Below are positions 1 to 64,000 of a stretch of 64,000 bases of DNA, in pieces. The position numbers and the translations under genes were made by a program. Numbering within the stretch: position 1 is the first letter of the stretch; each line of letters begins with the position of its first letter. Under the pieces are notes generated by a model. It searched no databases, was not told the DNA's origin, and was given only the letters and a program-made list of their open reading frames with translations. Source of the DNA: Anaerolineae bacterium (GTDB lineage: Bacteria > Chloroflexota > Anaerolineae > 4572-78 > J111); contig JAFGNV010000059.1 in NCBI GenBank assembly GCA_016926805.1, forward strand, positions 44,911 to 108,910, in the 5' to 3' direction.

Positions 1-298
1 AACCGAGAAGGCGGATCTGGCCGTGGGGCGAATCCTTCGTGAGGACTTTTTGCAGCAAGCGGCTTTTGGCGACGATACCTTTTGTCCGCCAGCAAAGACC
101 TATTGGATGCTAAAAGTGATCCTTACCTTCTATGATGGCGTGACCACAGCCCTCCAGCAAGCCGTTCCCCTGGAGCGCGTTCTGGTGCCGGAACTATTGG
201 ATCAAGTAGCCCGGATGCGGGAGTGGCCCCCCGATGCCGCTTCTGATCGCGCCCATGAGTTGCTAACACAAATTGAAACCAGATTCCAGGAGATATAA
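1..298 (+). CDS. atpA: V-type ATP synthase subunit A, C-terminal fragment
   Basis: Only the last 98 codons are present; the reading frame is open from base 2 and continues off the left edge, so no start is assigned. The fragment has the helical C-terminal domain typical of the catalytic A subunit of V/A-type rotary ATPases, with a stretch reading [10 protein letters not shown] and a stop TAA at 296-298. The A subunit hydrolyses or makes ATP in the A3B3 head at the membrane. The stop overlaps the ATG of the next gene by one base, which signals translational coupling, and the order A-B-D is the usual one in bacterial V-type operons. The call rests mainly on this position and on fit to the family C-terminus. 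Confidence 0.9.
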
Positions 299-1746
299 TG
301 GATCAGGCCAAGGATATCAAGGATATAACCACCCCCCAGTTGAGCGCCTTGCCCCTCTACGTGATTGACTATCGCACTTTGTCTTATCTCTCCGGGCCTC
401 TGCTCTTTGTAGAGAATGTACAAAATGTGGGATATAATGAAACGGTTGAGCTGCGTGGCCCCGATGGAATGGTTCGACGGGGCCAGGTGCTGGAAGTAAA
501 CCAGAACCGGGCCGTGGTGCAAGTTTTTGTGGGCACCCGGGGTCTGGACCTGGAGCGGACCAAGGCCCGCTTTACCGGTGATGTAGCCCGCCTGGGTGTG
601 TCCCTGGAGATGTTGGGCCGGATGTTCAACGGTTCGGGCGACCCTATTGATGGCGGGCCGCCCATTGTCCCCGAAATGCGCCTGGACATTAACGGCCAGC
701 CGATCAACCCCTGGGCGCGGGACCATCCCGCCGAGTTTATTCAGACCGGTATTTCGGCCATTGATGGTTTGAATACGCTGGTGCGGGGCCAGAAATTGCC
801 CATCTTTTCCGGCTTTGGTTTGCCCGGGGGCGAATTGGCCGCCCAAATTGCCGCCCAGGCCGAGGTCCGTGGCAGCGGTGAAGAGTTTGCGGTTGTTTTT
901 GCAGCTATCGGCATCCCCCATCACGAAGCAGCGGTTTTCCGGCGGAGTTTCGAGGCCAGCGGCGCCCTGGAACGGACAGTGCTCTTTATGAATCTGGCCG
1001 ATGACCCCACAATCGAGCGCATAATTACACCCCGTGTGGCGCTGACCGCGGCCGAGTACCTGGCTTTCCGGCACGGCCATCATGTGTTAGCCATTATCAC
1101 CGATATGACCAACTACGCCGAAGCGCTGCGCGAAGTGTCGGCGGCGCGCGAGGAAGTACCAGGACGGCGCGGTTACCCTGGCTATCTTTACACCGACCTG
1201 GCTTCTCTTTACGAGCGGGCCGGTCGAATTAAAAACAAGCAGGGGTCGATTACCCAACTGCTCATCCTGACCATGCCCGATGACGATATTACCCATCCGA
1301 TCCCCGATTTGACCGGCTACATTACCGAGGGACAGATTGTTCTCTCTCGCGATTTGCACCGCAAAGGGATTTATCCCCCCATTGACCCGCTGCCGTGCCT
1401 GTCGCGCCTGATGAATGCCGGCATTGGCGAGGGCAAGACTCGTCCGGATCATCGTCAGGTGGCCGATCAACTGTATGCCCTCTACGCCCAGGGACGTGAC
1501 TTGCGGCGACTGGTGGCTATTGTTGGCGAGGCCGCCCTGTCTGAGGAAGACCGGCGTTACTTAAGCTTTGCCGAGCGGTTTGAGCAAGAGTTTGTTAATC
1601 AGGGGCAAACCAATCGCTCGTTAGAAGAGACTTTTGAGCGGGCGTGGAAATTGTTGGGCATGATCCCCGCGCGCGAACTCAAACGTATCAAAACCGAGTT
1701 TATTGAGCAACATTATCCAGGCTCTAAAAGTTCCGAAAACCTTTAG
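298..1746 (+). CDS. atpB: V-type ATP synthase subunit B
   Basis: This 482-residue protein is the full usual length of the non-catalytic nucleotide-binding B subunit of a V/A-type ATPase. It shows the N-terminal beta-barrel region, a P-loop-position segment reading [10 protein letters not shown] in which the normal GxxxxGKT lysine is missing (as expected for subunit B), and the conserved stretch [21 protein letters not shown] alternates with catalytic A in the head ring. ATG 298 overlaps the atpA stop, and atpD begins 17 bases after its stop, so the three are one operon. I see no sequence oddity. Confidence 0.97.
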
Positions 1747-1763
1747 AGTCTCTGACCGCAACC

Positions 1764-2402
1764 ATGGAACAAGTTAGAGCTACCCGGGCCGAACTATTGG
1801 CCAAAAAAAGTCAAATTGCTTTAGCCCGCCAGGGACGCGACTTACTCAAAGAAAAGCGGAATGCCCTGATGCGCGAGTTGATGCGCACCGCCGAGCAGGT
1901 GATGCGGAGTAGCGACGAACTGGAGCAGAGCGTCGGCGAAGCTACCATGACCCTGGCCGTGGCTGAAGCCCTTGATGGTCCCGAGGCAGTACGCTCGGCT
2001 GCTTTTGCCGCCGGGGGCCAGCTTACTTTGGAGGTCTCTGGGGCCAATATCATGGGGGTGCCGGTGCCGGTTATCGAACAAAAGAGCGTGGCCCGGAATC
2101 CTCTCACCCGGGGGTACAGTCTGCCGACGGTATCCGGCCGGATTGATGCGGTAGCCGAGGCTTTTGAAATCCTGCTCGACCAGATTATTGAGGTTGCCGA
2201 GAGCGAAATGCGCCTGCGCCGATTGGCCGAAGAGATTGGCCGGACGACGCGCCGCGTGAACGCTTTGGATAATGTGCTTATTCCCCGTCTCGACGCTCAA
2301 CGCAACTACATCCAGATGGTTCTGGAAGAGCGTGAGCGAGAAGACCTTTTCCGGCTTAAACGGGTCAAGATGAAAATGGAACGATCCCATCATCATCAAT
2401 GA
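1764..2402 (+). CDS. atpD: V-type ATP synthase subunit D
   Basis: This 212-residue, strongly helical protein fits subunit D, the central rotor stalk of V/A-type ATPases that couples the A3B3 head to the membrane ring. The N-terminus has the family pattern RATRAELLAKKSQIALARQG followed by KEKRNALMREL, and the C-terminus returns to a long helix containing RRVNALDNVLIPRL. The length is typical. It is the last gene of the operon in the window; a 10-bp perfect hairpin follows 13 bases after the stop. The upstream membrane and stalk subunits must lie to the left of the window. Confidence 0.95.
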   Translation: MEQVRATRAELLAKKSQIALARQGRDLLKEKRNALMRELMRTAEQVMRSSDELEQSVGEATMTLAVAEALDGPEAVRSAAFAAGGQLTLEVSGANIMGVPVPVIEQKSVARNPLTRGYSLPTVSGRIDAVAEAFEILLDQIIEVAESEMRLRRLAEEIGRTTRRVNALDNVLIPRLDAQRNYIQMVLEEREREDLFRLKRVKMKMERSHHHQ

Positions 2403-2415
2403 CGCCCGTTTTCTC

Positions 2416-2438
2416 GTTCCCAAACTCAGTTTGGGAAC
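2416..2438 (+). repeat. Perfect 10-bp inverted repeat after atpD, possible terminator
   Basis: GTTCCCAAAC, a TCA loop and GTTTGGGAAC form a perfect hairpin just after the atpD stop, extended by imperfect CCCGTT/AACGGG pairing. There is no U-tract, so it may act as a 3'-end stabiliser or be a dispersed REP-like repeat rather than a strong intrinsic terminator. Confidence 0.55.
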
Positions 2439-2478
2439 GGGCTAAAGAATGAAGAAAAGTTTAGGGCTAAGGATTAAG

Positions 2479-2602
2479 CCTAAACTTAGTACAAGATTTC
2501 ATAAATACGTTCCGAGTAGAAATGCACTTTTGTAGGGACAGGACAACGTCCTGTCCCTACAAAACCCGGAACAAACTTGCGCAAGATTGTACTTAGTTTA
2601 GG
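2479..2602. mobile_element. MITE-like nested palindromic element
   Basis: Imperfect terminal inverted repeats CCTAAACTTAGTACAA (left, from 2479) and TTGTACTTAGTTTAGG (right, to 2602) enclose a perfect inner palindrome at 2528-2564: a 17-bp arm containing TGTAGGGACAGGAC, a 3-nt loop, and its complement. There is no coding capacity. The inner core resembles that of the element at 17487-17578. Size, ends and lack of ORF fit a non-autonomous element or a REP-type repeat nested in another. I saw no clear target-site duplication. The rest of the 2403-2958 gap holds only the hairpin before it and the terminator after it. Confidence 0.55.
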
Positions 2603-2802
2603 ACAACTTCCGCATTCGGTGGTGAAGTTACTCTCCATTTTGGTTCTGTATTGAGGAAGTTAATTTATTCCCAACCTTTAGCGTAAGGATTGCGTGTTGT
2701 AAGCGTTGCCCCAGCATCATTGAGGCGTCAAGTAGTATCTAACAAAGAGGGGTATAGTTTAAATAATCGACGCAGATTGACATTCTTTTCTCCTCCTTGT
2801 TG

Positions 2803-2836
2803 AAAGCCGGGTAGTGGCAACCCGGCTTTTTGTTTT
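2803..2836 (+). terminator. Rho-independent terminator
   Basis: The stem AAAGCCGGGT / ACCCGGCTTT with a 7-nt loop is followed by TTGTTTT on the plus strand. It lies about 130 bp before the pseudokinase gene and isolates it from upstream transcription. No gene is visible directly upstream, so it may end the ATPase transcript or a short untranslated RNA. Confidence 0.7.
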
Positions 2837-2964
2837 ATCCCGGGAATGACAGGTTTGGCTCTAAGAGTAACCTTAACTTGTATAACTTTAAGGGGCAAGG
2901 TAGAATTTGAACAACGTCAGGTCGAGTCTACAATCCACCAAAACTAAATACAAGGGGCATGGTC

Positions 2965-5460
2965 ATGGCCAATCACGTTGAATATGACAGCAAACAGAAA
3001 CGGATGATCCATCAATTGATGGCGGCGGTTTTCAGCAGGGATGAACTTGATCAATTTGCCGCCAGTAATTTTGGTCCTGTGTTTAACCGTTTCACGCCTG
3101 AGATGGATAACAATGCCAGAATCCGACAGTTGATTGAATACTGCGCCCAACACAACCAGTTGGGAAGGCTGGTCGACCGGATTCAGCAGGCCAAACCAGA
3201 AAGCTACCAGGCTTTTGTGCAACGGGTCAAGAAAGGAACCGGCGAACTTGGCCAACCTGAATCTGCCCCCCTGACTCCGGCGCAACCTGCCCCACCCGCC
3301 CCCCTCACGCCTTTTTCGCCGGAGCAAGAGTTGCAACGAATCCAGCATATCCTCAATCAAGCCCTGACCAACCGCTACCGGATTGACGACGTTTTAGACA
3401 CCAGTGGACTGGGGGCCGTGTTCAAATCTTACGACACCAAAACAGAACTGGAGGTGGCCATTAAGGTCATCGACCTGAACCGGGTCCGGCAGCCAGCCCT
3501 GCGCGAGCGGGCGCGCCAGGAGGCTCGCACGGCCATGAAACTTGATCATCCGGGGGTGGTGCAGGTTTTTGATTTTGGCGAGGCTGGCTCACTGCTGTAC
3601 ATCATTATGGAACTTATTCCCGGCTCCAATTTGGCCCAGGTACGCCGGCCATTCGAGGCTATTGACCGGCGCACCACGCTACCCCAAATTTTAGAACTGG
3701 TGCGCCAACTCTGCCTGACGGTGGATTATCTGCACCAACAGGGCGTGTTACACCCCAGCCTGGTCCCAGACAATATTATGCTCAGGCCCAACGGGGCCAG
3801 CCAGGGTATTGCCTGGCAGCCGGTGTTGATTAACTTTGCCCTGCTCCGGCCCCACCGCGAGACACTGGCCACCCAAACTATAGAGGTAGACCAACTGACC
3901 TACCAGGTTTCGCCGGAGCTATTGCTGGGTCATGTTACCGATGTGCGTACCGACGTGTATTCGCTGGGCATTCTTCTGTACGACCTGGTGGTCGGCCAGC
4001 CGCCCTTTCGCCCCCAAAACATAACCGAGGCCGTACGTCTGCACGTGGAAGTACCCCCTGCCCCGCCTCGCTCGACCAACCCCAACGTGCCGGAGATTGT
4101 CAACCGGGTTATCTTGAAGGCGCTGGCCAAAGACCCGGCCGAACGTTACCTGACCGCCAAAGGTCTGGCCCAGGCGTTGGGCGATTGTTTAGAAGAAGTC
4201 GTCCCGGCGGCCCGCCCCCCGCTGGCGCCGCCGCGGGTCCCCGAATCTACCGGGCCAGCCGAAGTAACGATCAGAATGGCCGAAACGCGACCGCTGGTCA
4301 TTGCGCCGGGCGCCACCCTTAGTATCAGGTTCATTCTACGCAACGAGGGCGGGCAAGGAGACCACTGCCAGGTGAAAGTACAGGGTGTGCCGTCCAACTG
4401 GTTGTCGGTTTCGCCTGCCGCAACCACTCTTTCGCCTGGCGAGACGCAGGAAGTGATCTTGACCATCCAACCGCCTCTGTCAACGTTGAGCCGGGCCGGA
4501 CGCTACACCCTCACCATCCAGGTGATGAGCGAACACGGCCCGGAGAAAGGGGGCGAAGTTCAACAAGTTTTAACGGTGACGACCTATGCCAGGGTTACGA
4601 CGAGTCTCTGGCCTGAAGAATTTTCGCCGGATCAGGCTGTCCAGGTGAATATTGAAAATCAAGGCAACGCAACCGATACCTTCACTGTCAGGCCCAGGTT
4701 GGACAGGGGACTAATTTGTGAACCAGAACAGGCCCAGTTACAAATAGCCCCTGGCGAGATTGGCACAGCCGAATTTCGAGTTGTTCCCGTCCGCAAACGT
4801 TGGATTGGCAAAACCTTTACACAAACCATCTCGTTCCAGATTAGCTCATCACAGGGTGTGGGAGAGGGACGAAGCGGCCAACTCATTACCCAGGGGGTCA
4901 TTGCCCCCGAATGGATTCTGGCTGTAATTCTGGCCATAGCTGTACTCTGCTGCGCCTTCTTTATGATCTACCCGGCCATTGTTGCTCCGCCAACTCCAAC
5001 CTCTTTCCCCTCACCCACATTTACCCCTATCCCAACTGTGGCCTCAACCCTGGTGCCAACGGTGGTAACCCCTACCCCTGTTCCACCCACCTTCACCCCA
5101 ACCCTACCTTCCACTCCCATTCCCACTGCAGTACCGGTCACGGCTGTGCCGGTGGCTACGTTGACTCCTACCCCAACCCCCACCCTTACTCCCCAACCCA
5201 GCCAACCACCACGGGCGGTCATTTTTGGTCCCAACACCACCCAAGTGGGTCAAAACATCACCTTTGATGGTCGCTCCTCCCAGGCCGGGAATAGTAGCAT
5301 TGTCAGCTATACTTGGGATTTTGGCGATGGTGGCCGGGCGAGCGGCGACATCGTCAGCCATGTCTATAATGTGGCCGGCAACTATGGGGTGACGCTGACG
5401 GTCATCGACCAGAACAATCAGAGTAACAGCACCAGTTTGGGAATTCAGGTGACCCAGTAA
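2965..5460 (+). CDS. Effector-associated-like domain / pseudokinase / PKD membrane protein
   Basis: Start 2965 is preferred over ATG 2959 because AAGGGG lies 7 bases upstream; this gives 831 residues. Order of parts: a helical N-terminal domain (about 1-90) resembling effector-associated domains; a Ser/Thr-kinase-like fold (about 130-400); two NEW3/Ig-like beta domains (about 440-640); one membrane helix (about 650-675); a Pro/Thr-rich spacer; and a C-terminal PKD domain with the motif YTWDFGDG. The beta-3 lysine is kept (VAIKV, K167), but the HRD catalytic loop reads HPSLVPDN (263-270), so the catalytic Asp is Ser, and DFG reads NFA (290-292). Family knowledge says this cannot be a normal active kinase. 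The kinase-like part should be cytoplasmic and the PKD domain outside. Its likely role as a sensor or scaffold is inferred. Confidence 0.85.
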   Translation: MANHVEYDSKQKRMIHQLMAAVFSRDELDQFAASNFGPVFNRFTPEMDNNARIRQLIEYCAQHNQLGRLVDRIQQAKPESYQAFVQRVKKGTGELGQPESAPLTPAQPAPPAPLTPFSPEQELQRIQHILNQALTNRYRIDDVLDTSGLGAVFKSYDTKTELEVAIKVIDLNRVRQPALRERARQEARTAMKLDHPGVVQVFDFGEAGSLLYIIMELIPGSNLAQVRRPFEAIDRRTTLPQILELVRQLCLTVDYLHQQGVLHPSLVPDNIMLRPNGASQGIAWQPVLINFALLRPHRETLATQTIEVDQLTYQVSPELLLGHVTDVRTDVYSLGILLYDLVVGQPPFRPQNITEAVRLHVEVPPAPPRSTNPNVPEIVNRVILKALAKDPAERYLTAKGLAQALGDCLEEVVPAARPPLAPPRVPESTGPAEVTIRMAETRPLVIAPGATLSIRFILRNEGGQGDHCQVKVQGVPSNWLSVSPAATTLSPGETQEVILTIQPPLSTLSRAGRYTLTIQVMSEHGPEKGGEVQQVLTVTTYARVTTSLWPEEFSPDQAVQVNIENQGNATDTFTVRPRLDRGLICEPEQAQLQIAPGEIGTAEFRVVPVRKRWIGKTFTQTISFQISSSQGVGEGRSGQLITQGVIAPEWILAVILAIAVLCCAFFMIYPAIVAPPTPTSFPSPTFTPIPTVASTLVPTVVTPTPVPPTFTPTLPSTPIPTAVPVTAVPVATLTPTPTPTLTPQPSQPPRAVIFGPNTTQVGQNITFDGRSSQAGNSSIVSYTWDFGDGGRASGDIVSHVYNVAGNYGVTLTVIDQNNQSNSTSLGIQVTQ

Positions 5461-5532
5461 AGCCTTGTGCGGGGTGAGACGCGTCTGCGTCTTGCGCTCG
5501 ATTTGGCCTATTTTGCGTTCAGCCAGATAGAC

Positions 5533-6657
5533 TTACCCTCTCGCAGCCCGTTTCCATTTGTTTTGTTTGAATTTCTTTTTAAGGGGAACCGCCATCGCTG
5601 CGGGCGCGGAAATCCGATAATACTTCAAATATATCTCCAGGGTGGTCACAAAGAAAATGGCAATAATTGGACCGTAAATAACGCCCAGAAAACCAAACCA
5701 GACCAACCCGCCAAAGGCGCTTAACAGCACCAGGGCCGGATTTAAATAAGCATCTCTAGAAACCAGCTTGGGCCGGACCAGATTATCCAATTGACTCACT
5801 ACCAGCAGACTTCCAGCAATAATCACAATACCCTGCCAGGTATTGCCCAGCAGAAAATGGACAATCCCCACCGGAATCGTCAACGCATTCACCCCCATGG
5901 GCAATACCGCCACAAAGATGGCCAGCAAGGTTAAGAAAAACACGTACCAGGTTCCGGCAACAGCCATAAAAACCCCGGCAATAACCCCCTGGATTACGGC
6001 GATGACAATAATCCCCTTGAACATGGCCTTGGTCATGGCTACAAAGCGACTGAGATAAATTTGATCAAGTTCATCTGGCAGAGGACTCAAGTCTTTAATT
6101 AACTGGGCTGCCTTTTCGTAAGTAGGGAACAGCGTGCCTACGATGGTTAGAAAAATGATGACATCGGTAATCCACTCCACCGACGCGCCTCCGAGGGAGA
6201 TCGCCTGGTTGGCCACAAAATTGGTCACCGGCCCGGCAATATTGCGGAGCGCCTGGCGGATACTCTCTTCACTAATCTGGTAATCCTCGGCAAATGGAAC
6301 CAGCACAATAATCTCATTAATTCGGTCAATAATCACTCCGAAGTTGGTATTATGACCAGAGACAAACGATGACACATCCTGTACCAGTAGCGAAGCCTGA
6401 TTGAGCGTAATATTAATCACAATCAAGGCCGGAACCAGCACCGCCAGAAGAACACCGATAATGGTTAAAGTTGTAGCTAAGCCTTTGTGCCCGCCAACGC
6501 ATCTTAAAATCAGATCGTAAACCGGTTTAAAAATGACCACCGTGATAACCGAAAAGACCACCACCCCCAGGTAGGGTTTAAGCAATATATACGTTACCCA
6601 AAATACAACTACCAGAAGGATGTAGAAAAAAATTCTGCTTTGAACTGAAACTTTCAT
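5533..6657 (-). CDS. AI-2E family transporter (YdiK/TqsA-like permease)
   Basis: This 374-residue polytopic protein starts at ATG 6657, with GGTGGAGG upstream on the minus strand; the longer frame to 6693 has no such site. About eight hydrophobic segments flank a central soluble region, the layout of the AI-2E transporter family (Pfam AI-2E_transport). The C-terminal part contains the family-like segment GPIIAIFFVTTLEIYLKYY and ends with a basic tail. Members export or exchange small molecules, sometimes ions or autoinducer-2; the substrate cannot be told here. It is convergent with the pseudokinase gene and seems to be a single transcription unit. Confidence 0.88.
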   Translation of the reverse strand: MKVSVQSRIFFYILLVVVFWVTYILLKPYLGVVVFSVITVVIFKPVYDLILRCVGGHKGLATTLTIIGVLLAVLVPALIVINITLNQASLLVQDVSSFVSGHNTNFGVIIDRINEIIVLVPFAEDYQISEESIRQALRNIAGPVTNFVANQAISLGGASVEWITDVIIFLTIVGTLFPTYEKAAQLIKDLSPLPDELDQIYLSRFVAMTKAMFKGIIVIAVIQGVIAGVFMAVAGTWYVFFLTLLAIFVAVLPMGVNALTIPVGIVHFLLGNTWQGIVIIAGSLLVVSQLDNLVRPKLVSRDAYLNPALVLLSAFGGLVWFGFLGVIYGPIIAIFFVTTLEIYLKYYRISAPAAMAVPLKKKFKQNKWKRAARG

Positions 6658-6821
6658 CGTGATAAGCCTCCACCAATAGCAAACTGACCCCATTTTACAC
6701 CAGAATTGCTTTGGAGTACATCATCAACTTTTTGCTCCTTGCGCCGTCATTGTAGTTCTCCCAAAACTGGTGTATACTTCAACCTACCGGGTCAACTTGT
6801 CATAGCGAGGCAGAGCAAGAT

Positions 6822-7319
6822 ATGGAAAGCATTGTTTTTAGAGAAGTACAAAAAATAAGCCAACTTTGGTGGGCTACGCTCATTATCCTGGGGGCAACCA
6901 TCATCCCCTGGTATGGTTTTATCCAGCAAATTATCTATGGCCGTCCTTTTGGCAACAAACCGTCCCCCAATTGGGTCATTACCCTGCTGTGGCTGTTGCT
7001 GGGTATTGGGTTGCCGGTATTGTGGTTCACCTCCAAACTCATTGTTGAGGTGAAAGACAACCACCTTTACTTGCGTTATGTGCCCTTTATCAGCCGCCAG
7101 ATTCCCCTGGCTAACATCAAACATTACCAGACCCGTACCTACCGCCCCATCAGGGAATACGGCGGCTGGGGTATTCGCGGCTGGGGCAAACATCGGGCTT
7201 ATAATGTGAGTGGCAACAAAGGTGTGGAATTGGAATTAATCGACGGCCAAAAAATCATGATCGGCTCGCAAAAGCCGGAGGAACTGGCCCTGGCCATTGC
7301 CACCAGGCGTGGAAGATGA
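6822..7319 (+). CDS. Conserved membrane protein, DUF6141-like
   Basis: This 165-residue protein has two predicted membrane helices (about 16-36 and 51-70) followed by a soluble beta-rich domain of about 90 residues. The C-terminal part reads YGGWGIRGWGKHRAYNVSGN and then GVELELIDG and IGSQKPEELA, the hallmark of small bacterial DUF6141 proteins whose soluble part resembles a bacterial PH fold. Function is unknown. A GAGG lies upstream of ATG 6822. It is followed by a strong bidirectional terminator shared with the convergent KH gene. Confidence 0.75.
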   Translation: MESIVFREVQKISQLWWATLIILGATIIPWYGFIQQIIYGRPFGNKPSPNWVITLLWLLLGIGLPVLWFTSKLIVEVKDNHLYLRYVPFISRQIPLANIKHYQTRTYRPIREYGGWGIRGWGKHRAYNVSGNKGVELELIDGQKIMIGSQKPEELALAIATRRGR

Positions 7320-7358
7320 GGAATTTTATGAGGCTCAGATAGCTCCAGTTTTCGCCCC

Positions 7359-7387
7359 AAAAAACCCCTCCAGTGGAGGGGTTTTTT
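7359..7387. terminator. Bidirectional intrinsic terminator
   Basis: A 13-bp perfect stem, AAAAAACCCCTCC / GGAGGGGTTTTTT with an AGT loop, has A and T tracts on both sides. It lies between the convergent membrane-protein gene (plus) and khpA (minus), so it can end transcription in both directions. Confidence 0.9.
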
Positions 7388-7440
7388 GCTTTTGACTATT
7401 CTGTTTGCAGCTACTTTTTTTGTAGCGGCCACTTTGTATC

Positions 7441-7677
7441 TTAGACAATTTCCAGATTGACGCGCTTGCCATCTTTGGCGGCGCTGGTACGCAATAAGGT
7501 CCGCATTGCGTTTGCCACTCGGCCGTCCTTCCCGATGATTCGGCCCATATCATCGGGGTCAACTTTGAGTTCAAGCACAATCATGGAAGAACCTTCCACC
7601 TCCTCAACTTTGACCTGGTCGGCGTTGTTAACAACTGCTTGTGCCATACGAAGCGTGAGTTCTTTTAGTTGTCCCAT
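7441..7677 (-). CDS. khpA: KH-domain RNA-binding protein
   Basis: The start at 7677 follows a GGGAGG site and gives 78 residues, the normal length of KhpA/YlqC proteins. The single KH domain carries the RNA-gripping GxxG loop as GKDG (residues 49-52) in the context MGRIIGKDGRVANAMRTLL. KhpA binds RNA, often with KhpB, and affects cell division and RNA stability in Gram-positive bacteria. In many genomes it is next to rpsP; here it stands alone between a terminator and an unrelated oxidoreductase. The frame extends to 7743, but that part has no support. Confidence 0.93.
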   Translation of the reverse strand: MGQLKELTLRMAQAVVNNADQVKVEEVEGSSMIVLELKVDPDDMGRIIGKDGRVANAMRTLLRTSAAKDGKRVNLEIV

Positions 7678-7820
7678 TTCTCGAACCTCCCAATTCGAAT
7701 GAGTTATTTGACTGGGTATGTGTAGAAAGTATATCAGGTTCAAGAGATTGGGTCAAGCAGTACCTTTATCCCCCAATAGTACTATATTGATGGTCAAAAT
7801 CGTTCCATCGTCCCTTTGTT

Positions 7821-7850
7821 TTGCCCGTTTGGGTCGAGTGGGTGTATGAT
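7821..7850 (+). promoter_or_regulatory. Putative sigma-70-type promoter
   Basis: TTGCCC and TATGAT are separated by 18 bp and lie about 56 bp upstream of the Gfo/Idh oxidoreductase start. Both boxes are close to consensus, but this is pattern-based only. Confidence 0.45.
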
Positions 7851-7906
7851 GCCTGCCTGATTTAATCCGGATCGCAACATCTACAAAACGAACCAGGAGA
7901 CAGTCC

Positions 7907-8977
7907 ATGAATCATGTCCCCATCAGAGTAGGCGTTGTTGGCGGTGGCGTCGGCCATCTTCATTTGCACGGTTACCAGGCTCTGGGCAAAGAGGTTGAAA
8001 TTGTGGCCCTGTGCGACATCAACGAAGAACGCCTGACCGAGCTTGGCAACCAATTCAGCATTCCCCTGAGATATACCGATGCTGAGGCGCTTTTCACTTC
8101 CGGCGAAGTTCAGGCGGTCAGTATTTGTGTGCCCAACAACCTGCACGCGCCAACTGCCCTGGCCGCGCTTGAGGCTGGACTGCACGTGCTTTGCGAAAAA
8201 CCCCTGGCCGAAAATGTGGCTTCGGCCCAAAAAATTGTCGAAGCCGCCGCCAAAGCTACGACCAAATTTATGATCTGTTTCAATCGTCGTTACCGGCGTG
8301 ATGTGTGGTGGATAAAACAACTCCTGGCTAAAAACCGCTTGGGCAAGATTTACCAGATAAAAGCAGGCTGGCTGCGTGAAACAGGCATTCCCGGCGGCTG
8401 GTTTAGTAATAAAGACATGGCCGGAGGCGGCCCTTTAATCGACCTGGGCGTTCACATGCTCGATTCGGTGATGTGGCTGTTAGATTATCCCCCGCCTCTC
8501 ACCGTGAGCGCCAGCGTCCAGGCCAATTTTGGCCCGTGCCACGCCAAAACGTGGCTTTCGCGTCGGCCACCTCAGGGCGCCTTTAATGTGGAAGACTCGG
8601 CCATTGCCTTCATTCGCCTGGCCGATAAGATGACCTTTACCCTGGAGACCAGTTGGGCTTCGCACGCCAGGCCAGGGTTAGACGACTTTTTTATCACCCT
8701 GATGGGCACCGAGGGCGCGGTTGAGCTATATGTGGCCAACTATGCTTCTGAAAACACCCTGACCTGGTATTTTGAAGAAGTTGGCGTGCCGGTGCTTACC
8801 CGGCCTGCGGTCAAGGGCGCGCGTTCCGACCACGATTATGCTGTTGCTGAGTTCATCAAATGCATTAAAGAGGATACCCCTCCCACCGCCACTGCCGAAC
8901 AGGGTTTGGTGATTATGAAAATCATCGAAGCCGTGTACCAGTCGGCGGAACAGGGCCGGGAAGTGCCTCTTACCTGA
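7907..8977 (+). CDS. Gfo/Idh/MocA family NAD(P)-dependent oxidoreductase
   Basis: This 356-residue protein has an N-terminal Rossmann fold beginning RVGVVGGGVGHLHLHGYQAL and the family signature CEKPLAENV that holds the catalytic/cofactor lysine. The C-terminal half is the beta-sheet substrate-binding domain, with the segment GGGPLIDLGVHMLD whose His is the usual catalytic residue. Members oxidise or reduce sugars, inositols or their derivatives; the substrate is not readable from sequence. The start has AGGAG upstream. The J-domain gene begins 13 bases after its stop and may be co-transcribed. Confidence 0.93.
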   Translation: MNHVPIRVGVVGGGVGHLHLHGYQALGKEVEIVALCDINEERLTELGNQFSIPLRYTDAEALFTSGEVQAVSICVPNNLHAPTALAALEAGLHVLCEKPLAENVASAQKIVEAAAKATTKFMICFNRRYRRDVWWIKQLLAKNRLGKIYQIKAGWLRETGIPGGWFSNKDMAGGGPLIDLGVHMLDSVMWLLDYPPPLTVSASVQANFGPCHAKTWLSRRPPQGAFNVEDSAIAFIRLADKMTFTLETSWASHARPGLDDFFITLMGTEGAVELYVANYASENTLTWYFEEVGVPVLTRPAVKGARSDHDYAVAEFIKCIKEDTPPTATAEQGLVIMKIIEAVYQSAEQGREVPLT

Positions 8978-8990
8978 CCTGGGCGAGATA

Positions 8991-9803
8991 ATGGCTGAAC
9001 AAATCGACCGTCTGCGGGCCGAATTGGCCCAGGCTCACCACCAACTGATCGAGGCGGAAGCAGAATTGGCCGACCGGCTGGCCGAGGTAAACGCCTTTGA
9101 GTTTGAATTCGAAGCCAGAGTTGGCTATTTGTATGACGCTCTGGCGGCATTGGAGAAAGAGATTCAGTGGTACACCGAACGCATCCAGATTATCCGCAGC
9201 AAAGAGGTTTTTGGCCAGGCTCATATCCCGGTTGACACCCAGTACCGCCGCGCCTGGGAAACTCCGCCTGCCTCGGCTCCCACGCCACCGCCCAAACCAC
9301 TCGATTCTGTCAGCGAGGCTGAGATCAAACGCCTGTATCGCCAACTGGCCCGCCGTTTTCATCCCGATCTGGCGGTAGATGAAACAGACCGGGCCCATCG
9401 TACGGCAAAAATGGCCGCGATTAACGATGCCTATGCGGCCCGCAGTCTGGTTGAACTCGTGGCTCTGGCCGAGGCGGCGGACACGGCTATCCACACCGGA
9501 CGCGCTCAATCGGCTCAAACCGAAGCCCAACTGGCGCAGGCCCTGCAAGCCGAGCTGGACCGCTGCCAGCGCCGTTTACGAGAAATTCAACAAGAGTTAC
9601 GCAACCTGCGTTATCGCCCCAGCGTCGAGCTTAGCATCGAGGTGAAACTGGCCCAGCGGCAGGGGCGTGATTTGCTGGCCGAAACAGCCGCCGACGTGGA
9701 ACGCAAAATTGCCCGCAAAACAGTGGAGCGAGATATGCTCAAAGCTCAATTTGACCAGTTGGGGCCGGATCAGGGATTTATTCGGATTGACCGTCAACAG
9801 TGA
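8991..9803 (+). CDS. Coiled-coil J-domain (DnaJ-like) protein
   Basis: This 270-residue protein has an N-terminal coiled coil (about 1-75), a short Pro-rich linker, a J domain (about 103-150) and a second long coiled coil. The J domain holds the diagnostic HPD motif at residues 124-126 in RRFHPDLAVD, so it should stimulate the ATPase of an Hsp70. It lacks the Gly/Phe-rich and zinc-finger parts of DnaJ proper, making it a class C J protein. Its coiled coils suggest recruitment of a particular client, which is not identified. It lies just downstream of the oxidoreductase and converges with the gene at 9813. Confidence 0.85.
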   Translation: MAEQIDRLRAELAQAHHQLIEAEAELADRLAEVNAFEFEFEARVGYLYDALAALEKEIQWYTERIQIIRSKEVFGQAHIPVDTQYRRAWETPPASAPTPPPKPLDSVSEAEIKRLYRQLARRFHPDLAVDETDRAHRTAKMAAINDAYAARSLVELVALAEAADTAIHTGRAQSAQTEAQLAQALQAELDRCQRRLREIQQELRNLRYRPSVELSIEVKLAQRQGRDLLAETAADVERKIARKTVERDMLKAQFDQLGPDQGFIRIDRQQ

Positions 9804-9812
9804 AAGGAAAAT

Positions 9813-10160
9813 TTACAACGCAGAGAAATAGACAATTATCCCGATGACGCCTATTACTGCCAGGCTGAACACAAACCACCGCCAATTGACCGATTGCCAT
9901 TTGGCGTCCAGCTTCTCTTCAGCCTCATCAATCTCGGTGAGTGGGACAAACATCTCGCCGGGATGGTCGGGCACCCACTGTTTGCCGTCGTGGCGATACC
10001 ATCGCCCGCTTTCGTGGCCAAACATCCAGTAGTAACCATCTTCGGCCAGATCAATCATCTCCACCAGATGTTTCTCAAGAGTCTCCTCGTCAATCTCATT
10101 CCGGGCGAGTTGTTTTTTGAGTTCTCCAACTGATTTTTCAACTTCGGCAAAATTGATCAT
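9813..10160 (-). CDS. Small tail-anchored protein of unknown function
   Basis: I do not recognise this 115-residue protein as a named family. It has an acidic/helical N-terminus (about 1-42), an aromatic middle with GYYWMFGHESGRWYRHDG and QWVPDHP, and one C-terminal membrane helix (about 95-113), so the soluble part should face the cytoplasm. It starts three bases after the stop of the PP2C phosphatase gene, which makes co-transcription very likely, and a link to phosphatase signalling or anchoring is possible but only inferred. Confidence 0.7.
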   Translation of the reverse strand: MINFAEVEKSVGELKKQLARNEIDEETLEKHLVEMIDLAEDGYYWMFGHESGRWYRHDGKQWVPDHPGEMFVPLTEIDEAEEKLDAKWQSVNWRWFVFSLAVIGVIGIIVYFSAL

Positions 10161-10163
10161 AAT

Positions 10164-11078
10164 TTAATCTTTGACCACGTAGAATTTTCCTTCGGGTAAG
10201 GTGTGAGGTTTGGGACGTACTTCAAGAAAGGGTAGGGTGTCGTCGGCAGCGGCAGGCGGGCGAGCGGCTTCAACCTCGGGGAGACAGTTATCGGCTGGAG
10301 ATTCCTCATCACATACTCTGATGACGATCGTGGTGATATTATCGGGGCCGCCAGCGGCGTTAGCCATATCAACCAACTGTCGGGTCGCCTCGCGCGGTGA
10401 TACCGGCGACCGCAGGATTTCTTTTATCGCCTCGTCGCCCACCGGTCCCCACAGGCCATCGCTGCATAAAATAATGGTATCGCCCAGTTGGAGCTTGTCG
10501 GTAAAAACGTGAATCTCCAAATCGTCCCCCTGCCCTAACGCCTGGTAGAGCACATTTTGACGAGGGTGGTTCAGGGCTTCTTCTTCGGTTATTTTGCCCA
10601 TCTCGCGCAGCCGAAAAACCAGGGAATGGTCCCGGCTGATGAGATTCAACTCGTTGTTACGGAGCAGGTATGCCCGCGAGTCGCCGATGTTCATTACCAC
10701 CAACACGCTATTGTAAAGCGTCGCCGCGACCACCGTGGTCCCGCCGCCTTCGGTTGCATGGAGCACCTGATCATTGGCTTTTTCAATGGCCGCAGTCATA
10801 GCCTTGATAATGGCGTCTGCCGGATTGACCCTATCCAAAGAATCAACCGAGGCGTAATACTCCTGGTGAGTCGTTTCGATAGTCACGGCAGAAGCAACTT
10901 CACCCTTTTGATGCCCGCCCATTCCGTCGGCCAGCACAAAGAAGTATCCCTTTTGAGCCAACGTATCGGCGTCGACATCCACGGGAAGTTTGAGGGCATC
11001 TTCATTGTGACTACGTAGCAAGCCTGTATCGGTCAGTCCGGCATGGTGGAAATATAAATCCGGCTTTGCGGAACTCAT
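10164..11078 (-). CDS. PP2C-family Ser/Thr protein phosphatase
   Basis: This 304-residue protein is a bacterial PPM/PP2C phosphatase: a metal-dependent enzyme removing phosphate from Ser/Thr. The metal-binding motifs are all present: SHNEDAL near residue 24, LADGMGGHQKGEVAS, CSDGLWGPVGDE and GGPDNITTIVI. The last 60 residues are a low-complexity acidic/Pro-rich tail. There is no membrane helix; the co-transcribed protein at 9813 has one. Such phosphatases usually counter Ser/Thr kinases, but the kinase homologue in this window looks inactive, so the partner is probably elsewhere. Confidence 0.93.
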   Translation of the reverse strand: MSSAKPDLYFHHAGLTDTGLLRSHNEDALKLPVDVDADTLAQKGYFFVLADGMGGHQKGEVASAVTIETTHQEYYASVDSLDRVNPADAIIKAMTAAIEKANDQVLHATEGGGTTVVAATLYNSVLVVMNIGDSRAYLLRNNELNLISRDHSLVFRLREMGKITEEEALNHPRQNVLYQALGQGDDLEIHVFTDKLQLGDTIILCSDGLWGPVGDEAIKEILRSPVSPREATRQLVDMANAAGGPDNITTIVIRVCDEESPADNCLPEVEAARPPAAADDTLPFLEVRPKPHTLPEGKFYVVKD

Positions 11079-11319
11079 GTTGTGTGTTGTCCTATGTAGA
11101 AGTATTGATGATTGCTTTAAGGATTAGACCAAATCATCTTAATTTTTACACAGACCGCCAACAAGGTCAATAGCCCAAAGCAACCAGTACTATTATAGTC
11201 TGGGTTGGGACAAACTTCCAAACAGATATATGAATGTCGACCTGGGCAATAGGGTCGATAAATTACTCATTTGGTAATGCAGGGACATTCAAATAACGTT
11301 CCTATATCGCTGGTTTTGG

Positions 11320-11349
11320 TTGTCAAAACTCATCAGGTTCGTCTATAAT
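11320..11349 (+). promoter_or_regulatory. Putative sigma-70-type promoter
   Basis: TTGTCA (11320-11325) and TATAAT (11344-11349) are 18 bp apart. Transcription from here would leave a leader of about 100 nt before ATG 11455, which argues that the frame upstream of that ATG is not translated. Confidence 0.65.
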
Positions 11350-11454
11350 ACATCCAGACCAGAAAATATCCCTATCTGCCAAACTCCCCCGGCGTTTTTG
11401 TTACGTTACCAACGGGTGATTAAAAATATGTTGTTCAGCCAAAGGAGAATTTTA

Positions 11455-12282
11455 ATGAGTGACAACTTTAACTCATTGCCTTTACCCCGTCGCACGGCCA
11501 AATATGTTACCGACCCAGACAAAATGAGCGAAGCAGGGATTCGGGGGATGGTGTGCAACCCCGTTTATGTGGGTGTGCCGCCTTACGAACGGGTTGTTTC
11601 CGATGAGGTATGGATTCGAACCGCAGCCCAAATAATTAAGGAGGAAGGTGCCGAGCAGTTTTTGGTAAATATGCTCTATATGCTGCGCAACAGTATGGTT
11701 GACGTAGTTCCCGACGAAGCTATCCCTTCCGACTATGATGGCCCCTGGCCCGATGGGGAAGAAGACGAAGCCAGAGATGAGGATGAAGATGAAGATTTTT
11801 CGTTAATGTCTGAGTCTTCGCCTGCCTCGCCAACTCCCTGGCATTATCCCCTGGAAGGACTTGTCTTTTGCTCCCACGATGATTCACCGATGATTCTTCT
11901 GGATGGCGATTTTACCTGCGTATCAGAATACCTGCACCAACATCTGGGCGACGCTTATGTGACGGATCTCATCACCGAGCCGGTGTTGACCCTGATCTTC
12001 AACAACGGGCACACGCTTCCCCTGCTGTGCCCCGACTGCGGCCAATCTTTGCATGCCGATGATAATAACGAACTTTTGGACACCCTCAACGGACTTACTA
12101 TTATCAATGCAATCTGGGACCACGATGTTGAAGAATTAGTGCTTGAATTTGGCTCTTTAACAGATCCCGAAAGTCATGAGGAGCCACCGGAAACGCTGTT
12201 TATTCATCTCAATTCAGTCCGCAAGATGACCTGCCCCCATCAGGTCTGGCCTGACAACGAGCAAGACCTTCAACAAGAGTAG
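11455..12282 (+). CDS. Unrecognised acidic protein with possible zinc site
   Basis: The start at 11455 is chosen because AAGGAG precedes it and a promoter lies in the open frame upstream; this gives 275 residues. I do not recognise the family. The N-terminal third reads GIRGMVCNPVYVGVPPYERV and is followed by a helical stretch, then a very acidic linker of Asp/Glu (about residues 103-118), then a beta-rich C-terminal part. Cysteine pairs in LCPDCGQ, VFCSHD and MTCPHQ could bind zinc. No signal peptide is seen. It begins a run of plus-strand genes: the phosphatidylcholine synthase starts about 8 bases later. Confidence 0.75.
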   Translation: MSDNFNSLPLPRRTAKYVTDPDKMSEAGIRGMVCNPVYVGVPPYERVVSDEVWIRTAAQIIKEEGAEQFLVNMLYMLRNSMVDVVPDEAIPSDYDGPWPDGEEDEARDEDEDEDFSLMSESSPASPTPWHYPLEGLVFCSHDDSPMILLDGDFTCVSEYLHQHLGDAYVTDLITEPVLTLIFNNGHTLPLLCPDCGQSLHADDNNELLDTLNGLTIINAIWDHDVEELVLEFGSLTDPESHEEPPETLFIHLNSVRKMTCPHQVWPDNEQDLQQE

Positions 12283-12290
12283 GGTATTTG

Positions 12291-13034
12291 ATGATGACCG
12301 AGTCGACGTCTTCCATCACCTGGCCGCAACGTGTCTTTGGTTGGCTGGTTCACCTGTTTACGGCAAGCGGTGCGGTGTTTGGTCTGGCGGCGGTGTATGC
12401 CCTTCACCAGGAGAAGTTCATCCTCGCTTTCTGGTTTATGGGTTTTGCCATCCTTGTCGATTCGGCAGATGGCGTACTGGCCCGACTGGCTCAGGTAGAA
12501 GTAACCGCTCCTCAAATTGATGGCGCCCTCATGGATAATTTGCTGGATTATTTCAATTACGTAATGGTTCCGGCTTTCTTTTTGTTGGTCAGCGACCTTC
12601 TTCCGGCAAATTACTGGGCGTTTGTTGGCGCTGGGGCCATCGTTTTGGCCTCGGCCTTTCAATTCAGCCAAACCCAGGCCAAAACAGAGGACCACTTTTT
12701 TACCGGCTTCCCCAGTTATTGGAACATTGTGGTATTCTACTTGTTCCTCTGGCAACTCTCACCTGGGGTCAACCTGGCGATTATCATCTTGTTGGCAATC
12801 ATGGTCTTTGTGCCCATCAAGTATGCCTATCCTTCACGCCCCGATTACCTGTTCCGGAGTCACTGGCCAAGAGTCGCTTTTGTACTGGCCTCCATCCTTT
12901 GGGGCGTCGCCGCGGCAGGTTTGCTGTGGCTCTATCCGGTCACCAGTCGATTTTGGATAGCCTACTCCGTTGGGTATTGTGTATTTTATGCGCTTTTCGG
13001 CATCTACCGGACACTTGTCCCATTAAAGCTGTAA
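12291..13034 (+). CDS. pcs: Phosphatidylcholine synthase (CDP-alcohol phosphatidyltransferase)
   Basis: This protein of about 247 residues has around eight membrane helices and the CDP-alcohol phosphotransferase signature D-x2-D-G-x2-A-R-x(n)-G-x3-D-x3-D, visible as DSADGVLAR followed by GALMDNLLD. The N-terminal GWLVHLFTASGAVFGL and the segment after the motif resemble bacterial Pcs, which joins choline directly to CDP-diacylglycerol (EC 2.7.8.24). The length fits Pcs better than PgsA or PssA. Start at ATG 12291 or 12294; TTG 12288 is less likely. It follows the unknown acidic protein closely. Confidence 0.85.
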   Translation: MMTESTSSITWPQRVFGWLVHLFTASGAVFGLAAVYALHQEKFILAFWFMGFAILVDSADGVLARLAQVEVTAPQIDGALMDNLLDYFNYVMVPAFFLLVSDLLPANYWAFVGAGAIVLASAFQFSQTQAKTEDHFFTGFPSYWNIVVFYLFLWQLSPGVNLAIIILLAIMVFVPIKYAYPSRPDYLFRSHWPRVAFVLASILWGVAAAGLLWLYPVTSRFWIAYSVGYCVFYALFGIYRTLVPLKL

Positions 13035-13055
13035 AAATTTCTAAGGAGGCATTCT

Positions 13056-13937
13056 ATGTTACAAAATGAGGAAGCGGTTGGTACCAACCGGATTGCCGTG
13101 GCGGTGGTGCACGGTATTGGCAAACAAAACCCGAATTTTGCTGATGAGTTGATGGCCAAGCTCACTGAAAAGTTTGCCAACCAGTTGTCTGGTAAAATTC
13201 TCAATCCCCACACCCAGCTAGTGATAGAGCCGATCCATTGGGCGCCGGTCATGCAAGACTTGGAGGATCTACTCTGGAAACGGCTGAGCCGGGGCAGTGT
13301 TCTTGACTTTATTAAGTTGCGTCAATTTATGGTGGAATTTGGGGCCGACGCCCTGGCTTACCAACCCCTCCCCCGCGAACGAGCCGTTTACGAGGCGGTT
13401 CACGGTGTAGTGGCCCGTGGCTTCAGAAACCTGGCCGATAAGGTTGGGCCAAACGCGCCGCTGTGTGTCATCGCTCACAGCTTGGGCACTGTGATTGCCA
13501 GTAATTATTTGTATGACCTGCAAAAGGGGTACGATTTTTTGCCGGAATCAGTGCAAATGCATCACCAGCAAACCCCCCTTGAAATGGGCGAAACGCTGGC
13601 CTTTTTTTACACGCTTGGTAGTCCCATTGCCCTTTGGTCTTTGCGCTACTCAGACTTTGGCAGGCCCATCAGTGTGCCTTCACCACATCTGGCCAAGTAT
13701 CACCCGGATCTTAATGGCGAGTGGGTTAACTTTTACGATGCCGACGACGTGATTGGGTTTCCTCTGCGCACGTTAAACGACGAGTACCGAAAAGTTGTCA
13801 AAAAGGATGTAGAAGTCAATGTCGGGTCGTTCCTGACCAGTTGGTCGCCTCTCTCTCATTTAGAGTACTGGACCGACGACGACGTGCTCGACCCCATTGC
13901 TAAAATCCTGGCCCGCGCCTGGAAGAAGATCAACTAA
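13056..13937 (+). CDS. Alpha/beta-hydrolase-like serine hydrolase
   Basis: This 293-residue protein starts after AAGGAGG. An early strand ends in VVHGIGKQNP, the oxyanion-hole HG motif, and the nucleophile elbow is AHSLGTVIA, giving a Ser nucleophile around residue 145. A later DADD stretch and a final SHLEYWTDD could supply Asp and His of the triad. The layout fits a cytosolic lipase/esterase-like hydrolase with no signal peptide. Substrate unknown. Its position after phosphatidylcholine synthase hints at lipid turnover, but this is guilt by association only. Confidence 0.75.
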   Translation: MLQNEEAVGTNRIAVAVVHGIGKQNPNFADELMAKLTEKFANQLSGKILNPHTQLVIEPIHWAPVMQDLEDLLWKRLSRGSVLDFIKLRQFMVEFGADALAYQPLPRERAVYEAVHGVVARGFRNLADKVGPNAPLCVIAHSLGTVIASNYLYDLQKGYDFLPESVQMHHQQTPLEMGETLAFFYTLGSPIALWSLRYSDFGRPISVPSPHLAKYHPDLNGEWVNFYDADDVIGFPLRTLNDEYRKVVKKDVEVNVGSFLTSWSPLSHLEYWTDDDVLDPIAKILARAWKKIN

Positions 13938-13941
13938 CATC

Positions 13942-14086
13942 TTAGGACTTACGCAGTTGGTGGTTTATATGTCATTTCGAGCGACGAAAGGAGCGAGAAA
14001 TCCCTAAATAGGTGTCTTGCAAGCGGCCTTTTCATGGATTTCTCGTCGCAAGCTCCTCGAAATGACATGAACTGCGTAAGTCCTAA
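13942..14086. mobile_element. MITE-like element with long inverted repeats
   Basis: The ends TTAGGACTTACGCAGTT and AACTGCGTAAGTCCTAA are perfect 17-bp inverted repeats. Internal segments ATGTCATTTCGAG / CTCGAAATGACAT and GAGAAATCC / GGATTTCTC continue the hairpin, so the 145-bp element can fold almost end to end. It has no ORF. It sits 4 bp after the hydrolase stop and ends 3 bp from the stop of the convergent alkyltransferase-like gene. It may also act as a terminator for both. Confidence 0.75.
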
Positions 14087-14089
14087 TCT

Positions 14090-14467
14090 TTAGATTAGTG
14101 GCGGCATAGGGTGAAATCCATGCCGTTCTAACCAGGCCCAATCGGGGCCGGGCCAGCCGACCTGTTCAAAATCCACCCGGCCCTGCCGGTCGAAGCGGAT
14201 GCCTTCCGCTTCCAATATCTGCCGTTGTACGGCGCTGCCGTGGCCGCTGCTGCGCGGGCTAACCTTGCCCTGGCGATTGATGACCCGTTGCCAGGGCACG
14301 TCTGTGTCATAAGGCAGGGCCGCCATAGCATAACCGACCATTCGCGCCGTACACCCCCCTACAATGGCCGCCACCTGACCATACGTGGCCACCTGTCCCG
14401 GTGGAATCTGGCGCACCACAGCGTAAATTTGTTCGTAGATTGGAGTGTTTTTTAGCAAAGGTCTCAT
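14090..14467 (-). CDS. Alkyltransferase-like protein (ATL)
   Basis: This 125-residue protein matches the DNA-binding C-terminal domain of O6-methylguanine methyltransferases: PPGQVATYGQVAAIVG includes the helix-turn-helix, followed by the active-site loop. The usual PCHR is PWQR (residues 58-61), so the acceptor Cys is Trp at position 59, the mark of ATL proteins (like E. coli YbaZ). ATLs bind O6-alkylguanine without repairing it and hand the lesion to nucleotide excision repair. It overlaps the stop of the upstream decarboxylase by 4 bp, so the two are co-translated although they have no obvious shared function. Confidence 0.9.
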   Translation of the reverse strand: MRPLLKNTPIYEQIYAVVRQIPPGQVATYGQVAAIVGGCTARMVGYAMAALPYDTDVPWQRVINRQGKVSPRSSGHGSAVQRQILEAEGIRFDRQGRVDFEQVGWPGPDWAWLERHGFHPMPPLI

Positions 14468-15906
14468 TCTTCCAACTCTCTTACTTTCTCTTGTAGCACC
14501 TCAATAACCCGGTCAACCTCATCCAGGTGAGAACGAAAACACAGCACGGCCAGGCGCAGGGTGAATTTGCCGTTGAGCATGGTTGAAGAGATGAAAACCC
14601 GGCCGTCATACTGAACGGCCTGGGCCAGCTTTTGGTTGAAGGCATTAACATCGCCCCGTTTGGGAACATAGCGGTAGGTGGCAACGGACAGGTCGGGGTA
14701 AGGTCCAACCTCAAAACCAGCGATCGTCTGAATCTTCTTGTGAAAATAACGGGCCAGGAGAATTTTTTCTTCCAGAGCTGCCCGAAACGGAGCGACCCCG
14801 GCCAGCTTCAGCGCCAGCCACAGCCGCAGGCCCCGGAAATGCCTGGTCAATTCCGGGGAGAGATCGGCGGGCGAGAGTTCGGTTTGGGCCATCTCGGCGT
14901 CTTGCAAGTAGGGCACGTTGTGGTAATAATGCGCCTCAAGAAGCTGACGTCCCTCCCTGACCAACACCGCGCCGGTACCGTAGGGTAAAAACAACCCCTT
15001 GTGAGGATCAATAACCAACGAATTGGCTTGATCAAGGCCGTGCAGGACCTTTCGTCCTTCCGCGCATAACACAAAAATTCCCCCGTAAGCGCCGTCGGTG
15101 TGAAGCCACAGTTGGTGGGTGCGAACCAGGTCGGCCACATCTACCAGGGGATCAACCGCGCCCACGTCGGTGGTACCGGCGGAGGCAATAATGAGCCAGG
15201 GGTTCAGCCCTGCTTTTTTATCGTTCAAAATACTTTCTTCCAGGGCCTCGGCCCGCATCCGATAACGATCATCCAGCGGAATATACCGTTTGACGCACTC
15301 TCTCAGACCGGCAATACGTAAGGCCTTATCCACCGAGTGATGGGTCTGCCTGGACAAATACACTACCGATCGTTCCACATCTCTGGCTCGCACGTTGTGC
15401 GCTTCTCTGGCGGTGACAATTCCGGCCAGATTAGCAATACTTCCCCCCGAAGTCAGGTTGCCGGTGGCACTCTCGGGATAGCCAACCTCACTGGCCAGCC
15501 ACTTCAGCACCATTTGTTCCATCCGTACCGCACCGGGCGAGGCATAATATAACCCGGCATAACGATTGGAGATGGCGGCCAGATAATCGCCCAGGGCCGC
15601 AACATATAACCCTCCACCGGGAATGTAGCCAAACGCACCGGGCGAAGCCGGATTGATGCCTGGTCGATCCACATTATGCGCCAACAAATCTAACGCCGTG
15701 TCCAGGTCAATCGGATTATCCGAAATGGGTGAGCCGTATAGGCCCACGCCTTCATCCTCGGTGGGCAGGTAAGCCGGACGTTGGGCCAGGTTCATCAAAA
15801 AACTTTCGCCATATAGCCTGACCTTATCCAATAAGGCCGCACGTTCGGCGGCCTCGGGTTCCAAAGCGCGGGTTTGCGCTTGAAGCTTTCTAATTTTGGC
15901 ATGCAT
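14464..15906 (-). CDS. Group II PLP-dependent decarboxylase
   Basis: This 480-residue protein is the normal length for the aromatic-L-amino-acid/glutamate/histidine decarboxylase family. The PLP lysine is K303 in DPHKGLFLPYGTG, and the preceding HTDGAYGG supplies the Asp and the stretch that contact the cofactor. The N-terminus includes ASPGAFGYIPGGG and NLTSGGSIANL, both typical. It removes the carboxyl group of an amino acid to give an amine; which amino acid cannot be decided, but the pattern is nearer to the aromatic amino acid type than to GadB. It leads a two-gene operon with the ATL gene. Confidence 0.9.
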   Translation of the reverse strand: MHAKIRKLQAQTRALEPEAAERAALLDKVRLYGESFLMNLAQRPAYLPTEDEGVGLYGSPISDNPIDLDTALDLLAHNVDRPGINPASPGAFGYIPGGGLYVAALGDYLAAISNRYAGLYYASPGAVRMEQMVLKWLASEVGYPESATGNLTSGGSIANLAGIVTAREAHNVRARDVERSVVYLSRQTHHSVDKALRIAGLRECVKRYIPLDDRYRMRAEALEESILNDKKAGLNPWLIIASAGTTDVGAVDPLVDVADLVRTHQLWLHTDGAYGGIFVLCAEGRKVLHGLDQANSLVIDPHKGLFLPYGTGAVLVREGRQLLEAHYYHNVPYLQDAEMAQTELSPADLSPELTRHFRGLRLWLALKLAGVAPFRAALEEKILLARYFHKKIQTIAGFEVGPYPDLSVATYRYVPKRGDVNAFNQKLAQAVQYDGRVFISSTMLNGKFTLRLAVLCFRSHLDEVDRVIEVLQEKVRELEE

Positions 15907-16067
15907 TTCTTTCCTCTATATTCCTGGGATTATCATTGGCAGGTTTCTGGCCTGACTTCTGATGTCCTCGCATTATACCTGGCGGAGCATCTTGGGCAAA
16001 ACCACACAGCATTGGCGCTCACTTCTCACCTGCTTAGCCAAAAGACTATCGGCGCTAGTCCAGAATA

Positions 16068-16076
16068 TGGTATAAT
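16068..16076 (+). promoter_or_regulatory. Putative extended -10 promoter
   Basis: TGGTATAAT is a perfect extended -10 sequence, about 106 bp upstream of the PPDK-regulator start. No convincing -35 box is seen, as is usual for extended -10 promoters. Confidence 0.45.
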
Positions 16077-16181
16077 TGACAAGGGGGATGGTATCACCTC
16101 CGGACAAGTTTTCCTCTCGAAAAAGTATGGTTTCTTGTGAACGGCTATCGCTTGAGCAGTTACCGTTTTGGGAGAAAGGGA

Positions 16182-17018
16182 ATGAAACCGACAGAGAAAT
16201 GTTGCCCCCCCATCTATGTTGTCTCTGGCGGCGTGGGAGCCAGCGGCGAGCAACTGGCCCGTACCGCGCTGGCCCAATTTGAGCATACCGACATGCAGAT
16301 TATCATTGTACCCCACGTGCGCCAGGTAGAGCAGATCGAAGCGGTGGTGGAACAGGCGGCAAGTACCGGTGGAACCATTATCCACACCCTGGTTGATGTG
16401 GACCTGCGCCAGGCCATGATCCGGCTGACCCGCAACAAAAATATTGTGGCCATTGACCCCATCGGCCGATTGCTTTCCCACCTGGCCAATGTATCGGGCC
16501 AGGAGCCTCGCGGCCAGCCCGGCTTGTACCGGGAACTGCGACAAGCCTACTTTGATCGCGTCGAAGCGATTGAATTTACCATGAAACATGATGACGGACT
16601 TAAACCCGACGAATGGTCCCAGGCCGAGATTGTGCTAGTGGGGGTATCACGCACCGGCAAAACCCCGCTGAGTATGTATCTGGCCGTGCGCGGTTGGAAG
16701 GTCGCCAACGTGCCTTTGGTGCGAAATGTGCCGCCGTCGCCGAAATTATTGCAGTTGGACCGTCGGCGGGTGGTGGGCTTGCTTATTGATCCAGGTCAAT
16801 TACTCTCACATCGCCAGCAACGCCAACGCCGGTTGGGCGTACCCGGTAATTCGGCCTATACCGACCCCAACGAACTTTACGAAGAAATCGAGGCCGCCCG
16901 CCACTTATACCGGCACAATGGCTTTGCCATTGTGGATGTCACCGATAAACCCATTGAGGAGAGCGCGGACGAAGTGCTTGCTTTGATGAACCGACGCCTG
17001 AAAACACCGCTTCAGTAA
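16182..17018 (+). CDS. PPDK / PEP synthase bifunctional regulatory protein
   Basis: The start ATG 16182 gives 278 residues, the family length (DUF299/PPSR); the GTG at 16137 is an alternative. The protein opens with PPIYVVSGGVGASGEQLART and carries the P-loop GVSRTGKT at 154-161. The region KNIVAIDPIG and the late GNSAYTDPNELYEEI are also family features. Members use ADP to phosphorylate the Thr next to the catalytic His of pyruvate, phosphate dikinase or PEP synthetase, turning the enzyme off, and reverse this by phosphorolysis. The target enzyme is not in the window. It is monocistronic as far as I can see. Confidence 0.93.
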   Translation: MKPTEKCCPPIYVVSGGVGASGEQLARTALAQFEHTDMQIIIVPHVRQVEQIEAVVEQAASTGGTIIHTLVDVDLRQAMIRLTRNKNIVAIDPIGRLLSHLANVSGQEPRGQPGLYRELRQAYFDRVEAIEFTMKHDDGLKPDEWSQAEIVLVGVSRTGKTPLSMYLAVRGWKVANVPLVRNVPPSPKLLQLDRRRVVGLLIDPGQLLSHRQQRQRRLGVPGNSAYTDPNELYEEIEAARHLYRHNGFAIVDVTDKPIEESADEVLALMNRRLKTPLQ

Positions 17019-17201
17019 CTTTAAATTTTGAAAAAGATCAGGTGAAATTTTTGCCATCATAATTTGACACTCGTTTGATATTATGCTACCGTTTTCTTTG
17101 TTGTTAGTAGTTGTTCTGGTCTAAAGTAAGAGCTTCGATCTGAAATTGATTTGGAACCTCTAGCAAGACCCAATTTTTTATAGAAAGGAGGTTCCTTAAC
17201 C

Positions 17202-17411
17202 GTGGAAGATCGCGAGCTTGGCACTGTCAAGTGGTTCAATGCTACCAAAGGTTTTGGTTTTATTGAACGCGATAGTGGTAACGATGTTTTTGTTCACTAC
17301 AGTGCTATTAATGGTAGCGGATATCGCTCTTTGGAAGAAGGACAGCGGGTAGAGTTTACCGTTGTTCAAGGACAAAAAGGCCCTCAAGCGCAAGACGTTG
17401 TTGTTGCCTAG
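17202..17411 (+). CDS. cspA: Cold-shock domain protein
   Basis: The 69-residue protein begins at GTG 17202, preceded by AAAGGAGG. It is a single OB-fold cold-shock domain with RNP1 KGFGFIE and RNP2 VFVHYSAI, and binds single-stranded RNA or DNA to melt structures. The leader before it is long (about 180 bp to the previous stop) and AT-rich, as is typical of cold-shock genes with regulated 5' UTRs. A strong terminator follows at 17430. Confidence 0.95.
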
Positions 17412-17429
17412 GGTCTGAGGCTCAAATAC

Positions 17430-17466
17430 AAAAAGTGCGTTGTATTTTTGCAGCGCACTTTTTTAT
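17430..17466 (+). terminator. Rho-independent terminator of the cold-shock gene
   Basis: A stem of about 13 bp, AAAAAGTGCGTTG / CAGCGCACTTTTT (one G-U pair) with an 8-nt loop, runs into a T-rich tract. It begins 19 bp after the stop. Confidence 0.9.
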
Positions 17467-17486
17467 TTGGGTGAGTTAAATTTAAA

Positions 17487-17578
17487 GTATCTTCTCAATA
17501 AATAGGGGTGAATTCATGTATTTACTCGGTAGAGACAGAGTATTGTTCTGTCCCTATCCCAAAATATTGAGAGGATAC
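17487..17578. repeat. Palindromic element with inverted-repeat ends
   Basis: Ends GTATCTTCTCAATA and TATTGAGAGGATAC form imperfect inverted repeats. The centre (17530-17556) is a second hairpin, TAGAGACAGAG / TTCTGTCCCTA. This centre resembles the core of the element at 2528-2564 although the ends differ. It has no ORF and lies between the cold-shock terminator and the convergent ABC permease gene. Confidence 0.5.
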
Positions 17579-17595
17579 AAAAACGTATTCAACAA

Positions 17596-18588
17596 CTATC
17601 CTTTCACCCCTCCCGCAGATAATCCCTCGGCCAAATAACGCTCCATAGCCAGGAATAAGATCATCACCGGCACGCTCATAATTACCGAGGCGGCCATGAC
17701 CACCTCCATGCGGGGACTGGGATCGGTGAAGATGGCGTTAATTTTGATGGGCATAGTGAACATAGCACGGTCATTCAAAAATACCAGAGCGTAGAGAAAC
17801 TCGTTCCAGGCAATCATAAAGGTATAGATGCCTACCGAAATCAGGGCCGGGACCGACAGGGGCATCGTCACCCGCCAGATAACGCCCAGACGGGTGCAGC
17901 CGTCAATCAGCGCGGCCTGTTCAATTTCATCGGGGATGGTGCGGAAATAGTTGGCCAGCATATAAAGCGCCACCGGCAAGGTGGTAGCCAGATAGGTAAC
18001 TATCAAAACCCCCAGATTGTCTTGCACGTCAAATAAGCCCAGCCATTGGCTAAATTGCGATAACATGGCAAAGAGGGGAATAATGAGCAAGACACCGGGG
18101 AAGAGGTAAATTAGCAAGATGGAATTGAGCATAAAATCCTTGCCCCGGAACTTTAACCGGGCGATGGCATAGGCCCCCAACATCGACAGAATCACGGCAA
18201 TCAGCGACGTAGGGACAGCTACGACCAGACTGTTGATGGCGTTAATGCCAAAATCCTGAAAACGATCTCGAAGCGTGTCGTATTCAACGGTATAGCCACC
18301 TAATAGACGATACCAGATGTGATTCCAGTTATATTCCAGGTATTCCAGGGTGGGGTCGAAAAGTTCCAGGTAGGCATCTGGCCGCAACTCAGACGGGATA
18401 AACGTCGGTTCACGCGCCGCAATCTCCGCACCGGTTTTAAAGGATGAGCTGATCATCCAATAAAAAGGAAAAATCACCATCACCCAAAAAATAAATAGCC
18501 CCAGCCAAAAAAAGAATCGCGGCCAGGTCATACGTCGGGCCAAATGGTCCATAAAGGATGCTTTATCGGGATGTATGGGGGTTGTCAT
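17596..18588 (-). CDS. Sugar ABC transporter permease (MalG type)
   Basis: This 330-residue membrane protein has six core helices and the ABC-binding EAA loop, seen as EQAALIDGCTRLGVIWRVTM near residue 225. A long periplasm-side segment between the first two helices is typical of MalG/CUT1 permeases. It is the last gene of a regulator, binding protein, permease, permease order on the minus strand, 17 bases after the first permease, with AGGAGG before the start. No ATPase gene is in the cluster; a shared MsmK/UgpC-type ATPase elsewhere is expected. Confidence 0.93.
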   Translation of the reverse strand: MTTPIHPDKASFMDHLARRMTWPRFFFWLGLFIFWVMVIFPFYWMISSSFKTGAEIAAREPTFIPSELRPDAYLELFDPTLEYLEYNWNHIWYRLLGGYTVEYDTLRDRFQDFGINAINSLVVAVPTSLIAVILSMLGAYAIARLKFRGKDFMLNSILLIYLFPGVLLIIPLFAMLSQFSQWLGLFDVQDNLGVLIVTYLATTLPVALYMLANYFRTIPDEIEQAALIDGCTRLGVIWRVTMPLSVPALISVGIYTFMIAWNEFLYALVFLNDRAMFTMPIKINAIFTDPSPRMEVVMAASVIMSVPVMILFLAMERYLAEGLSAGGVKG

Positions 18589-18605
18589 CTTTTCCTCCTT
18601 GCCTA

Positions 18606-19580
18606 CTATTCATCTGTGGTGCGCATCACAAAGCGAGAGTAAAATATTAAGAAAACTATCAAGATTACCAGCAAGATCATGGAAGTAGCAGCGCCTTTGC
18701 CAAAGTTGAACAGGTTAAAACTGAACTCATAGGTTAGAATCGGCAGCACTTTAGTGCCAAAACCACCACCGGTCAGTAAGAAGATATCGTCGAACTTGTT
18801 GAAGGTCCAGATTAAACGGAGTAGAAACAGGGCGCCCAAGACATAGCGGAGTTCCGGAAGAGTGATGTTCCAAAAACTCTGGCCTACATTGGCGCCATCC
18901 ACTCGGGCCGCTTCGTATAGCGTTTTGTCGATGGCTTGCAGCCGGGCCAGAATCATTAACATCGCAAAGGGGAAATAACGCCAGCCGTCAAAAACAATCA
19001 CCAGCAGCAAGGCCCAGCCCGGCTGGGCCAAATAGGGAATAGGTCGATCAATGATGCCGAGATTCATCAAAAAGTAATTTATCACCCCGGAGGGTTTAGG
19101 GTCGAGCATCCAACGCCAGACAAAAGCAACGCTGACAATGGGGGCGACGTAGGGAAAGAGGAATGCCGCCCGCGATACGCCTCTGCCACGGAATGGCTGA
19201 TTAAGCAACAGAGCCGCCCCCAGCCCGATGAGCAAACTGAGGATGGTTCCCAAAAAAGAATAGACGATACTGGTGAGGGCAGCGCCCATATTGGTGGGGC
19301 TGTTGTATTTAAAGGCAAAATCGTTAAATACGCTGGTGTAGTTTCTTAAACCCATAAAGGGAGCATTAAACACGTTGTTAAGGTTATCCAATCCCACATC
19401 GTGGAAACTGATCCAAATGCTGAACACAGCGGGAAAGAGCACCAGGCCCAATACAATAAAAACCGTGGGGCCAATCAGCAACCAGGCCAGGCGAGTCTCT
19501 TTGGCTCCCATTGAATTACTGAAAATACGATTGAATCGTGAGGTTAAAGATTTTGTTGTCGGTGCGTGAGTTGTAGTCAT
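18606..19580 (-). CDS. Sugar ABC transporter permease (MalF type)
   Basis: This 324-residue protein is the partner permease of the CUT1 importer. It has six main helices and the EAA loop EAARVDGANVGQSFWNITLP. The start has GGGGAGG upstream. Between it and the binding-protein gene lies an 11-bp hairpin that may reduce expression of the permeases relative to the binding protein. Substrate is presumably a mono- or oligosaccharide; the sequence does not tell which. Confidence 0.93.
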   Translation of the reverse strand: MTTTHAPTTKSLTSRFNRIFSNSMGAKETRLAWLLIGPTVFIVLGLVLFPAVFSIWISFHDVGLDNLNNVFNAPFMGLRNYTSVFNDFAFKYNSPTNMGAALTSIVYSFLGTILSLLIGLGAALLLNQPFRGRGVSRAAFLFPYVAPIVSVAFVWRWMLDPKPSGVINYFLMNLGIIDRPIPYLAQPGWALLLVIVFDGWRYFPFAMLMILARLQAIDKTLYEAARVDGANVGQSFWNITLPELRYVLGALFLLRLIWTFNKFDDIFLLTGGGFGTKVLPILTYEFSFNLFNFGKGAATSMILLVILIVFLIFYSRFVMRTTDE

Positions 19581-19602
19581 TCTGCCTCCCCTGCAAAAGG
19601 AT

Positions 19603-19629
19603 AAACTCCCGCCATTACGGCGGGAGTTT
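19603..19629 (-). promoter_or_regulatory. Intercistronic hairpin between binding protein and permeases
   Basis: AAACTCCCGCC / GGCGGGAGTTT form an 11-bp perfect stem with a 5-nt loop in the 72-bp gap after the solute-binding protein gene. There is no long U-tract, so it probably stabilises the upstream mRNA or partly terminates, as in malE-malF. Confidence 0.65.
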
Positions 19630-19652
19630 GCTTTACTTGGCTTGTTTCAGGT

Positions 19653-21236
19653 TTATTGCTGTCGCTCGGCCAGGAGTGCCTCTACTTGCTCTTGCAAGAA
19701 TTGCGCGCCCGTTTCCGGTGTCATTGAGCCTTCGAGGGCGATCTTGCTGGCTACCTGCGGAATGAGGAGGCGGCCTTCAATGTCGCCAATTACGGCCCGC
19801 TCGGTGGCATCGTAATCCGGGCGGAAGAGCCAGCGTTGCATGGTGTCGTAACCATTGGCAATCTGGTCTAGAGTTTCGGGTGAGTAGTTGGCAAAGTACT
19901 CGCTGCTGCCCTTCCAGCCGTCAACCGCACTTTTGAGCACAGGAACTTTGCCAAACGGGGCCAACGCCAGTACCTCCTGATACCCATCGGTCAGGAAGAA
20001 CTTAATCACATCCTGGGCGGCAGGGTCAGCCCCTTTCATAATACCCAAAGTAACCAACTGTCCGTACGAGGCCGAGCCATTGGGGCCGGCCATCATGGGG
20101 GCAAAGCCGGTGCGCTGGGCCAGGTCGGGCGTGGGAAGCTGTACGTTTCCACCACTCTCCAAACCAGAACCATCAACCAGGTCGTCCATGATGTAGGTTG
20201 AGTAGAAGAGCATGGCTGACTGGTCATATTCGTAAGCCTCGCGGGCACCGCGCCAGTATTGCGGACCAGGGGTAGCACAGTCTTGCAGGCTGGTATAGAA
20301 CTCTAGCGCAGCGATCATCTCGGGTGTATTCATGGTCACGTTGCCATCTTCATCAAACGGCCAGGCGTTGTTAGACATGGCCACCTGCTCAAACACTTGA
20401 TGCCCATAGTTCTGGCCGGGGTCGGTGCCCAGGGTGACGCCATAGAGGAAATTATCCTGGCCCACAACACCACAGTTGGCCGCGCTGATAGCATCCCAGT
20501 TGGTGGGAGCGGCCAGCCCCAGCTTGTCAAACAAGTCTTTACGATACCACATGGCTTGAATCCAGCCGTCAAAGGGTACGGCAGCATATTGACCGGTGGT
20601 CGGGTTGGTGACCATTTTCAGCGGACCCTCGCGGAAATCGTCTACGCCGATACTGTTGATGACGGCGGTGGCTGCGCTTTCATCAAGAATACCATCAGCC
20701 GAGAAGGCCGCCACGCGTTCAATCCCCATGCGGACGATGTCGGGCATACGATTGGCGGCCACGGCTACCGCAATTCGTTGCGATACCCCCGCCTCTTGAA
20801 TGGGCACAATTTTCACTTCAACGTTGGGATTCTGGGCCATATAACGGGCCGCCACTTCTTCATACACCTTAACCCGTTCTTCCTCGTTGTCGGTGGTCCA
20901 AAACTCAACCAATACTTTACCCTCGGCGGCCTGTGGTTTTAGAAATGCTTCTGCATCTTCCTTAGAGGGAATACACAACTGCTGACCAATTTCAATCTCG
21001 TCGGGGTTCTGGATGATAGTGTAACTTGGATCTTGATTGGCCATTGCATTTGTGGCGTCAACAATGGCCGGGTAGGCCAGATAGGTTCCAAAGAAACGAT
21101 CTGCCAGCTTTGATAGCCAATCGTCGGCCTGCACGGTGTAGGTGTCGGTACAACTCACTTCTTGGGCATAACCGGACGTGGCGGCAAAACTGAATATCAC
21201 CAACAGGATTACTGCGACAAAAAATTTACGGGACAT
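19653..21236 (-). CDS. Sugar-binding protein with N-terminal LysM domain
   Basis: This 527-residue protein has a signal peptide (about 1-24, ending SGYAQ), a LysM domain (about 32-90, beginning YTVQADDWLSKLADRFFG and ending GQQLCIPS), then a CUT1 solute-binding domain starting GKVLVEFWTTDNEEE. It is about 100 residues longer than ordinary family members because of the LysM. The protein should capture sugar outside the membrane and deliver it to the two permeases downstream. LysM usually binds peptidoglycan or chitin-type sugars; here it may tether the protein to the envelope in place of a lipid anchor, since no lipobox Cys is present. Confidence 0.92.
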   Translation of the reverse strand: MSRKFFVAVILLVIFSFAATSGYAQEVSCTDTYTVQADDWLSKLADRFFGTYLAYPAIVDATNAMANQDPSYTIIQNPDEIEIGQQLCIPSKEDAEAFLKPQAAEGKVLVEFWTTDNEEERVKVYEEVAARYMAQNPNVEVKIVPIQEAGVSQRIAVAVAANRMPDIVRMGIERVAAFSADGILDESAATAVINSIGVDDFREGPLKMVTNPTTGQYAAVPFDGWIQAMWYRKDLFDKLGLAAPTNWDAISAANCGVVGQDNFLYGVTLGTDPGQNYGHQVFEQVAMSNNAWPFDEDGNVTMNTPEMIAALEFYTSLQDCATPGPQYWRGAREAYEYDQSAMLFYSTYIMDDLVDGSGLESGGNVQLPTPDLAQRTGFAPMMAGPNGSASYGQLVTLGIMKGADPAAQDVIKFFLTDGYQEVLALAPFGKVPVLKSAVDGWKGSSEYFANYSPETLDQIANGYDTMQRWLFRPDYDATERAVIGDIEGRLLIPQVASKIALEGSMTPETGAQFLQEQVEALLAERQQ

Positions 21237-21342
21237 TATTTAGCCTCCATTTCAAATCTTTGTTCTGTCTTTTTGCCTGAACTACACACACAAATTGCAT
21301 TGCGGTTGATACGGATTTTAGGGTGTCATCACCCCCTTTCAT

Positions 21343-22362
21343 TTAATGAGGCTTATGGCCACTGGATCGGCGAACAACCAGCGATGGCTGCAAGATGATT
21401 TGCGGTGTTGGCAATGCTTCTCCCCTGATCACTTTTGTCAACATCTGGCACACGATGGTGCCAATATCATAGATGGGCTGATTAATAGTTGTCAGGGGAG
21501 GGTGGGCGTGTTCGGCCAGAGGAATGTCGTCAAAACCGGTTATGCTAATGTCTTGTCCCACCACCAGGCCAAGCTCTTGGGCAGTTGCAGTTGCTCCAAG
21601 TGCCATCAAATCGTTACTGGCAACAATCGCTGTAGGAGGATTGGCTATCTCCAGCAAATGTTTTCCGGCTTCTCGACCGGCCCGCTGCGTTAGATCGCCT
21701 TCAATGATTAAGTCGGGGTCTACCGGCAGCCCATGAAGGGCCAGCGTATTGATAAATCCCTTAAGTCGGTAATGGCTCAACATGAGATTTGGGGGAGCTG
21801 CAATGAAAGCCAGGCGAGTATGGCCGAGTTCGATCAGATGGTTGACGACCATTCCGATACCTGCCTCACTATCCACGTCCACCAGCGGAAAGTCGTTAGA
21901 GTTTTCTGTTCGTCCAAAAACGGCGAAAGGGTAATTGTTTTCCAACAGCGTCGCGATGCGGGCATCTTGTCGCCGGGTGCGAACAATAACAAAACCGTCA
22001 ACGCGGCGACTGCGAATGTACTTCAAATAAGCTTCGTCTTCTTTATTGCCAGGGGCGTGGGTGGAGACCAATAAATCGAATCCCTCTCGGGCTGCTTCAT
22101 TACCAACGCCAGCCAGAAACTCACTGAAGAAAGGATCGGAAAAGCGGGGGTCAAAGGTAGGGAGAATGAGAGCCAGGGTGTCGGTGCGACGTTTTTGAAG
22201 TTGTCGCGCTGTGATGTTTGGCTCATAACCCAATTCCTGGGCAACTCGTCTCACTTCTTCACGAGTGATCTGGCTGACATCATCGTAACCGGCCAGCGCC
22301 CGCGAAACCGTCGTTACCGATTTACCGACGCGTCTGGCAATATCTTTGAGTGTAATCGCCAT
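21343..22362 (-). CDS. LacI-family transcriptional repressor
   Basis: The start at 22362 gives 339 residues beginning MAITLKDIARRVGKSVTTVS, a canonical LacI helix-turn-helix followed by the hinge helix. The rest is a periplasmic-binding-protein-like effector domain. It should bind the palindromes at 22442-22459 and 22475-22488 in its own promoter and release them on binding the transported sugar. The sugar-importer genes follow 106 bp downstream on the same strand, so readthrough would place them under the same control. The residues LAG at the hinge fit operators with a central CG, as seen here. Confidence 0.93.
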   Translation of the reverse strand: MAITLKDIARRVGKSVTTVSRALAGYDDVSQITREEVRRVAQELGYEPNITARQLQKRRTDTLALILPTFDPRFSDPFFSEFLAGVGNEAAREGFDLLVSTHAPGNKEDEAYLKYIRSRRVDGFVIVRTRRQDARIATLLENNYPFAVFGRTENSNDFPLVDVDSEAGIGMVVNHLIELGHTRLAFIAAPPNLMLSHYRLKGFINTLALHGLPVDPDLIIEGDLTQRAGREAGKHLLEIANPPTAIVASNDLMALGATATAQELGLVVGQDISITGFDDIPLAEHAHPPLTTINQPIYDIGTIVCQMLTKVIRGEALPTPQIILQPSLVVRRSSGHKPH

Positions 22363-22441
22363 GATAAACAATCGTCCAACTTAATTTATGCGGGTGTCTC
22401 TTGAAAGAACTAGGGGAATTAGGGATGAAGACTGAACGGTC

Positions 22442-22496
22442 ATCCAAAACGTTTTGGATACACTTTTAGTATAATCAAAACGTTTTGGAAGGTCAA
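22442..22496 (-). promoter_or_regulatory. LacI-type operator pair overlapping a sigma-70 promoter
   Basis: On the minus strand TTGACC (22491-22496) and TATACT (22468-22473) are exactly 17 bp apart. A palindrome with core CAAAACGTTTTG (22476-22487) fills the spacer, and a perfect 18-bp palindrome ATCCAAAACGTTTTGGAT (22442-22459) covers the start-site region. The central CG and symmetric form are classic LacI/GalR operators. The arrangement predicts strong autorepression of the regulator and probably of the importer. Confidence 0.85.
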
Positions 22497-22536
22497 ATTT
22501 GCGCAAAAAATTTGGGTGGATTTGAGGAGAAGTTCG

Positions 22537-23484
22537 CTATTTATGAAAAATCTCACCGAAGAATTGCTGTCTTCCCAAGCTTTGTAAGGCTTGGATTTTT
22601 CTCTTCTCGCGAAAATCATTGGCATCCCCCCGGCTAAAATACCACACACAATCAAACAAAATGCTTAACTTGTACACATCATATAAATGTTGCTGCTCAG
22701 CAAGCGATAGCGGGCGATGCTTCATATACTCCTGCACGACGCCGCGAGCTTTCCTCACATCGAGCATATCGGCAGTATCAGCCCATGCCCAATACTCAAT
22801 CAATCCCACCAGATCGAACTGGAGAAAGGTATAGTTGGCATCGTCGAAATCAAGCAAAGCCACCAATTCCTCTCCTTGAAAGAGGACATTTGAAAAGTGA
22901 AAATCACAATGACAAATTCCCTTGGGTAATGACGGGGGGAGGTCAAGGGCTGTTAGCTCACGCGCCAGCCACATGAATTTCTCATGGGCGCTTTGCGTGT
23001 TGACCCGCGTGGCTTCTGCCCGGGCCAGGGTGTGACACAGGTCAGGGTCATAATTCCAGCGATACCGGATATACGGTGAACAATAATTCCTGGTAAGCTT
23101 TTGCAATTCCGCGGCTTTTTGGATGAGTTGCTGCCAATGATGGGCATTTGGATGTTCCAGAGGCTGGCCGTCGAGGAATTCAAAGATAATATAGGGTTTA
23201 TGGCGATACATACCGACATATCCACCCTGCGTGTTTTTGACCTGAGTTGGACAAGGATAGTGGCGTTCTGTAAGATAGGCCAGCAAATCGCTCTCAAATA
23301 AGACCGATTCTCTGGATCGAGTTTCATAATATCGAAACACAAACTTGCCTTGAGTGGTCTGTAAGCAATAGTTTGTTTGAACCGTGCCTCGTTGGATGGC
23401 TTCTGAATGAGCATAGGTTCCCAGATTATACTGAGAGAGAATAGCTACAAAATCATCGGGGGTAAATGGTGTTTTAACGGCCAT
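22537..23484 (-). CDS. APH-family (homoserine-kinase-II-like) phosphotransferase
   Basis: This 315-residue protein has the aminoglycoside-phosphotransferase/choline-kinase fold. The catalytic loop reads ICHCDFHFSNVLF, with the Asp and Asn of the HxDxxxxN motif, and the metal-binding segment is ALLDFDDANY. The spacing and the N-terminal YAHSEAIQRGTVQTNYCL resemble homoserine kinase II (ThrB2) and related small-molecule kinases. The true substrate could be homoserine, a sugar or an amino alcohol. No threonine-biosynthesis gene is nearby, so I leave the symbol blank. It appears to be transcribed on its own. Confidence 0.85.
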   Translation of the reverse strand: MAVKTPFTPDDFVAILSQYNLGTYAHSEAIQRGTVQTNYCLQTTQGKFVFRYYETRSRESVLFESDLLAYLTERHYPCPTQVKNTQGGYVGMYRHKPYIIFEFLDGQPLEHPNAHHWQQLIQKAAELQKLTRNYCSPYIRYRWNYDPDLCHTLARAEATRVNTQSAHEKFMWLARELTALDLPPSLPKGICHCDFHFSNVLFQGEELVALLDFDDANYTFLQFDLVGLIEYWAWADTADMLDVRKARGVVQEYMKHRPLSLAEQQHLYDVYKLSILFDCVWYFSRGDANDFREKRKIQALQSLGRQQFFGEIFHK

Positions 23485-23527
23485 CTTGTTTCATGTTTTG
23501 TCGCTGGATAGAACTGACCCGCTAATC

Positions 23528-23670
23528 CCACATTTCATCCATCGCCAGGCCAGCAAGACTACGAATTCCTTTGCGGGTGCAGAACCTTTGAAAAACCGAG
23601 CGACAGGCGGTCGAATGCAGCATCCCCTGCCCAGGCGAGTATTCCTCCACGAAAGAAACTGAAATCTTCA
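23528..23670. repeat. Diverged dispersed repeat, copy A
   Basis: This segment shares two blocks with 24988-25110: a TTTCAYCCAYCGCC-type block at one end and TCCACGAAAGAAACTGA at the other, around CCCCTGCCC. The middle differs in length and sequence. It lies just after the stop of the pseudo-receiver gene and has no ORF of its own. Confidence 0.5.
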
Positions 23671-24072
23671 TAGTGGGGGATAATAAGTTTCTCCACACAA
23701 GAGAGCATCCCGCGCCGCATACAAGTCATCAACCAGGTAAGGTTGGGACAAATAACCTGCTGCCCCACAACGCCGGGCTTCAGGATAGACCATATCGGGT
23801 TTTATCGCGGCAAATAAGAGTACAGGAACTTGTCTCAAGGATGGAATCGCCTTGATCCGCCGACAGACTTCATAACCATCCATATCCATCAACATCAGCC
23901 GAATAAACACCAGATCAGGGGGTGCTTGTTGGGCCAATTCTATCCCCTGCAATCCAGTTGTAGCGACGCTAATTGTGTCGTGGTATCGCTTGGATATAAC
24001 AAGTTCAATTAATTCTGCATGACAAGGTACGTCCTCGATCAGTAGGATATTACAGGCTTGAGGTACATCCAT
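23668..24072 (-). CDS. Degenerate response-regulator receiver domain
   Basis: This 134-residue protein is a lone CheY-like receiver: NILLIEDVPCHAELIELV begins strand 1, and the later GYEVCRRIKAI and GAAGYLSQPY match helices and strands of the fold. The phospho-acceptor Asp is replaced by Arg (VFIRLMLMDMDG), the switch Thr/Ser before the alanine by Ala (LLFAA) and the conserved Lys by Gln (SQP), so it should not be phosphorylated in the normal way. It may act as a protein-interaction module. No kinase or output domain is nearby. Confidence 0.85.
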   Translation of the reverse strand: MDVPQACNILLIEDVPCHAELIELVISKRYHDTISVATTGLQGIELAQQAPPDLVFIRLMLMDMDGYEVCRRIKAIPSLRQVPVLLFAAIKPDMVYPEARRCGAAGYLSQPYLVDDLYAARDALLCGETYYPPL

Positions 24073-24246
24073 GGTCCGCTTCCTTTGTTTTCACTCGTTG
24101 TACATTTAGGCTGAAAGCTTATTTATTTCCCTTGCGCCATGCGACGAACGACGCTCGCATCCCGCAAGATGATGATCACGCGAGAGTAGTTCTGAACTCG
24201 GTGCGTAGGGGCGGTCGGCTATACGCGCTGGTCAGGCGACCACTCA

Positions 24247-24942
24247 TTAAGCTTTGTTTCTTTGACTCCATTCTTGAAATTCGGTTCGGTTTTCTTCAAT
24301 TTGCTGTTGGAACTTACTTTCCGATACTTCGGAAACCCATTCGGGATTTATGGGCGGAAGGAGGGAATGCCATTTCCAGCCACTTGGGATAAAACTGTCA
24401 CGTGTCACAAGGTACCCCAATAGCTTCAATTTACCATCGTCAGCACGCACGATTTTTATGGGCTGCCCGCTCACAATGTAATACTTGGGAACCTGGAGGT
24501 GATCGCGCCAGACTCTGATTTCCTCCAGGTAATGCTCAAATTCATCTTGTGAAACTCGCCCATTTTCACCCAATCGGATTTTCACTAAATCAATATAAGA
24601 ACGAATGATATCAAAGTCGTCTGTCTCGAAATTGAATTCTCGCACCTCTGGATAACGATCGTTTACGGGGAGAGCTTTGATGGGTTTCTTGTCTATGATG
24701 TAATACCGGGGAGTTTCAAGATGACAAAGCTCTCGCAACTTTGCGACGTAATCTTCGAATTCATCTTCGGATACTTGTTCGATGGCATCATGGCTAAAGT
24801 AGAGCGTTGTCCACTTCGTGACATTCGGAATGAAATCACCTGTCTCGAAATCGTATGTCAAGACTTGTACCTGATTTCCGTCATAAATGACTTTAACCGG
24901 CAGTTCTCTAACAAAACAGATGAAATAGTCAGTCCTTCTCAT
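24247..24942 (-). CDS. Unrecognised protein with three internal repeats
   Basis: I do not recognise this 231-residue protein. The ATG at 24942 is preferred; the frame extends to 25002, but that part lies in a dispersed repeat. The protein consists of three similar units of about 70 residues: each starts with an aromatic strand and a PVK or PIK (YFICFVRELPVKVI, YYIIDKKPIKAL, YYIVSGQPIKIV), followed by a TxDF stretch and a helix with E/DEFExY (EDEFEDYVAKL, QDEFEHYLEEI, ESKFQQQIEEN). No signal or membrane segment is seen. Base composition is more AT-rich than its neighbours, and no good ribosome site was found. Confidence 0.65.
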   Translation of the reverse strand: MRRTDYFICFVRELPVKVIYDGNQVQVLTYDFETGDFIPNVTKWTTLYFSHDAIEQVSEDEFEDYVAKLRELCHLETPRYYIIDKKPIKALPVNDRYPEVREFNFETDDFDIIRSYIDLVKIRLGENGRVSQDEFEHYLEEIRVWRDHLQVPKYYIVSGQPIKIVRADDGKLKLLGYLVTRDSFIPSGWKWHSLLPPINPEWVSEVSESKFQQQIEENRTEFQEWSQRNKA

Positions 24943-24987
24943 TTTTTGCTTTATCCACACCGGCTCTGCTATGCAGGGCAACCTAAC

Positions 24988-25110
24988 CCGCATTTCACCC
25001 ACCGCCGGACCAACAAGACCCCTATCACTTACAAGTGCCTATGCTACAACACAACTTCCCCTGCCCCGTGGCATTTCTCCACGAAAGAAACTGACAGGCG
25101 CACCAATATT
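24988..25110. repeat. Diverged dispersed repeat, copy B
   Basis: This copy shares CGCATTTCACCCACCGCC-like and TCCACGAAAGAAACTGA blocks with 23528-23670. It lies upstream of the three-repeat protein gene and would supply its leader. The whole stretch 24943-25245 has no gene that I can support. Confidence 0.5.
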
Positions 25111-25245
25111 CCATTGTAACCGGAATTGTGGCCAGTTTCTCGAAAAGCCATCGTTGGGCCACTTTTACAGGCTAAAACCACCCCTAAAATACACAACCGA
25201 CACCCCTATGCGTTTTCACACAGCCTGACGACTTATCAGGTTGCC

Positions 25246-26745
25246 TCACCAGCCTACCTCTTCACTGGCCTGGTATATATAGTCCCCGTTATCGGCGTAA
25301 AAACCGTGCATAATGAACACTTCATCCAGGTCAGATATACCGTTTCCATTCGAGTCGCTGCTGCCAATCCCCTGTACTTGTAGAGATTGGTACAGTTCTC
25401 TTACATTATTAAGGCTGTTCGCCGTTTGGGATGTTAGAGCATTCCAGAGGTTCTGGGTAGATAGGTTAAGGTGATCTTCATATAATCCATTAGCATCTAT
25501 GGCGCGGTCATGGAGGTCCCAAATTAGAGACGCGACAGCAAATTCCTCAGTAAACTCCTCCCAAGAGCCGGTTTTGTTCTCACAAATAAATGCCCGTTGG
25601 GTTCCGAAATTGTGCCATACCCTGTAGTTTTGTTCCAACGATACTTCTGAAAACAAGCCAAAATGATAAGTGAAAGGGTTTTTAGCATCTGGATACCCCA
25701 ACTGCTCCTGAAGAATAGCTGACCATGCTTCAGCCCACCCTTCAGGCCAGGAATCGGCAGAATAAGAATTCGGGTAATCCGGCTGGTTACAATTTCCAAT
25801 CAAGCCAGAAGGTATCTCAATTGTATCCTGCATCAAATGATGGAACATTTCATGCCATTCACGATTCATGGGTCGATCCCCACTGCTAAAATCAGACACC
25901 TGATTGTCACCACCAATGTGAATGGAGGAATCGCTTGATTGGTAATATGCGTCGCCCCCGTCGTCGAAACTGTAGACATCCACGGGCAATAAATAATCAA
26001 GCGTTGCCCCCAACCCGTGAGGTGATGGCGAGATGATAAAATCAACCACCTGGCGCATGTGGTAATAAATTACGGCCGTATCGGTGAGTCTGGACAGAGG
26101 AATATTTGGATCCATAAGCACGTCATCTGATGAAAAGTTCACACTTTTGACATAGACCGGATGTATGGTACTGAGCTTAAAATCCTTAGTCTCAGCATAA
26201 ACTACAGGAGCATTGGCCATAGCAGCATACCGAACTTGAAAGAATGCAGGAATATGATTATTGTCCTTTAGCTCTACTCGGATTCGGTAATTGTCACCAG
26301 TATTTGGTTTTTCTAGAGAGAATTGATAGTCTCCCCCCGCTTGAGTCGTGATTGTGGTCACAACCCTACCGTTCCTTACCAGAAACACAGGAGCGCCAAC
26401 TATGGGTACTTCGGTTGTATCAAAATCATTAAAGATATCTTGAAATGTGACGCTGGCTGTCCCCTGGATCACCACCTGAGAGGATGGCAATTCTACCTGC
26501 TCCCACCAAATAGTGTCATCTGAATCGTAGGCGGCACCAGGGATATCCCCATCTCCATCGTCGTTTACATCAGCGGCATATCCGGAAATTGCGCCATTAA
26601 AGATACCATCCATGGCGTACTTGGTGAAAATGATAGGGCCGCTGGTTTGCACATTTCTAACGAAGATGGGCGTGCTTTGTGGCAGCCCCACAGCTACCAG
26701 CGTTATCACAATTGCTATACGGTAATACAAACTTGGGGGTCTCAT
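25246..26745 (-). CDS. Secreted zinc-metallopeptidase-like protein
   Basis: This 499-residue protein starts after AGGAGG with a weak signal peptide (about 1-23). The zinc motif HExxH is HEMFH at residues 298-302, and a downstream Glu-rich helix (WPEGWAEAWSA) could give the third ligand. Two Ca-binding-like loops of dockerin type are present (DVNDDGDGD near 60, DSNGNGISD near 470), and a carboxypeptidase-like beta domain covers about 100-165. I cannot assign a MEROPS family. It should act outside the cell on proteins. No partner gene is obvious. Confidence 0.75.
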   Translation of the reverse strand: MRPPSLYYRIAIVITLVAVGLPQSTPIFVRNVQTSGPIIFTKYAMDGIFNGAISGYAADVNDDGDGDIPGAAYDSDDTIWWEQVELPSSQVVIQGTASVTFQDIFNDFDTTEVPIVGAPVFLVRNGRVVTTITTQAGGDYQFSLEKPNTGDNYRIRVELKDNNHIPAFFQVRYAAMANAPVVYAETKDFKLSTIHPVYVKSVNFSSDDVLMDPNIPLSRLTDTAVIYYHMRQVVDFIISPSPHGLGATLDYLLPVDVYSFDDGGDAYYQSSDSSIHIGGDNQVSDFSSGDRPMNREWHEMFHHLMQDTIEIPSGLIGNCNQPDYPNSYSADSWPEGWAEAWSAILQEQLGYPDAKNPFTYHFGLFSEVSLEQNYRVWHNFGTQRAFICENKTGSWEEFTEEFAVASLIWDLHDRAIDANGLYEDHLNLSTQNLWNALTSQTANSLNNVRELYQSLQVQGIGSSDSNGNGISDLDEVFIMHGFYADNGDYIYQASEEVGW

Positions 26746-27055
26746 TTTCGACCTCCTTGTCTCCTCGTTTGCTCAGTCCCATATTCTTCACTGGAGACTA
26801 AAGGCCACCATCAGAGTAGTGGTACTAATACCGCAGCTCAGTATTCTAAGGAGGGTGGGGTAATCGATACTAAGTAGGACTACCCTAACTTTGCCTGTGC
26901 TAAAAAGCATTATTCAGTTGTAGCTATCAGCAATAATGATAAAGGTAATTTGAATTTCTTGGGGTGGGAAGGATAGTTTATTCAATTGTATCACATTTCG
27001 ATATATGTCTTCAATCGAACAAAAATTCTAGGCTCTGTACATTTACCTAAAAATG

Positions 27056-27190
27056 TCATTCCGATTTCCACCGCAACATGTAAATGAGCGGACGAAGCAA
27101 TTGGCCAGCCTCCTGGCTATCCGCGCCTAGATCATACGTAGCTTTGATCATCTCAACCAGGCTGACAATTTCATTTTTATTTACCCTGCA
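27056..27190 (-). pseudogene. Possible gene remnant without a start codon
   Basis: A 44-codon open stretch reads NEIVSLVEMIKATYDLGAD, continues with a Leu/Arg-rich helix and ends IYMLRWKSE before TGA. It looks protein-like but is preceded by a stop and has no ATG, GTG or TTG early enough. It may be the tail of a lost gene. The rest of 26746-27314 holds only the promoter at 27205 and no other gene. Confidence 0.25.
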
Positions 27191-27204
27191 TTAAAAAATG
27201 CAAA

Positions 27205-27232
27205 TTGCCGCATATTAAGCTGAGTATATAAT
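27205..27232 (+). promoter_or_regulatory. Putative sigma-70-type promoter of the glycosyltransferase operon
   Basis: TTGCCG and TATAAT are 16 bp apart, about 80 bp upstream of ATG 27315. A short inverted repeat TGCATT/AATGCA lies just upstream at 27188-27203. Confidence 0.5.
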
Positions 27233-27314
27233 TCTAGTGTGGTATACTACATGTTGTGCAGTTATCCACGTATAGTTTATAAAACGATCACACGTTTTAA
27301 ATGGGAGTTTTGCT

Positions 27315-28565
27315 ATGCATATCGGTTTTATCTCGACCCGTCTCAACGGAACAGATGGTGTTTCGTTGGAAGTCGAAAAGTGGAGCAAAATATTGCGCCG
27401 GATGGGACACGAACTGTTCTTCTGTGCCGGAGAGTTGGGCGGTTATGCGGCTGGCGGCATGCTCATCCCCCAGTTGCACTTTGATCACCAGTCGATCATC
27501 GCCTTCAGCCAGCGGGCTTTTGGCGAAAATGCCACCAAGCAGGATGGTGAAAAACTGGTCGATGAGATCTACGCCTCGGCAGACAAGATTCGCGCCCCCT
27601 TGCGCCATTTCATTCGATCGAATCGCCTCGACCTGATTGTGGTTGAAAATGCATTGACTATTCCCATGAATCTACCCCTGGGAATCACGCTCACCGGTTT
27701 AATTGCCGAGTTGGGCCTTAATACTATCGCTCACCACCACGATTTTTATTGGGAGCGCCAGCGTTACCAGAGCAATGCCATCCTGGATTTACTGGATACC
27801 GCCTTTCCGTCGAAACTGCCGACGATTCGTCACGTAGCCATCAACTCTATTGCCCAACGGCGCCTGAAACAGCGGCGGAGCATCGACTCGGTGGTTATTC
27901 CCAATGTACATGATTTTGCCACCCCGCCGCCGGGTCTGGATAATTACAATGCCGATTTTCGCCAGACATTAGGCATTCCTAACGACGGCTACTTTTTTTT
28001 GCAGCCCACCCGGGTAATCCAGCGCAAAGGCATCGAACTGGCCATTGAGTTAGTACGACGCCTGGAATTACCAAACGTTGCTTTGTGTATTACCCACCGG
28101 GCGCACGATGAGGGCCTGGAATATTGGCGCTGGCTCAAACGCGAGGCCGGGATGATGAAAGTTGACCTGCGCCTAATTGACCACCTGATCGGCGCAGAGC
28201 GATCTCGCGCCAACGGCCACAAAATTTACTCGCTGTGGGATGCCTACTTGCATGCCGATTTGGTTACCTACCCCAGTATGTACGAAGGGTTTGGCAATGC
28301 TTTGTTAGAATTGGTATACTTTAAACGATTGGCCGTGGTTAATCGTTATCCGGTTTATAATGCCGATATTGAGCCTCTGGGCTTTGAATTTGTTGAACTG
28401 GATGGTTTTGTAGATGATGACGCGGTAGAGCGCACGCGTGAATTGCTCAAAGACCCCGAACAGGTGAAAGTAATGGCCGAGAAGAATTATGCCATTGCCC
28501 AGGAGCATTTCTCGCTAGAAGTTTTGGAACGCAAGCTTAAAGAACTCATCAGTGATTTTCAATAA
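27315..28565 (+). CDS. Family 4-like (GT-B) glycosyltransferase
   Basis: This 416-residue protein has the two-Rossmann GT-B layout. The donor-binding part contains QPTRVIQRKGIELAIELV and the EX7E-like motif YEGFGNALLELV, as in GT4 retaining transferases. The N-terminus MHIGFISTRLNGTDGVSLEV carries the glycine-rich acceptor loop. It is the first gene of an operon with another GT4 and a GpgS fusion, so it could add a sugar to glucosylglycerate or a related product, but the acceptor is not known. No membrane segment. Confidence 0.9.
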   Translation: MHIGFISTRLNGTDGVSLEVEKWSKILRRMGHELFFCAGELGGYAAGGMLIPQLHFDHQSIIAFSQRAFGENATKQDGEKLVDEIYASADKIRAPLRHFIRSNRLDLIVVENALTIPMNLPLGITLTGLIAELGLNTIAHHHDFYWERQRYQSNAILDLLDTAFPSKLPTIRHVAINSIAQRRLKQRRSIDSVVIPNVHDFATPPPGLDNYNADFRQTLGIPNDGYFFLQPTRVIQRKGIELAIELVRRLELPNVALCITHRAHDEGLEYWRWLKREAGMMKVDLRLIDHLIGAERSRANGHKIYSLWDAYLHADLVTYPSMYEGFGNALLELVYFKRLAVVNRYPVYNADIEPLGFEFVELDGFVDDDAVERTRELLKDPEQVKVMAEKNYAIAQEHFSLEVLERKLKELISDFQ

Positions 28566-28589
28566 AGTTTGTTGGGGAGGGAATAATCT

Positions 28590-29834
28590 ATGCACGTTGG
28601 AATTATCCATTATGCGGCCCCACCCATTGTTGGTGGAGTGGAATTGACCATATTCCATCACGCCCGCACGCTTACCGTGTTGGGTCACCAGGTAACCATC
28701 GCTGCCGGGCTGGGAGATGCGGTTGTGCCTGGGGTCAACTACCGGCAGGAAGCCCTGTTCGGCTCGCGTCACCCGGCCATTATGGAGGTGGGTCGCGCTT
28801 TGGCCGACGGGAACATTCCCGCTAATTTTGGTGATTTGGTAACCCAAACCAAACAGGCCTTACTGAAGAGCATTGGTAATTGCGACGTGGTGATTGGCCA
28901 CAACTTTTTTACCTTACACAAAAATCTTGTTCTGACTGCGGCGGTTTATCACTTAATCCGTAATGGCGAAGGTCCCCCCTGGGTGGCCTGGCATCACGAT
29001 TTTGCCTGGCTGCGTTCTCAATACCAATCGGAACTGCATCCCGGCGAGCCGTGGGAATTGCTCAAACACCCCTGGCCAAATGTGCGCCACGTAACGGTTT
29101 CACACGCCCAACAGGATGATTTGGCCCAATTATACGGGCTTCCGCTCAATGACATCATCGTGGTGTCCCCCGGCGTCGAACCGGCCGAATTCTATCGCTG
29201 CGATGAAACCGTGACCAGTTTGGTTAATCGATGGGACCTGCTTGGTGCCGATTGCGTTTTTCTGCTACCGGCCCGCGTTACCCGGCGCAAAAATATCGAG
29301 TTGGGGCTGGAATGGCTGGCTGCGGTGCGCCAGCAGTCCGGGTGGGACGCCCGCCTCATTATTACCGGCCCGCCGGGTCCTCACAACCCAACCAACGATG
29401 TCTATCTGGAGTACCTGCTCGCGCTTCGCGATAAGCTTCAATTGCACGATGCTGCTCACTTTGTGTATCAACTGCGTTATGAGGAGGGAGTCCCCATCAT
29501 TCTGCTCAACGAAGACCTGGCAAACTTGTATCAAATTGTTGACGCCCTGTTTTTCCCCAGTCGGCAGGAGGGGTTTGGGATACCCATTTTGGAGGCTGGC
29601 CTGGCGCGATTGCCGATTTTTGCCACCGATCTGCCGCCCTTCCGGGAGAGTGCGGGACCGGAGGCCAGGCTTTTTGCCCTTGATACACCGGCGGATCAGG
29701 TTGCTCACACCATTATCGAAACCTTGCAGGCCGACCGGGCTTTTCAACTCCGCCGCCGCGTGCTCGAGCAGTTTACCTGGCGGGGAATTGTCAAAACAAG
29801 GATTTTACCTCTATTGGAAGAAGTTATCTCATAA
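28590..29834 (+). CDS. Family 4-like (GT-B) glycosyltransferase
   Basis: This 414-residue protein is a second GT-B enzyme with similar N-terminal layout (MHVGIIHYAAPPIVGGVELT). The donor-site segments are LLPARVTRRKNIELGLEWL and RQEGFGIPILEAG, the GT4 EX7E pair. It starts 24 bases after the previous gene with GGGGAGG upstream. It and its neighbour are similar in order of motifs and likely arose by old duplication. Product likely a small glycoside or glycolipid headgroup; inferred only. Confidence 0.92.
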   Translation: MHVGIIHYAAPPIVGGVELTIFHHARTLTVLGHQVTIAAGLGDAVVPGVNYRQEALFGSRHPAIMEVGRALADGNIPANFGDLVTQTKQALLKSIGNCDVVIGHNFFTLHKNLVLTAAVYHLIRNGEGPPWVAWHHDFAWLRSQYQSELHPGEPWELLKHPWPNVRHVTVSHAQQDDLAQLYGLPLNDIIVVSPGVEPAEFYRCDETVTSLVNRWDLLGADCVFLLPARVTRRKNIELGLEWLAAVRQQSGWDARLIITGPPGPHNPTNDVYLEYLLALRDKLQLHDAAHFVYQLRYEEGVPIILLNEDLANLYQIVDALFFPSRQEGFGIPILEAGLARLPIFATDLPPFRESAGPEARLFALDTPADQVAHTIIETLQADRAFQLRRRVLEQFTWRGIVKTRILPLLEEVIS

Positions 29835-29900
29835 ATGCCAATTAATGGCAATTGCATAGGAGCGATGCCTGGAAATTGATTCAACAAGGGGGAGGGGGAC

Positions 29901-31886
29901 ATGGCCGAAAAAAGAAATGGCGAGGAATTCCAAGTGACTTTGATGCCCCGCGATAATTTAAAGCATCAGATACACACAATTGTTGTGCCGATTTTTGATG
30001 AAAAGATGGGGGAGTGGGGTACCCGGTTGGCCCTTGATCTGGCTCTTTCTCATCGGAGCCGGGTGGTATTGGTGGGTATGGTCCGGGTGTCCGTCCGAGA
30101 ATCGTTGAGCACCGGTACGGCGCAGGCTCAGGCCGTTCGCGCAACCCTGGATCGCTTGCGTACTCGCTTTGCCGGCGAATCCGTATATTTCAAACCTCGT
30201 GTACGGGTAGAACATGAACCCTGGCGCTCGCTGGCCAGGGTAGTGGCTAAAGAGCAGGCCAATTTAATTATCATCCCCTGGCCCCACGGTGGGGCCAGGT
30301 CTTTATTTGGAATGAAAATTGGCAAGTTGTTGGGAAGTTTGAATTGCCACATTGTGGTGGTCAGCGGTAACCCGCCCGCCCAGCTACGCAAAATTTTATT
30401 GCCGCTCCGGGGAAGTCAAGAAGCCCCACTGGCCTTGGAAGTGGCCTTATCGCTGGCCAAGGCCGCTGGTGCCGAAATTACCATGCTTTATGCCGCCGAC
30501 GATGACCGGGACCTTTCCAGCCAGCGAGTCTACGCCGAAATGGCCCGTATCAGCCAGGGCAATCCATTAATTGAGCAGGAATTGCGGGTTGAGGGCCATG
30601 TTGGGCCGGCCATCATCGAACGGGCCGCCGCGTATGATCTGACTATCATTGGCGTGACCGATGCCTCATCGGGTGGCGCAGGCCAGTCTATTGGGCCGGT
30701 GGCACGCCAGCCACGACTGGCGCGCCAGCTACGACGGGCCAACGTGTCCCCCCTGCTCATCATCAAAACGCATCAACCGCCTCCTCTAGATAAGCTGACC
30801 GATTGGGATCGGGCCGACCCACTACCGGCCACGCCTACCTCGGTGATGGTGGATAAGTGGTTTGCCGAAAATACGTTCAGCAGCCAGGAGTTTGAAGACC
30901 TGGAACATCTCGTCAAACTCAAAGAGCAATTTGGCCAAACCATTAGCCTGGGCTTACCCTCGCTGAATGAAGAGGAAACCATTGGCATCATCATCCAGAC
31001 CATGCAGGACGCGCTGATGAAACAATTCCCCTTGCTCGATGAGATAGTGCTCATTGATTCTGGTTCAACCGACTACACCGTTGATATTGCCATGGATCTG
31101 GGGGTACCGGTCTATCAACATTCTCAAATATTGCCCAAGTATGGCACATATCGGGGCAAGGGCGAAGCCCTCTGGAAAAGCCTGCACGTTCTCAAGGGCG
31201 ATCTCATCGCCTGGATTGATACCGACATTGTTAACATCCATCCCCGTTTTGTTTACGGTATTTTAGGCCCGCTGCTGTACCATAATTCCATTCAATACGT
31301 CAAAGGATTCTACCGCCGCCCGCTGAAAGTGGGCGACTCGTTGCAGGCCGGTGGCGGTGGTCGGGTAACTGAGTTAGTGGCCCGGCCGCTATTCAATTTG
31401 TTTTATCCGGAACTATCAGGGATTTTACAGCCACTCTCCGGCGAATATGCGGGACGGCGCACTGCCTTGCAGCAAGTCCCGTTTTATACGGGCTACGGGG
31501 TGGAAACGGGGCTGCTGTTGAGTTTAGTCAGGCGGTTTGGGATTAGCGGCATTGCCCAGGTTGACCTGCGCCAGCGGATTCATCACAACCAGTCGTTGGG
31601 CGCGCTTAGCCGGATGTCGTTTGCCATTATCCAGGTGTTTATAGATCACCTGGAACGTCGCCAAAAAGTTGAGCTTTTGAGCGAGGTAAATCGCACGATG
31701 AAGATTATCCGTTACGACCAGAACAGTTTCAGCCTGCAAGAACACGCCATCTCCGACAGGTGTCGTCCGCCGATTATAGCCCTGCCCGAATACCGCAAAC
31801 GGCACAGTATCTCTGAGTGGGATCCAGAGGAGGTTGACCAGTGCCCAGAACAGGAACGGTTTGAGGAGGAAGATTTATTGGTATGA
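29901..31886 (+). CDS. gpgS: Universal-stress-domain / glucosyl-3-phosphoglycerate synthase fusion
   Basis: This 661-residue protein has two UspA-like domains (about 20-155 and 163-300) followed by a GT2/GT81 transferase domain (about 350-620). The transferase matches GpgS, which moves glucose from NDP-glucose to 3-phosphoglycerate: LPSLNEEETIGI, EIVLIDSGSTDYT, the metal site WIDTDI, VKGFYRRPLK, GGGGRVTELVARPLFN and GYGVETGLL are all present. Ordinary GpgS is about 320 residues and lacks Usp domains. ATG 29901 follows a GGGGGAGGGGG tract. Its last bases overlap the next gene, a histidine phosphatase that could remove the phosphate from the product. Confidence 0.9.
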   Translation: MAEKRNGEEFQVTLMPRDNLKHQIHTIVVPIFDEKMGEWGTRLALDLALSHRSRVVLVGMVRVSVRESLSTGTAQAQAVRATLDRLRTRFAGESVYFKPRVRVEHEPWRSLARVVAKEQANLIIIPWPHGGARSLFGMKIGKLLGSLNCHIVVVSGNPPAQLRKILLPLRGSQEAPLALEVALSLAKAAGAEITMLYAADDDRDLSSQRVYAEMARISQGNPLIEQELRVEGHVGPAIIERAAAYDLTIIGVTDASSGGAGQSIGPVARQPRLARQLRRANVSPLLIIKTHQPPPLDKLTDWDRADPLPATPTSVMVDKWFAENTFSSQEFEDLEHLVKLKEQFGQTISLGLPSLNEEETIGIIIQTMQDALMKQFPLLDEIVLIDSGSTDYTVDIAMDLGVPVYQHSQILPKYGTYRGKGEALWKSLHVLKGDLIAWIDTDIVNIHPRFVYGILGPLLYHNSIQYVKGFYRRPLKVGDSLQAGGGGRVTELVARPLFNLFYPELSGILQPLSGEYAGRRTALQQVPFYTGYGVETGLLLSLVRRFGISGIAQVDLRQRIHHNQSLGALSRMSFAIIQVFIDHLERRQKVELLSEVNRTMKIIRYDQNSFSLQEHAISDRCRPPIIALPEYRKRHSISEWDPEEVDQCPEQERFEEEDLLV

Positions 31887-32443
31887 CCACCATTTATATG
31901 GTTCGTCATGGCCAAACGCCCTGGAATGTCGGGGGACGCTACCAGGGCCAATTGGATCCACCCCTCACCGAAAAAGGGCGCCAACAAGCCCGGACAACGG
32001 CGACCAGGTTGGCTTCTCTGGGCTTTGACGCCATCTACAGCAGCGACCTGGCCCGAGCCAGACAGACCGCCGAAGCCCTGGCCGATGTAACCGGCCTGCC
32101 GATTCACCTTGACCCGCGCCTGCGCGAGATTCACCAGGGCGAGTGGCAGGGAGTGCTGATTGGCGACATTCGTGCTCGCTGGCCCGGCGAGATTGAAGGT
32201 TGGGAAACCGATCCCTGGCATCATCACCCACCCGGTGGAGAGCGTTTGGAGGAATTACAGGCCCGGCTGTTGGCGGCCATCAACGATATTGTAGCCACCT
32301 GGCCACAGGGAAAGGTGGCTGTTTTTAGTCACAAACTGCCCATTGCCCTGCTCAAAATTCGCTACCAGCAACATTCTCCCGCGCAGATTTGGTCGTTGCT
32401 ACCTGCCAACGGCGCGTGGGAAGTTTTTGAGGTGGAGAATTAG
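31883..32443 (+). CDS. Histidine phosphatase, candidate glucosyl-3-phosphoglycerate phosphatase
   Basis: This 186-residue protein is a branch 1 histidine phosphatase. The phospho-acceptor motif is RHGQT (residues 8-12), the second Arg/Glu region reads DPRLREIHQGEWQG, and the second His is in FSHKLPIA. It overlaps the GpgS fusion by ATGA. In mycobacteria the glucosyl-3-phosphoglycerate phosphatase GpgP belongs to this family, so here it likely yields glucosylglycerate. The general fold call is firm; the substrate is inferred from position. Confidence 0.88.
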   Translation: MTTIYMVRHGQTPWNVGGRYQGQLDPPLTEKGRQQARTTATRLASLGFDAIYSSDLARARQTAEALADVTGLPIHLDPRLREIHQGEWQGVLIGDIRARWPGEIEGWETDPWHHHPPGGERLEELQARLLAAINDIVATWPQGKVAVFSHKLPIALLKIRYQQHSPAQIWSLLPANGAWEVFEVEN

Positions 32444-32487
32444 AGCCGCATCGTATGCGCTCGCGCTTTGGGCTTGTTATTTATGGT

Positions 32488-32599
32488 AGTGGTTCAATTG
32501 TAAGTGATGAGATGTTTTTATGTTGCCCCCACCCCTGGCCCCTCCCCCAATTTGGGGGAGGGGGAAAAGTAGGGTTGTATCACTTACAATGTGACCACC
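32488..32599. repeat. Inverted-repeat element with an inner G/C hairpin
   Basis: Perfect ends TTGTAAGTGAT (32498-32508) and ATCACTTACAA (32579-32589) extend imperfectly outward. In the centre CCCCTCCCCC / GGGGGAGGGG (32539-32563) forms a second stem. It lies between convergent genes and has no ORF. It could be a mobile repeat, a terminator, or both. Confidence 0.55.
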
Positions 32600-32640
32600 T
32601 TATTTATGGACAAAACTGGGAAGTTGTTTTTGAACAACTC

Positions 32641-33318
32641 CTAAATGTTTTGTCGCGTTTGCCACACCACCCGCAGAAAGTTGACCACATGCCGAACCGG
32701 GTTGATATGACTCGACTCTCCGGCGTAAATGGTGCTAATGGGTACCCAGTCAAGCCTGAAATCGTGCCGCACACAGATGACAATCATTTCCATCTCAAAT
32801 TCAAAACCGTGCTCACGGCTGGCGAGCAACTTCTTCAGCAGGCGGCAGCTGATCAGACGAAAGCCAGACTGGTTATCCTGGATAGGTTGGCCGATGGCCC
32901 AGGAAAATGCCCCCCGTCCCAGCGAATTGGCCAACCGCCGAACCGGCGGCATCTGGCTGAAATTGCGTGCCCCAATGATCAGGTCACTGTGACGGGTATG
33001 GTAGGCGTCCAGAAACCTGGGAATTTCATGGGGGGCGTGTTGGCCGTCGGCGTCAAGGGTCAACACGGCCTCGTAGTTCTGGTCGATGGCCTGGCGAAAA
33101 CCGGCTTGTAGCGCCGTTCCTTTACCCTGATTGGGGTATTGGCGCAATACCGTAGCGCCGGCAGCTTCAGCCTGAGCAAGAGTCTCATCGGTTGAGCCAT
33201 CATCTACAACCAGTACCGGCAGGTGAGGTAGAACTCCACTCACGATTTCAACAATGTGTTGGACTTCGTTATAGGCGGGAATGAGGGCAAGTATCTTGGG
33301 TGATTCAGGATTTTCCAT
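32641..33318 (-). CDS. Family 2 glycosyltransferase (DPM1/DPG synthase-like)
   Basis: The start ATG 33318 gives 225 residues; the next in-frame ATG is 33327, and the frame beyond lies over DUF2085 coding sequence. The GT-A fold is clear: ALIPAYNEVQHIVEIV, VVDDGSTDET and the metal-binding LTLDADGQH. The size and lack of membrane helices resemble dolichyl-phosphate mannose synthase-like enzymes that charge a polyprenyl phosphate with sugar. Its first codons overlap the end of the DUF2085 gene, so the two are translationally coupled. It could supply lipid-linked sugar for GT-C enzymes elsewhere in the window. Confidence 0.9.
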   Translation of the reverse strand: MENPESPKILALIPAYNEVQHIVEIVSGVLPHLPVLVVDDGSTDETLAQAEAAGATVLRQYPNQGKGTALQAGFRQAIDQNYEAVLTLDADGQHAPHEIPRFLDAYHTRHSDLIIGARNFSQMPPVRRLANSLGRGAFSWAIGQPIQDNQSGFRLISCRLLKKLLASREHGFEFEMEMIVICVRHDFRLDWVPISTIYAGESSHINPVRHVVNFLRVVWQTRQNI

Positions 33319-34054
33319 ACAACCCATTGCCTGGTTGGCCGGTCCACCTGGCGTTTGTTTCTTGTTGAATTTCGCCAAAACCCTCTTCCAAAAGCGGGTA
33401 GGCAACCCAAACCGTGCCAAGACCAAACATAACCCCGGTGAAGTTTCGCAAAAACAGGTTGCTTTGATGAAGCCCCCAAAATTGCAGATAACCTGCGGCG
33501 ACCACCCCACAGGCTAAAAAGATGATCACGGGCCAAGTCAATTGTTTTTGAGTGTACAAAAGGATGGTGACAAAGGTGATGAAGACCACTGTCGTAATCG
33601 ATAAAAGAGGCATTGGCACAAATTGCGCTAATTCGCTGGCCAGGCCCATGCCGCCATCCAGAGTCATCGGCAATAGAAAGAGCAAATACCAGCGAGGCGG
33701 CAACGGCTTGAGCGAACGACGGACAAAGCTGAAAACGATGCCACCCAGAGAAATGGTCCCATAAATGGCAATACAACGATGGCACAGGCAAACCTGCTCG
33801 CCGGCAATAAAGTAGGTCCGCGAGGGGAACAGGTGACATAAAAACTGGTACCACCAATAGATAAAATTAGCGCTGCGGGCGTGGTTAGCGGTCAGTAAGA
33901 GGGGGGCCAAAAAGGGCAATCCAACGTAGAGAAAAAAAAAGGTATTAAGCACGGCCAGCCAGTGACCTGACAACCACCCAACAAGTCGGTTGGCCCAGAA
34001 ACCCAATACCCGGCTGAAGTTATGGGGGGAGACGGTGGGTGATAGTTGGCTCAT
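33305..34054 (-). CDS. DUF2085 membrane protein
   Basis: This 249-residue protein has about six membrane helices. The DUF2085 signature is visible: FLCHLFPSRTYFIAGEQVCL, then CHRCIAIYG, and later LLPMTLDGG. The Cys/His set may bind a metal or form disulfides. Function is unknown. It starts only 2 bases after the pentapeptide-repeat gene and overlaps the GT2 gene, so the three form one minus-strand unit. Confidence 0.88.
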   Translation of the reverse strand: MSQLSPTVSPHNFSRVLGFWANRLVGWLSGHWLAVLNTFFFLYVGLPFLAPLLLTANHARSANFIYWWYQFLCHLFPSRTYFIAGEQVCLCHRCIAIYGTISLGGIVFSFVRRSLKPLPPRWYLLFLLPMTLDGGMGLASELAQFVPMPLLSITTVVFITFVTILLYTQKQLTWPVIIFLACGVVAAGYLQFWGLHQSNLFLRNFTGVMFGLGTVWVAYPLLEEGFGEIQQETNARWTGQPGNGLYGKS

Positions 34055-34056
34055 TC

Positions 34057-34587
34057 CTAGTCGTGCCGGGTTCCATCGGGCATAATGGTACCCTTGAGGC
34101 TCTTGGCCCGGCTGAGTTGTGCCTCGGTGACCGTGGCTCCGGTTAAATCCGCCCGGATTAAATTGGCCCCATCCAAATCGCCCTCGTATAGATTGGCCAC
34201 CACTAATTCAGCGCCGCGCAAGATGGTTTCGACCAGTTTGGCCTGGCGCAAGTTAGCCTGGCTTAAGTTAGTGTTACGCAGACCGGCCTCAAGTAAATTG
34301 GCGTTTTCCAGATTGGTCTCACTGAGATCGGCGCCCAACAGGTTGGCTCCTTGCAATGTGCTGTCGACCAGGTTGGCTTTGTTCAAATTGACGCCGGTCA
34401 AATCTGCACCGTCTAGTTTAGCTGCGCTCAAGTCAGCCTCACTCAAGTTGGTATAACGCAGATTGACCCCCGTCAAATCACAGCCTTTTAGGTTGATCTG
34501 GCGCAGGTCAAGCCGACGCAAATCGGGGGTTTCACCGTGGCTCCGGGCAGATTCGATAATGTCGATTATTTCTTGGGGTTCCATCAT
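34057..34587 (-). CDS. Pentapeptide-repeat protein
   Basis: This 176-residue protein is mostly A(D/N)LXX repeats, from about residue 26 to 165, for example LSEADLSAAKLDGADLTGVN. Such repeats form a four-sided right-handed beta helix. Some members (Qnr, MfpA) mimic DNA and protect gyrase, but most have no known function. The N-terminal 25 residues are helical and the end is charged. No signal peptide is seen. It is the first gene in a unit with DUF2085 and GT2. Confidence 0.93.
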   Translation of the reverse strand: MMEPQEIIDIIESARSHGETPDLRRLDLRQINLKGCDLTGVNLRYTNLSEADLSAAKLDGADLTGVNLNKANLVDSTLQGANLLGADLSETNLENANLLEAGLRNTNLSQANLRQAKLVETILRGAELVVANLYEGDLDGANLIRADLTGATVTEAQLSRAKSLKGTIMPDGTRHD

Positions 34588-34715
34588 TGTTAACGCTCAG
34601 GCATTTAAAGGTTGCCATCAAAGTATATCATCGAAGCTGGCACCGGGCAATTTTTCAATCAAGGTACCTTCACAGTCCAATCTGGCCAAAGTGAGGGGCG
34701 CGGTAAGGGTTGAGG

Positions 34716-36860
34716 TTATTCAAGGGCTGTGAGACTGTACTCATAGCTGGCTGGCTGGCTGGTTACCGGGGCTAAAGCGCTGACGATGATAATAGCCCGG
34801 TTCAGTGTTTCACCTAAACCGGAAATGGTCAGGGTACCACGGTTGGCGTCATCCAGAGAAAGGGGGATGAGGTTGATTCCATTGCCAATTTCCAGCACCT
34901 GCACCAGAAAACGCTGAGGCAAGACGTTGTCCATCTGCACAAAGCCCGCGGCTTGCCAATTGCCGGGCCCACTTTCAACATCATCATAGAAGCCAATTTC
35001 CGGGATGCTGATATCGTCAATGGTCCAGCCGGAATTATTGACCGCGTCGTCGGTGACGTACTCAAAACGGATCAACACCTCCTGACCGGTGTAGTCAGCC
35101 AGATCAACGCTTTCCTTAAGCCAGCCCGATTCGCCCTCGCCCGACTTACCGGTGTAGCTTGGGCCATAAGCATTGCCGGTGGGATTGTCGGTGGCGCTGT
35201 GGGGCGTTTGCAGAATCGTCCAAGTTGCGCCGCCGTCGGTAGAGATTTCTACATAACCATAATCCCAATCTTCTTCAATGTCGTACCAGGTCCAATAGTG
35301 TAAGGTAGCGCTTTCGACCTTGCGCAAGTCAAAGGCGTGGGTTAAGTGGGTGTTGGAGTCATCGCCGCGATGGCTATACCACTGGTAGCGGCCGCTGTGA
35401 GCATCGTTGTTCACCACTTTCACCTCGGTCGCCCCATCGAAGACAACCTCCACCCCACCCAAACCGGTTAGTTCAATGTAATCTGCGCCATATTGCTGGA
35501 CGGTTGTCTGTTTGGCCTGGGGATAAACGCTGTATCGTTCGGCGAGGGCTACCGGGCCAGGGTTGAAGCCCTGGTAATCCCATTTACGCGTTTCGAGGGT
35601 AGGGTCCTGCAAAAAATTCGCCACTACAAAGTCGGCAAAGATGTCGTCAAAACGTTCGGAATAGCCTCTCTCGGCCAAGACCGCGTTAAATCCGGCAATA
35701 CCATTTTGAGGGTTGGCCACCACGGCCTGGGTCATTTCTTCGCCATAGCGTTGGAGGAAATAGGCCATAAAGAGAAACCCGGCGCCGTAATTGGCGGCGG
35801 CAGCGCCGGGACTCTCGGCCCAACTGGTCAATTGAGTGTCCGGAGCAGCCGTGTAGGCTCCCACAAAGTTGCTGCTGCCATAACCGTTGAGAAAAGTGGC
35901 CAACTCGCTCAAACCCTCATTAACCCACGTCTCTTCGTTGCGATCCTGATGCCAGTGAATCATGTGCTGAAACTCGTGGGCCAACACCCCATCAAAGTAA
36001 TCGTTGCCGGGTTGAAGCGAGTTGAGGTTAATAAAGAACATCTCGCGTTCATTGCTATAGGGTTCGGCTAAATGAGAATACTCGTTGGAGGCCGAGAAGT
36101 ATCCGGCCACGCCGGGCACGTTACCCATAAAAATGTGCACGTGGGGATCATTGTCTATGCCGGGCGACCACTCGCTGCCAAAGAAGGTACGGTTGGTGGG
36201 GTAGGTATTGTTTTCAAAGCGTTCGGCGGAGCGTTGCAAGTCTTCGGGGTTGATGGGCATCCCTTCCTGCACCCACCAGTAAGTGTGGTCGGTGGCGTAT
36301 TGCAAGATAGCGGTCACCTGAAATTGCCGGGGTGGGATTTGTTGATTGTCGGTGACCCAGAACGTGTCCATAGCCCCCACCGCCCGAAGGGGCGGCGTTT
36401 CCTGGATAACCTGGGGAATGTCTTGCCCTTTGTGTTTCAGCCGAATGGCCAGCAGGCGCTGGTCGCGTTCCGGCAAAATAGCCTGGGTCAGGAGTTGTTC
36501 GGTAGAAAGTTGCAGCGGACTGGCCTGACTTGCCTGTCCCCCCGTTTTTTCCTCTAACGGTTGGACTGTGGCGGTTGGGGATTGGGTTGGTAGGGCTGGA
36601 GATAAAGAGGTTGGGGTGATTGCTGGGGTGAGTTCGAGGCGCGGAGGTGGGGTTGGAGTAATTGTTTCTGATTCTTGGCCCACGGCGGTAATCAAATTGG
36701 GATTGGCCACCCGAACAAACTGCCACACGCCAACAAGGGCTATTGTAGCGCAGCAAACCAGAGCAAGAACCAGAATACCTATCCATAAATATCTATTCGA
36801 GGGCAAGGGTGTTTCTCCCAAATTAGCATTTCGCGATGCATTGCATCGCTCTTTCAGCAA
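34716..36860 (-). CDS. Membrane-anchored immune-inhibitor-A-like (M6-like) metallopeptidase
   Basis: This 714-residue protein has an N-terminal membrane helix (about 25-50), a Pro/Thr-rich spacer, a peptidase domain with the zinc motif HEFQH (H295-H299) followed by the Glu-bearing WVNEGLSELATF, and a C-terminal jelly-roll/MAM-like domain (about 500-610) containing YGYVEISTDGGATW. The layout resembles immune inhibitor A and related M6 peptidases. It should sit outside the cell, held by its N-terminal helix. The exact start is uncertain, as no strong ribosome site is seen. Confidence 0.8.
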   Translation of the reverse strand: MLKERCNASRNANLGETPLPSNRYLWIGILVLALVCCATIALVGVWQFVRVANPNLITAVGQESETITPTPPPRLELTPAITPTSLSPALPTQSPTATVQPLEEKTGGQASQASPLQLSTEQLLTQAILPERDQRLLAIRLKHKGQDIPQVIQETPPLRAVGAMDTFWVTDNQQIPPRQFQVTAILQYATDHTYWWVQEGMPINPEDLQRSAERFENNTYPTNRTFFGSEWSPGIDNDPHVHIFMGNVPGVAGYFSASNEYSHLAEPYSNEREMFFINLNSLQPGNDYFDGVLAHEFQHMIHWHQDRNEETWVNEGLSELATFLNGYGSSNFVGAYTAAPDTQLTSWAESPGAAAANYGAGFLFMAYFLQRYGEEMTQAVVANPQNGIAGFNAVLAERGYSERFDDIFADFVVANFLQDPTLETRKWDYQGFNPGPVALAERYSVYPQAKQTTVQQYGADYIELTGLGGVEVVFDGATEVKVVNNDAHSGRYQWYSHRGDDSNTHLTHAFDLRKVESATLHYWTWYDIEEDWDYGYVEISTDGGATWTILQTPHSATDNPTGNAYGPSYTGKSGEGESGWLKESVDLADYTGQEVLIRFEYVTDDAVNNSGWTIDDISIPEIGFYDDVESGPGNWQAAGFVQMDNVLPQRFLVQVLEIGNGINLIPLSLDDANRGTLTISGLGETLNRAIIIVSALAPVTSQPASYEYSLTALE

Positions 36861-36953
36861 GGAAAACGGGAGAGCAAGTTGGGGGGAACTACCCCCAAGC
36901 CTCCCGGCCTACGACGTTTGCCTTAGCAGGTATCCAGTGACGCGCTGCTCAAA

Positions 36954-38015
36954 TCAGGGACGACGATAGGCATTAACGTATAAACCCTTATTGCAATCCC
37001 AATGGCAGGTCCAATCGGCCCAGATAATGGTTTCGTCTGGATAAATAACTTCTACCCTGATATCTTCAGACAGGCGGGTGAACTGTTTGCACTGGGCGTT
37101 AAATTCTACTTCAAAACCCGGACAATCGTAACTCACCACCGTTAACGTCCACCAGCCAATGCCGGTGCGGATGTCGGGGATGACCACATCCCATTCGCCA
37201 TCCGGTTTGTCGGGGTAGTGGTGACTGGCGCCAGAGGGGTGAGCCAACACGCTCCAGGAGCCGTTGTCAACCAACACGCTGAAACCGTTCACCGCATTCC
37301 CACCTTCATCGCGAATGGTGCCCCGGAAGTGAACAATGGCCTCGTTGCCGTTAGCATGCCAGGCCGTCGGAGTGAATTGGTATTTAGGCGCTGTTGGAAC
37401 AGGGGGTGGTGCTTCTTCTTGTGTCGGTGGGTTGGCCGCTACAGGAGGTGGAGCCGGGGCCTGCACCACCGTTACTGCCTGTACATCGCCGTCAATTTGA
37501 ACCAGGGAAGCGTACACCCAGCCGGTATCGCCGGAGCCGGGCGGGTATTGGACCTGGACCCAGGAGGCATCGTTGTTGCGGCCCACAGCGGTAGAAGAGG
37601 CGCCGGCAGGAGCGGTACCTATGACCGGATAGTTGGTGCCGGGACCACCGCGAACGTTCATATCCTGGTTTACCGTCACCGTCACCGTATTGTTGGCGGG
37701 GGCAGGGGTTTCGGTGGGTGGCGGTGGGGGGGTGGGTGAAGGCTCAGGCGTGGGGGTTGCGGTGGGTTCGGCAGGAGAGGGATCTATTTCACCGGCTCCA
37801 GCCCCCGTATCTGCCCCAACATCGATATTAATCATATTGACCAGGGTGGGGGTGAACGTAGGTAACGGGATGCGGGTTGGTTGTATCTCCCTGGTGGGCG
37901 AGGTTAAACCGGCTAACGTGTCAGACAAACCACATCCCACTGAGGTCACCCCCAACACAATGGCTAATAACAAGAACCATCCTGGGGAAAGCGACTGGCT
38001 TTTTTTCTTGGTCAT
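36954..38015 (-). CDS. Lipoprotein with SH3b domain
   Basis: This 353-residue protein begins with a signal peptide and a lipobox-like VTSVGC, so it should be lipid-anchored at about Cys28. A Pro/Thr-rich spacer follows, then a bacterial SH3 domain (about 110-175) with DMNVRGGPGTNYPVIGTAPA, and a C-terminal beta domain (about 210-353) with four Cys. SH3b domains often bind cell-wall material. It is the third of three similar lipoproteins in a row. Confidence 0.82.
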   Translation of the reverse strand: MTKKKSQSLSPGWFLLLAIVLGVTSVGCGLSDTLAGLTSPTREIQPTRIPLPTFTPTLVNMINIDVGADTGAGAGEIDPSPAEPTATPTPEPSPTPPPPPTETPAPANNTVTVTVNQDMNVRGGPGTNYPVIGTAPAGASSTAVGRNNDASWVQVQYPPGSGDTGWVYASLVQIDGDVQAVTVVQAPAPPPVAANPPTQEEAPPPVPTAPKYQFTPTAWHANGNEAIVHFRGTIRDEGGNAVNGFSVLVDNGSWSVLAHPSGASHHYPDKPDGEWDVVIPDIRTGIGWWTLTVVSYDCPGFEVEFNAQCKQFTRLSEDIRVEVIYPDETIIWADWTCHWDCNKGLYVNAYRRP

Positions 38016-38029
38016 CTACATCTCCACAT

Positions 38030-38785
38030 CTACTGTCCTTCTTGTTTGAAAAAGTCAAAATGAACATACTGTCTTGGGTCGGCACTGATGCTGACTTCAA
38101 TTTCAGGTGAAACCTGGGTGCCACCCTCCATCAACACAATTTTATAGGTGCCGGGCGTATAGGGCCGAAATTCCAGTTTGGTGTTCATGTTGTGATTATC
38201 GCCGGTTCCTCGCACCGTACTATCACCGAAGCCAGCGCCAGATGTTTCGCTGAAGTAGGTGTTCCCATCTGGAGCCAGGGCCTTCATTTGGAAACCGGCC
38301 AGGGTTTGGAAACGGCCAGGTCCATAATCTACTCTGATCCAACCCGTCATTCGCGTTTCGCCGGGCGAGCCGGTGTCGTGGATATAATAGGAAGCGCTAA
38401 AGGGAAAGGCCGGTGCGGGCGTGGCAGTTGGTTCCTCGGGAGTAGGGGTGGGGGGCGGTTCGGCAGGTTGGGCGGCTGCTTCCTGGGCCGGGGCAAGTGC
38501 TTTAGTGATTTCCGGCGGGGTTTCGGTTGGGGTGGAAGAGGGAGTAGGGGTGGGGGCAGGAGTGGAGGTTTCGGTTGGGGTAGGCGTAGGCGTTTTGGTG
38601 GGAGTTGCGGGTGGGGTAAAGGTATAGGTCGGTCGAGGTGTTTTGGGTGGGGGAGAGGTTGGGGTTGGCCTCTGAACTGCCAGCGCCCCAACCGAACAAC
38701 CTAAGCTTAGAATCAGACTCAAGAAAGTAATCAGCCAAAAGAAGGGTTGGCGAAATAAGTTGTTTTTCTTGGTTGGCCTCATCAC
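38030..38785 (-). CDS. Pro/Thr-rich lipoprotein
   Basis: This 251-residue protein has a signal peptide with lipobox SLGC near residue 30, about 90 residues of TPTPTPT-type linker, and a C-terminal beta domain of about 120 residues (from AFPFSASYYIHDTGSPGETR). The C-terminal domain, with YTPGTYKIVLMEGG near the end, is similar in layout to that of the next protein. Function unknown; probably a surface protein on a stalk. Confidence 0.8.
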   Translation of the reverse strand: MMRPTKKNNLFRQPFFWLITFLSLILSLGCSVGALAVQRPTPTSPPPKTPRPTYTFTPPATPTKTPTPTPTETSTPAPTPTPSSTPTETPPEITKALAPAQEAAAQPAEPPPTPTPEEPTATPAPAFPFSASYYIHDTGSPGETRMTGWIRVDYGPGRFQTLAGFQMKALAPDGNTYFSETSGAGFGDSTVRGTGDNHNMNTKLEFRPYTPGTYKIVLMEGGTQVSPEIEVSISADPRQYVHFDFFKQEGQ

Positions 38786-38834
38786 AATTAGTAGTCTTTC
38801 TGGAGTATATCCCTAATTAAGAGTTAAAAAGTTG

Positions 38835-39584
38835 CTATTGGGTCCACCAGATAAAATCCCAGACCCATTGGGTAGGGTCGCTAGAATAAGACAACGGAAT
38901 CTTTTCAGAAAGTTGTGTACCATTGCTGTCAGATACATAAACATGCCAGGTACCGTCTTCAAAAGGTCCTGGTTCAAACTTAACATTACCCTGTTTAATA
39001 TATCCTTCAAGGCCACTGAGAGCATCATACTTCCAACTTGATTCTGCGCTCTTGTAAGTTTTGCCTGATGAATGTTCACCCATAACATAGTATCCCCCAA
39101 GAGGTGTACTATTTCCATCGGTAATTGCAATAACGCCAAAAATTGAATGATTGGTGGTCTTCTGGAGCATTCGGTTGCCCTGCTCTCTTAATTTAAAGGG
39201 AAAATCAGGGGTAGGACTGGGGGCCGGGGTAAACGTGGCGGTCGGTGGGGGCGGCGGCGAGGTGTTGGTCGGTTCCGGCGTATCAGTGGGTACAGGTGTG
39301 TCGGTTGGTATAGGTGTGTCGGTAGGAACGGGCGTGGGCGTTTCGGTAGGGATGGGGGTAATCGTCGGTGTATGGGTATTGGTAGGGGTTGGCGTGTAAT
39401 CCGGGGTTGGGGTAAATGTGGGGCGCAACGTAGGCCGCCGATTAGGTGTCGCTGCCTCGTTTGAGTTTAAACGAGCCACTGCGCCTTTGGCTCGGTCAAC
39501 AATCGGCTGTGCCAGATTGCAGCCCAATGAGACAAATACAAGCAAAATAAACGCCGCCAAAAGTGGGCGTGGTATTCGGGTCAT
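38835..39584 (-). CDS. Pro/Thr-rich lipoprotein
   Basis: The start ATG 39584 is chosen for the GGAAGGGAG just upstream and gives 249 residues with a lipobox SLGC (about Cys22). A long [18 protein letters not shown] linker and a C-terminal beta domain follow. This is the first of three adjacent lipoproteins, each with a lipid anchor, a low-complexity stalk and a small terminal domain; all may be expressed together. No enzymatic motif is seen. Confidence 0.8.
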
Positions 39585-39693
39585 GATGACTCCCTTCCTT
39601 CTTTCTTTCTTCGCTTCAGCACAAACATCCATTATAGCACGCCAACCGGATGAGGCAAAACCGGTGGATGCCGTAAATTTGAAGGGGATCGGC

Positions 39694-40476
39694 TTAAAAA
39701 CGACTCAATTTGATTCTGATGTCTGCGCCCATACCGGGAGGCGCCAGTCGATTTTTGACGACGGCCAGACTGGCTCTATAAATGGTGGTCAGGCCATCCT
39801 GGTAAGTCCAGTGCTCATTTTGGACCCACAAACGCACCTCGGCCAATTCGGCCAGGGGGAAACCGGGAGGGTAGTTAGCGGGACTAAAAGGATTATCCGC
39901 CAAGGGGTTGGTTACAAACAAGAACACACTTTCTGACTGCCGGACGATGTTGCGCAGGCGGCCCAGCAATGTTCTAAGCAGGTCAACATCAGCGTGGCGC
40001 AGGAGACGTGACACCGTACCCATAACCACCATAACCAATCCTTCACTACGGGCAGCACTTTCTAATGTGGTTAAGGCGGCAAACACGGTATCGGGCCGGG
40101 TAAGGAGCAAGTGGGGAGCAATCAGACCGCAGCGCTCGGCCTGCCACGGGTCAAAATTGCGGCCCATGTCGATAATGGTAACCATTTGCTGTTTACGCTG
40201 AATGGTTGCTCCAATTTTGGCGGCAAGGCAGGTTACGCCGTCGCTGGGAGGGGTGATGGCCGGGCCGATGAGTTCGGTTATTTTGCCGCAGGGTAACCCG
40301 CCAATACCTAAAGATTTATCCAGGGGACGCAGGCCGGTTGACAAGGTGGCCACGTTGGTGGCGGGTGGTTTATACTGAAGTCGAGTTGGAATAGCGTACT
40401 GATCAGGTCGCCCGGGTAAAATTCTGGCCACATTGTGAATGATTTTTTTGACTCGACGTGAATTCTGAACGGCCAC
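39694..40476 (-). CDS. RecA-like (ImuA-type) protein with degenerate P-loop
   Basis: The start GTG 40476, with GGTGAGG upstream, gives 260 residues. The core resembles RecA/Imu[21 protein letters not shown] leads into the Walker A position, where the normal GPESSGKTT is replaced by [12 protein letters not shown], so ATP binding is doubtful. Later strands ([20 protein letters not shown] and [11 protein letters not shown]) match the Walker-B side. ImuA proteins work with the Y-family-like ImuB and DnaE2 in SOS mutagenesis; those genes are not next to it. The promoter has a LexA-like box, which supports a DNA-damage role. Confidence 0.8.
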
Positions 40477-40506
40477 AAAAAATAACCTCACCGCTAGGGT
40501 AAGATT

Positions 40507-40536
40507 ATTATACCAGAACGAATGTTCTAATGTCAA
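40507..40536 (-). promoter_or_regulatory. Promoter with LexA-type SOS box in the spacer
   Basis: On the minus strand TTGACA (40531-40536) and TATAAT (40507-40512) are 18 bp apart. The spacer holds the palindrome AGAACATTCGTTCT (40515-40528), a match to the Gram-positive-type GAAC-N4-GTTC LexA operator. The RecA-like gene starts 31 bp downstream of the -10. Confidence 0.8.
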
Positions 40537-40632
40537 GATTTTTGAGCTTAAAGATTCTTTGAGTGGAGGGGGTGGCCCAAAAGAGTCATGGTTGTATTCA
40601 ACAAGGTCGCGGTGGAGCAGAGTAGCAAATGG

Positions 40633-40652
40633 CAAATCGTAATTACGATTTG
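40633..40652. repeat. 20-bp perfect palindrome
   Basis: CAAATCGTAATTACGATTTG is perfectly symmetric. It is flanked by further AAATGGC/GATTTGCGAT-like sequence, similar to stretches at 43185-43215 and 56433-56460. It lies 22 bp after the adenosyltransferase stop codon (minus strand) and may act as its 3' hairpin. Confidence 0.5.
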
Positions 40653-40674
40653 TTATTCGCGATTTGCGATTGGG

Positions 40675-41241
40675 TTACTTGCTTCCGATGTTTTTGGTCA
40701 GCGTTGTTTTTTGCCCGGCCAGGTGTTCCTCGTAACGGGCCAAAGCAAAGAGCAGCGAGGACAACCGGTTTAGATAACGAAAGATTTCTTTGTTCCCCAA
40801 AAGATTTTCGTGTAGTAAACGTGCTATATATCGCTCAGCGCGGCGCACAACCGTCCGGGCGACATCGAGCCGGGCGCCAATCATAATGTCGCCAGGAAGA
40901 ACAAACTGGTTGAGGGGAGGAAATTCGGCGGCCAGTTTATCAGTTTCGATTTCCAGCCAGGTCACTCGCTCGGCGGTTATGCGTTGGGGAAGTTCGACGT
41001 CGAGTGCAGCGGCAAGTTCTCCCATCAACATCCACAGATCGCGTTGGGCCTGGCAGATGAGCTGCCGGGTGCGCTCGCTGGCCGCCGGATCGGCCCGGAC
41101 TAAACCCATAAAAGAAGAAGCTTCGTCAACCGCGCCGTAGGCTTCGGGGCGAAGGTCATATTTGGGTACTTTGTCTTTTCCCAGCAGGCGGGTGTAACCA
41201 TCGTCGCCGGAACGGGTGTAAAGAATGGTTGGTTTGGGCAT
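40675..41241 (-). CDS. PduO-type cob(I)alamin adenosyltransferase
   Basis: This 188-residue protein fits the PduO/MMAB family that transfers the adenosyl group of ATP to cob(I)alamin, making coenzyme B12. The N-terminal ATP loop is ILYTRSGDDGYTRLLGK, and the C-terminal helix has DVARTVVRRAERYIARL followed by YLNRLSSLLFALARYEE, both family marks with the Arg and Asn used in catalysis. It starts 5 bases after the zinc-ribbon/HEAT gene stop, so the two are in one operon. Confidence 0.95.
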   Translation of the reverse strand: MPKPTILYTRSGDDGYTRLLGKDKVPKYDLRPEAYGAVDEASSFMGLVRADPAASERTRQLICQAQRDLWMLMGELAAALDVELPQRITAERVTWLEIETDKLAAEFPPLNQFVLPGDIMIGARLDVARTVVRRAERYIARLLHENLLGNKEIFRYLNRLSSLLFALARYEEHLAGQKTTLTKNIGSK

Positions 41242-41246
41242 CCAAC

Positions 41247-42032
41247 TTAACTTTCTCTAATTTGCTCAAGTGATTTCTGCGCCTGGCGACAAACTCCTTC
41301 GTGCGGATCCTTGAGCAAAAGCGTCAATGGTTCGATCCCCCGTTGGGCCTGGGTGCCCTTGAATCTACCCAGGGCTTCAGCCGACCAAAAACGAACGGCC
41401 GGTTCCGGGTCATTCAGGGCAACGATCAGGGCTTTAATCGCGCGGCCCTTGATCAGCCCGGTGATATGCTGCTCGCTACAAATTTGGCCCAAAGCACGGG
41501 CCGACCCATAACGCGCGTCAGGGTCGTCATCCTCGAGCAGCGTTTCAATTAAGGGATCGACCACCTCGAGACCCAATTGGTTGAGCTGGTAAATGGCAAA
41601 GTCGTGGTTTTCTGGCTCGTCCAGGGCCGCCAGTAGTCGCTCAAGTCTTTGTTCCTTTTGTTGAATTTCTTTTTCTCTGAAGGCTTGCTGGCGTTCCTTT
41701 ATCAACTGTTGGCGTTGAGTCAGCATGGTGCGCTGCCGGACCATAGCCCGTTGCAGGTGAATACCGCAGTTGGCGCAGTGAACCGCGTCAATTCGATTTT
41801 CAGCTTGACACATCACACAGTAGATACTCAGCTTTTTACCGCAACTGCAACAAAAGCGGGTGTCGCTGCGATTGATGGTTTGACAGTTGGGGCAGATGAG
41901 GGCTTCCGCTGTTGCCAGGTCAGACACCATCAATAACGAGCCACAACTGGCGCACTCGAATTGCTGAGTAGGCGAAAATTCGCCCGAAATTGTCGCGCCG
42001 CAACTGGGACAGTTTAATCGTTCAATTTTCAT
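41247..42032 (-). CDS. Zinc-ribbon and HEAT-repeat protein
   Basis: The start ATG 42032 gives 261 residues. The first 110 contain about six CxxC knuckles (CPSCG, CASCG, CPNCQ, CSCG, CVMCQ, CANCG) making tandem zinc ribbons. A charged coiled coil follows, then HEAT-like repeats (about 150-260) with DPDARYGSARALGQI and DPEPAVRFWSAEALGRF. These parts suggest a scaffold for protein or nucleic-acid contacts. No enzymatic domain is seen. It lies between tsaD and the adenosyltransferase. Confidence 0.85.
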   Translation of the reverse strand: MKIERLNCPSCGATISGEFSPTQQFECASCGSLLMVSDLATAEALICPNCQTINRSDTRFCCSCGKKLSIYCVMCQAENRIDAVHCANCGIHLQRAMVRQRTMLTQRQQLIKERQQAFREKEIQQKEQRLERLLAALDEPENHDFAIYQLNQLGLEVVDPLIETLLEDDDPDARYGSARALGQICSEQHITGLIKGRAIKALIVALNDPEPAVRFWSAEALGRFKGTQAQRGIEPLTLLLKDPHEGVCRQAQKSLEQIRES

Positions 42033-42119
42033 GGTCACGCGTCGGTGGTTATTTGATGGATGTTCTCGAACAGCATAGCGCAAAAAATGTGGTTTGGCAA
42101 TAGGAAGAAAATGCCGGAA

Positions 42120-43181
42120 TTATCCCAGGCGCAAGTTAGCCACAACGTCCAGGTCCCAGTTGGCTACATCTCCGGCCTTCCAACGCCAGTAGGCCGCCGC
42201 GCCAATCATCGCCGCGTTGTCGGTGCAGAGGTACAATGGCGGCACGCGCACCGGGCGTCCGGCGCCTGACATCATTTTGTTGCGTAGCAGCGTATTGGCC
42301 GACACGCCTCCGGCCAGCAATATTTCGGCCACGTCGTAGGCCTCCGCTGCGGCTTTGGTTTTGTCAACCAGCGCATCAACCACGGCCATCTGGAACGACG
42401 CGGCCAGGTTAGCCGTGGGCATTTGTTTCAGGGGGAGTGGCGGTTGGTCGGCTGACTCCTCGGGCTGATGTAAGCGGTCAACCGCCGAATATTTTTGTAC
42501 CTCTCGTAGCACGGCGGTTTTTAAACCGGAAAAACTAAAGTCAAACGAGTTGCCCAAGCGGGCGCGGGGAAATTTATAGGCCGTGGGATTACCCCCTTCG
42601 GCGGCCTTTTGAATGGCCGGTCCCCCCGGAAAGCCGATGCCCAGAATACGGGCCACTTTGTCAAAGGCTTCACCAGCGGCATCGTCAATGGTCCGCCCCA
42701 GGATTTGGTAACTGCCGTGGCCGCGAATGAGCACCAATTCGGTGTGGCCGCCGGACACAATGAGGGATAACGCCGGAAATTTGATGCGGGGCCGACGGCC
42801 TTTGCCCTCGACATCAAGCCAGTTGGCGTAAATGTGACCTTCTAAGTGGTTGATTCCAATCAGCGGTACCCCCAGGGCCATGGCAATTCCCTTGGCCACA
42901 TTTACCCCCACCAGCAGGCTTCCGGCTAACCCCGGTCCGTAGGTTACCGCCACTGCCTTCACCTCGTTCCAGCCGGCGCGAGCTTCAATTAAAGCATCCC
43001 GAATCACGGTACTGATTGTCAGAATGTGCTGGCGCGAGGCCATCTCCGGGAATACGCCGCCGTAGCGCCGGTGAATGTCAATCTGAGAGGCAACAATGTT
43101 TGATTTGATGCGTACGCCGTCTTCAATCACGGCGGCGGCGGTTTCGTCGCAAGAGGTTTCGATGGCAAGGATTTTGGTCAT
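42120..43181 (-). CDS. tsaD: tRNA N6-adenosine threonylcarbamoyltransferase
   Basis: This 353-residue protein is TsaD (YgjD/Kae1/Gcp), which transfers the threonylcarbamoyl group to A37 of ANN-decoding tRNAs, with TsaB and TsaE. The ASKHA-fold marks are present: [17 protein letters not shown] at the N-terminus, the metal-binding HLEGH in [25 protein letters not shown] and [11 protein letters not shown]. Length is normal. It is in a dense minus-strand cluster. Confidence 0.97.
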
Positions 43182-43233
43182 TTTTCAAATGGCAAATCAC
43201 AAATCACAAATAGCAAGGTGCATCTAACAGGTC

Positions 43234-43785
43234 TCAAATTTCCCCGGTGCGCCACCCGGCCAGGGCTTGCAGGTTTGATTTGAAGACGATATTTTCCGGC
43301 AACTCATCCGGCCCGAAAAACCTGGCCGCTGTCACGTCATCCCCCGGCTGCAGCGCGCCGCCAACCACGTGGCCCTTGTAAATAATGGACACGCCACTGC
43401 CGCGATAATCCTGGTAGTAGTATACGTCGATCAGGCGGGTGATTTCAACTTCCAGGCCGGTTTCTTCCCGGCATTCGCGGGCGGCCGATTCCTGGGGTGT
43501 CTCGCTCATTTCCATAAATCCACCCGGCAAACACCAACTCCCTCTGGCCGGGTCCATTTTGCGTTTGACCAACAGCACCTGCCCGTCCCGTTCGGCCAGC
43601 ACGGATGCGCCGACTTTGGGGTCGATGAACTGGATGAAGTTACACGCCGGGCAGACCCGCCGCACCCGGCCAAACGCCTCGCGGTCGACCATCTCGGTGC
43701 GGCAGCGAGGGCAGTATTTGAAACCCTCTCTCAGTTGGGCGGCTTCTTTGGCGGAGAGGGTGATGGGCTGGTTGGTTTTAGTCAT
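43234..43785 (-). CDS. Nudix hydrolase with N-terminal zinc ribbon
   Basis: The start ATG 43785 overlaps the methyltransferase stop by 4 bp and gives 183 residues. A zinc ribbon is formed by CPRC and CPAC (about residues 26-49), then a Nudix domain with the box GGFMEMSETPQESAARE and REETGLEV. This layout resembles NudC-like NADH pyrophosphatases and ADP-ribose pyrophosphatases but is shorter than NudC. It hydrolyses a nucleoside diphosphate linked to another group; the substrate is not clear. Confidence 0.92.
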   Translation of the reverse strand: MTKTNQPITLSAKEAAQLREGFKYCPRCRTEMVDREAFGRVRRVCPACNFIQFIDPKVGASVLAERDGQVLLVKRKMDPARGSWCLPGGFMEMSETPQESAARECREETGLEVEITRLIDVYYYQDYRGSGVSIIYKGHVVGGALQPGDDVTAARFFGPDELPENIVFKSNLQALAGWRTGEI

Positions 43786-44435
43786 AGCTTTCTTGCCACA
43801 ATTCCCCACGACAAATCCGAGAATTGTCTGGTTTCGGTGGTAAAGCCCAACTTGGTCAGCGCATCGATAGCTTTATCCACAAACCAGAAGAACTCATCGT
43901 CGAAATCTGCGATCACATCTAAATGGCCCTCACTCTGAAATTTCTGAATGAGGTGTTGTTTGGCTGCTTCGTCGGCAAACATCAGATCGCCAAATATGGC
44001 GCTGCCGCCGGGATGTAATGATTGGCGAATTTTCTCAAACAAAATGTGTTTCTCGTCTTCGGTGAGGTGGTGAATGGCGTAGGTGCTGACAATGGCGTCA
44101 AACACAGGCGGGTGGTCAAAAAAATAGGCCAACAAATCGGCTTTAACATACTCTACGTTGTTCAGGTCAGCCAGCTTGCGGCGGGCGATGTTAAGCATAT
44201 TGTGGGAAATGTCTACGCAGACCAACCGCTTGAAGTTTTTTAAACGACTGGAGAGATTGCCGGTTCCGGCGCCCAGGTCAAGGATCATTCCGTAGGTCCA
44301 GGCGCTTTTGTCACTCACCCAGTCGAGCACGGCGTCGTAGCCGGCGCGGATGGGATGACTCTCGTTGAGAACATCAGTATCGTAGCCTGGCGCATCCTCG
44401 TCGTGATTGAACACATCGGCGAATTGGCTTTTCAT
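43782..44435 (-). CDS. Class I SAM-dependent methyltransferase
   Basis: This 217-residue protein has the Rossmann-like methyltransferase fold. Motif I is LDLGAGTGNLS and motif II is CVDIS, with VEYVKADLL supplying the later acidic residue. The next part, STYAIHHLTEDEKH, is usual for small-molecule or YrrT-like methyltransferases. The substrate is unknown. Its start is one base past the URO-D gene stop and its stop overlaps the Nudix gene start, so it is firmly in the operon. Confidence 0.9.
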   Translation of the reverse strand: MKSQFADVFNHDEDAPGYDTDVLNESHPIRAGYDAVLDWVSDKSAWTYGMILDLGAGTGNLSSRLKNFKRLVCVDISHNMLNIARRKLADLNNVEYVKADLLAYFFDHPPVFDAIVSTYAIHHLTEDEKHILFEKIRQSLHPGGSAIFGDLMFADEAAKQHLIQKFQSEGHLDVIADFDDEFFWFVDKAIDALTKLGFTTETRQFSDLSWGIVARKL

Positions 44436-44436
44436 T

Positions 44437-45420
44437 CTATTCTACTGCCTGTCGCACGGCCAAAATATTGCACGTCGGCGCGGTAATGGGCGTGACACAG
44501 CCCGTGCCCAGGATGAATCGTTGCCCGGCGGTGGCCTCAAGCGCGGCTTTGGCTTCGGCTTTAACCGTTTCTGGCGTGCCTCGCACCATCGTTTCCCACT
44601 GGCGCAAACCGCCGCAGAGGGCCATCCCGGTGCGGCTCCTGGCCTCGGCCAGGGAGGGTGGCGTTTCTGCATCGTGCCAGTTGATGACCTGTCCGGGATA
44701 GTCGCCAACCAGGTCAAACATCACGTTGACCCCGTGCAGGTGAATCAGGTTAAACCACATCCCCTCGGTGGCGGCCAGGATTTGCCGGTCGAGCGGCTGG
44801 CCGAACTCGCGGTATTCGGCTTCGGTGAGCAGGTCATAACTGGCGTGTTGCACGGCCAGAAAAATGCCGGACGCGCCGGTTGGCTTGAGGGCGTCAATAA
44901 AACGCAAAATAGTCTCGGTAATGGTGGCCAGACCGGCTTTCACCGCGTCGGGGTGCTGGCGGAGATCCGACAGGAGTCGTTCTCCGGCCAGGTTTTTGGC
45001 CTGGGCCAGCGGGTTGAAAATGGTTTGAATAAACGGCACATCCTGGCCCACCTCCCGCCCAATAAGGCGATTGGCCTGAAGCACTTCGCCCGGTAAGCCG
45101 GTGTGGGGGTTTTGGGGTTGAAGTTTGCTCCAATCCTCCGGTGATTGGATAACGCGCGGACCCCACGCTCGCGTGCCTTCCTGATTGCCCTGCCAGGTGG
45201 TTGTTGCGCCGTATCCGGCCAGGCAAAAGTTGCTGCTGGGGGTCACTTTGATAAAGTCGAAATCATACGTTTGCTGAAAGGCGAGGGTGGCGCGGGCCAG
45301 GTCTGGGCCGGTCTGGTCGTCTACGGGCCAGTGCCGCCATAACGCCACAGCGGGCCGGTCAACCGTTGCCCCGGCCAGGGTGGCTTCCAGGCGTTGGCGT
45401 TTGGTCATGGTGGTGGTCAT
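44437..45420 (-). CDS. Uroporphyrinogen-decarboxylase-family protein
   Basis: This 327-residue protein is the size of the URO-D superfamily, which includes HemE and the corrinoid methyltransferases MtaA/MtbA. It has a TIM-barrel pattern, with FDFIKVTPSSNFCL, HGVNVMFDLVGDYP and the C-terminal GTGCVTPITAPTCN. It lacks the clear RQAGR motif of HemE, so uroporphyrinogen decarboxylation is unlikely; a corrinoid or thiol methyl transfer role is possible. Its ATG overlaps the chelatase D stop by 4 bp, tying it to a tetrapyrrole-type chelatase gene. Confidence 0.85.
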   Translation of the reverse strand: MTTTMTKRQRLEATLAGATVDRPAVALWRHWPVDDQTGPDLARATLAFQQTYDFDFIKVTPSSNFCLAGYGATTTWQGNQEGTRAWGPRVIQSPEDWSKLQPQNPHTGLPGEVLQANRLIGREVGQDVPFIQTIFNPLAQAKNLAGERLLSDLRQHPDAVKAGLATITETILRFIDALKPTGASGIFLAVQHASYDLLTEAEYREFGQPLDRQILAATEGMWFNLIHLHGVNVMFDLVGDYPGQVINWHDAETPPSLAEARSRTGMALCGGLRQWETMVRGTPETVKAEAKAALEATAGQRFILGTGCVTPITAPTCNILAVRQAVE

Positions 45421-46379
45421 AACTTTAATTCATCCTTCACCGTCTGATACAGGGTGTCCGCCTTTAACTCGGCCAGCGTATAGCAGGGGGCTTCAAGCTG
45501 GTTGGCCAGCGCCTGGGCCAGGCCACGATCAAAGCTGGCGTGCTCCATGTTGATGACCACCGAGCGGATGTTTTCTTCGGCAATCATTTTGGCCACCCGA
45601 TGAGCCTCTTCCTGGGCTGGCAGGTTAGACATAGACACGTTGCCCGCGCCGTCGGTGAGCAAGATCATCAACGGCATAATTTCGGGGTGCTGGCGGGTTT
45701 GTTGGGTAAGGACGCGGTGGGCCAGCATCAGCCCGGCAGAGAGTGGTGTTTTGCCGCCGACCGGCACATCGGCCAGGGCGCGCTGGGCCAGTTCGACGCT
45801 GGAGGTGGGCGGTAGCACCACCCGCGCCGACTCCTTTTGGAAAACAACCAGGCCCACCTGATCGCGGCGCTGGTAAGCGTCCAGCAAGAGGCTCATAATG
45901 GCCCCCTTGGTGGCCTCCATTCGTTCGGCGGCGGCCATGCTCCAACTGGCATCCACCACAAAGAGAATTAAATTAGCGGCCCGGCGGACGCGAACTTTGT
46001 CGTGAATGTCTTGCTTTTCTACAGCCAGGGCGCGGTCGGTGTGATCGCGGGTAATTTGATAGGGCGCAGCCGCCCGCAGAGTAGCATCAAAGGCCACATC
46101 TTTGGGCTTACTCTCGCCGACCGGGCGGGCGCGGATGTAGTGACCGCGCTTGCGATCGGTTTTGGTGTAGCTGCGCCGGCCCGCCGACGAGCGGGTCATT
46201 TTGTCCAGGGGAGTTTGCAGTCGTCGGGCCGAAAAATCCTGGCCAATCTCTACCGGATTCTTGGCCTGATTTTTTTCTCCCGACGACTGGGTGGAATGGT
46301 CGGGGTGCGGTGGCGCTCCTTGGGGTTGGGGAACGGGTGACGATTCTCCGTCTACTTCCTCACCATCGTTTTTTTTTCC
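45417..46379 (-). CDS. chlD: ChlD-type C-terminal region (VWA domain), read after -1 frameshift
   Basis: This frame is open from 46379 (just after TAA 46380-46382) to the stop at 45417. It has no good start; the first ATG (46199) lies in the middle of a conserved segment, since the coding style runs upstream through FSARRLQTPLDK. The region is an acidic/Pro-rich linker, then a basic block GRRSYTKTDRKRGHYIRAR, then a VWA domain with the MIDAS motif DASWS and LTDGAGN. It fits the C-terminal half of ChlD/BchD-type subunits. It joins the ATPase frame by one base backward at the A9 run (46369-46377), giving a protein of about 682 residues, the normal ChlD size. Confidence 0.85.
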   Translation of the reverse strand, partial: GKKNDGEEVDGESSPVPQPQGAPPHPDHSTQSSGEKNQAKNPVEIGQDFSARRLQTPLDKMTRSSAGRRSYTKTDRKRGHYIRARPVGESKPKDVAFDATLRAAAPYQITRDHTDRALAVEKQDIHDKVRVRRAANLILFVVDASWSMAAAERMEATKGAIMSLLLDAYQRRDQVGLVVFQKESARVVLPPTSSVELAQRALADVPVGGKTPLSAGLMLAHRVLTQQTRQHPEIMPLMILLTDGAGNVSMSNLPAQEEAHRVAKMIAEENIRSVVINMEHASFDRGLAQALANQLEAPCYTLAELKADTLYQTVKDELKL

Positions 46380-46382
46380 TTA
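46352..46382 (-). other. Likely programmed -1 frameshift site in chlD
   Basis: On the minus strand the zero frame reads AAG GAA AAA AAA ACG ATG. A -1 slip on A AAA AAA (46370-46376) leads to AAC GAT GGT GAG in the VWA frame. The two frames overlap only between 46352 and 46379. Short downstream pairings (GGTGA with TCACC; GACG with CGTC) and an AGGA next to the run could help. Frameshifting in chlD genes to make both subunits has been described for other bacteria and archaea. Confidence 0.8.
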
Positions 46383-47464
46383 AAAGAATCGGACATCTCG
46401 CCGGAATCGAGCATTTGTTCGGTTTGTTCGGTGGCTTCCTGGCGGACTTGCTGCAAACGATCGGCCAGTTCTTCAAATTGCATGCTCACGTCCTGAAATG
46501 GTTGCCGCTTGAGGCGGTGCGGCAGGGCCAGTTCTGCTGCAATCAGGATGTCTTCCTGGGTGATTTTTTTGCGGTTATTGAAGGCGGCGTGGGCCAACGC
46601 GGTTTTGAGAATGACAATATCGCCCCGGTGACCATCCACTTTCATTTCGGCCATCAATTCGGCAATGGTGTACAGATCGCGTTTGGTATAGACCACCTCA
46701 GGCAAAAGTTCGCGAGCGCGGGTAATTTGGTTGGCCAGTTCCCCTTCTTTGGGCTGCCATTTTTCGTAGAATTTATCGGCGTCCTGTTCAAAGTTGAGGG
46801 TGCGATCCAAAATTTGCATGCGGGCGTGCGGTTCGGCAATGCTCTGAATGTCTACACAGAGGGCAAAACGGTCGAGTAATTGCGGCCGCAGGTCTCCCTC
46901 TTCCGGGTTCATGGTGCCCACAAAAATGAAGCGGGCCGGGTGAGAAAAGCTGATACCCTCTCGCTCTACCACGTTGACTCCCATCGCGGCCGAGTCCAGC
47001 AGCAAATCGACCACGTGGTCGTCCAGCAGATTGACCTCGTCCACATAGAGCAGGCCGCGGTTGGCCGCAGCCAGAACGCCCGGTTCAAAGTGTTTTTCGC
47101 CTTTTTTAATGGCCTGCTCGATGTCCAACGTGCCGACCACCCGGTCTTCCGTGGCGCTAATCGGCAGGTCGACAAACCGGATGCGGCGTTTGCTTACGTC
47201 CAGTCCTTCACTGTGCTCTTTGCGTTCTTTAACCCAGTCGGACCAGGTTTGGGGCGCGTCGGGATCGTCGTTAAAGGGTGAGTCGGTAAAGACATTAATT
47301 TCCGGTAACAGAGCCGCCATGGCCCGCGCCGCGGTGGATTTGGCCGTGCCACGTTCACCGCGAATAAGGACGCCCCCAATTTGCGGGCTGATGGCGTTGA
47401 GGATAAGGGCCATCCGCATGCGGTCCTGACCCACAATTGCCGTGAAAGGAAAAATGGAACGCAT
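46352..47464 (-). CDS. Chelatase AAA+ ATPase, ChlI-like product of the chlD gene
   Basis: This 370-residue product in the zero frame is a Mg/Co-chelatase-type AAA+ ATPase. The Walker A is GERGTAKST, the Walker B LLYVDEVNLLDD, and the insert EDRVVGTLDIEQAIKKGEK is the family feature; sensor residues lie in GTMNPEEGDL. Termination occurs at TAG 46352-46354, eight codons past the A9 run. A ribosome that stays in frame makes this small ChlI-like subunit, while a -1 slip makes full ChlD. Its ATG shares a base with the EF-G2-like stop. Partners would be CobN or ChlH, not in the window. Confidence 0.92.
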   Translation of the reverse strand: MRSIFPFTAIVGQDRMRMALILNAISPQIGGVLIRGERGTAKSTAARAMAALLPEINVFTDSPFNDDPDAPQTWSDWVKERKEHSEGLDVSKRRIRFVDLPISATEDRVVGTLDIEQAIKKGEKHFEPGVLAAANRGLLYVDEVNLLDDHVVDLLLDSAAMGVNVVEREGISFSHPARFIFVGTMNPEEGDLRPQLLDRFALCVDIQSIAEPHARMQILDRTLNFEQDADKFYEKWQPKEGELANQITRARELLPEVVYTKRDLYTIAELMAEMKVDGHRGDIVILKTALAHAAFNNRKKITQEDILIAAELALPHRLKRQPFQDVSMQFEELADRLQQVRQEATEQTEQMLDSGEMSDSFKEKKTMVRK

Positions 47465-49524
47465 TACTCTTCTTCCTTTTCTTTTTGCGCCTGGGCAATG
47501 ATCTCACTGGCAATGTGGCTAGGTACGTTTTCGTAGTGAGACAATTCCATAGTGTAAATGCCGCGTCCTTGCGTCAGAGAGCGCAGGTCGGTAGAATAAC
47601 GCTGCACTTCGGCCAGGGGCGCCTGGGCGGTGATGACCGTGTTCCCCCGCACCTGCTCCATGCCCGACATGCGGCCACGCCGGGTGCTGAGGTCGCCGGT
47701 TACGTCGCCGGTGTATTCTTCGGGAATGGTGATGGTCAGGTTCATAATCGGTTCCAATAAAACCGGTCCGGCCTGCATCATAGCCTTTTTAAAAGCCTCA
47801 CGTCCGGCAATCTGGAAGGCGATGTCTTTGGAATCGACGGGGTGCTCTTTACCATCAAAGACCACGGCTCGCACGTCTGCAACCGGATAACCGGCAATGG
47901 GTCCTTGATCTAACACTTGTTTGATACCTTTTTCAATAGATGGCAGAAATGGTTGGGAGATAGCTCCGCCAAAGATTTCGCTTTTGTACTCAAAACCGGC
48001 GCCACGCTCCAATGGTTCCACCCGCATGTGGACTTCGCCAAATTGACCCGCGCCGCCGCTTTGTTTTTTATGGCGATACATGTCGGAGCCAACCTTGGTG
48101 ACCGTTTCCCGCATCGGCACTTTGGGTATCGATGTCTCCACGTTCAGGCCGAAACGGTTTTTCATGCGTTTGACGGCAATATTAATGTGGGTTTCACCCA
48201 TGCCTTCCAGCAGGGTTTGCCGGGTGGCGGTTTCGTAACGATGTTTCAGGGTCAAATCTTCCTCGGTGATGCGGGTCAGGCTGGGGCCCAGTTTGGCTGC
48301 GTCGCTCTGGCTTTCGGGAACCAGGGCCACGGCATATAGCGGGCTGGGATACACAATCATCGGTATGGTGTACGCTTTGGCCTTTTCACTCAAGGTATCG
48401 CCGGTGAGCGTTGCGTTTAATTTTAGGGCGCTGACAATGTCACCGGCAACGGCTTCAGTGATGTCAATCTGATCCTTCCCCCGCAGCAGCGACAATCCGG
48501 CCAGCCTTTCCTCTTGTTCCGCCCGGCTGTTGAACAGGCGGACGTCGGCTTTGAACGTGCCCGACCAGACACGCAGATAGCTGACTTTGCCGTATTGGTC
48601 GTTGACGGTTTTGAAAGCCTGCACTGCCACGGGGCCATCGGGGTTGCCGGTGAGGGTTTCTGGTGCACCGCCTTTGGCCGTGGCCTTGATTTCTACCGCC
48701 GGGGCGGGAAAGATGTGGCTGATGGAATTCATAAAATCCCGTACGCCCACGTTTTCGGTGGCCGAGCCGCAGAAAACCGGCACCACCCCGCCGCGAGCCA
48801 GACCGGCCTTGAGTCCCTGGCCAATTTCTTCGGGCGATAGGGTTTCTTCTTCAAAATATTTTTCCATCAGGGCGTCCTCGCCTTCGGCGGCAAATTCGAT
48901 CAACTCCATGCGGAATTCTTCAATCTCGTCGGCCATACCGGCAGGCGGGTCGCCGGGTTTGCTGGCGCCGGTGTAGGCTTTTTGGGTAATCAAATCGACC
49001 ACGCCTTCGAACTTGTCGTTGGTGCGGATGGGAAGCTGCATGGGCACAAACTTGGCGTCAAAGGTCTGGCGCAGTTGGTCAATTACCTTGCGATAACTGG
49101 CGTTTTCTCGGTTCATTTTGTTAACGAAAACGGCAATGGGTTTATGGTTTTCTGCGGCCATTTGCCAGGAAAGCTGTGTGCCCACCTCTACCCCCGCCGA
49201 ACCATCCAGCACCAGCACCACGGCTTCGGCCACATGGATGCCGCTGAGCATCTCGCCCTGAAAATCGGTGTAACCGGGCGTATCCAGCACGTTGATCTTG
49301 TGTCCATCCCATTCGCACGGGATCACCGACAGGTTGAGGGACATTTTGCGGCTGATTTCTTCCTCGTCATAGTCCGAGACGGTGTTGCCGTCCTCGATTT
49401 TGCCCAAACGATTGACCGCGCCGGTGTTAAAGAGCATGGCTTCCACCAGCGAGGTTTTGCCGCAGCCGCTATGGCCCAAAAGAACGATATTTCTGATTTT
49501 GTCGGTTGTATAACTGCCTGCCAT
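47464..49524 (-). CDS. EF-G2-like translational GTPase
   Basis: This 686-residue protein has all five EF-G domains in normal length. The G domain carries LGHSGCGKTSLVEAML (G1), DTPGYTDF (G3) and NKMNREN (G4); the later part has FGEVHMRVEPLERG. The G1 loop with GHSGCGKT instead of AHIDAGKTT places it with the EF-G-like second copies (EF-G2/FusA2) found in Thermus, Thermotoga and others rather than main FusA. Their exact role is unsettled; ribosome-related GTPase activity is known in some. It leads the chelatase operon. Confidence 0.92.
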   Translation of the reverse strand: MAGSYTTDKIRNIVLLGHSGCGKTSLVEAMLFNTGAVNRLGKIEDGNTVSDYDEEEISRKMSLNLSVIPCEWDGHKINVLDTPGYTDFQGEMLSGIHVAEAVVLVLDGSAGVEVGTQLSWQMAAENHKPIAVFVNKMNRENASYRKVIDQLRQTFDAKFVPMQLPIRTNDKFEGVVDLITQKAYTGASKPGDPPAGMADEIEEFRMELIEFAAEGEDALMEKYFEEETLSPEEIGQGLKAGLARGGVVPVFCGSATENVGVRDFMNSISHIFPAPAVEIKATAKGGAPETLTGNPDGPVAVQAFKTVNDQYGKVSYLRVWSGTFKADVRLFNSRAEQEERLAGLSLLRGKDQIDITEAVAGDIVSALKLNATLTGDTLSEKAKAYTIPMIVYPSPLYAVALVPESQSDAAKLGPSLTRITEEDLTLKHRYETATRQTLLEGMGETHINIAVKRMKNRFGLNVETSIPKVPMRETVTKVGSDMYRHKKQSGGAGQFGEVHMRVEPLERGAGFEYKSEIFGGAISQPFLPSIEKGIKQVLDQGPIAGYPVADVRAVVFDGKEHPVDSKDIAFQIAGREAFKKAMMQAGPVLLEPIMNLTITIPEEYTGDVTGDLSTRRGRMSGMEQVRGNTVITAQAPLAEVQRYSTDLRSLTQGRGIYTMELSHYENVPSHIASEIIAQAQKEKEEE

Positions 49525-49732
49525 TAAAGTCTCCTTAAAAATAGTGTCAAGGGTTAGGTGTCAAGTGCCAGGTATTAGATAGTCAATTTTATGATTAAGA
49601 GATGTTGTGGGCTTGTGACCACCGGGTTTAGAAACGCACCCTGGCGTGAGGGTCTCTGTGCAATTTGTGTATTCTAATGCAATCAGGGGTGATTGTCAAA
49701 AGGTTTTGAATGTCGTCACTAAAATTGACATA

Positions 49733-49777
49733 TTTGGGGACATCGACCTATCCCCGAATGTTAAAGTATGTTATAAT
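49733..49777 (+). promoter_or_regulatory. Inverted repeat and -10 box upstream of the GH-like pair
   Basis: TTGGGGA / TCCCCGAA-type arms (49733-49758) form a hairpin or operator-like repeat, and TATAAT lies at 49772-49777, 24 bp before ATG 49801. No good -35 box is in place, so the repeat may bind an activator or repressor. The rest of 49525-49800 holds only low-complexity GTGTCAAGGGTTAGG-type repeats. Confidence 0.4.
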
Positions 49778-49800
49778 GCGAGAGTAAGGAGACATTAGCC

Positions 49801-51792
49801 ATGTTAGAACATTTTCCCCGCCCGCCCCACGATACTGGCCGCGGCGTGCATTGGAGTTCCAACCAATATTTGTGGGGTAAAGAAGATTGGGGTTTTTGGA
49901 AAGAGCAGATCCAGGCCATGAACCTCAAGTGGGTCAAACTGCTGGACGACGGCGGCGGTTCGGCCATGGGCCTGGTCAAACGGCTGGTTGATCTCAAAGT
50001 GATGCCGGTGGTTCGTTTTTACAAAGAGCAGCCCAATCCCGGGCGCATCAGCTCCCGCGAGGCTGATACCGCCCGACGTTTTATTGAGATTGGGGCGATG
50101 TATTTTGAAACCAATAACGAGCCTGACCTGGATTTGGAGTGGAAAAATCGCCAACGCCCGTCTAATTGGCTGGAGATTGTGGTGGACAACTTCATCATCG
50201 AAGCCGACATGATCCGCGAGATCGGCGGTTACTTGCTCTTTCCGGCTTTTGGTCCCGGCGGGCGGGGCAATCCGTTCCAGATGATTGTCGACCGGGGCCG
50301 TGTTGATATTTTGGACGGTAATTGCGGCCTGGCCATTCACAACTACTGCCTGGGGCGCCCCCTGGTTTATCCCAACGACCCGATCACCATGCAGGGCGAG
50401 CCGCTCACCCCCAGGGAATGGGAGGAGCGCGGCGGGATGTGGGCCTGGGAGATGGGTTACGAAACGGTCAACGAACATCGCCGTCGCCTGGCCAATCCCA
50501 ATGCTTCCATCATGGAAGATTCCACCTGTTTTCGGGCTTTTGAATATTTCGACGCGCTGGTCAATGAAGCCGTTGGGCACTCTATTCCCATTTTTACCAC
50601 CGAAGGGGGCTACAATGTGGGCCAGCGGGCGGGCACAACCTTTGGCGATGATCCACGCTATCCCAAGCCGACGCCCGAATGGGCCAGCCGCCTCACCGAC
50701 GAGATGTTCAAGCACATCGAAGAAGGGCCGGATTACTATTTTGCCTGCATGCCTTGGCTCATTGCCGTGGCCCGGATGGGGTTGTGGCAGATTGGGTTTG
50801 AACAGCAGGGGCCGTGGTTCACCCATCAATTCGATCAGCAGTTTGGCCTGAACGGTGAGTTGCCCCTGGTGCAGATGTTTAAAGACAGACCCGGCAAGGT
50901 CCGGCAAGACGGCCCGGTGCCGGAAGCCTGGAATACCTTCTACACCGGCCCCGACCTGACCGGTCGCAATTTTGACGACCGTTTCAAATACCTCAAGCCG
51001 CAGGTCTTTCTGGCGCCGGTGGATGACCCCACCAAACCACACTGGCGATTGGTGGAAGCGCGCTGGGCCGATGAACAGGAGGCCCAGGGCCGGGCGTATG
51101 TGTTTGTCAAAGCCCTGGATGAGGCCGGTCAACCCATCGAGGGAGCCACGTTCCAGGCTGATCGAGGGGATGCCATTGACCGCGCCCAAACCAAAGGATC
51201 CCTGGACCAGTACTGGGGCAATTATCTGATGACCGGCCTGCTGGGTACTTACAAAATCAGTATGTCCGACGGCTTTCTCCCTTCGGACCGGTTGATTAAC
51301 GTGGGCATGGGCAGCGAGGCGCAGCCGCAAGCCTACATTGCTACATCGTTTTTTCTCACGTTCCAAAAAGTTGAGGAAGAGGTTCGGCCCCTGCCTTCGT
51401 CGCCGGAAGTGGCCGAACCTGAGCCGGTTCAACCCGCACCCGCGCCGCTACCAACACCCGAACCGGAACCCGTTCCGATGCCGGCCCCGGCACCTGTTCC
51501 AGCCCTGGCCCCTGTTCCGGCTCCGGCACCACCATCGGTGCCCCCACCCCCGGACACCGGGCTTGCGTCTGCCAAAGACGCCTTGATCGAGGCGGCCCGG
51601 CCCTACATCTTTCCGGTCAATCGCGCTTCCGATCTGTACCAATACGCCTGCGCTCATCGGCTGGGCGATTTCCTGTCGGCGGAGTTTCCGGTGGCTTATG
51701 AGGGTGTAACATATCGCGCCCAGGTGTTTGAAAAGGGCATTGTCTATGTTCCGGCCGACGGCGACGGGCCGGTGAAGCATGTTGAGTTTTGA
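49801..51792 (+). CDS. Clan GH-A-like glycoside-hydrolase-type protein, copy 1
   Basis: This 663-residue protein has no signal peptide. The first 370 residues look like a TIM-barrel glycoside hydrolase of clan GH-A: E107 in ETNNEPDLD sits in the NEP motif that holds the acid/base, and E268 in FTTEGGYN fits the nucleophile at the end of strand 7. A beta domain (about 400-525), a Pro-rich linker and a C-terminal domain of about 70 residues follow; the latter, with LGDFLSAEFPVAYEG and FEKGIVYV, resembles LGFP-type repeats. I cannot place it in a GH family. A close paralogue follows 76 bp later. Confidence 0.75.
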   Translation: MLEHFPRPPHDTGRGVHWSSNQYLWGKEDWGFWKEQIQAMNLKWVKLLDDGGGSAMGLVKRLVDLKVMPVVRFYKEQPNPGRISSREADTARRFIEIGAMYFETNNEPDLDLEWKNRQRPSNWLEIVVDNFIIEADMIREIGGYLLFPAFGPGGRGNPFQMIVDRGRVDILDGNCGLAIHNYCLGRPLVYPNDPITMQGEPLTPREWEERGGMWAWEMGYETVNEHRRRLANPNASIMEDSTCFRAFEYFDALVNEAVGHSIPIFTTEGGYNVGQRAGTTFGDDPRYPKPTPEWASRLTDEMFKHIEEGPDYYFACMPWLIAVARMGLWQIGFEQQGPWFTHQFDQQFGLNGELPLVQMFKDRPGKVRQDGPVPEAWNTFYTGPDLTGRNFDDRFKYLKPQVFLAPVDDPTKPHWRLVEARWADEQEAQGRAYVFVKALDEAGQPIEGATFQADRGDAIDRAQTKGSLDQYWGNYLMTGLLGTYKISMSDGFLPSDRLINVGMGSEAQPQAYIATSFFLTFQKVEEEVRPLPSSPEVAEPEPVQPAPAPLPTPEPEPVPMPAPAPVPALAPVPAPAPPSVPPPPDTGLASAKDALIEAARPYIFPVNRASDLYQYACAHRLGDFLSAEFPVAYEGVTYRAQVFEKGIVYVPADGDGPVKHVEF

Positions 51793-51868
51793 CATTTGAA
51801 AAAATCACCTGCCCCGGCAAGATCGGGCGTGATAGATTGTTCACAATACACATGGGAGGTTTGCACCG

Positions 51869-53812
51869 ATGTTAGAGCATTTTCCGCGTCCCCCCGAGGA
51901 TAATGGCCGAGGGGTCCACTGGAGTCACAGCCCTTATTTTTGGGGCAAGGACAATTGGAGTTTTTGGAAAGAACAGATCCAGGCGATGAAGCTCAAATGG
52001 ATCAAGGTGTTGGATGACGGCGGCGGTTCGGCCGTGGGCTTGGTCAAGCGGCTGGTTGACCTCAAGGTGATGCCGGTGGTGCGTTTTTATAAGGAGGAAC
52101 CCAACCCCGGGCACATCAGCGGCCGCGAGGCCGAAACCGCCAAACGCTACGCCGAATTGGGAGCCGTTTATTTTGAAACCAATAATGAACCAGACCTGGA
52201 CCTGGAATGGAGGGATCGCCAACGGCCGGCCAATTGGCTGGACATTGTGGTGGAGAATTTCATCATCGAAGCCGATATGATCCGCGAGATGGGGGGCTAT
52301 TTGCTCTTCCCGGCCTTTGGCCCTGGCGGGCGAGGCAACCCCTTCAAGTTGATTGTCGACCGGGGCCGCCAGGATTTGCTTGACGGCAACTGTTGTCTGG
52401 CCATTCACAACTACTGCCTGGGTCGCCCCCTGGATTATCCCAATGATGCGATTAACACCCAGGGTGTTCCGCTGACCCAGGCAGAATGGGAAGAATTGGG
52501 CGGCATGTGGGCCTGGGAAATGGGCGTGGAGACGGTCAATCAGAAACGCCGCGAGCTGGCCAATCCCAAGGCCAACATCATGGAAGACTCCACCTGTTTC
52601 CGGGCTTATGAGTATTTCGACGCTTTGGTCAACGAGGCAGTGGGCCATTCCATCCCCATCTTTACCACCGAAGGCGGTTACAACGTTGGGCAGCGAGCCG
52701 GGACCACTTTTGGCGACGACCCGCGTTACCCCAAGCCGACCCCGGAATGGACCGGTCGTTTGACCGAAGAGATGTTCAAATACATCCAGGAAAAAGCTCC
52801 CGCTTACTATTTTGCCTGCATGCCCTGGCTCATTGCCGTGGGTCGGATTGGCGTGTGGGGGGAAGGGTTTGAAAATCAAGGCCCGTGGTTCACCAATCAT
52901 TTTGACCAGCAATTTGGCCTCAATGGCGAATTGCCGGTTGTGCCCAAATTGAAAGCCCTGGCCAGCAAGGTGCGTCAGGATGGCCCCATGCCCGAAGTCT
53001 GGCAAAAATTCTACGCCGGCCCCGACCTGACCGGTCGCAAATTTGACGACCGCTTCAAATACCTGGAGCCTCAGGTAGTTTTGGAGCCGGTGGCCGATCC
53101 CTCGCAGCCGCACTGGCGACTCATCGAAGCGCGTTGGGCCGACGAGCAGGAAGCGCAGGGCAAGGCTTACGTTTTCGTCAAAGCTCTGGATGAAAAGGGC
53201 CAGCCAGTCGAGGGCGCTATCTTCCAGGCCGACCGGGGTGACGCGATTGATCGGGTGGAGACCAAGGGACCGCTGGATGAATACTGGGGCAATTATTTGA
53301 TGACCGGACTCCTGGGAACCTATCAGGTGAGTATGGCCCAGGATAACCTGCCCTCCGACAAACTGACCAATGTGGGCCTGGGCAATGAAGTGTCGCCCGG
53401 GCAAGGCGTCCCCACGGCTTTCTTTTTGACGTTTCAGAAGATGGCTGGTGGAGCAGCGCCGGCCTCAATAGCCCCGGCCGCAGCGAAACCCGCCCCGGCT
53501 CAACCACCTGCCGCACCCGAAACTCCCCCAACCCCGCCCGTTGGCCCTCGCGCAACCACTCCGGCAGATGCAGCAGCCGTGGCGTCGGAATTGAAAGACG
53601 CGCTGGTAGCGGCCTCGCGCCAGTACATCATTCCGGTAAATCGGAATTCCGACCTGTACCAGTATGCCCAGGCCAATAAATTGGGCGAATTCCTTTCGGC
53701 GGAATTCCCGCTTCGTCACCAGGAAGTCGAGTATCGAGCGCAGGTATTTGAAAAGGGTATTGTCTACGTAAAAGCCGATGGCTCCGGCGGGCTAACGCAT
53801 ATAGAACTTTAA
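51869..53812 (+). CDS. Clan GH-A-like glycoside-hydrolase-type protein, copy 2
   Basis: This 647-residue protein is colinear with copy 1 and most positions are identical by eye; the chief differences are a shorter, Ala/Pro-rich linker and scattered substitutions. The putative acid/base (ETNNEPDLD) and nucleophile (TTEGGYN) regions are unchanged, as is the C-terminal LGFP-like domain (KLGEFLSAEFPLRHQE). Start has GGGAGG. No signal peptide is seen. Both copies are probably expressed together. Retention of both active sites suggests two active enzymes with slightly different targets. Confidence 0.75.
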   Translation: MLEHFPRPPEDNGRGVHWSHSPYFWGKDNWSFWKEQIQAMKLKWIKVLDDGGGSAVGLVKRLVDLKVMPVVRFYKEEPNPGHISGREAETAKRYAELGAVYFETNNEPDLDLEWRDRQRPANWLDIVVENFIIEADMIREMGGYLLFPAFGPGGRGNPFKLIVDRGRQDLLDGNCCLAIHNYCLGRPLDYPNDAINTQGVPLTQAEWEELGGMWAWEMGVETVNQKRRELANPKANIMEDSTCFRAYEYFDALVNEAVGHSIPIFTTEGGYNVGQRAGTTFGDDPRYPKPTPEWTGRLTEEMFKYIQEKAPAYYFACMPWLIAVGRIGVWGEGFENQGPWFTNHFDQQFGLNGELPVVPKLKALASKVRQDGPMPEVWQKFYAGPDLTGRKFDDRFKYLEPQVVLEPVADPSQPHWRLIEARWADEQEAQGKAYVFVKALDEKGQPVEGAIFQADRGDAIDRVETKGPLDEYWGNYLMTGLLGTYQVSMAQDNLPSDKLTNVGLGNEVSPGQGVPTAFFLTFQKMAGGAAPASIAPAAAKPAPAQPPAAPETPPTPPVGPRATTPADAAAVASELKDALVAASRQYIIPVNRNSDLYQYAQANKLGEFLSAEFPLRHQEVEYRAQVFEKGIVYVKADGSGGLTHIEL

Positions 53813-53832
53813 TCTGGTGGTAGAAAATTCAA

Positions 53833-53866
53833 AGAAGACGGTAGACATTGGGGTTTACCGTCTTCT
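53833..53866 (+). terminator. Hairpin after the GH-like pair
   Basis: AGAAGACGGTA / TACCGTCTTCT form an 11-bp perfect stem 20 bp after the copy 2 stop. There is only a short, mixed T-rich stretch after it (CGTTT), so termination may be partial. Confidence 0.6.
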
Positions 53867-53880
53867 CGTTTGAGTGGATT

Positions 53881-53909
53881 TTGTCTTGTCGGTGAAGTTG
53901 GCGTACAAT
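53881..53909 (+). promoter_or_regulatory. Putative sigma-70-type promoter
   Basis: TTGTCT and TACAAT are 17 bp apart, directly after the hairpin and about 38 bp before ATG 53948 of the HD-domain gene. This placement supports the later ATG over the longer frame that starts at 53870. Confidence 0.6.
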
Positions 53910-53947
53910 ACTGCCCCGTAAAAATGACTGCCGGTGAGGATGAACGG

Positions 53948-54523
53948 ATGAACCGACCAGAAGCCTGGAAACTGGTATGTGAGTATACCAAAAGCCCGCA
54001 ACTGCGCCGCCACATGTTATCGGTGGAAGCGGCTATGCGCGGCTATGCGCGTTATTTTGGCGAAGATGAAGAAAAATGGGGACTGGTTGGCCTGCTGCAC
54101 GATTTTGATTACGAGCGTTACCCGGATGTGGCTGAGGACGGCCATCCCAATACCGGTGCGCCGATTTTACGGGAGCGAGGGGTTGAGGAAGAGATCATCC
54201 GGGCTATCCTCTCGCACGCCACGGAAGTGACCGGCATCGAACGTGAATCGCGGCTGGAGCATACTCTTTACGCGGTTGATGAGTTAACCGGCCTGATTGC
54301 GGCAGTTGCCCTGGTCCGCCCCTCCAAAGACATTCGCGATGTTACGGTAAAATCTGTCCGCAAAAAATGGAAAGCCAAAGCCTTTGCCCCCGGCGTTAAC
54401 CGCGAAGAAATCGAAGCTGGGGCTGCTGTGCTGGAAGTGGAGTTGGGCGAACATATTCGTCTTGTTTTAGAAGCGATGCAAGCCACTGCTACCGAACTGG
54501 GTTTAGCTGGTAAAACCGACTAA
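53948..54523 (+). CDS. HD-domain hydrolase
   Basis: The ATG at 53948, after GGTGAGG, gives 191 residues. The HD-superfamily metal site is visible: an early His in RRHML, HD in LLHDFDYE, and a later His in LSHATEV. Members hydrolyse phosphate esters of nucleotides or related molecules. The small size and the sequence GHPNTGAPILRERG are typical of stand-alone HD hydrolases of unknown substrate. It begins a set of plus-strand genes; the DHp-like gene follows 25 bp later. Confidence 0.9.
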   Translation: MNRPEAWKLVCEYTKSPQLRRHMLSVEAAMRGYARYFGEDEEKWGLVGLLHDFDYERYPDVAEDGHPNTGAPILRERGVEEEIIRAILSHATEVTGIERESRLEHTLYAVDELTGLIAAVALVRPSKDIRDVTVKSVRKKWKAKAFAPGVNREEIEAGAAVLEVELGEHIRLVLEAMQATATELGLAGKTD

Positions 54524-54548
54524 ATTTACGAATTCGAGGAACTATTCT

Positions 54549-54767
54549 ATGACGTCTGAAACTGAACAAGCCCCGGTCACGTCCTCCAAACTGATGCATC
54601 AGACGGTTGACCAGTTGTCAACCATTGTCAGTATCGCTCAGTTCAGTCTCATGAGCCAGGATATGTCGCCTAAACTCCAAGAAGATCTTCGGCGTATTAT
54701 TCAAGCCGCCCGCGAGGCCTCCAATCAACTTAAGCAACTGGCCGAAATTATGCGGGAGGAAGAGTGA
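54549..54767 (+). CDS. Small DHp-like helical protein
   Basis: This 72-residue protein resembles the dimerisation/phosphotransfer helices of a histidine kinase: LMHQTVDQLSTIV aligns with the H-box (His17 in the phospho-acceptor place and Leu six residues later), and EDLRRIIQAAREASNQLKQL fits helix 2. It has no ATPase domain and no membrane segment. The start follows GAGGAAC. It could be a dimerisation module or an orphan phosphotransfer protein; the match is short, so the fold call is moderate. Confidence 0.6.
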   Translation: MTSETEQAPVTSSKLMHQTVDQLSTIVSIAQFSLMSQDMSPKLQEDLRRIIQAAREASNQLKQLAEIMREEE

Positions 54768-54768
54768 T

Positions 54769-56433
54769 TTGCCGGCAGTGCAGTCTCCCCTCAGGTTGTC
54801 AACCGCTGTCTCTGTGGGGTTGGCCCTAATTCTCCCTATTTTTGCCGTCGCCCCGCTTTTTTATCCCGGTTATTTTCAGGCGCATAGCGGCTTTGTGCCC
54901 CTATGGAATGTGGCAGATTTGCAGGCTAATCTGAGGCTTGGCTGGCTGCCGCACCTTGCCACTCAGTTTGACCCGTTGCGCAGCGATGGACTGCTTGCTT
55001 ATTATCTGGCTGGTATCTTACCTTTTTCGCCCGTTGTCTCCATAAAAGTGGTGCTGGGTTTGGCCTGGTTGCTGGGCAGTGTGGGCCTGTGGTTGTGGCT
55101 CAAAGGTTGGTTGGGCCAGCCCGGCGCGCTGGTAGCTGCCCTGGTTTATACGTACTTGCCTTACCGGATTGCCACGGTATACGTGCGCGGCGCCTGGGGG
55201 GAGGCGTTGTTTTGGGGGTTGCTGCCCTGGGCCTACCTGGCGACAACCTACCCGGTCGCCTCCTTCCGGTGGCCGCCGGCGCTGATGGGAGCGGTGATTT
55301 TTTGGCTGCTGCTCGGTCTGAGCCAATTGGGGCTAACCGGGTGGGCCTTTATCTTCATTATTACCCTGCTTTTGGTAGTTCACTTGCGCCAGTCCCTTTG
55401 GCCAATTCTGGCCGCGTTGTTGGGGATTGCTGTTGCCGTGCTGCTGTCGTTTTTGTTATCTGGCCCGCCCTCGTTGTCGCCGGTTACCTTTGTCGACCAT
55501 TTTCTCTACCCATTTCAACTGGTTTCGGCCTATTGGGGCTTTGGCCCCAGCCAACCGGGCTGGAACGACGGCCTGTCGTTCCAGTTGGGCGTGGCTGGCG
55601 TGGGCCTGATCATAATAACCATCGTCCTGTGGCAACGGGTCGACCAGCAATGGGTCAGCCGCACCGATCGTCGTTTGATGTTTTTCCTGATCATCCTGAT
55701 CGTCTTGACCTTGCTCCAACTTGGCGTGGCTGTCTTTGTCTGGCACATTCCCCTGTGGCCGGGTTATACCCTGGCTGATACCCTGACCTTTCCCTGGCAG
55801 TTATTGGGATTTGCCGGTCTGTGCCTGGCCGTTTTGGCGGGGGCGGCCTTGTGGCTGGACGACCAACTGCTTCGTCTGCCGCTGTTTGGCGCTATGATCA
55901 TTGTTATTGTTTTAAGTAGTTATCCCTATCTCTCGCCCCAATTCATCCAACCCGCCCCCTACCTGGCGCCGGAACCCCAGACCCAATGGGGTGAAGATGC
56001 GTCGACGCAACTCACCCTGCTGGCTCATAACTTTTCGGTGTTGACCAGTGGCCAAACAGCTGGTCTTAACCTTGGTCAAACCAAAATTCCTCTGGCGGTG
56101 CACGGTCCTTTGCAGGCCAACGATACGTTGCAGTTAAACGTAGTCTGGCAGCCGCTTCAGCCGTTTGCCGCAGGCCTGAAGGTTTTTGTCCACTTGGTTG
56201 ACCCGGCCGGTAACGTTGTTGCGCAGTACGACGGTCAGCCCCAATCGGGCGAATACCCCACCTCGCAGTGGATTCCCGGTGAATTGATTGCCGACTCTTA
56301 CCCTATCCTCTTCCCCGCCGATGCTCCTCCTGGGCCCTACCGCGTCTTTCTTGGTCTGTACGACGAGGCGACTCTGGCCCGCCTCCCCGTCCCCACCAAC
56401 TCGGAAGGGGGGGTGATGTTGGATGTCGAATAA
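54769..56433 (+). CDS. Polytopic membrane protein, PTPS_related/GT-C-like, member 1
   Basis: This 554-residue protein (start TTG 54769, one base after the previous stop) has about ten membrane helices and a C-terminal outer beta domain. It matches its two downstream neighbours in layout: an outer loop after the first helix, LVAALVYTYLPYRI, and a loop with WGFGPSQPG. The neighbours carry HD in the first outer loop, as in GT-C transferases; here the same position reads QAHSGF, so the Asp is missing. It could be an inactive partner. GT-C enzymes use lipid-linked sugars. Confidence 0.75.
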   Translation: MPAVQSPLRLSTAVSVGLALILPIFAVAPLFYPGYFQAHSGFVPLWNVADLQANLRLGWLPHLATQFDPLRSDGLLAYYLAGILPFSPVVSIKVVLGLAWLLGSVGLWLWLKGWLGQPGALVAALVYTYLPYRIATVYVRGAWGEALFWGLLPWAYLATTYPVASFRWPPALMGAVIFWLLLGLSQLGLTGWAFIFIITLLLVVHLRQSLWPILAALLGIAVAVLLSFLLSGPPSLSPVTFVDHFLYPFQLVSAYWGFGPSQPGWNDGLSFQLGVAGVGLIIITIVLWQRVDQQWVSRTDRRLMFFLIILIVLTLLQLGVAVFVWHIPLWPGYTLADTLTFPWQLLGFAGLCLAVLAGAALWLDDQLLRLPLFGAMIIVIVLSSYPYLSPQFIQPAPYLAPEPQTQWGEDASTQLTLLAHNFSVLTSGQTAGLNLGQTKIPLAVHGPLQANDTLQLNVVWQPLQPFAAGLKVFVHLVDPAGNVVAQYDGQPQSGEYPTSQWIPGELIADSYPILFPADAPPGPYRVFLGLYDEATLARLPVPTNSEGGVMLDVE

Positions 56434-58477
56434 ACAAATCGCAAATGGTAAATTACAGGTTGGGGCAGGTCGCAAGTTTTGGCTTTTAAAGATGGATCTA
56501 TATTTGTGGTTAACCTTGCTCCTGTCGTTGCCGGTGATTGGCCCCTTGTTGCAGCCGGGTTATTTTTGGGGCGCGCACGATGCGCGTCACTCGGTTTATT
56601 TTTTGCACCAATTTGATAAAGTCATTCGCGATGGGGTGTGGTATCCGCGTTGGATACCGGATATGGCCTTTGGTTACGGTTACCCGTTTTTCAACGTGTA
56701 TGGGACGCTCCCGTTTTACGGGGGCGAACTCTTGCTGCGGGCCGGCCTGGATATGGTGTCGGCGGTGAAAATCTTATTTGGCCTGTCGGCGATTCTATCT
56801 GGCCTGACAATGTATCTTTTTGTCCGGCGCCTATTGGGACAACCTGCCGGTCTGGTCGCGGCCCTGACCTACGTTTACCTTCCCTACCATCTCTTTGACC
56901 TCTATGTCCGCGCCGACCTGGCCGAGTCGGTGGCGTTTGTGTTTGTGCCATTGGTCTTGTGGGGATTTTACAGAGCCGTCACGCAGCCGCGTCTCGCAGT
57001 TATGCTCTGGACGGCCCTGGCCTATGCCGCCCTGATGTTCACCCACTCCCTTTCGGCCTTCATTCTGACCGCGATTCTGGGGCTATATGTAGCTTATATG
57101 ATCGGGGGGATGTTTTTAACCACAGTAGGGCGCTCCGGCAGCGCCCCCGCTAACTTTTTCCACAGGGGGGAGAACCGACGAACTTCTCCCCCACAGGGGG
57201 GGATTGAGGGGGGGCTTTCTGCCAAACCGGGAATTGCTGGCGCCCCCTGGATCAGAACCTTCGGGTGGCAGATTATCCACGCCGGTTGGCCGCCCCTATT
57301 TACCCTGCTGCTTGGCCTGAGTTTGAGCGCCATGTACCTGCTCCCGGCCCTTGCCGAAGCCGGTTACGTTCGCACCGACCAGTGGTTTGGTGGCCGTTTT
57401 GCCTTTGGCGAAGATTTTGTCGAGGTTTTCCAGCTGTTCTCGCCACGCTGGGGTTTTGGGGCCAGTATTCCGGGCCCCAACGATGAAACCGGTTTTCAAA
57501 TTGGTCTGGCTGCGGTCCTCCTATTTATGTTGTCATTTTTGATTGTGCCAAAGTTGGTTAACCCGCTGGTGCGGCGCACCCTGTACTTTTTCCAGGGTAC
57601 AACTCTGGCGATGGCTTTTCTCACCGTGCCGTTGTCTGCCTTTGTCTGGAATCTGTTGCCGCTGGCCCAACTCGTCCAGTTTCCCTGGCGTTTGCTGGTG
57701 GTCATCGCCCCGTATATTGCCATCGTTGCCGGAACGATTGCGGCCAAAGTAGGGGGTCAGGGATCAGGGGCCGGGGATCAGGAGTCAGGGATTGATAGGC
57801 AAGTGCCGGTATCCGTGATGATTCTTTCCTGCCTGATATTGCTCTCCAGTTACCCTTACGTGCGGGCCGAGATACGTGATCCCAAACCTACCGAAGGGCC
57901 GGTCAGTGAAGCGGCTCTGTTTCGCTTCCAGCAATCCGCCGACGAAATGACCGGCCAAACCGCCTGGGTGCGGCGCATCCCCAACTGGTCAACCCTGGCC
58001 GAGCAGGTGATTGCGGGGGGGGCAATCACTACCAAGGTCAATTACGCGGCGCTGCCTGCGGATAACAGCGTGGGGGTCTACTCGATGAAGATGGACAGCC
58101 AGCACGAGTTTTTGTGGGTTGGTACGGATAAAGAGGGGCAATCTGTTACCTTTATGATTCCCTACTATCCCGGCTGGCAGGCCACCATTTATGAAGATTT
58201 GGGGCCGCACGATGGCAACCTGGATGAAGAGATTGGGCCGGTCACCCGGATTGGGCCGGTGGTAGCGCGACCGGCCATCAGCACCACCTATCTGGAAGGG
58301 TGGATGGTAGTACCCATTCCGCCCGGCCCCCATTTTTTGGAGCTTCGTTTTGAAGATACCCCGGTCAGGATCGTGGGGCGTTGGGTTTCGATGTTGTCGC
58401 TATTAGGGGTTGTTGGCCTGTTCATTGTGGCGTGCCGGCGTCGCCGAGATGCTGAGGATGAGAAAATTTTTATCTAA
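56423..58477 (+). CDS. Polytopic membrane protein, PTPS_related/GT-C-like, member 2
   Basis: This 684-residue protein overlaps the previous gene by 11 bp. It has about twelve membrane helices and a C-terminal outer domain. The first outer loop reads GAHDARHSVYFLHQFD and later PRWIPDMAFGYGYPFFNVYG, the signature of this family. The HD motif could bind the metal in a GT-C-type active site. Two hydrophilic insertions (coded around 57128-57220 and 57757-57800) look like intergenic repeat DNA read in frame. Probable role: surface glycan assembly; inferred. Confidence 0.8.
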   Translation: MSNKQIANGKLQVGAGRKFWLLKMDLYLWLTLLLSLPVIGPLLQPGYFWGAHDARHSVYFLHQFDKVIRDGVWYPRWIPDMAFGYGYPFFNVYGTLPFYGGELLLRAGLDMVSAVKILFGLSAILSGLTMYLFVRRLLGQPAGLVAALTYVYLPYHLFDLYVRADLAESVAFVFVPLVLWGFYRAVTQPRLAVMLWTALAYAALMFTHSLSAFILTAILGLYVAYMIGGMFLTTVGRSGSAPANFFHRGENRRTSPPQGGIEGGLSAKPGIAGAPWIRTFGWQIIHAGWPPLFTLLLGLSLSAMYLLPALAEAGYVRTDQWFGGRFAFGEDFVEVFQLFSPRWGFGASIPGPNDETGFQIGLAAVLLFMLSFLIVPKLVNPLVRRTLYFFQGTTLAMAFLTVPLSAFVWNLLPLAQLVQFPWRLLVVIAPYIAIVAGTIAAKVGGQGSGAGDQESGIDRQVPVSVMILSCLILLSSYPYVRAEIRDPKPTEGPVSEAALFRFQQSADEMTGQTAWVRRIPNWSTLAEQVIAGGAITTKVNYAALPADNSVGVYSMKMDSQHEFLWVGTDKEGQSVTFMIPYYPGWQATIYEDLGPHDGNLDEEIGPVTRIGPVVARPAISTTYLEGWMVVPIPPGPHFLELRFEDTPVRIVGRWVSMLSLLGVVGLFIVACRRRRDAEDEKIFI

Positions 58478-60182
58478 GATCGACTCAAATATCTGGCTGG
58501 TGCTGGCCTTTTCCATATTTGCCTGGGGGCCACTGCTGACCCCGGCCTATTTTTTCAACGCGCACGATGCCAAACACAGCGTCTTCTTTCTAGTCGAGTT
58601 TGACCAAACCTTCCGCGATGGTTTTCTCTGGCCGCGTTGGTCGCCGGATTTTTCGTTTGGTTATGGTTATCCGTTGTTCAACCTATATGCTCCCCTGGCC
58701 TTTTACGCCGCCGAGATGGTTCACCTCTTGGGTTTAGGTTTTACCGCTTCGGTCAAAGTTATGTACGTGCTGGCAACCGTTGGGGCAGGATTGGGGATGT
58801 ATGGCTTTGTCAAGCGCCTGTTTGGTTCGGCGGCGGGATTGGTGGCGGCGGTGGTGTATATGTACGTTCCCTTCCACCTGGTCGAGATTTTTGTCCGGAG
58901 CGCCTACGCTGAATTTGTGGCGCTGGCCCTCATTCCTCTCCTTTTTTGGGCCTTTACCAAGTTGATTGCCACGCCCCAACTGCCTCGAGTGGCCGTGGCC
59001 GGGTTGAGTTACGGCCTGTTGGCGTTGACCCACCATACTACATTTTATACTTTCACCCCGTTTTTAATGGTTTACATTCTCTACCTGACGATTGCCAAAG
59101 CCAGGTTTCGGTTAAAACCGTTGCTTGTCCACGCTCTCTATACCATCGCCGCCGGGATGTTGGGTGTGGCCCTGGCCGCTATCTACCTGATCCCGGTTCT
59201 GGCCGAAATGCGTTTTGTCAAAGTAGAGCAGTGGACCAGCGGGAGTTACAACTATCTCCAGCATTTTGTCTATTTTTCGCAATTCTTCTCGCCAGAGTGG
59301 GGTTATGGTTACGCGGGTGCGGGTTTGTTAGATGATTTCTCGTACCAACTGGGCATTGTGGTGGTGGCCCTGGTCGGTTTTGCCCTGGTCTCGACCATCC
59401 GTTGTCGTTTTCCTCATCGTGGCGCAGCCCTCTTTTTTTTGCTGTCCACCCTTGCCATCATTTTTCTGATGTCGCCGCTGGCCAGGCCGGTGTGGCAGGT
59501 ATTGCCCATTGCCGCCCTGGTTCAATTTCCCTGGCGTCTGTTGGGAATGACGGCCTTTACCCTGTCGATTGGGGCCAGTTCGCAGTTGGCAAATTACAAA
59601 TCGCCCATCGCCCATCGCACACCACAACCGGCTCTTTATCTGTTGTGCCTGGTGGTGATTCTGGCTTCTTTTCCCTACACCCTGCCCCAATACACCGAAA
59701 TCCCTGATTGGGCCGAGACCCCCTTGGCGGTGGTAAAGTGGGATCGCGCCTCCATTGTTGACCGGGTAGGCAGGGTGTCGGTTACCGCAGAACAACCTCA
59801 GACCAGCCCGATGGAGTCGCAGTATCTCAATGGTGAGCCGTTAACCGTGGCGGGCATCATTGCCGGATCGGGCCAGGTGGAAACGCTCCATCACGGCGGC
59901 GGGTCGGATGCGGTTCGGGTAGCGGCTGCCGGGCCGGTTACGTTGCAATTCTACACGTATGACTATCCCGGCTGGCGGGTCACTCTGGATGGCCAGCCCA
60001 TCGCCCACCGTTACGAGCCGCCCTATGGTTTGATCACGGTAGATGTTCCGGCGGGCGAACATACCGTCGTCTTGCGGATGGGCAGCACGCCTGCTCGCAC
60101 GCTGGGAACGGTGGTGAGTGGCGTGGCCTTGCTGATAATGATGGGTTTTCTGCTCTGGCCCGCCCTTACTTCCAAAAATTGA
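58449..60182 (+). CDS. Polytopic membrane protein, PTPS_related/GT-C-like, member 3
   Basis: ATG 58449 or 58458 gives about 575 residues; the ORF starts at 58410, deep in the previous gene. It has around eleven membrane helices and an outer beta domain with YDYPGWRVTLDGQP. The first loop carries NAHDAKHSVFFLVEFD and PRWSPDFSFGYGYPLFNLYA, just like member 2. A short insertion, coded by CAAATTACAAATCGCCCATC-like DNA near 59590, again looks like a repeat read in frame. All three overlap or abut, so they act together. Confidence 0.8.
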   Translation: MLRMRKFLSKIDSNIWLVLAFSIFAWGPLLTPAYFFNAHDAKHSVFFLVEFDQTFRDGFLWPRWSPDFSFGYGYPLFNLYAPLAFYAAEMVHLLGLGFTASVKVMYVLATVGAGLGMYGFVKRLFGSAAGLVAAVVYMYVPFHLVEIFVRSAYAEFVALALIPLLFWAFTKLIATPQLPRVAVAGLSYGLLALTHHTTFYTFTPFLMVYILYLTIAKARFRLKPLLVHALYTIAAGMLGVALAAIYLIPVLAEMRFVKVEQWTSGSYNYLQHFVYFSQFFSPEWGYGYAGAGLLDDFSYQLGIVVVALVGFALVSTIRCRFPHRGAALFFLLSTLAIIFLMSPLARPVWQVLPIAALVQFPWRLLGMTAFTLSIGASSQLANYKSPIAHRTPQPALYLLCLVVILASFPYTLPQYTEIPDWAETPLAVVKWDRASIVDRVGRVSVTAEQPQTSPMESQYLNGEPLTVAGIIAGSGQVETLHHGGGSDAVRVAAAGPVTLQFYTYDYPGWRVTLDGQPIAHRYEPPYGLITVDVPAGEHTVVLRMGSTPARTLGTVVSGVALLIMMGFLLWPALTSKN

Positions 60183-60209
60183 CAAACGTCCCTTGATTAT
60201 CGATAATTG

Positions 60210-61334
60210 ATGGCTATGATCGAATGTTCAACTTGCGGCGCGGAGATTAAAAACTTTGAAACCCGCTGCCCTTTCTGCGGCAAACCAACCGTCCATTACC
60301 ACCGCCAGCGACGCTGTTTGCATTGTGGTGCTCCTGCCGCTCAAAAAACCGAAATCTGTATGATGTGCGGCCAACCAGTAGACAGTCTGCCGCTGAAAGC
60401 CTCTTTTGGCGGTTCGTGGTGGGGAGTGATGGTGGGGGTGCTGATCATTATCGGCTTGGTGATGTGGGTTAACAGTTACCAGCCGCTGTACCAGGAAACC
60501 GTTCAGGCGGCTCCAGATACGCCGCTGCCCCCGGTCATCGCCACCCCGGGGGTTACGCGGATCCCCACGGCTACGCCCACCCTTCAGCCGACTCCGACGC
60601 CATTAATCTCGCCCACGCCTACCCCCCGGACCCACGTGGTTGAACGGGGCCAGACCCTGTATTATATTGCCCGGCAATACCAGGTGTCTATTGAAGATAT
60701 TGTGGCCCTGAACAACCTTGTTGATAGCCGTATCCTGAGAGTGGGGCAGGTTTTGGTAATTCCCGATAGCCCTGTTTCTTTTGATAGTGGCAGCGAACTT
60801 CCGCCCCAAATTGTGCACGTCATCCAGCCCGGCGAAACCTTGAGCGGTTTGTCTTACGAATACGACACCCCCCTGGATGCCATCATTGCCGCCAACCCTG
60901 AGGTCAACTTGGACTTGATTTACGAGGGCCAGGAAATTATCATTCCTCTGGCCATGCCCACGGCCACACCCACGCCAACCACAATGCCCACCCCCACGGC
61001 GACGGCCACGCCGGTCTATGTTGCGCCGGATTTGCTGTCTCCGGCGGATGGCCAGGCGACGACCGAGTCGGTTTTGTTTTTTAACTGGACAGCCACCGGC
61101 TGGCTGGCTGATGATGAGTTTTATGTGCTACGTTTGGCCTGGGCCGATGGCTCCGGTAGTGACTATTGGACCAAGAGTAACAGTTGGCGCATTTCCAGAG
61201 AACAACGCCCTACTCCCGGCGTTGTCTCCTGGAATGTGTCGATTATGCGCCAGACCACCGTCAGCCCCGATAATTCCCCGCTTGGTATCGAACTGGTCCC
61301 CCCTGGCAAACAACGCACCGTTGAGTGGCGCTAA
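60210..61334 (+). CDS. Zinc-ribbon, membrane-anchored double-LysM protein
   Basis: Start ATG 60210 (TTG 60207 is possible) gives about 374 residues. Two zinc ribbons come first (CSTCG...CPFCG and CLHCG...CMMCG), then one membrane helix (about 71-88), a Pro/Thr linker, two LysM domains (about 142-187 and 202-250), a second Pro/Thr linker and a C-terminal beta domain. LysM 1 begins HVVERGQTLYYIARQYQV. The zinc ribbons should be inside the cell and the LysM parts at the wall, so this may connect the envelope to the cytoplasm. Confidence 0.85.
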   Translation: MAMIECSTCGAEIKNFETRCPFCGKPTVHYHRQRRCLHCGAPAAQKTEICMMCGQPVDSLPLKASFGGSWWGVMVGVLIIIGLVMWVNSYQPLYQETVQAAPDTPLPPVIATPGVTRIPTATPTLQPTPTPLISPTPTPRTHVVERGQTLYYIARQYQVSIEDIVALNNLVDSRILRVGQVLVIPDSPVSFDSGSELPPQIVHVIQPGETLSGLSYEYDTPLDAIIAANPEVNLDLIYEGQEIIIPLAMPTATPTPTTMPTPTATATPVYVAPDLLSPADGQATTESVLFFNWTATGWLADDEFYVLRLAWADGSGSDYWTKSNSWRISREQRPTPGVVSWNVSIMRQTTVSPDNSPLGIELVPPGKQRTVEWR

Positions 61335-61346
61335 AAGTCAATTGGC

Positions 61347-61871
61347 TCAGTCTAATGCTTCCTCGCAAACCTGGTAAAAGCCACAGGCCCGGCATTTATT
61401 CGGCTGATTGTGATTGCGCCGTACCTCATCGACCTGCCAGGCTTCGCGTATTTCGGCTATGGTGTCTAATAACTCGCGGCGCAATTCGGGGGTGTAATCA
61501 ACTTCGTAGAGAGCGTTGGCATATTTCAGCAGACCGTGGGGAGGGGCATGCCCGGTGCTTTCTTCAACCAAAAGGCAATAGGCGGCCAGTTGCAGAAGAT
61601 GGCCCAGATAGGGAAGGTCGGGCGACTGGGCGGATTTCACCTCAACAGGGATAATCCCCTGGGGCGTATCGACCAGATAATCCGGTTTGCCGGTCAGGTG
61701 GTACATGGCGGAATAGAGCGGATTGTCATTTGGGCGCCATCTTTCATCGGTATCGGCGTAGATCAGCCGCCCGGTAGGCAGGCCGCTCTCATGCCGCAAC
61801 ATAGTTGCCCGGCTGAGCAAGAGGCGGCCGATAATCATCAAGATGATGGCCAGTACAATTAGCCAGAGCAT
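61347..61871 (-). CDS. Membrane-anchored Cas4/Dna2-like nuclease, catalytic half
   Basis: This 174-residue protein has an N-terminal membrane helix (1-20) and then the core of a PD-(D/E)XK nuclease of Cas4 type: D64 in GKPDYL, E77 and K79 in PVEVKS, and the Q94/Y98 helix LLQLAAYCLLVEE. The C-terminal CRACGFYQVC gives three Cys (160, 163, 169) for an Fe-S cluster. Cas4 needs a fourth Cys near its N-terminus, and this is missing here but present in the protein encoded just upstream (61928-62188). No CRISPR or other cas gene is in the window. Confidence 0.88.
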   Translation of the reverse strand: MLWLIVLAIILMIIGRLLLSRATMLRHESGLPTGRLIYADTDERWRPNDNPLYSAMYHLTGKPDYLVDTPQGIIPVEVKSAQSPDLPYLGHLLQLAAYCLLVEESTGHAPPHGLLKYANALYEVDYTPELRRELLDTIAEIREAWQVDEVRRNHNQPNKCRACGFYQVCEEALD

Positions 61872-61927
61872 AAACGTGGTTACCCTGTATGCCGCAGCAA
61901 AAAGCGAGTTTTTTACTCCGGGTAAGG

Positions 61928-62188
61928 CTATGAGAATATCGAAAACACTACGGCTATGATTAGTAGAAAACTACCTGCCCCCAGCATAACCAGCCCCACA
62001 TAACGCCAGCGCAGGGCAGTCCGCACGCTGTTGGCATGGCGGCGATGTAGGTGCGCGCCCTGGGCCAGGGTCTCCTGATTGGCCGGGTGAAGCCCCCTGA
62101 CCGTGCCCAGCCACCAGGCGCGGTGGCAGAAACCATATTGACTCAGCTCACTGGCTCGAACCAGGGGCTGGTTCTTCGTCTGGTTCAT
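61928..62188 (-). CDS. Cas4-like N-terminal half with membrane helix
   Basis: This 86-residue protein matches the first part of Cas4/Dna2-type nucleases: RASELSQYGFCHRAWWLG has the N-terminal Fe-S Cys (C21), and later GAHLHRRH fits the following conserved His segment. It ends with a membrane helix (about 63-86). Start ATG 62188 lies inside the end of the translin gene, giving a 41-bp overlap and likely coupling. The catalytic half is encoded 56 bp downstream. The halves together would restore all four Cys and the nuclease motifs. Confidence 0.8.
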   Translation of the reverse strand: MNQTKNQPLVRASELSQYGFCHRAWWLGTVRGLHPANQETLAQGAHLHRRHANSVRTALRWRYVGLVMLGAGSFLLIIAVVFSIFS

Positions 62189-62852
62189 CTTCGATGAGGA
62201 TGGCGGTATGGTCATTGATAGGCATTCCAATGCGCTGTTCAAATTCTTGCAGCGCCGCTTTCATTGATTCCTGGCGGACGGCGGTGGTGACGTCGCCGCG
62301 AGTGCGTTCCAAAACGCCGCGGACCATATCGGTGCTGCGTTTCAGCCCGCCGGTGATGGCGCTGGGGAAGTCAACCGTAACCAACATACTGTAAATGTCG
62401 TCCATATTGCCGAGAATTTTCTCGGCCTGGGCCACATCACCTTGCCGCAGGGCATCTAGGGCAAAGCGACGCAGTTCGCCCGCGGCCTCGGCCAGACCGT
62501 TGAGGTACGCGGCACATTCTACCTGGAGGGACTCCGGGGTGGGTAAGGGTCTGTTCAGGATGATGGCCCGGGTGAGATGCGCCTCGGCCAATTCTTTGAG
62601 GGCATCCTGGGTGTAACCGGCACATTCCAGATCGTTGTATTGCCGGGCTTCGGCCAGCATTTGAGCCGCCACGTCTCCGGCCTGGTCCAGCAAAGCCCGA
62701 GCCTGGTCATCCTGGCCGCGATGGGTGGCGCGAATAGCATTGGCGCAATGTCTAATCAACTCGCGGGAACGAGCGAGCGTACGGTCGCGCACGGCGTTTT
62801 TTACTTCAAGAACATGGTTGATGTTATTGATGATGGCTGATAAATCTTGCAC
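62148..62852 (-). CDS. Translin homologue
   Basis: This 234-residue, all-helical protein resembles archaeal/bacterial translin (COG2178). The late helices are characteristic: GELRRFALDALRQGD, MDDIYSMLVTVDFPSAI and GLKRSTDMVRGVLERTRGD. Translin binds single-stranded nucleic acid as a ring-shaped octamer; with TRAX it is the C3PO RNase, and the acidic residues at the end of the helices can be catalytic. The last 30 residues are acidic and extra. It precedes the split Cas4-like genes. Confidence 0.88.
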   Translation of the reverse strand: MQDLSAIINNINHVLEVKNAVRDRTLARSRELIRHCANAIRATHRGQDDQARALLDQAGDVAAQMLAEARQYNDLECAGYTQDALKELAEAHLTRAIILNRPLPTPESLQVECAAYLNGLAEAAGELRRFALDALRQGDVAQAEKILGNMDDIYSMLVTVDFPSAITGGLKRSTDMVRGVLERTRGDVTTAVRQESMKAALQEFEQRIGMPINDHTAILIEDEPDEEPAPGSSQ

Positions 62853-62866
62853 GGGTCGCTCCTCAA

Positions 62867-63178
62867 TCAGGAAATTGTAAACCCCCGGTCGCGATCGATC
62901 TTGATATGGTGTTCGGGGGTGTTGATTTCGCCGAACTTTTCCTCGAAATTTTTTATGTTCTCGGCCAGGGCGCGATAGAGCAGTTTGGCGTTCATGGGAG
63001 TCATCACCAGGCGGACCTGGACTTTGGCCGTAGGCGTATTGGGCATAATGCGGGCAAAGTCCAAAAATAACTCGGAGGGGCTATGGCTGATGAGGGCAAA
63101 GTTGACATACGTGGCTTCCAAATCTTTGGGCACCTCCAGACTAATTTGAATGGGTTGGGGGCCGGTTGGTTGGGTCAT
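62867..63178 (-). CDS. DUF3467 protein
   Basis: This 103-residue protein fits DUF3467: YVNFALISHSPSELFLDFAR, a Pro-rich stretch, VRLVMTPMNAKLLYRALAEN and FEEKFGEI are all features of the family. It is small, soluble and probably an alpha-beta fold. Function unknown; it is widespread in bacteria. It starts 19 bp after the terminator-like hairpin and 14 bp before the translin gene, so it is part of the same unit. Confidence 0.88.
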   Translation of the reverse strand: MTQPTGPQPIQISLEVPKDLEATYVNFALISHSPSELFLDFARIMPNTPTAKVQVRLVMTPMNAKLLYRALAENIKNFEEKFGEINTPEHHIKIDRDRGFTIS

Positions 63179-63196
63179 GGTTCCACTCCCTTTGAT

Positions 63197-63224
63197 AAAA
63201 AAAGCCGTTCCGGTTGAACGGCTT
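63197..63224 (-). terminator. Intrinsic terminator or attenuator between ssb and DUF3467
   Basis: On the minus strand AAGCCGTTC, a 5-nt loop and GAACGGCTT are followed by T7. It lies 240 bp after ssb ends and only 19 bp ahead of the DUF3467 start. It could end the ssb transcript or act as an attenuator for the downstream genes. Confidence 0.85.
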
Positions 63225-63265
63225 CATGCTGCATCATAGTTACCCTGTTGTCAAGCTAACGACCT

Positions 63266-63356
63266 AGTGTTTCGCGGCGTAAATAAGCCTACGGTCAAGG
63301 ATTGACGATTATCAACGCTAAGCGCCTTTTATGGTGCTCATCTGCCGCGAAACACT
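63266..63356. other. Structured element between ssb and DUF3467
   Basis: AGTGTTTCGCGGC (63266-63278) and GCCGCGAAACACT (63344-63356) are perfect 13-bp arms. Two smaller hairpins lie inside (TCAAggaTTGA and AGCGCCttttatGGTGCT), so it can form a three-stem cloverleaf-like fold of 91 nt. It could be a small RNA, an mRNA leader structure or a palindromic repeat. No ORF. Confidence 0.5.
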
Positions 63357-63360
63357 TTGG

Positions 63361-63411
63361 CAGTTGGACGTTGAAACTTGGTATTACTATGGGGGTATTT
63401 ACGCCCAACTG
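63361..63411 (-). repeat. Hairpin next to the ssb stop
   Basis: CAGTTGG (63361-63367) and CCAACTG (63405-63411) are 7-bp arms around a 37-nt loop, directly downstream of the ssb stop on the minus strand. It may mark the ssb 3' end. Confidence 0.35.
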
Positions 63412-63413
63412 CA

Positions 63414-63848
63414 CTAGAACGGGATTTCTTCTTCGGTGATGTCAGCCCCGGCCTCGGCCATATCTGGCGTGCTGGCATCAAACCCTTCGCTTTCACCGCC
63501 GCCCCGGCCACCCAGGAATCTGACCTCATAAGCGGTCATTTCGAAGCTGGCTCTGGGGGTACCGTTCTGGTCGGTCCAGATGCGAGGCCCGCCGGTTTCT
63601 TTGTCGGGGGTTAAACGCCCCTCGCACATTACCTGTCGTCCTTTGCTGAGATACTGGTTACAGGTTTCGGCCTGTTTGCCCCAAACGGTTACCCGAAACC
63701 AGACCGTCTCCTCCTGTTGTTGACCATCGCCGCTGGTCCATCTTCGGCTGGTTGCCACACTAAAGTTTGTTACCGTTTGCCCGGATGGAGTGTAGCGCAT
63801 TTCGGGGTCGCGCCCCAAGTGTCCCACTATTATCAACTTTTGATACAT
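63414..63848 (-). CDS. ssb: Single-stranded DNA-binding protein
   Basis: This 144-residue protein is an OB-fold SSB: MYQKLIIVGHLGRDPEMRYT at the start, and SGDGQQQEETVWFRVTVWGK and LSKGRQVMCEGRL later, all typical. It ends with the acidic tip DITEEEIPF, which recruits DNA-repair and replication enzymes. The start follows AAAGGAAA. It is the first gene of the minus-strand set with DUF3467, translin and the Cas4-like halves. The remaining 63849-64000 has no gene I can support. Confidence 0.96.
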   Translation of the reverse strand: MYQKLIIVGHLGRDPEMRYTPSGQTVTNFSVATSRRWTSGDGQQQEETVWFRVTVWGKQAETCNQYLSKGRQVMCEGRLTPDKETGGPRIWTDQNGTPRASFEMTAYEVRFLGGRGGGESEGFDASTPDMAEAGADITEEEIPF

Positions 63849-64000
63849 TTTTCCCGTTTCCTTTCTGTAAATAGGGGCGAATATTTGTTCTATACCGCCA
63901 ATGCTATCTTAACCTTCTCTACCGTACATTTTTAATCTATCCACGCCAAAGCGAAAGGGATATGGAAGTCATTATTGAGAAAATGATCTAACAAGCGCAA

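Follow-up and report, generated by a model that had tools for sequence, protein, structure and literature searches.

A chlD-type gene of Anaerolineae split by a -1 frame change at a conserved A-run

In a 64,000-nucleotide stretch of DNA from an Anaerolineae bacterium (here called the window), the reading frame of a ChlI-like AAA+ ATPase stops shortly after a run of nine A's, and a second frame encoding a VWA domain opens across that same run, displaced by one base. How, then, is the VWA half of this locus made, and are we looking at a broken gene, at two genes, or at one gene with two products? The comparisons below show that an apparently broken or two-gene locus is an arrangement conserved across much of a bacterial class. 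We lean towards the reading that a single gene has two products, a ChlI-like ATPase of 370 residues and, through a -1 ribosomal slip at the A9 run, a ChlD-like ATPase-VWA protein of 682 residues.

Two reading frames meet at an A9 run

Table 1. Features at and around the frame junction, in window coordinates.
Feature	Position	Strand	Remark
ChlI-like AAA+ ATPase ORF, zero frame	47464..46352	minus	370 aa; predicted short product
Linker and VWA (integrin I-like) frame, -1 relative to ATPase	46379..45417	minus	317 residues from the slip point
A9, proposed slip site, A_AAA_AAA in the ATPase frame	46377-46369	minus	followed by CG
TAA ahead of the open VWA frame	46382-46380	minus	just ahead
TGA closing the third frame (ATPase +1)	46360..46362	minus	directly past A9
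TAG closing the ATPase frame	46354-46352	minus	shortly past A9
EF-G-like gene	47464..49524	minus	upstream neighbour; stop overlaps ATPase start (TAATG)
URO-D/MtaA-like gene	44437..45420	minus	downstream neighbour; ATG overlaps VWA stop by 4 nt (ATGA)

Through their start/stop overlaps, the EF-G-like, ATPase/VWA and URO-D/MtaA-like genes form a tight cluster (Table 1). The VWA frame begins open 25 nt ahead of the ATPase stop, and the A9 run lies in between. The ATPase frame matches the AAA_lid_2, Mg_chelatase and AAA_5 domains, and its residues 2-346 match a solved ChlI structure (6l8d, E 1.9e-108). The VWA frame matches the VWA_2 and VWA domains, and its residues 133-275 match the integrin domain of BchD (2x31, E 3.2e-20). 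Scored separately, the two halves match positions 1-343 and 363-640 of the putative cobaltochelatase profile TIGR02442. The ATPase half reaches 492.1 bits against the first half of this profile and 424.9 bits against TIGR02030, both below the whole-protein cut-offs. The VWA frame reaches 272.3 bits against the second half of TIGR02442, whose cut-off of 779.45 bits is set for a whole protein, and the scores are those of the separate halves, not of the joined 682-residue protein. By eye, we also spotted GERGTAKS, a Walker A stretch, and DASWS, the metal-site motif, as well as a TDG.

Across the run, the zero frame reads GAA AAA AAA ACG ATG GTG AGG AAG TAG. A one-base backward slip past the second AAA would continue as AAC GAT GGT GAG and join 365 residues of the ATPase frame to 317 of the VWA frame. 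The first-pass annotation had proposed a -1 offset of the two frames at A9, with a ChlI-sized product when no slip occurs and a ChlD-sized product of 682 residues when it does; the coordinates hold exactly, and the lengths (370 versus 365 + 317) agree with both products. It had also judged the VWA frame to lack a believable start. Indeed, the first ATG in that frame, at 46199, lies 155 nt past the ATPase stop and has no Shine-Dalgarno-like (SD-like) sequence. The predicted short product is ChlI-sized in relatives as well, at 346-387 aa (median 370) in the 103 split loci for which it was measurable.

The window contains two nine-base A/T runs, the A9 and one other, a T9 at 33932-33940 that lies on the coding strand of an ORF for a 249-aa membrane-protein-like product (33305..34054, minus) and is probably ordinary. 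A second A-run, an A7 at 46270-46276 (minus), lies in the VWA frame about 100 nt beyond the slip site and is read GAA AAA AAT; its counterpart was not found in the linker of a same-genus relative.

Frameshifted chlD genes (fs-chlD) and their slippery sites have already been published, as has the fact that they occur in Chloroflexi that have no large subunit (PMC9227772). The Chloroflexi named are Brevefilum fermentans and four Anaerolineaceae species, with neither large-subunit gene (Kuznetsov, Milenkin and Antonov 2022, PMC9227772). The present locus resembles the fs-chlD genes described there: a ChlI-like AAA+ ATPase in frame one is followed by a ChlD-type VWA in frame two, with a -1 change at an AT-rich slippery site and two products per gene. 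The kinship to published frameshifted chlD genes that had been suggested at first sight is upheld by this domain order and by the -1 step at A_AAA_AAR. The gene is a well-conserved further case of fs-chlD, with an evolutionary pattern that is worth testing.

Two other known systems are instructive. A magnesium chelatase frameshift cluster, with members in Pseudomonas, Burkholderia, Delftia, Herpetosiphon, Methanocaldococcus and Methanococcus, has in common with our locus the -1 frameshift and the A_AAA_AAR motif, said there to be under purifying selection, but it comprises other genera (PMC3711429, PMC5009743). In E. coli reporters, frameshifting reached 63% with 11 As, 40% with 9 As and 10% with 7 As (PMC3711429), efficiencies that stem from related genes. 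The dnaX genes of E. coli and Thermus thermophilus likewise use an A-run to make a short AAA+ protein and a C-terminally extended one (PMC5009743, PMC3711429). By contrast, dnaX is an unrelated gene, and the arrangement with the short form in the zero frame, which most of our loci show, is described in those papers for a minority of dnaX genes only.

The frame offset and the A-run among relatives

A VWA match was obtained in 39 of 41 relatives' genomes, some of these being weak matches to other VWA genes. Across the class, 342 of 396 genomes gave a match at E <= 1e-70, and chlD was present in 225 of the 234 genomes with a completeness of 90% or more and a contamination of 5% or less. Loci were drawn from the matching relative and class genomes and from 80 named records, almost all of which bear the label Chloroflexota or that of one of its classes. 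The resulting 157 distinct loci comprise the top-scoring share of the 342 matching class genomes, together with the named records, so that near relatives are over-represented. One record without an ATPase-VWA pair (L080), two CobN hits (L125, L126) and two second VWA regions (L214, L215) were omitted, and a locus that appeared under two names was counted a single time. The loci are related by descent, and the counts that follow are not independent.

Relative to the ATPase, the VWA frame lies at -1 in 125 of the 157 loci and at +1 in 2, and 30 loci encode both halves in a single frame. An A-run of at least seven is present in the linker of 151 loci; the six without it are five continuous genes and one split gene. 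Run lengths span A7 to A12, in split and continuous forms. Within the window's own order, the split falls at an A9 or A10 run in 17 of 18 loci, while the surrounding linker drifts. The run is A9 in 15 of these 18 loci and A10 in 3, among them that of a same-family genome (L008) whose frame is uninterrupted. A same-genus genome (G001) has the identical A9 and offset, and its two halves are 91-92% identical to ours. Runs of seven or more A's occur in the linkers of 91 of the first 96 distinct loci, versus 5 such runs elsewhere in these same genes (167,340 nt). In the same 96 loci, the linker carries an in-frame A_AAA_AAR in 77 of 78 split genes and in 14 of 18 continuous ones, and there are 3 in-frame occurrences in the 166,383 nt of these genes that lie outside it. 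The -1 offset at a slippery A_AAA_AAR is conserved between species. The first-pass annotation had pointed to related genomes as the place to look for the A-run and the offset, and both are kept there, including in the same-genus genome.

Several loci depart from the common arrangement. In L183 (A8) and L196 (A10) the offset of the VWA frame is +1 and not -1. L041 is split and has no A7+ run at the junction; its near relatives L044 and L068 are continuous and also have no run. The chlD of L085, a record labelled Halieaceae, is placed among Chloroflexota loci in the tree, and this record is possibly a mislabelled or mixed assembly.

Slippage by ribosome or by RNA polymerase

In the mechanism that we propose, tRNA-Lys in the P and A sites would, in a fraction of passes, let go of AAA AAA and pair again with the overlapping codons of A_AAA_AAA in the -1 frame, and ribosomes that do not slip would terminate at the TAG of the ATPase frame. 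Stops are concentrated just behind the run in relatives. Among the 124 split loci with a run, the ATPase frame stops within 10 codons past it at 118 loci, versus 24.7 expected under a synonymous-codon null, and the third frame at 112 loci, versus 64.7 expected. None of 500 simulations reached the observed count for either frame, and an earlier analysis of 77 loci gave the same picture of enrichment. In the 18 own-order loci, the TAG columns are 83-94% and the TGA columns 89-94% conserved. These stops fit ribosomal and transcriptional mechanisms alike. The third-frame enrichment counts against a ribosome-only model, since a pure -1 ribosomal slip needs no such stop.

The serious rival is slippage by RNA polymerase, for which we see a real if clearly minority chance. 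The polymerase would stutter at A9 and produce mRNAs with 8, 9, 10 or 11 A's; those with ten A's would yield the 682-residue protein by normal translation, and the others would end at TAG or TGA. Runs of nine A or T are efficient for bacterial RNA polymerase, and in Thermus thermophilus dnaX near stops occur in both other frames (PMC5009743); this pairing of a nine-base A/T run with near stops in both other frames is present at our locus. The excess of stops over synonymous expectation in both non-VWA frames agrees with transcriptional slippage, as do their conserved columns in the own order and the lack of a stable downstream structure in the window. A7 runs may slip in this way too: AAAAAAA is under-represented in E. 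coli genes in all three frames, and transcriptional slippage is one suggested reason for its scarcity (PMC4066793).

RNA polymerase is, however, blind to codon phase, yet the short runs keep the slippery one. All 19 A7 runs (16 split, 3 continuous) are in phase xxA AAA AAA, and all 29 split A8 runs are in phase xAA AAA AAA. The only A8 run in a different phase is that of L183, a +1 locus. Twenty-three of the A8 loci belong to one clade, and the A7 and A8 states each change at least five times on the tree. Runs of nine or more hold A_AAA_AAA in every phase, so phase is uninformative there. Third-frame stops are also found in split A7 loci (11 of 16 versus 5.5 expected), so they are no clean mark of the polymerase. 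Because A7 and split A8 runs keep the slippery codon phase, the sequence pattern leads us to favour moderately the ribosome over RNA polymerase as the slipping machine. The +1 loci L183 and L196, and the split L041 without an A7+ run, count against the -1 ribosomal model. Both kinds of slippage could act at A9, and the A7-A12 loci, split and continuous, form a large natural series for separating the two.

A stable downstream RNA structure could not be demonstrated in the window, where z was -0.77, -1.23 and -1.37 against dinucleotide shuffles and +1.0 under the synonymous null. Over 77 split loci, the synonymous null gave a mean z of -0.47 versus -0.19 in a control stretch, and own-order loci gave -0.96 versus 0.05 (n=17). 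A downstream hairpin, indicated by a mean z of -1.29 versus -0.1 with an approximate dinucleotide shuffler, was set aside, the synonymous null removing most of the signal. An SD-like AGG abuts the A9 run and is absent from many relatives; the SD stimulator of the dnaX type is located further upstream of the slip site. A GAGG ahead of the run was considered as an internal SD and rejected, being conserved in the own order only.

It is very unlikely that the locus comprises two separate genes, with translation of the VWA protein starting afresh, by re-initiation or at an internal site, and no fusion being formed. Overlapping ORFs are common in operons, the VWA frame does contain the ATG at 46199, and some start codon lies near the ATPase stop in 33 of the 125 split loci. 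That ATG, however, is distant and has no SD-like sequence, and in the remaining 92 split loci the VWA frame has no ATG, GTG or TTG between 60 nt ahead of the ATPase stop and about 30 nt past it. A nearby ATG is found in only 22 of the 125 and a start with an SD-like sequence in only 9, and at the 30 continuous loci the fusion is encoded in one frame. Re-initiation is an unlikely source of the VWA protein.

A sequencing or assembly error in the homopolymer, with the real gene being a single frame, had at first been named as the main alternative. Homopolymers are error-prone, and the continuous loci include the same-family A10 genome; against this, the same offset recurs in 125 of 157 loci from many assemblies, the same-genus genome also has A9, and the stop used by the split gene is enriched at synonymous sites. 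Error as a general cause is excluded by the conservation of both offset and run (125 and 151 of 157), and we regard it as highly improbable. The least probable explanation of all is a recently broken pseudogene: the frame is interrupted, but both halves are open and similar class-wide, and the offset is common to the 125 loci.

Exchange of the split and continuous forms, and possible function

In a tree of 157 rows (quick IQ-TREE with SH-aLRT as the only support measure, linker excluded), split loci, including the two +1 loci, and continuous loci interchange at least 19 times, 12 of these changes being forced by well-supported branches. Shuffled split/continuous labels require 27.8 changes on average; the label is clustered yet labile on the tree. 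Presence of the A-run needs 4 changes on the same tree. An earlier 96-row tree gave 13 and 6 changes, respectively. Some A9/A10 readings from metagenome assemblies may be wrong.

The first-pass annotation had taken uninterrupted frames in close relatives to speak against a genuine frameshift. Such frames do occur, at 30 of 157 loci including L008, but the A-run is retained in 25 of the 30, each of which also has a stop in the -1 frame no more than 10 codons on (versus 12.2 expected). In these 25 genes we may be seeing one and the same device, with the other product as its default. A +1-frame stop is present in 17 of the 25, versus 7.0 expected. We set aside the -1-frame stops (14 of 14 run-bearing continuous genes at first, 25 of 25 later) as proof of inverted recoding. 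They alone are no proof of a slip in continuous genes, because split genes, too, are rich in stops in that frame (71 of 77, later 112 of 124) and because the other frame is stop-rich in continuous genes. As far as the sequences go, the pattern is compatible with a device that would give both products from either DNA frame.

As a tentative reading, to which we give a little under even weight, the slip site and not the frame would be the conserved trait: lineages would flip between a short and a long default and yet make both products, and the pair would be a class-wide, free-standing AAA+/VWA machine of ChlI/ChlD type whose job is other than CobN/ChlH metal insertion. On this same reading, single-base gains and losses in the run would be nearly harmless, because slippage would give both products from either arrangement. 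Compared with the fs-chlD genes described in PMC9227772, three things are different here: the class was surveyed more widely, stops are retained in the two frames other than that of the VWA domain, and split and continuous forms have replaced each other repeatedly. In the titles and abstract openings searched, we found no account of repeated split/continuous chlD switching or of dual-frame stops.

The initial view of the two products as subunits of a working chelatase found no support here, the large subunit not being found. The CobN/ChlH family PF02514 had 0 matches in the own genome, an assembly 95.57% complete whose missing part could still hold the gene; the same search was positive in 5 of 14 control genomes. 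Among the relatives, PF02514 was above cut-off in 4 of 41, and across the class in 46 of 396 genomes. Comparing the lists by eye, we counted it above cut-off in 44 of the 342 chlD-bearing class genomes and not in the other 298, some of which may lack it through incomplete assembly. In the better genomes (at least 90% complete, at most 5% contaminated), PF02514 was found in 35 of 234 (E <= 0.001), versus 225 with chlD. One genome, G027, has CobN and, 561 nt away from it, a separate VWA gene whose open frame spans 605 codons (contig C16, L214 region C16:7500-15000), and it also carries a frameshifted chlD elsewhere (contig C17, L033). This pair suggests, from gene content, that the frameshifted chlD is a paralogue with another role. 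Because the large subunit is mostly not found and G027 has a separate CobN-adjacent gene, the frameshifted gene in this class is probably not a dedicated chelatase part, and the label 'chelatase' is doubtful for it.

The short and long products, which would have their ATPase part in common, may form a mixed AAA+ ring in the manner of ChlI and ChlD. Because no CobN/ChlH was found in the genome, we infer that such a ring would serve a client other than the CobN/ChlH chelatase. By analogy with ChlI/ChlD and other AAA+/VWA pairs, it might remodel or load a client protein. These observations sharpen a question raised in PMC9227772: what role do ChlI and ChlD play where the large subunit is missing?

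Gene neighbours and cofactor genes were also considered as guides to function. A tblastn search with the window's neighbours, over flanks of up to about 5-6 kb (shorter at contig ends) of 79 named loci (L045-L124 minus L080), placed EF-G upstream in 8 of 79 and URO-D downstream in 8 of 79, all of them nearer relatives. Function from gene neighbours was dropped, these two being shared with nearer relatives only. When the flanking ORFs were clustered, no neighbour common to the whole class emerged; the most frequent cluster, which we read as sigma-factor-like, occurs at 22 loci on the other strand, and several clusters look like shadow ORFs. CbiC (PF02570) was not found in the own genome and was found in 10 of 41 relatives; a B12 link for this gene was set aside, the CbiC search showing none.

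The own genome also encodes a second ChlI-like ATPase on contig C196 (L002; ORF 1399..2733, minus; 444 aa), 35% identical to the first. By eye, none of the ORFs in the 4 kb around it is a VWA gene. This second ATPase has a cysteine-containing insert and a lysine-rich tail.
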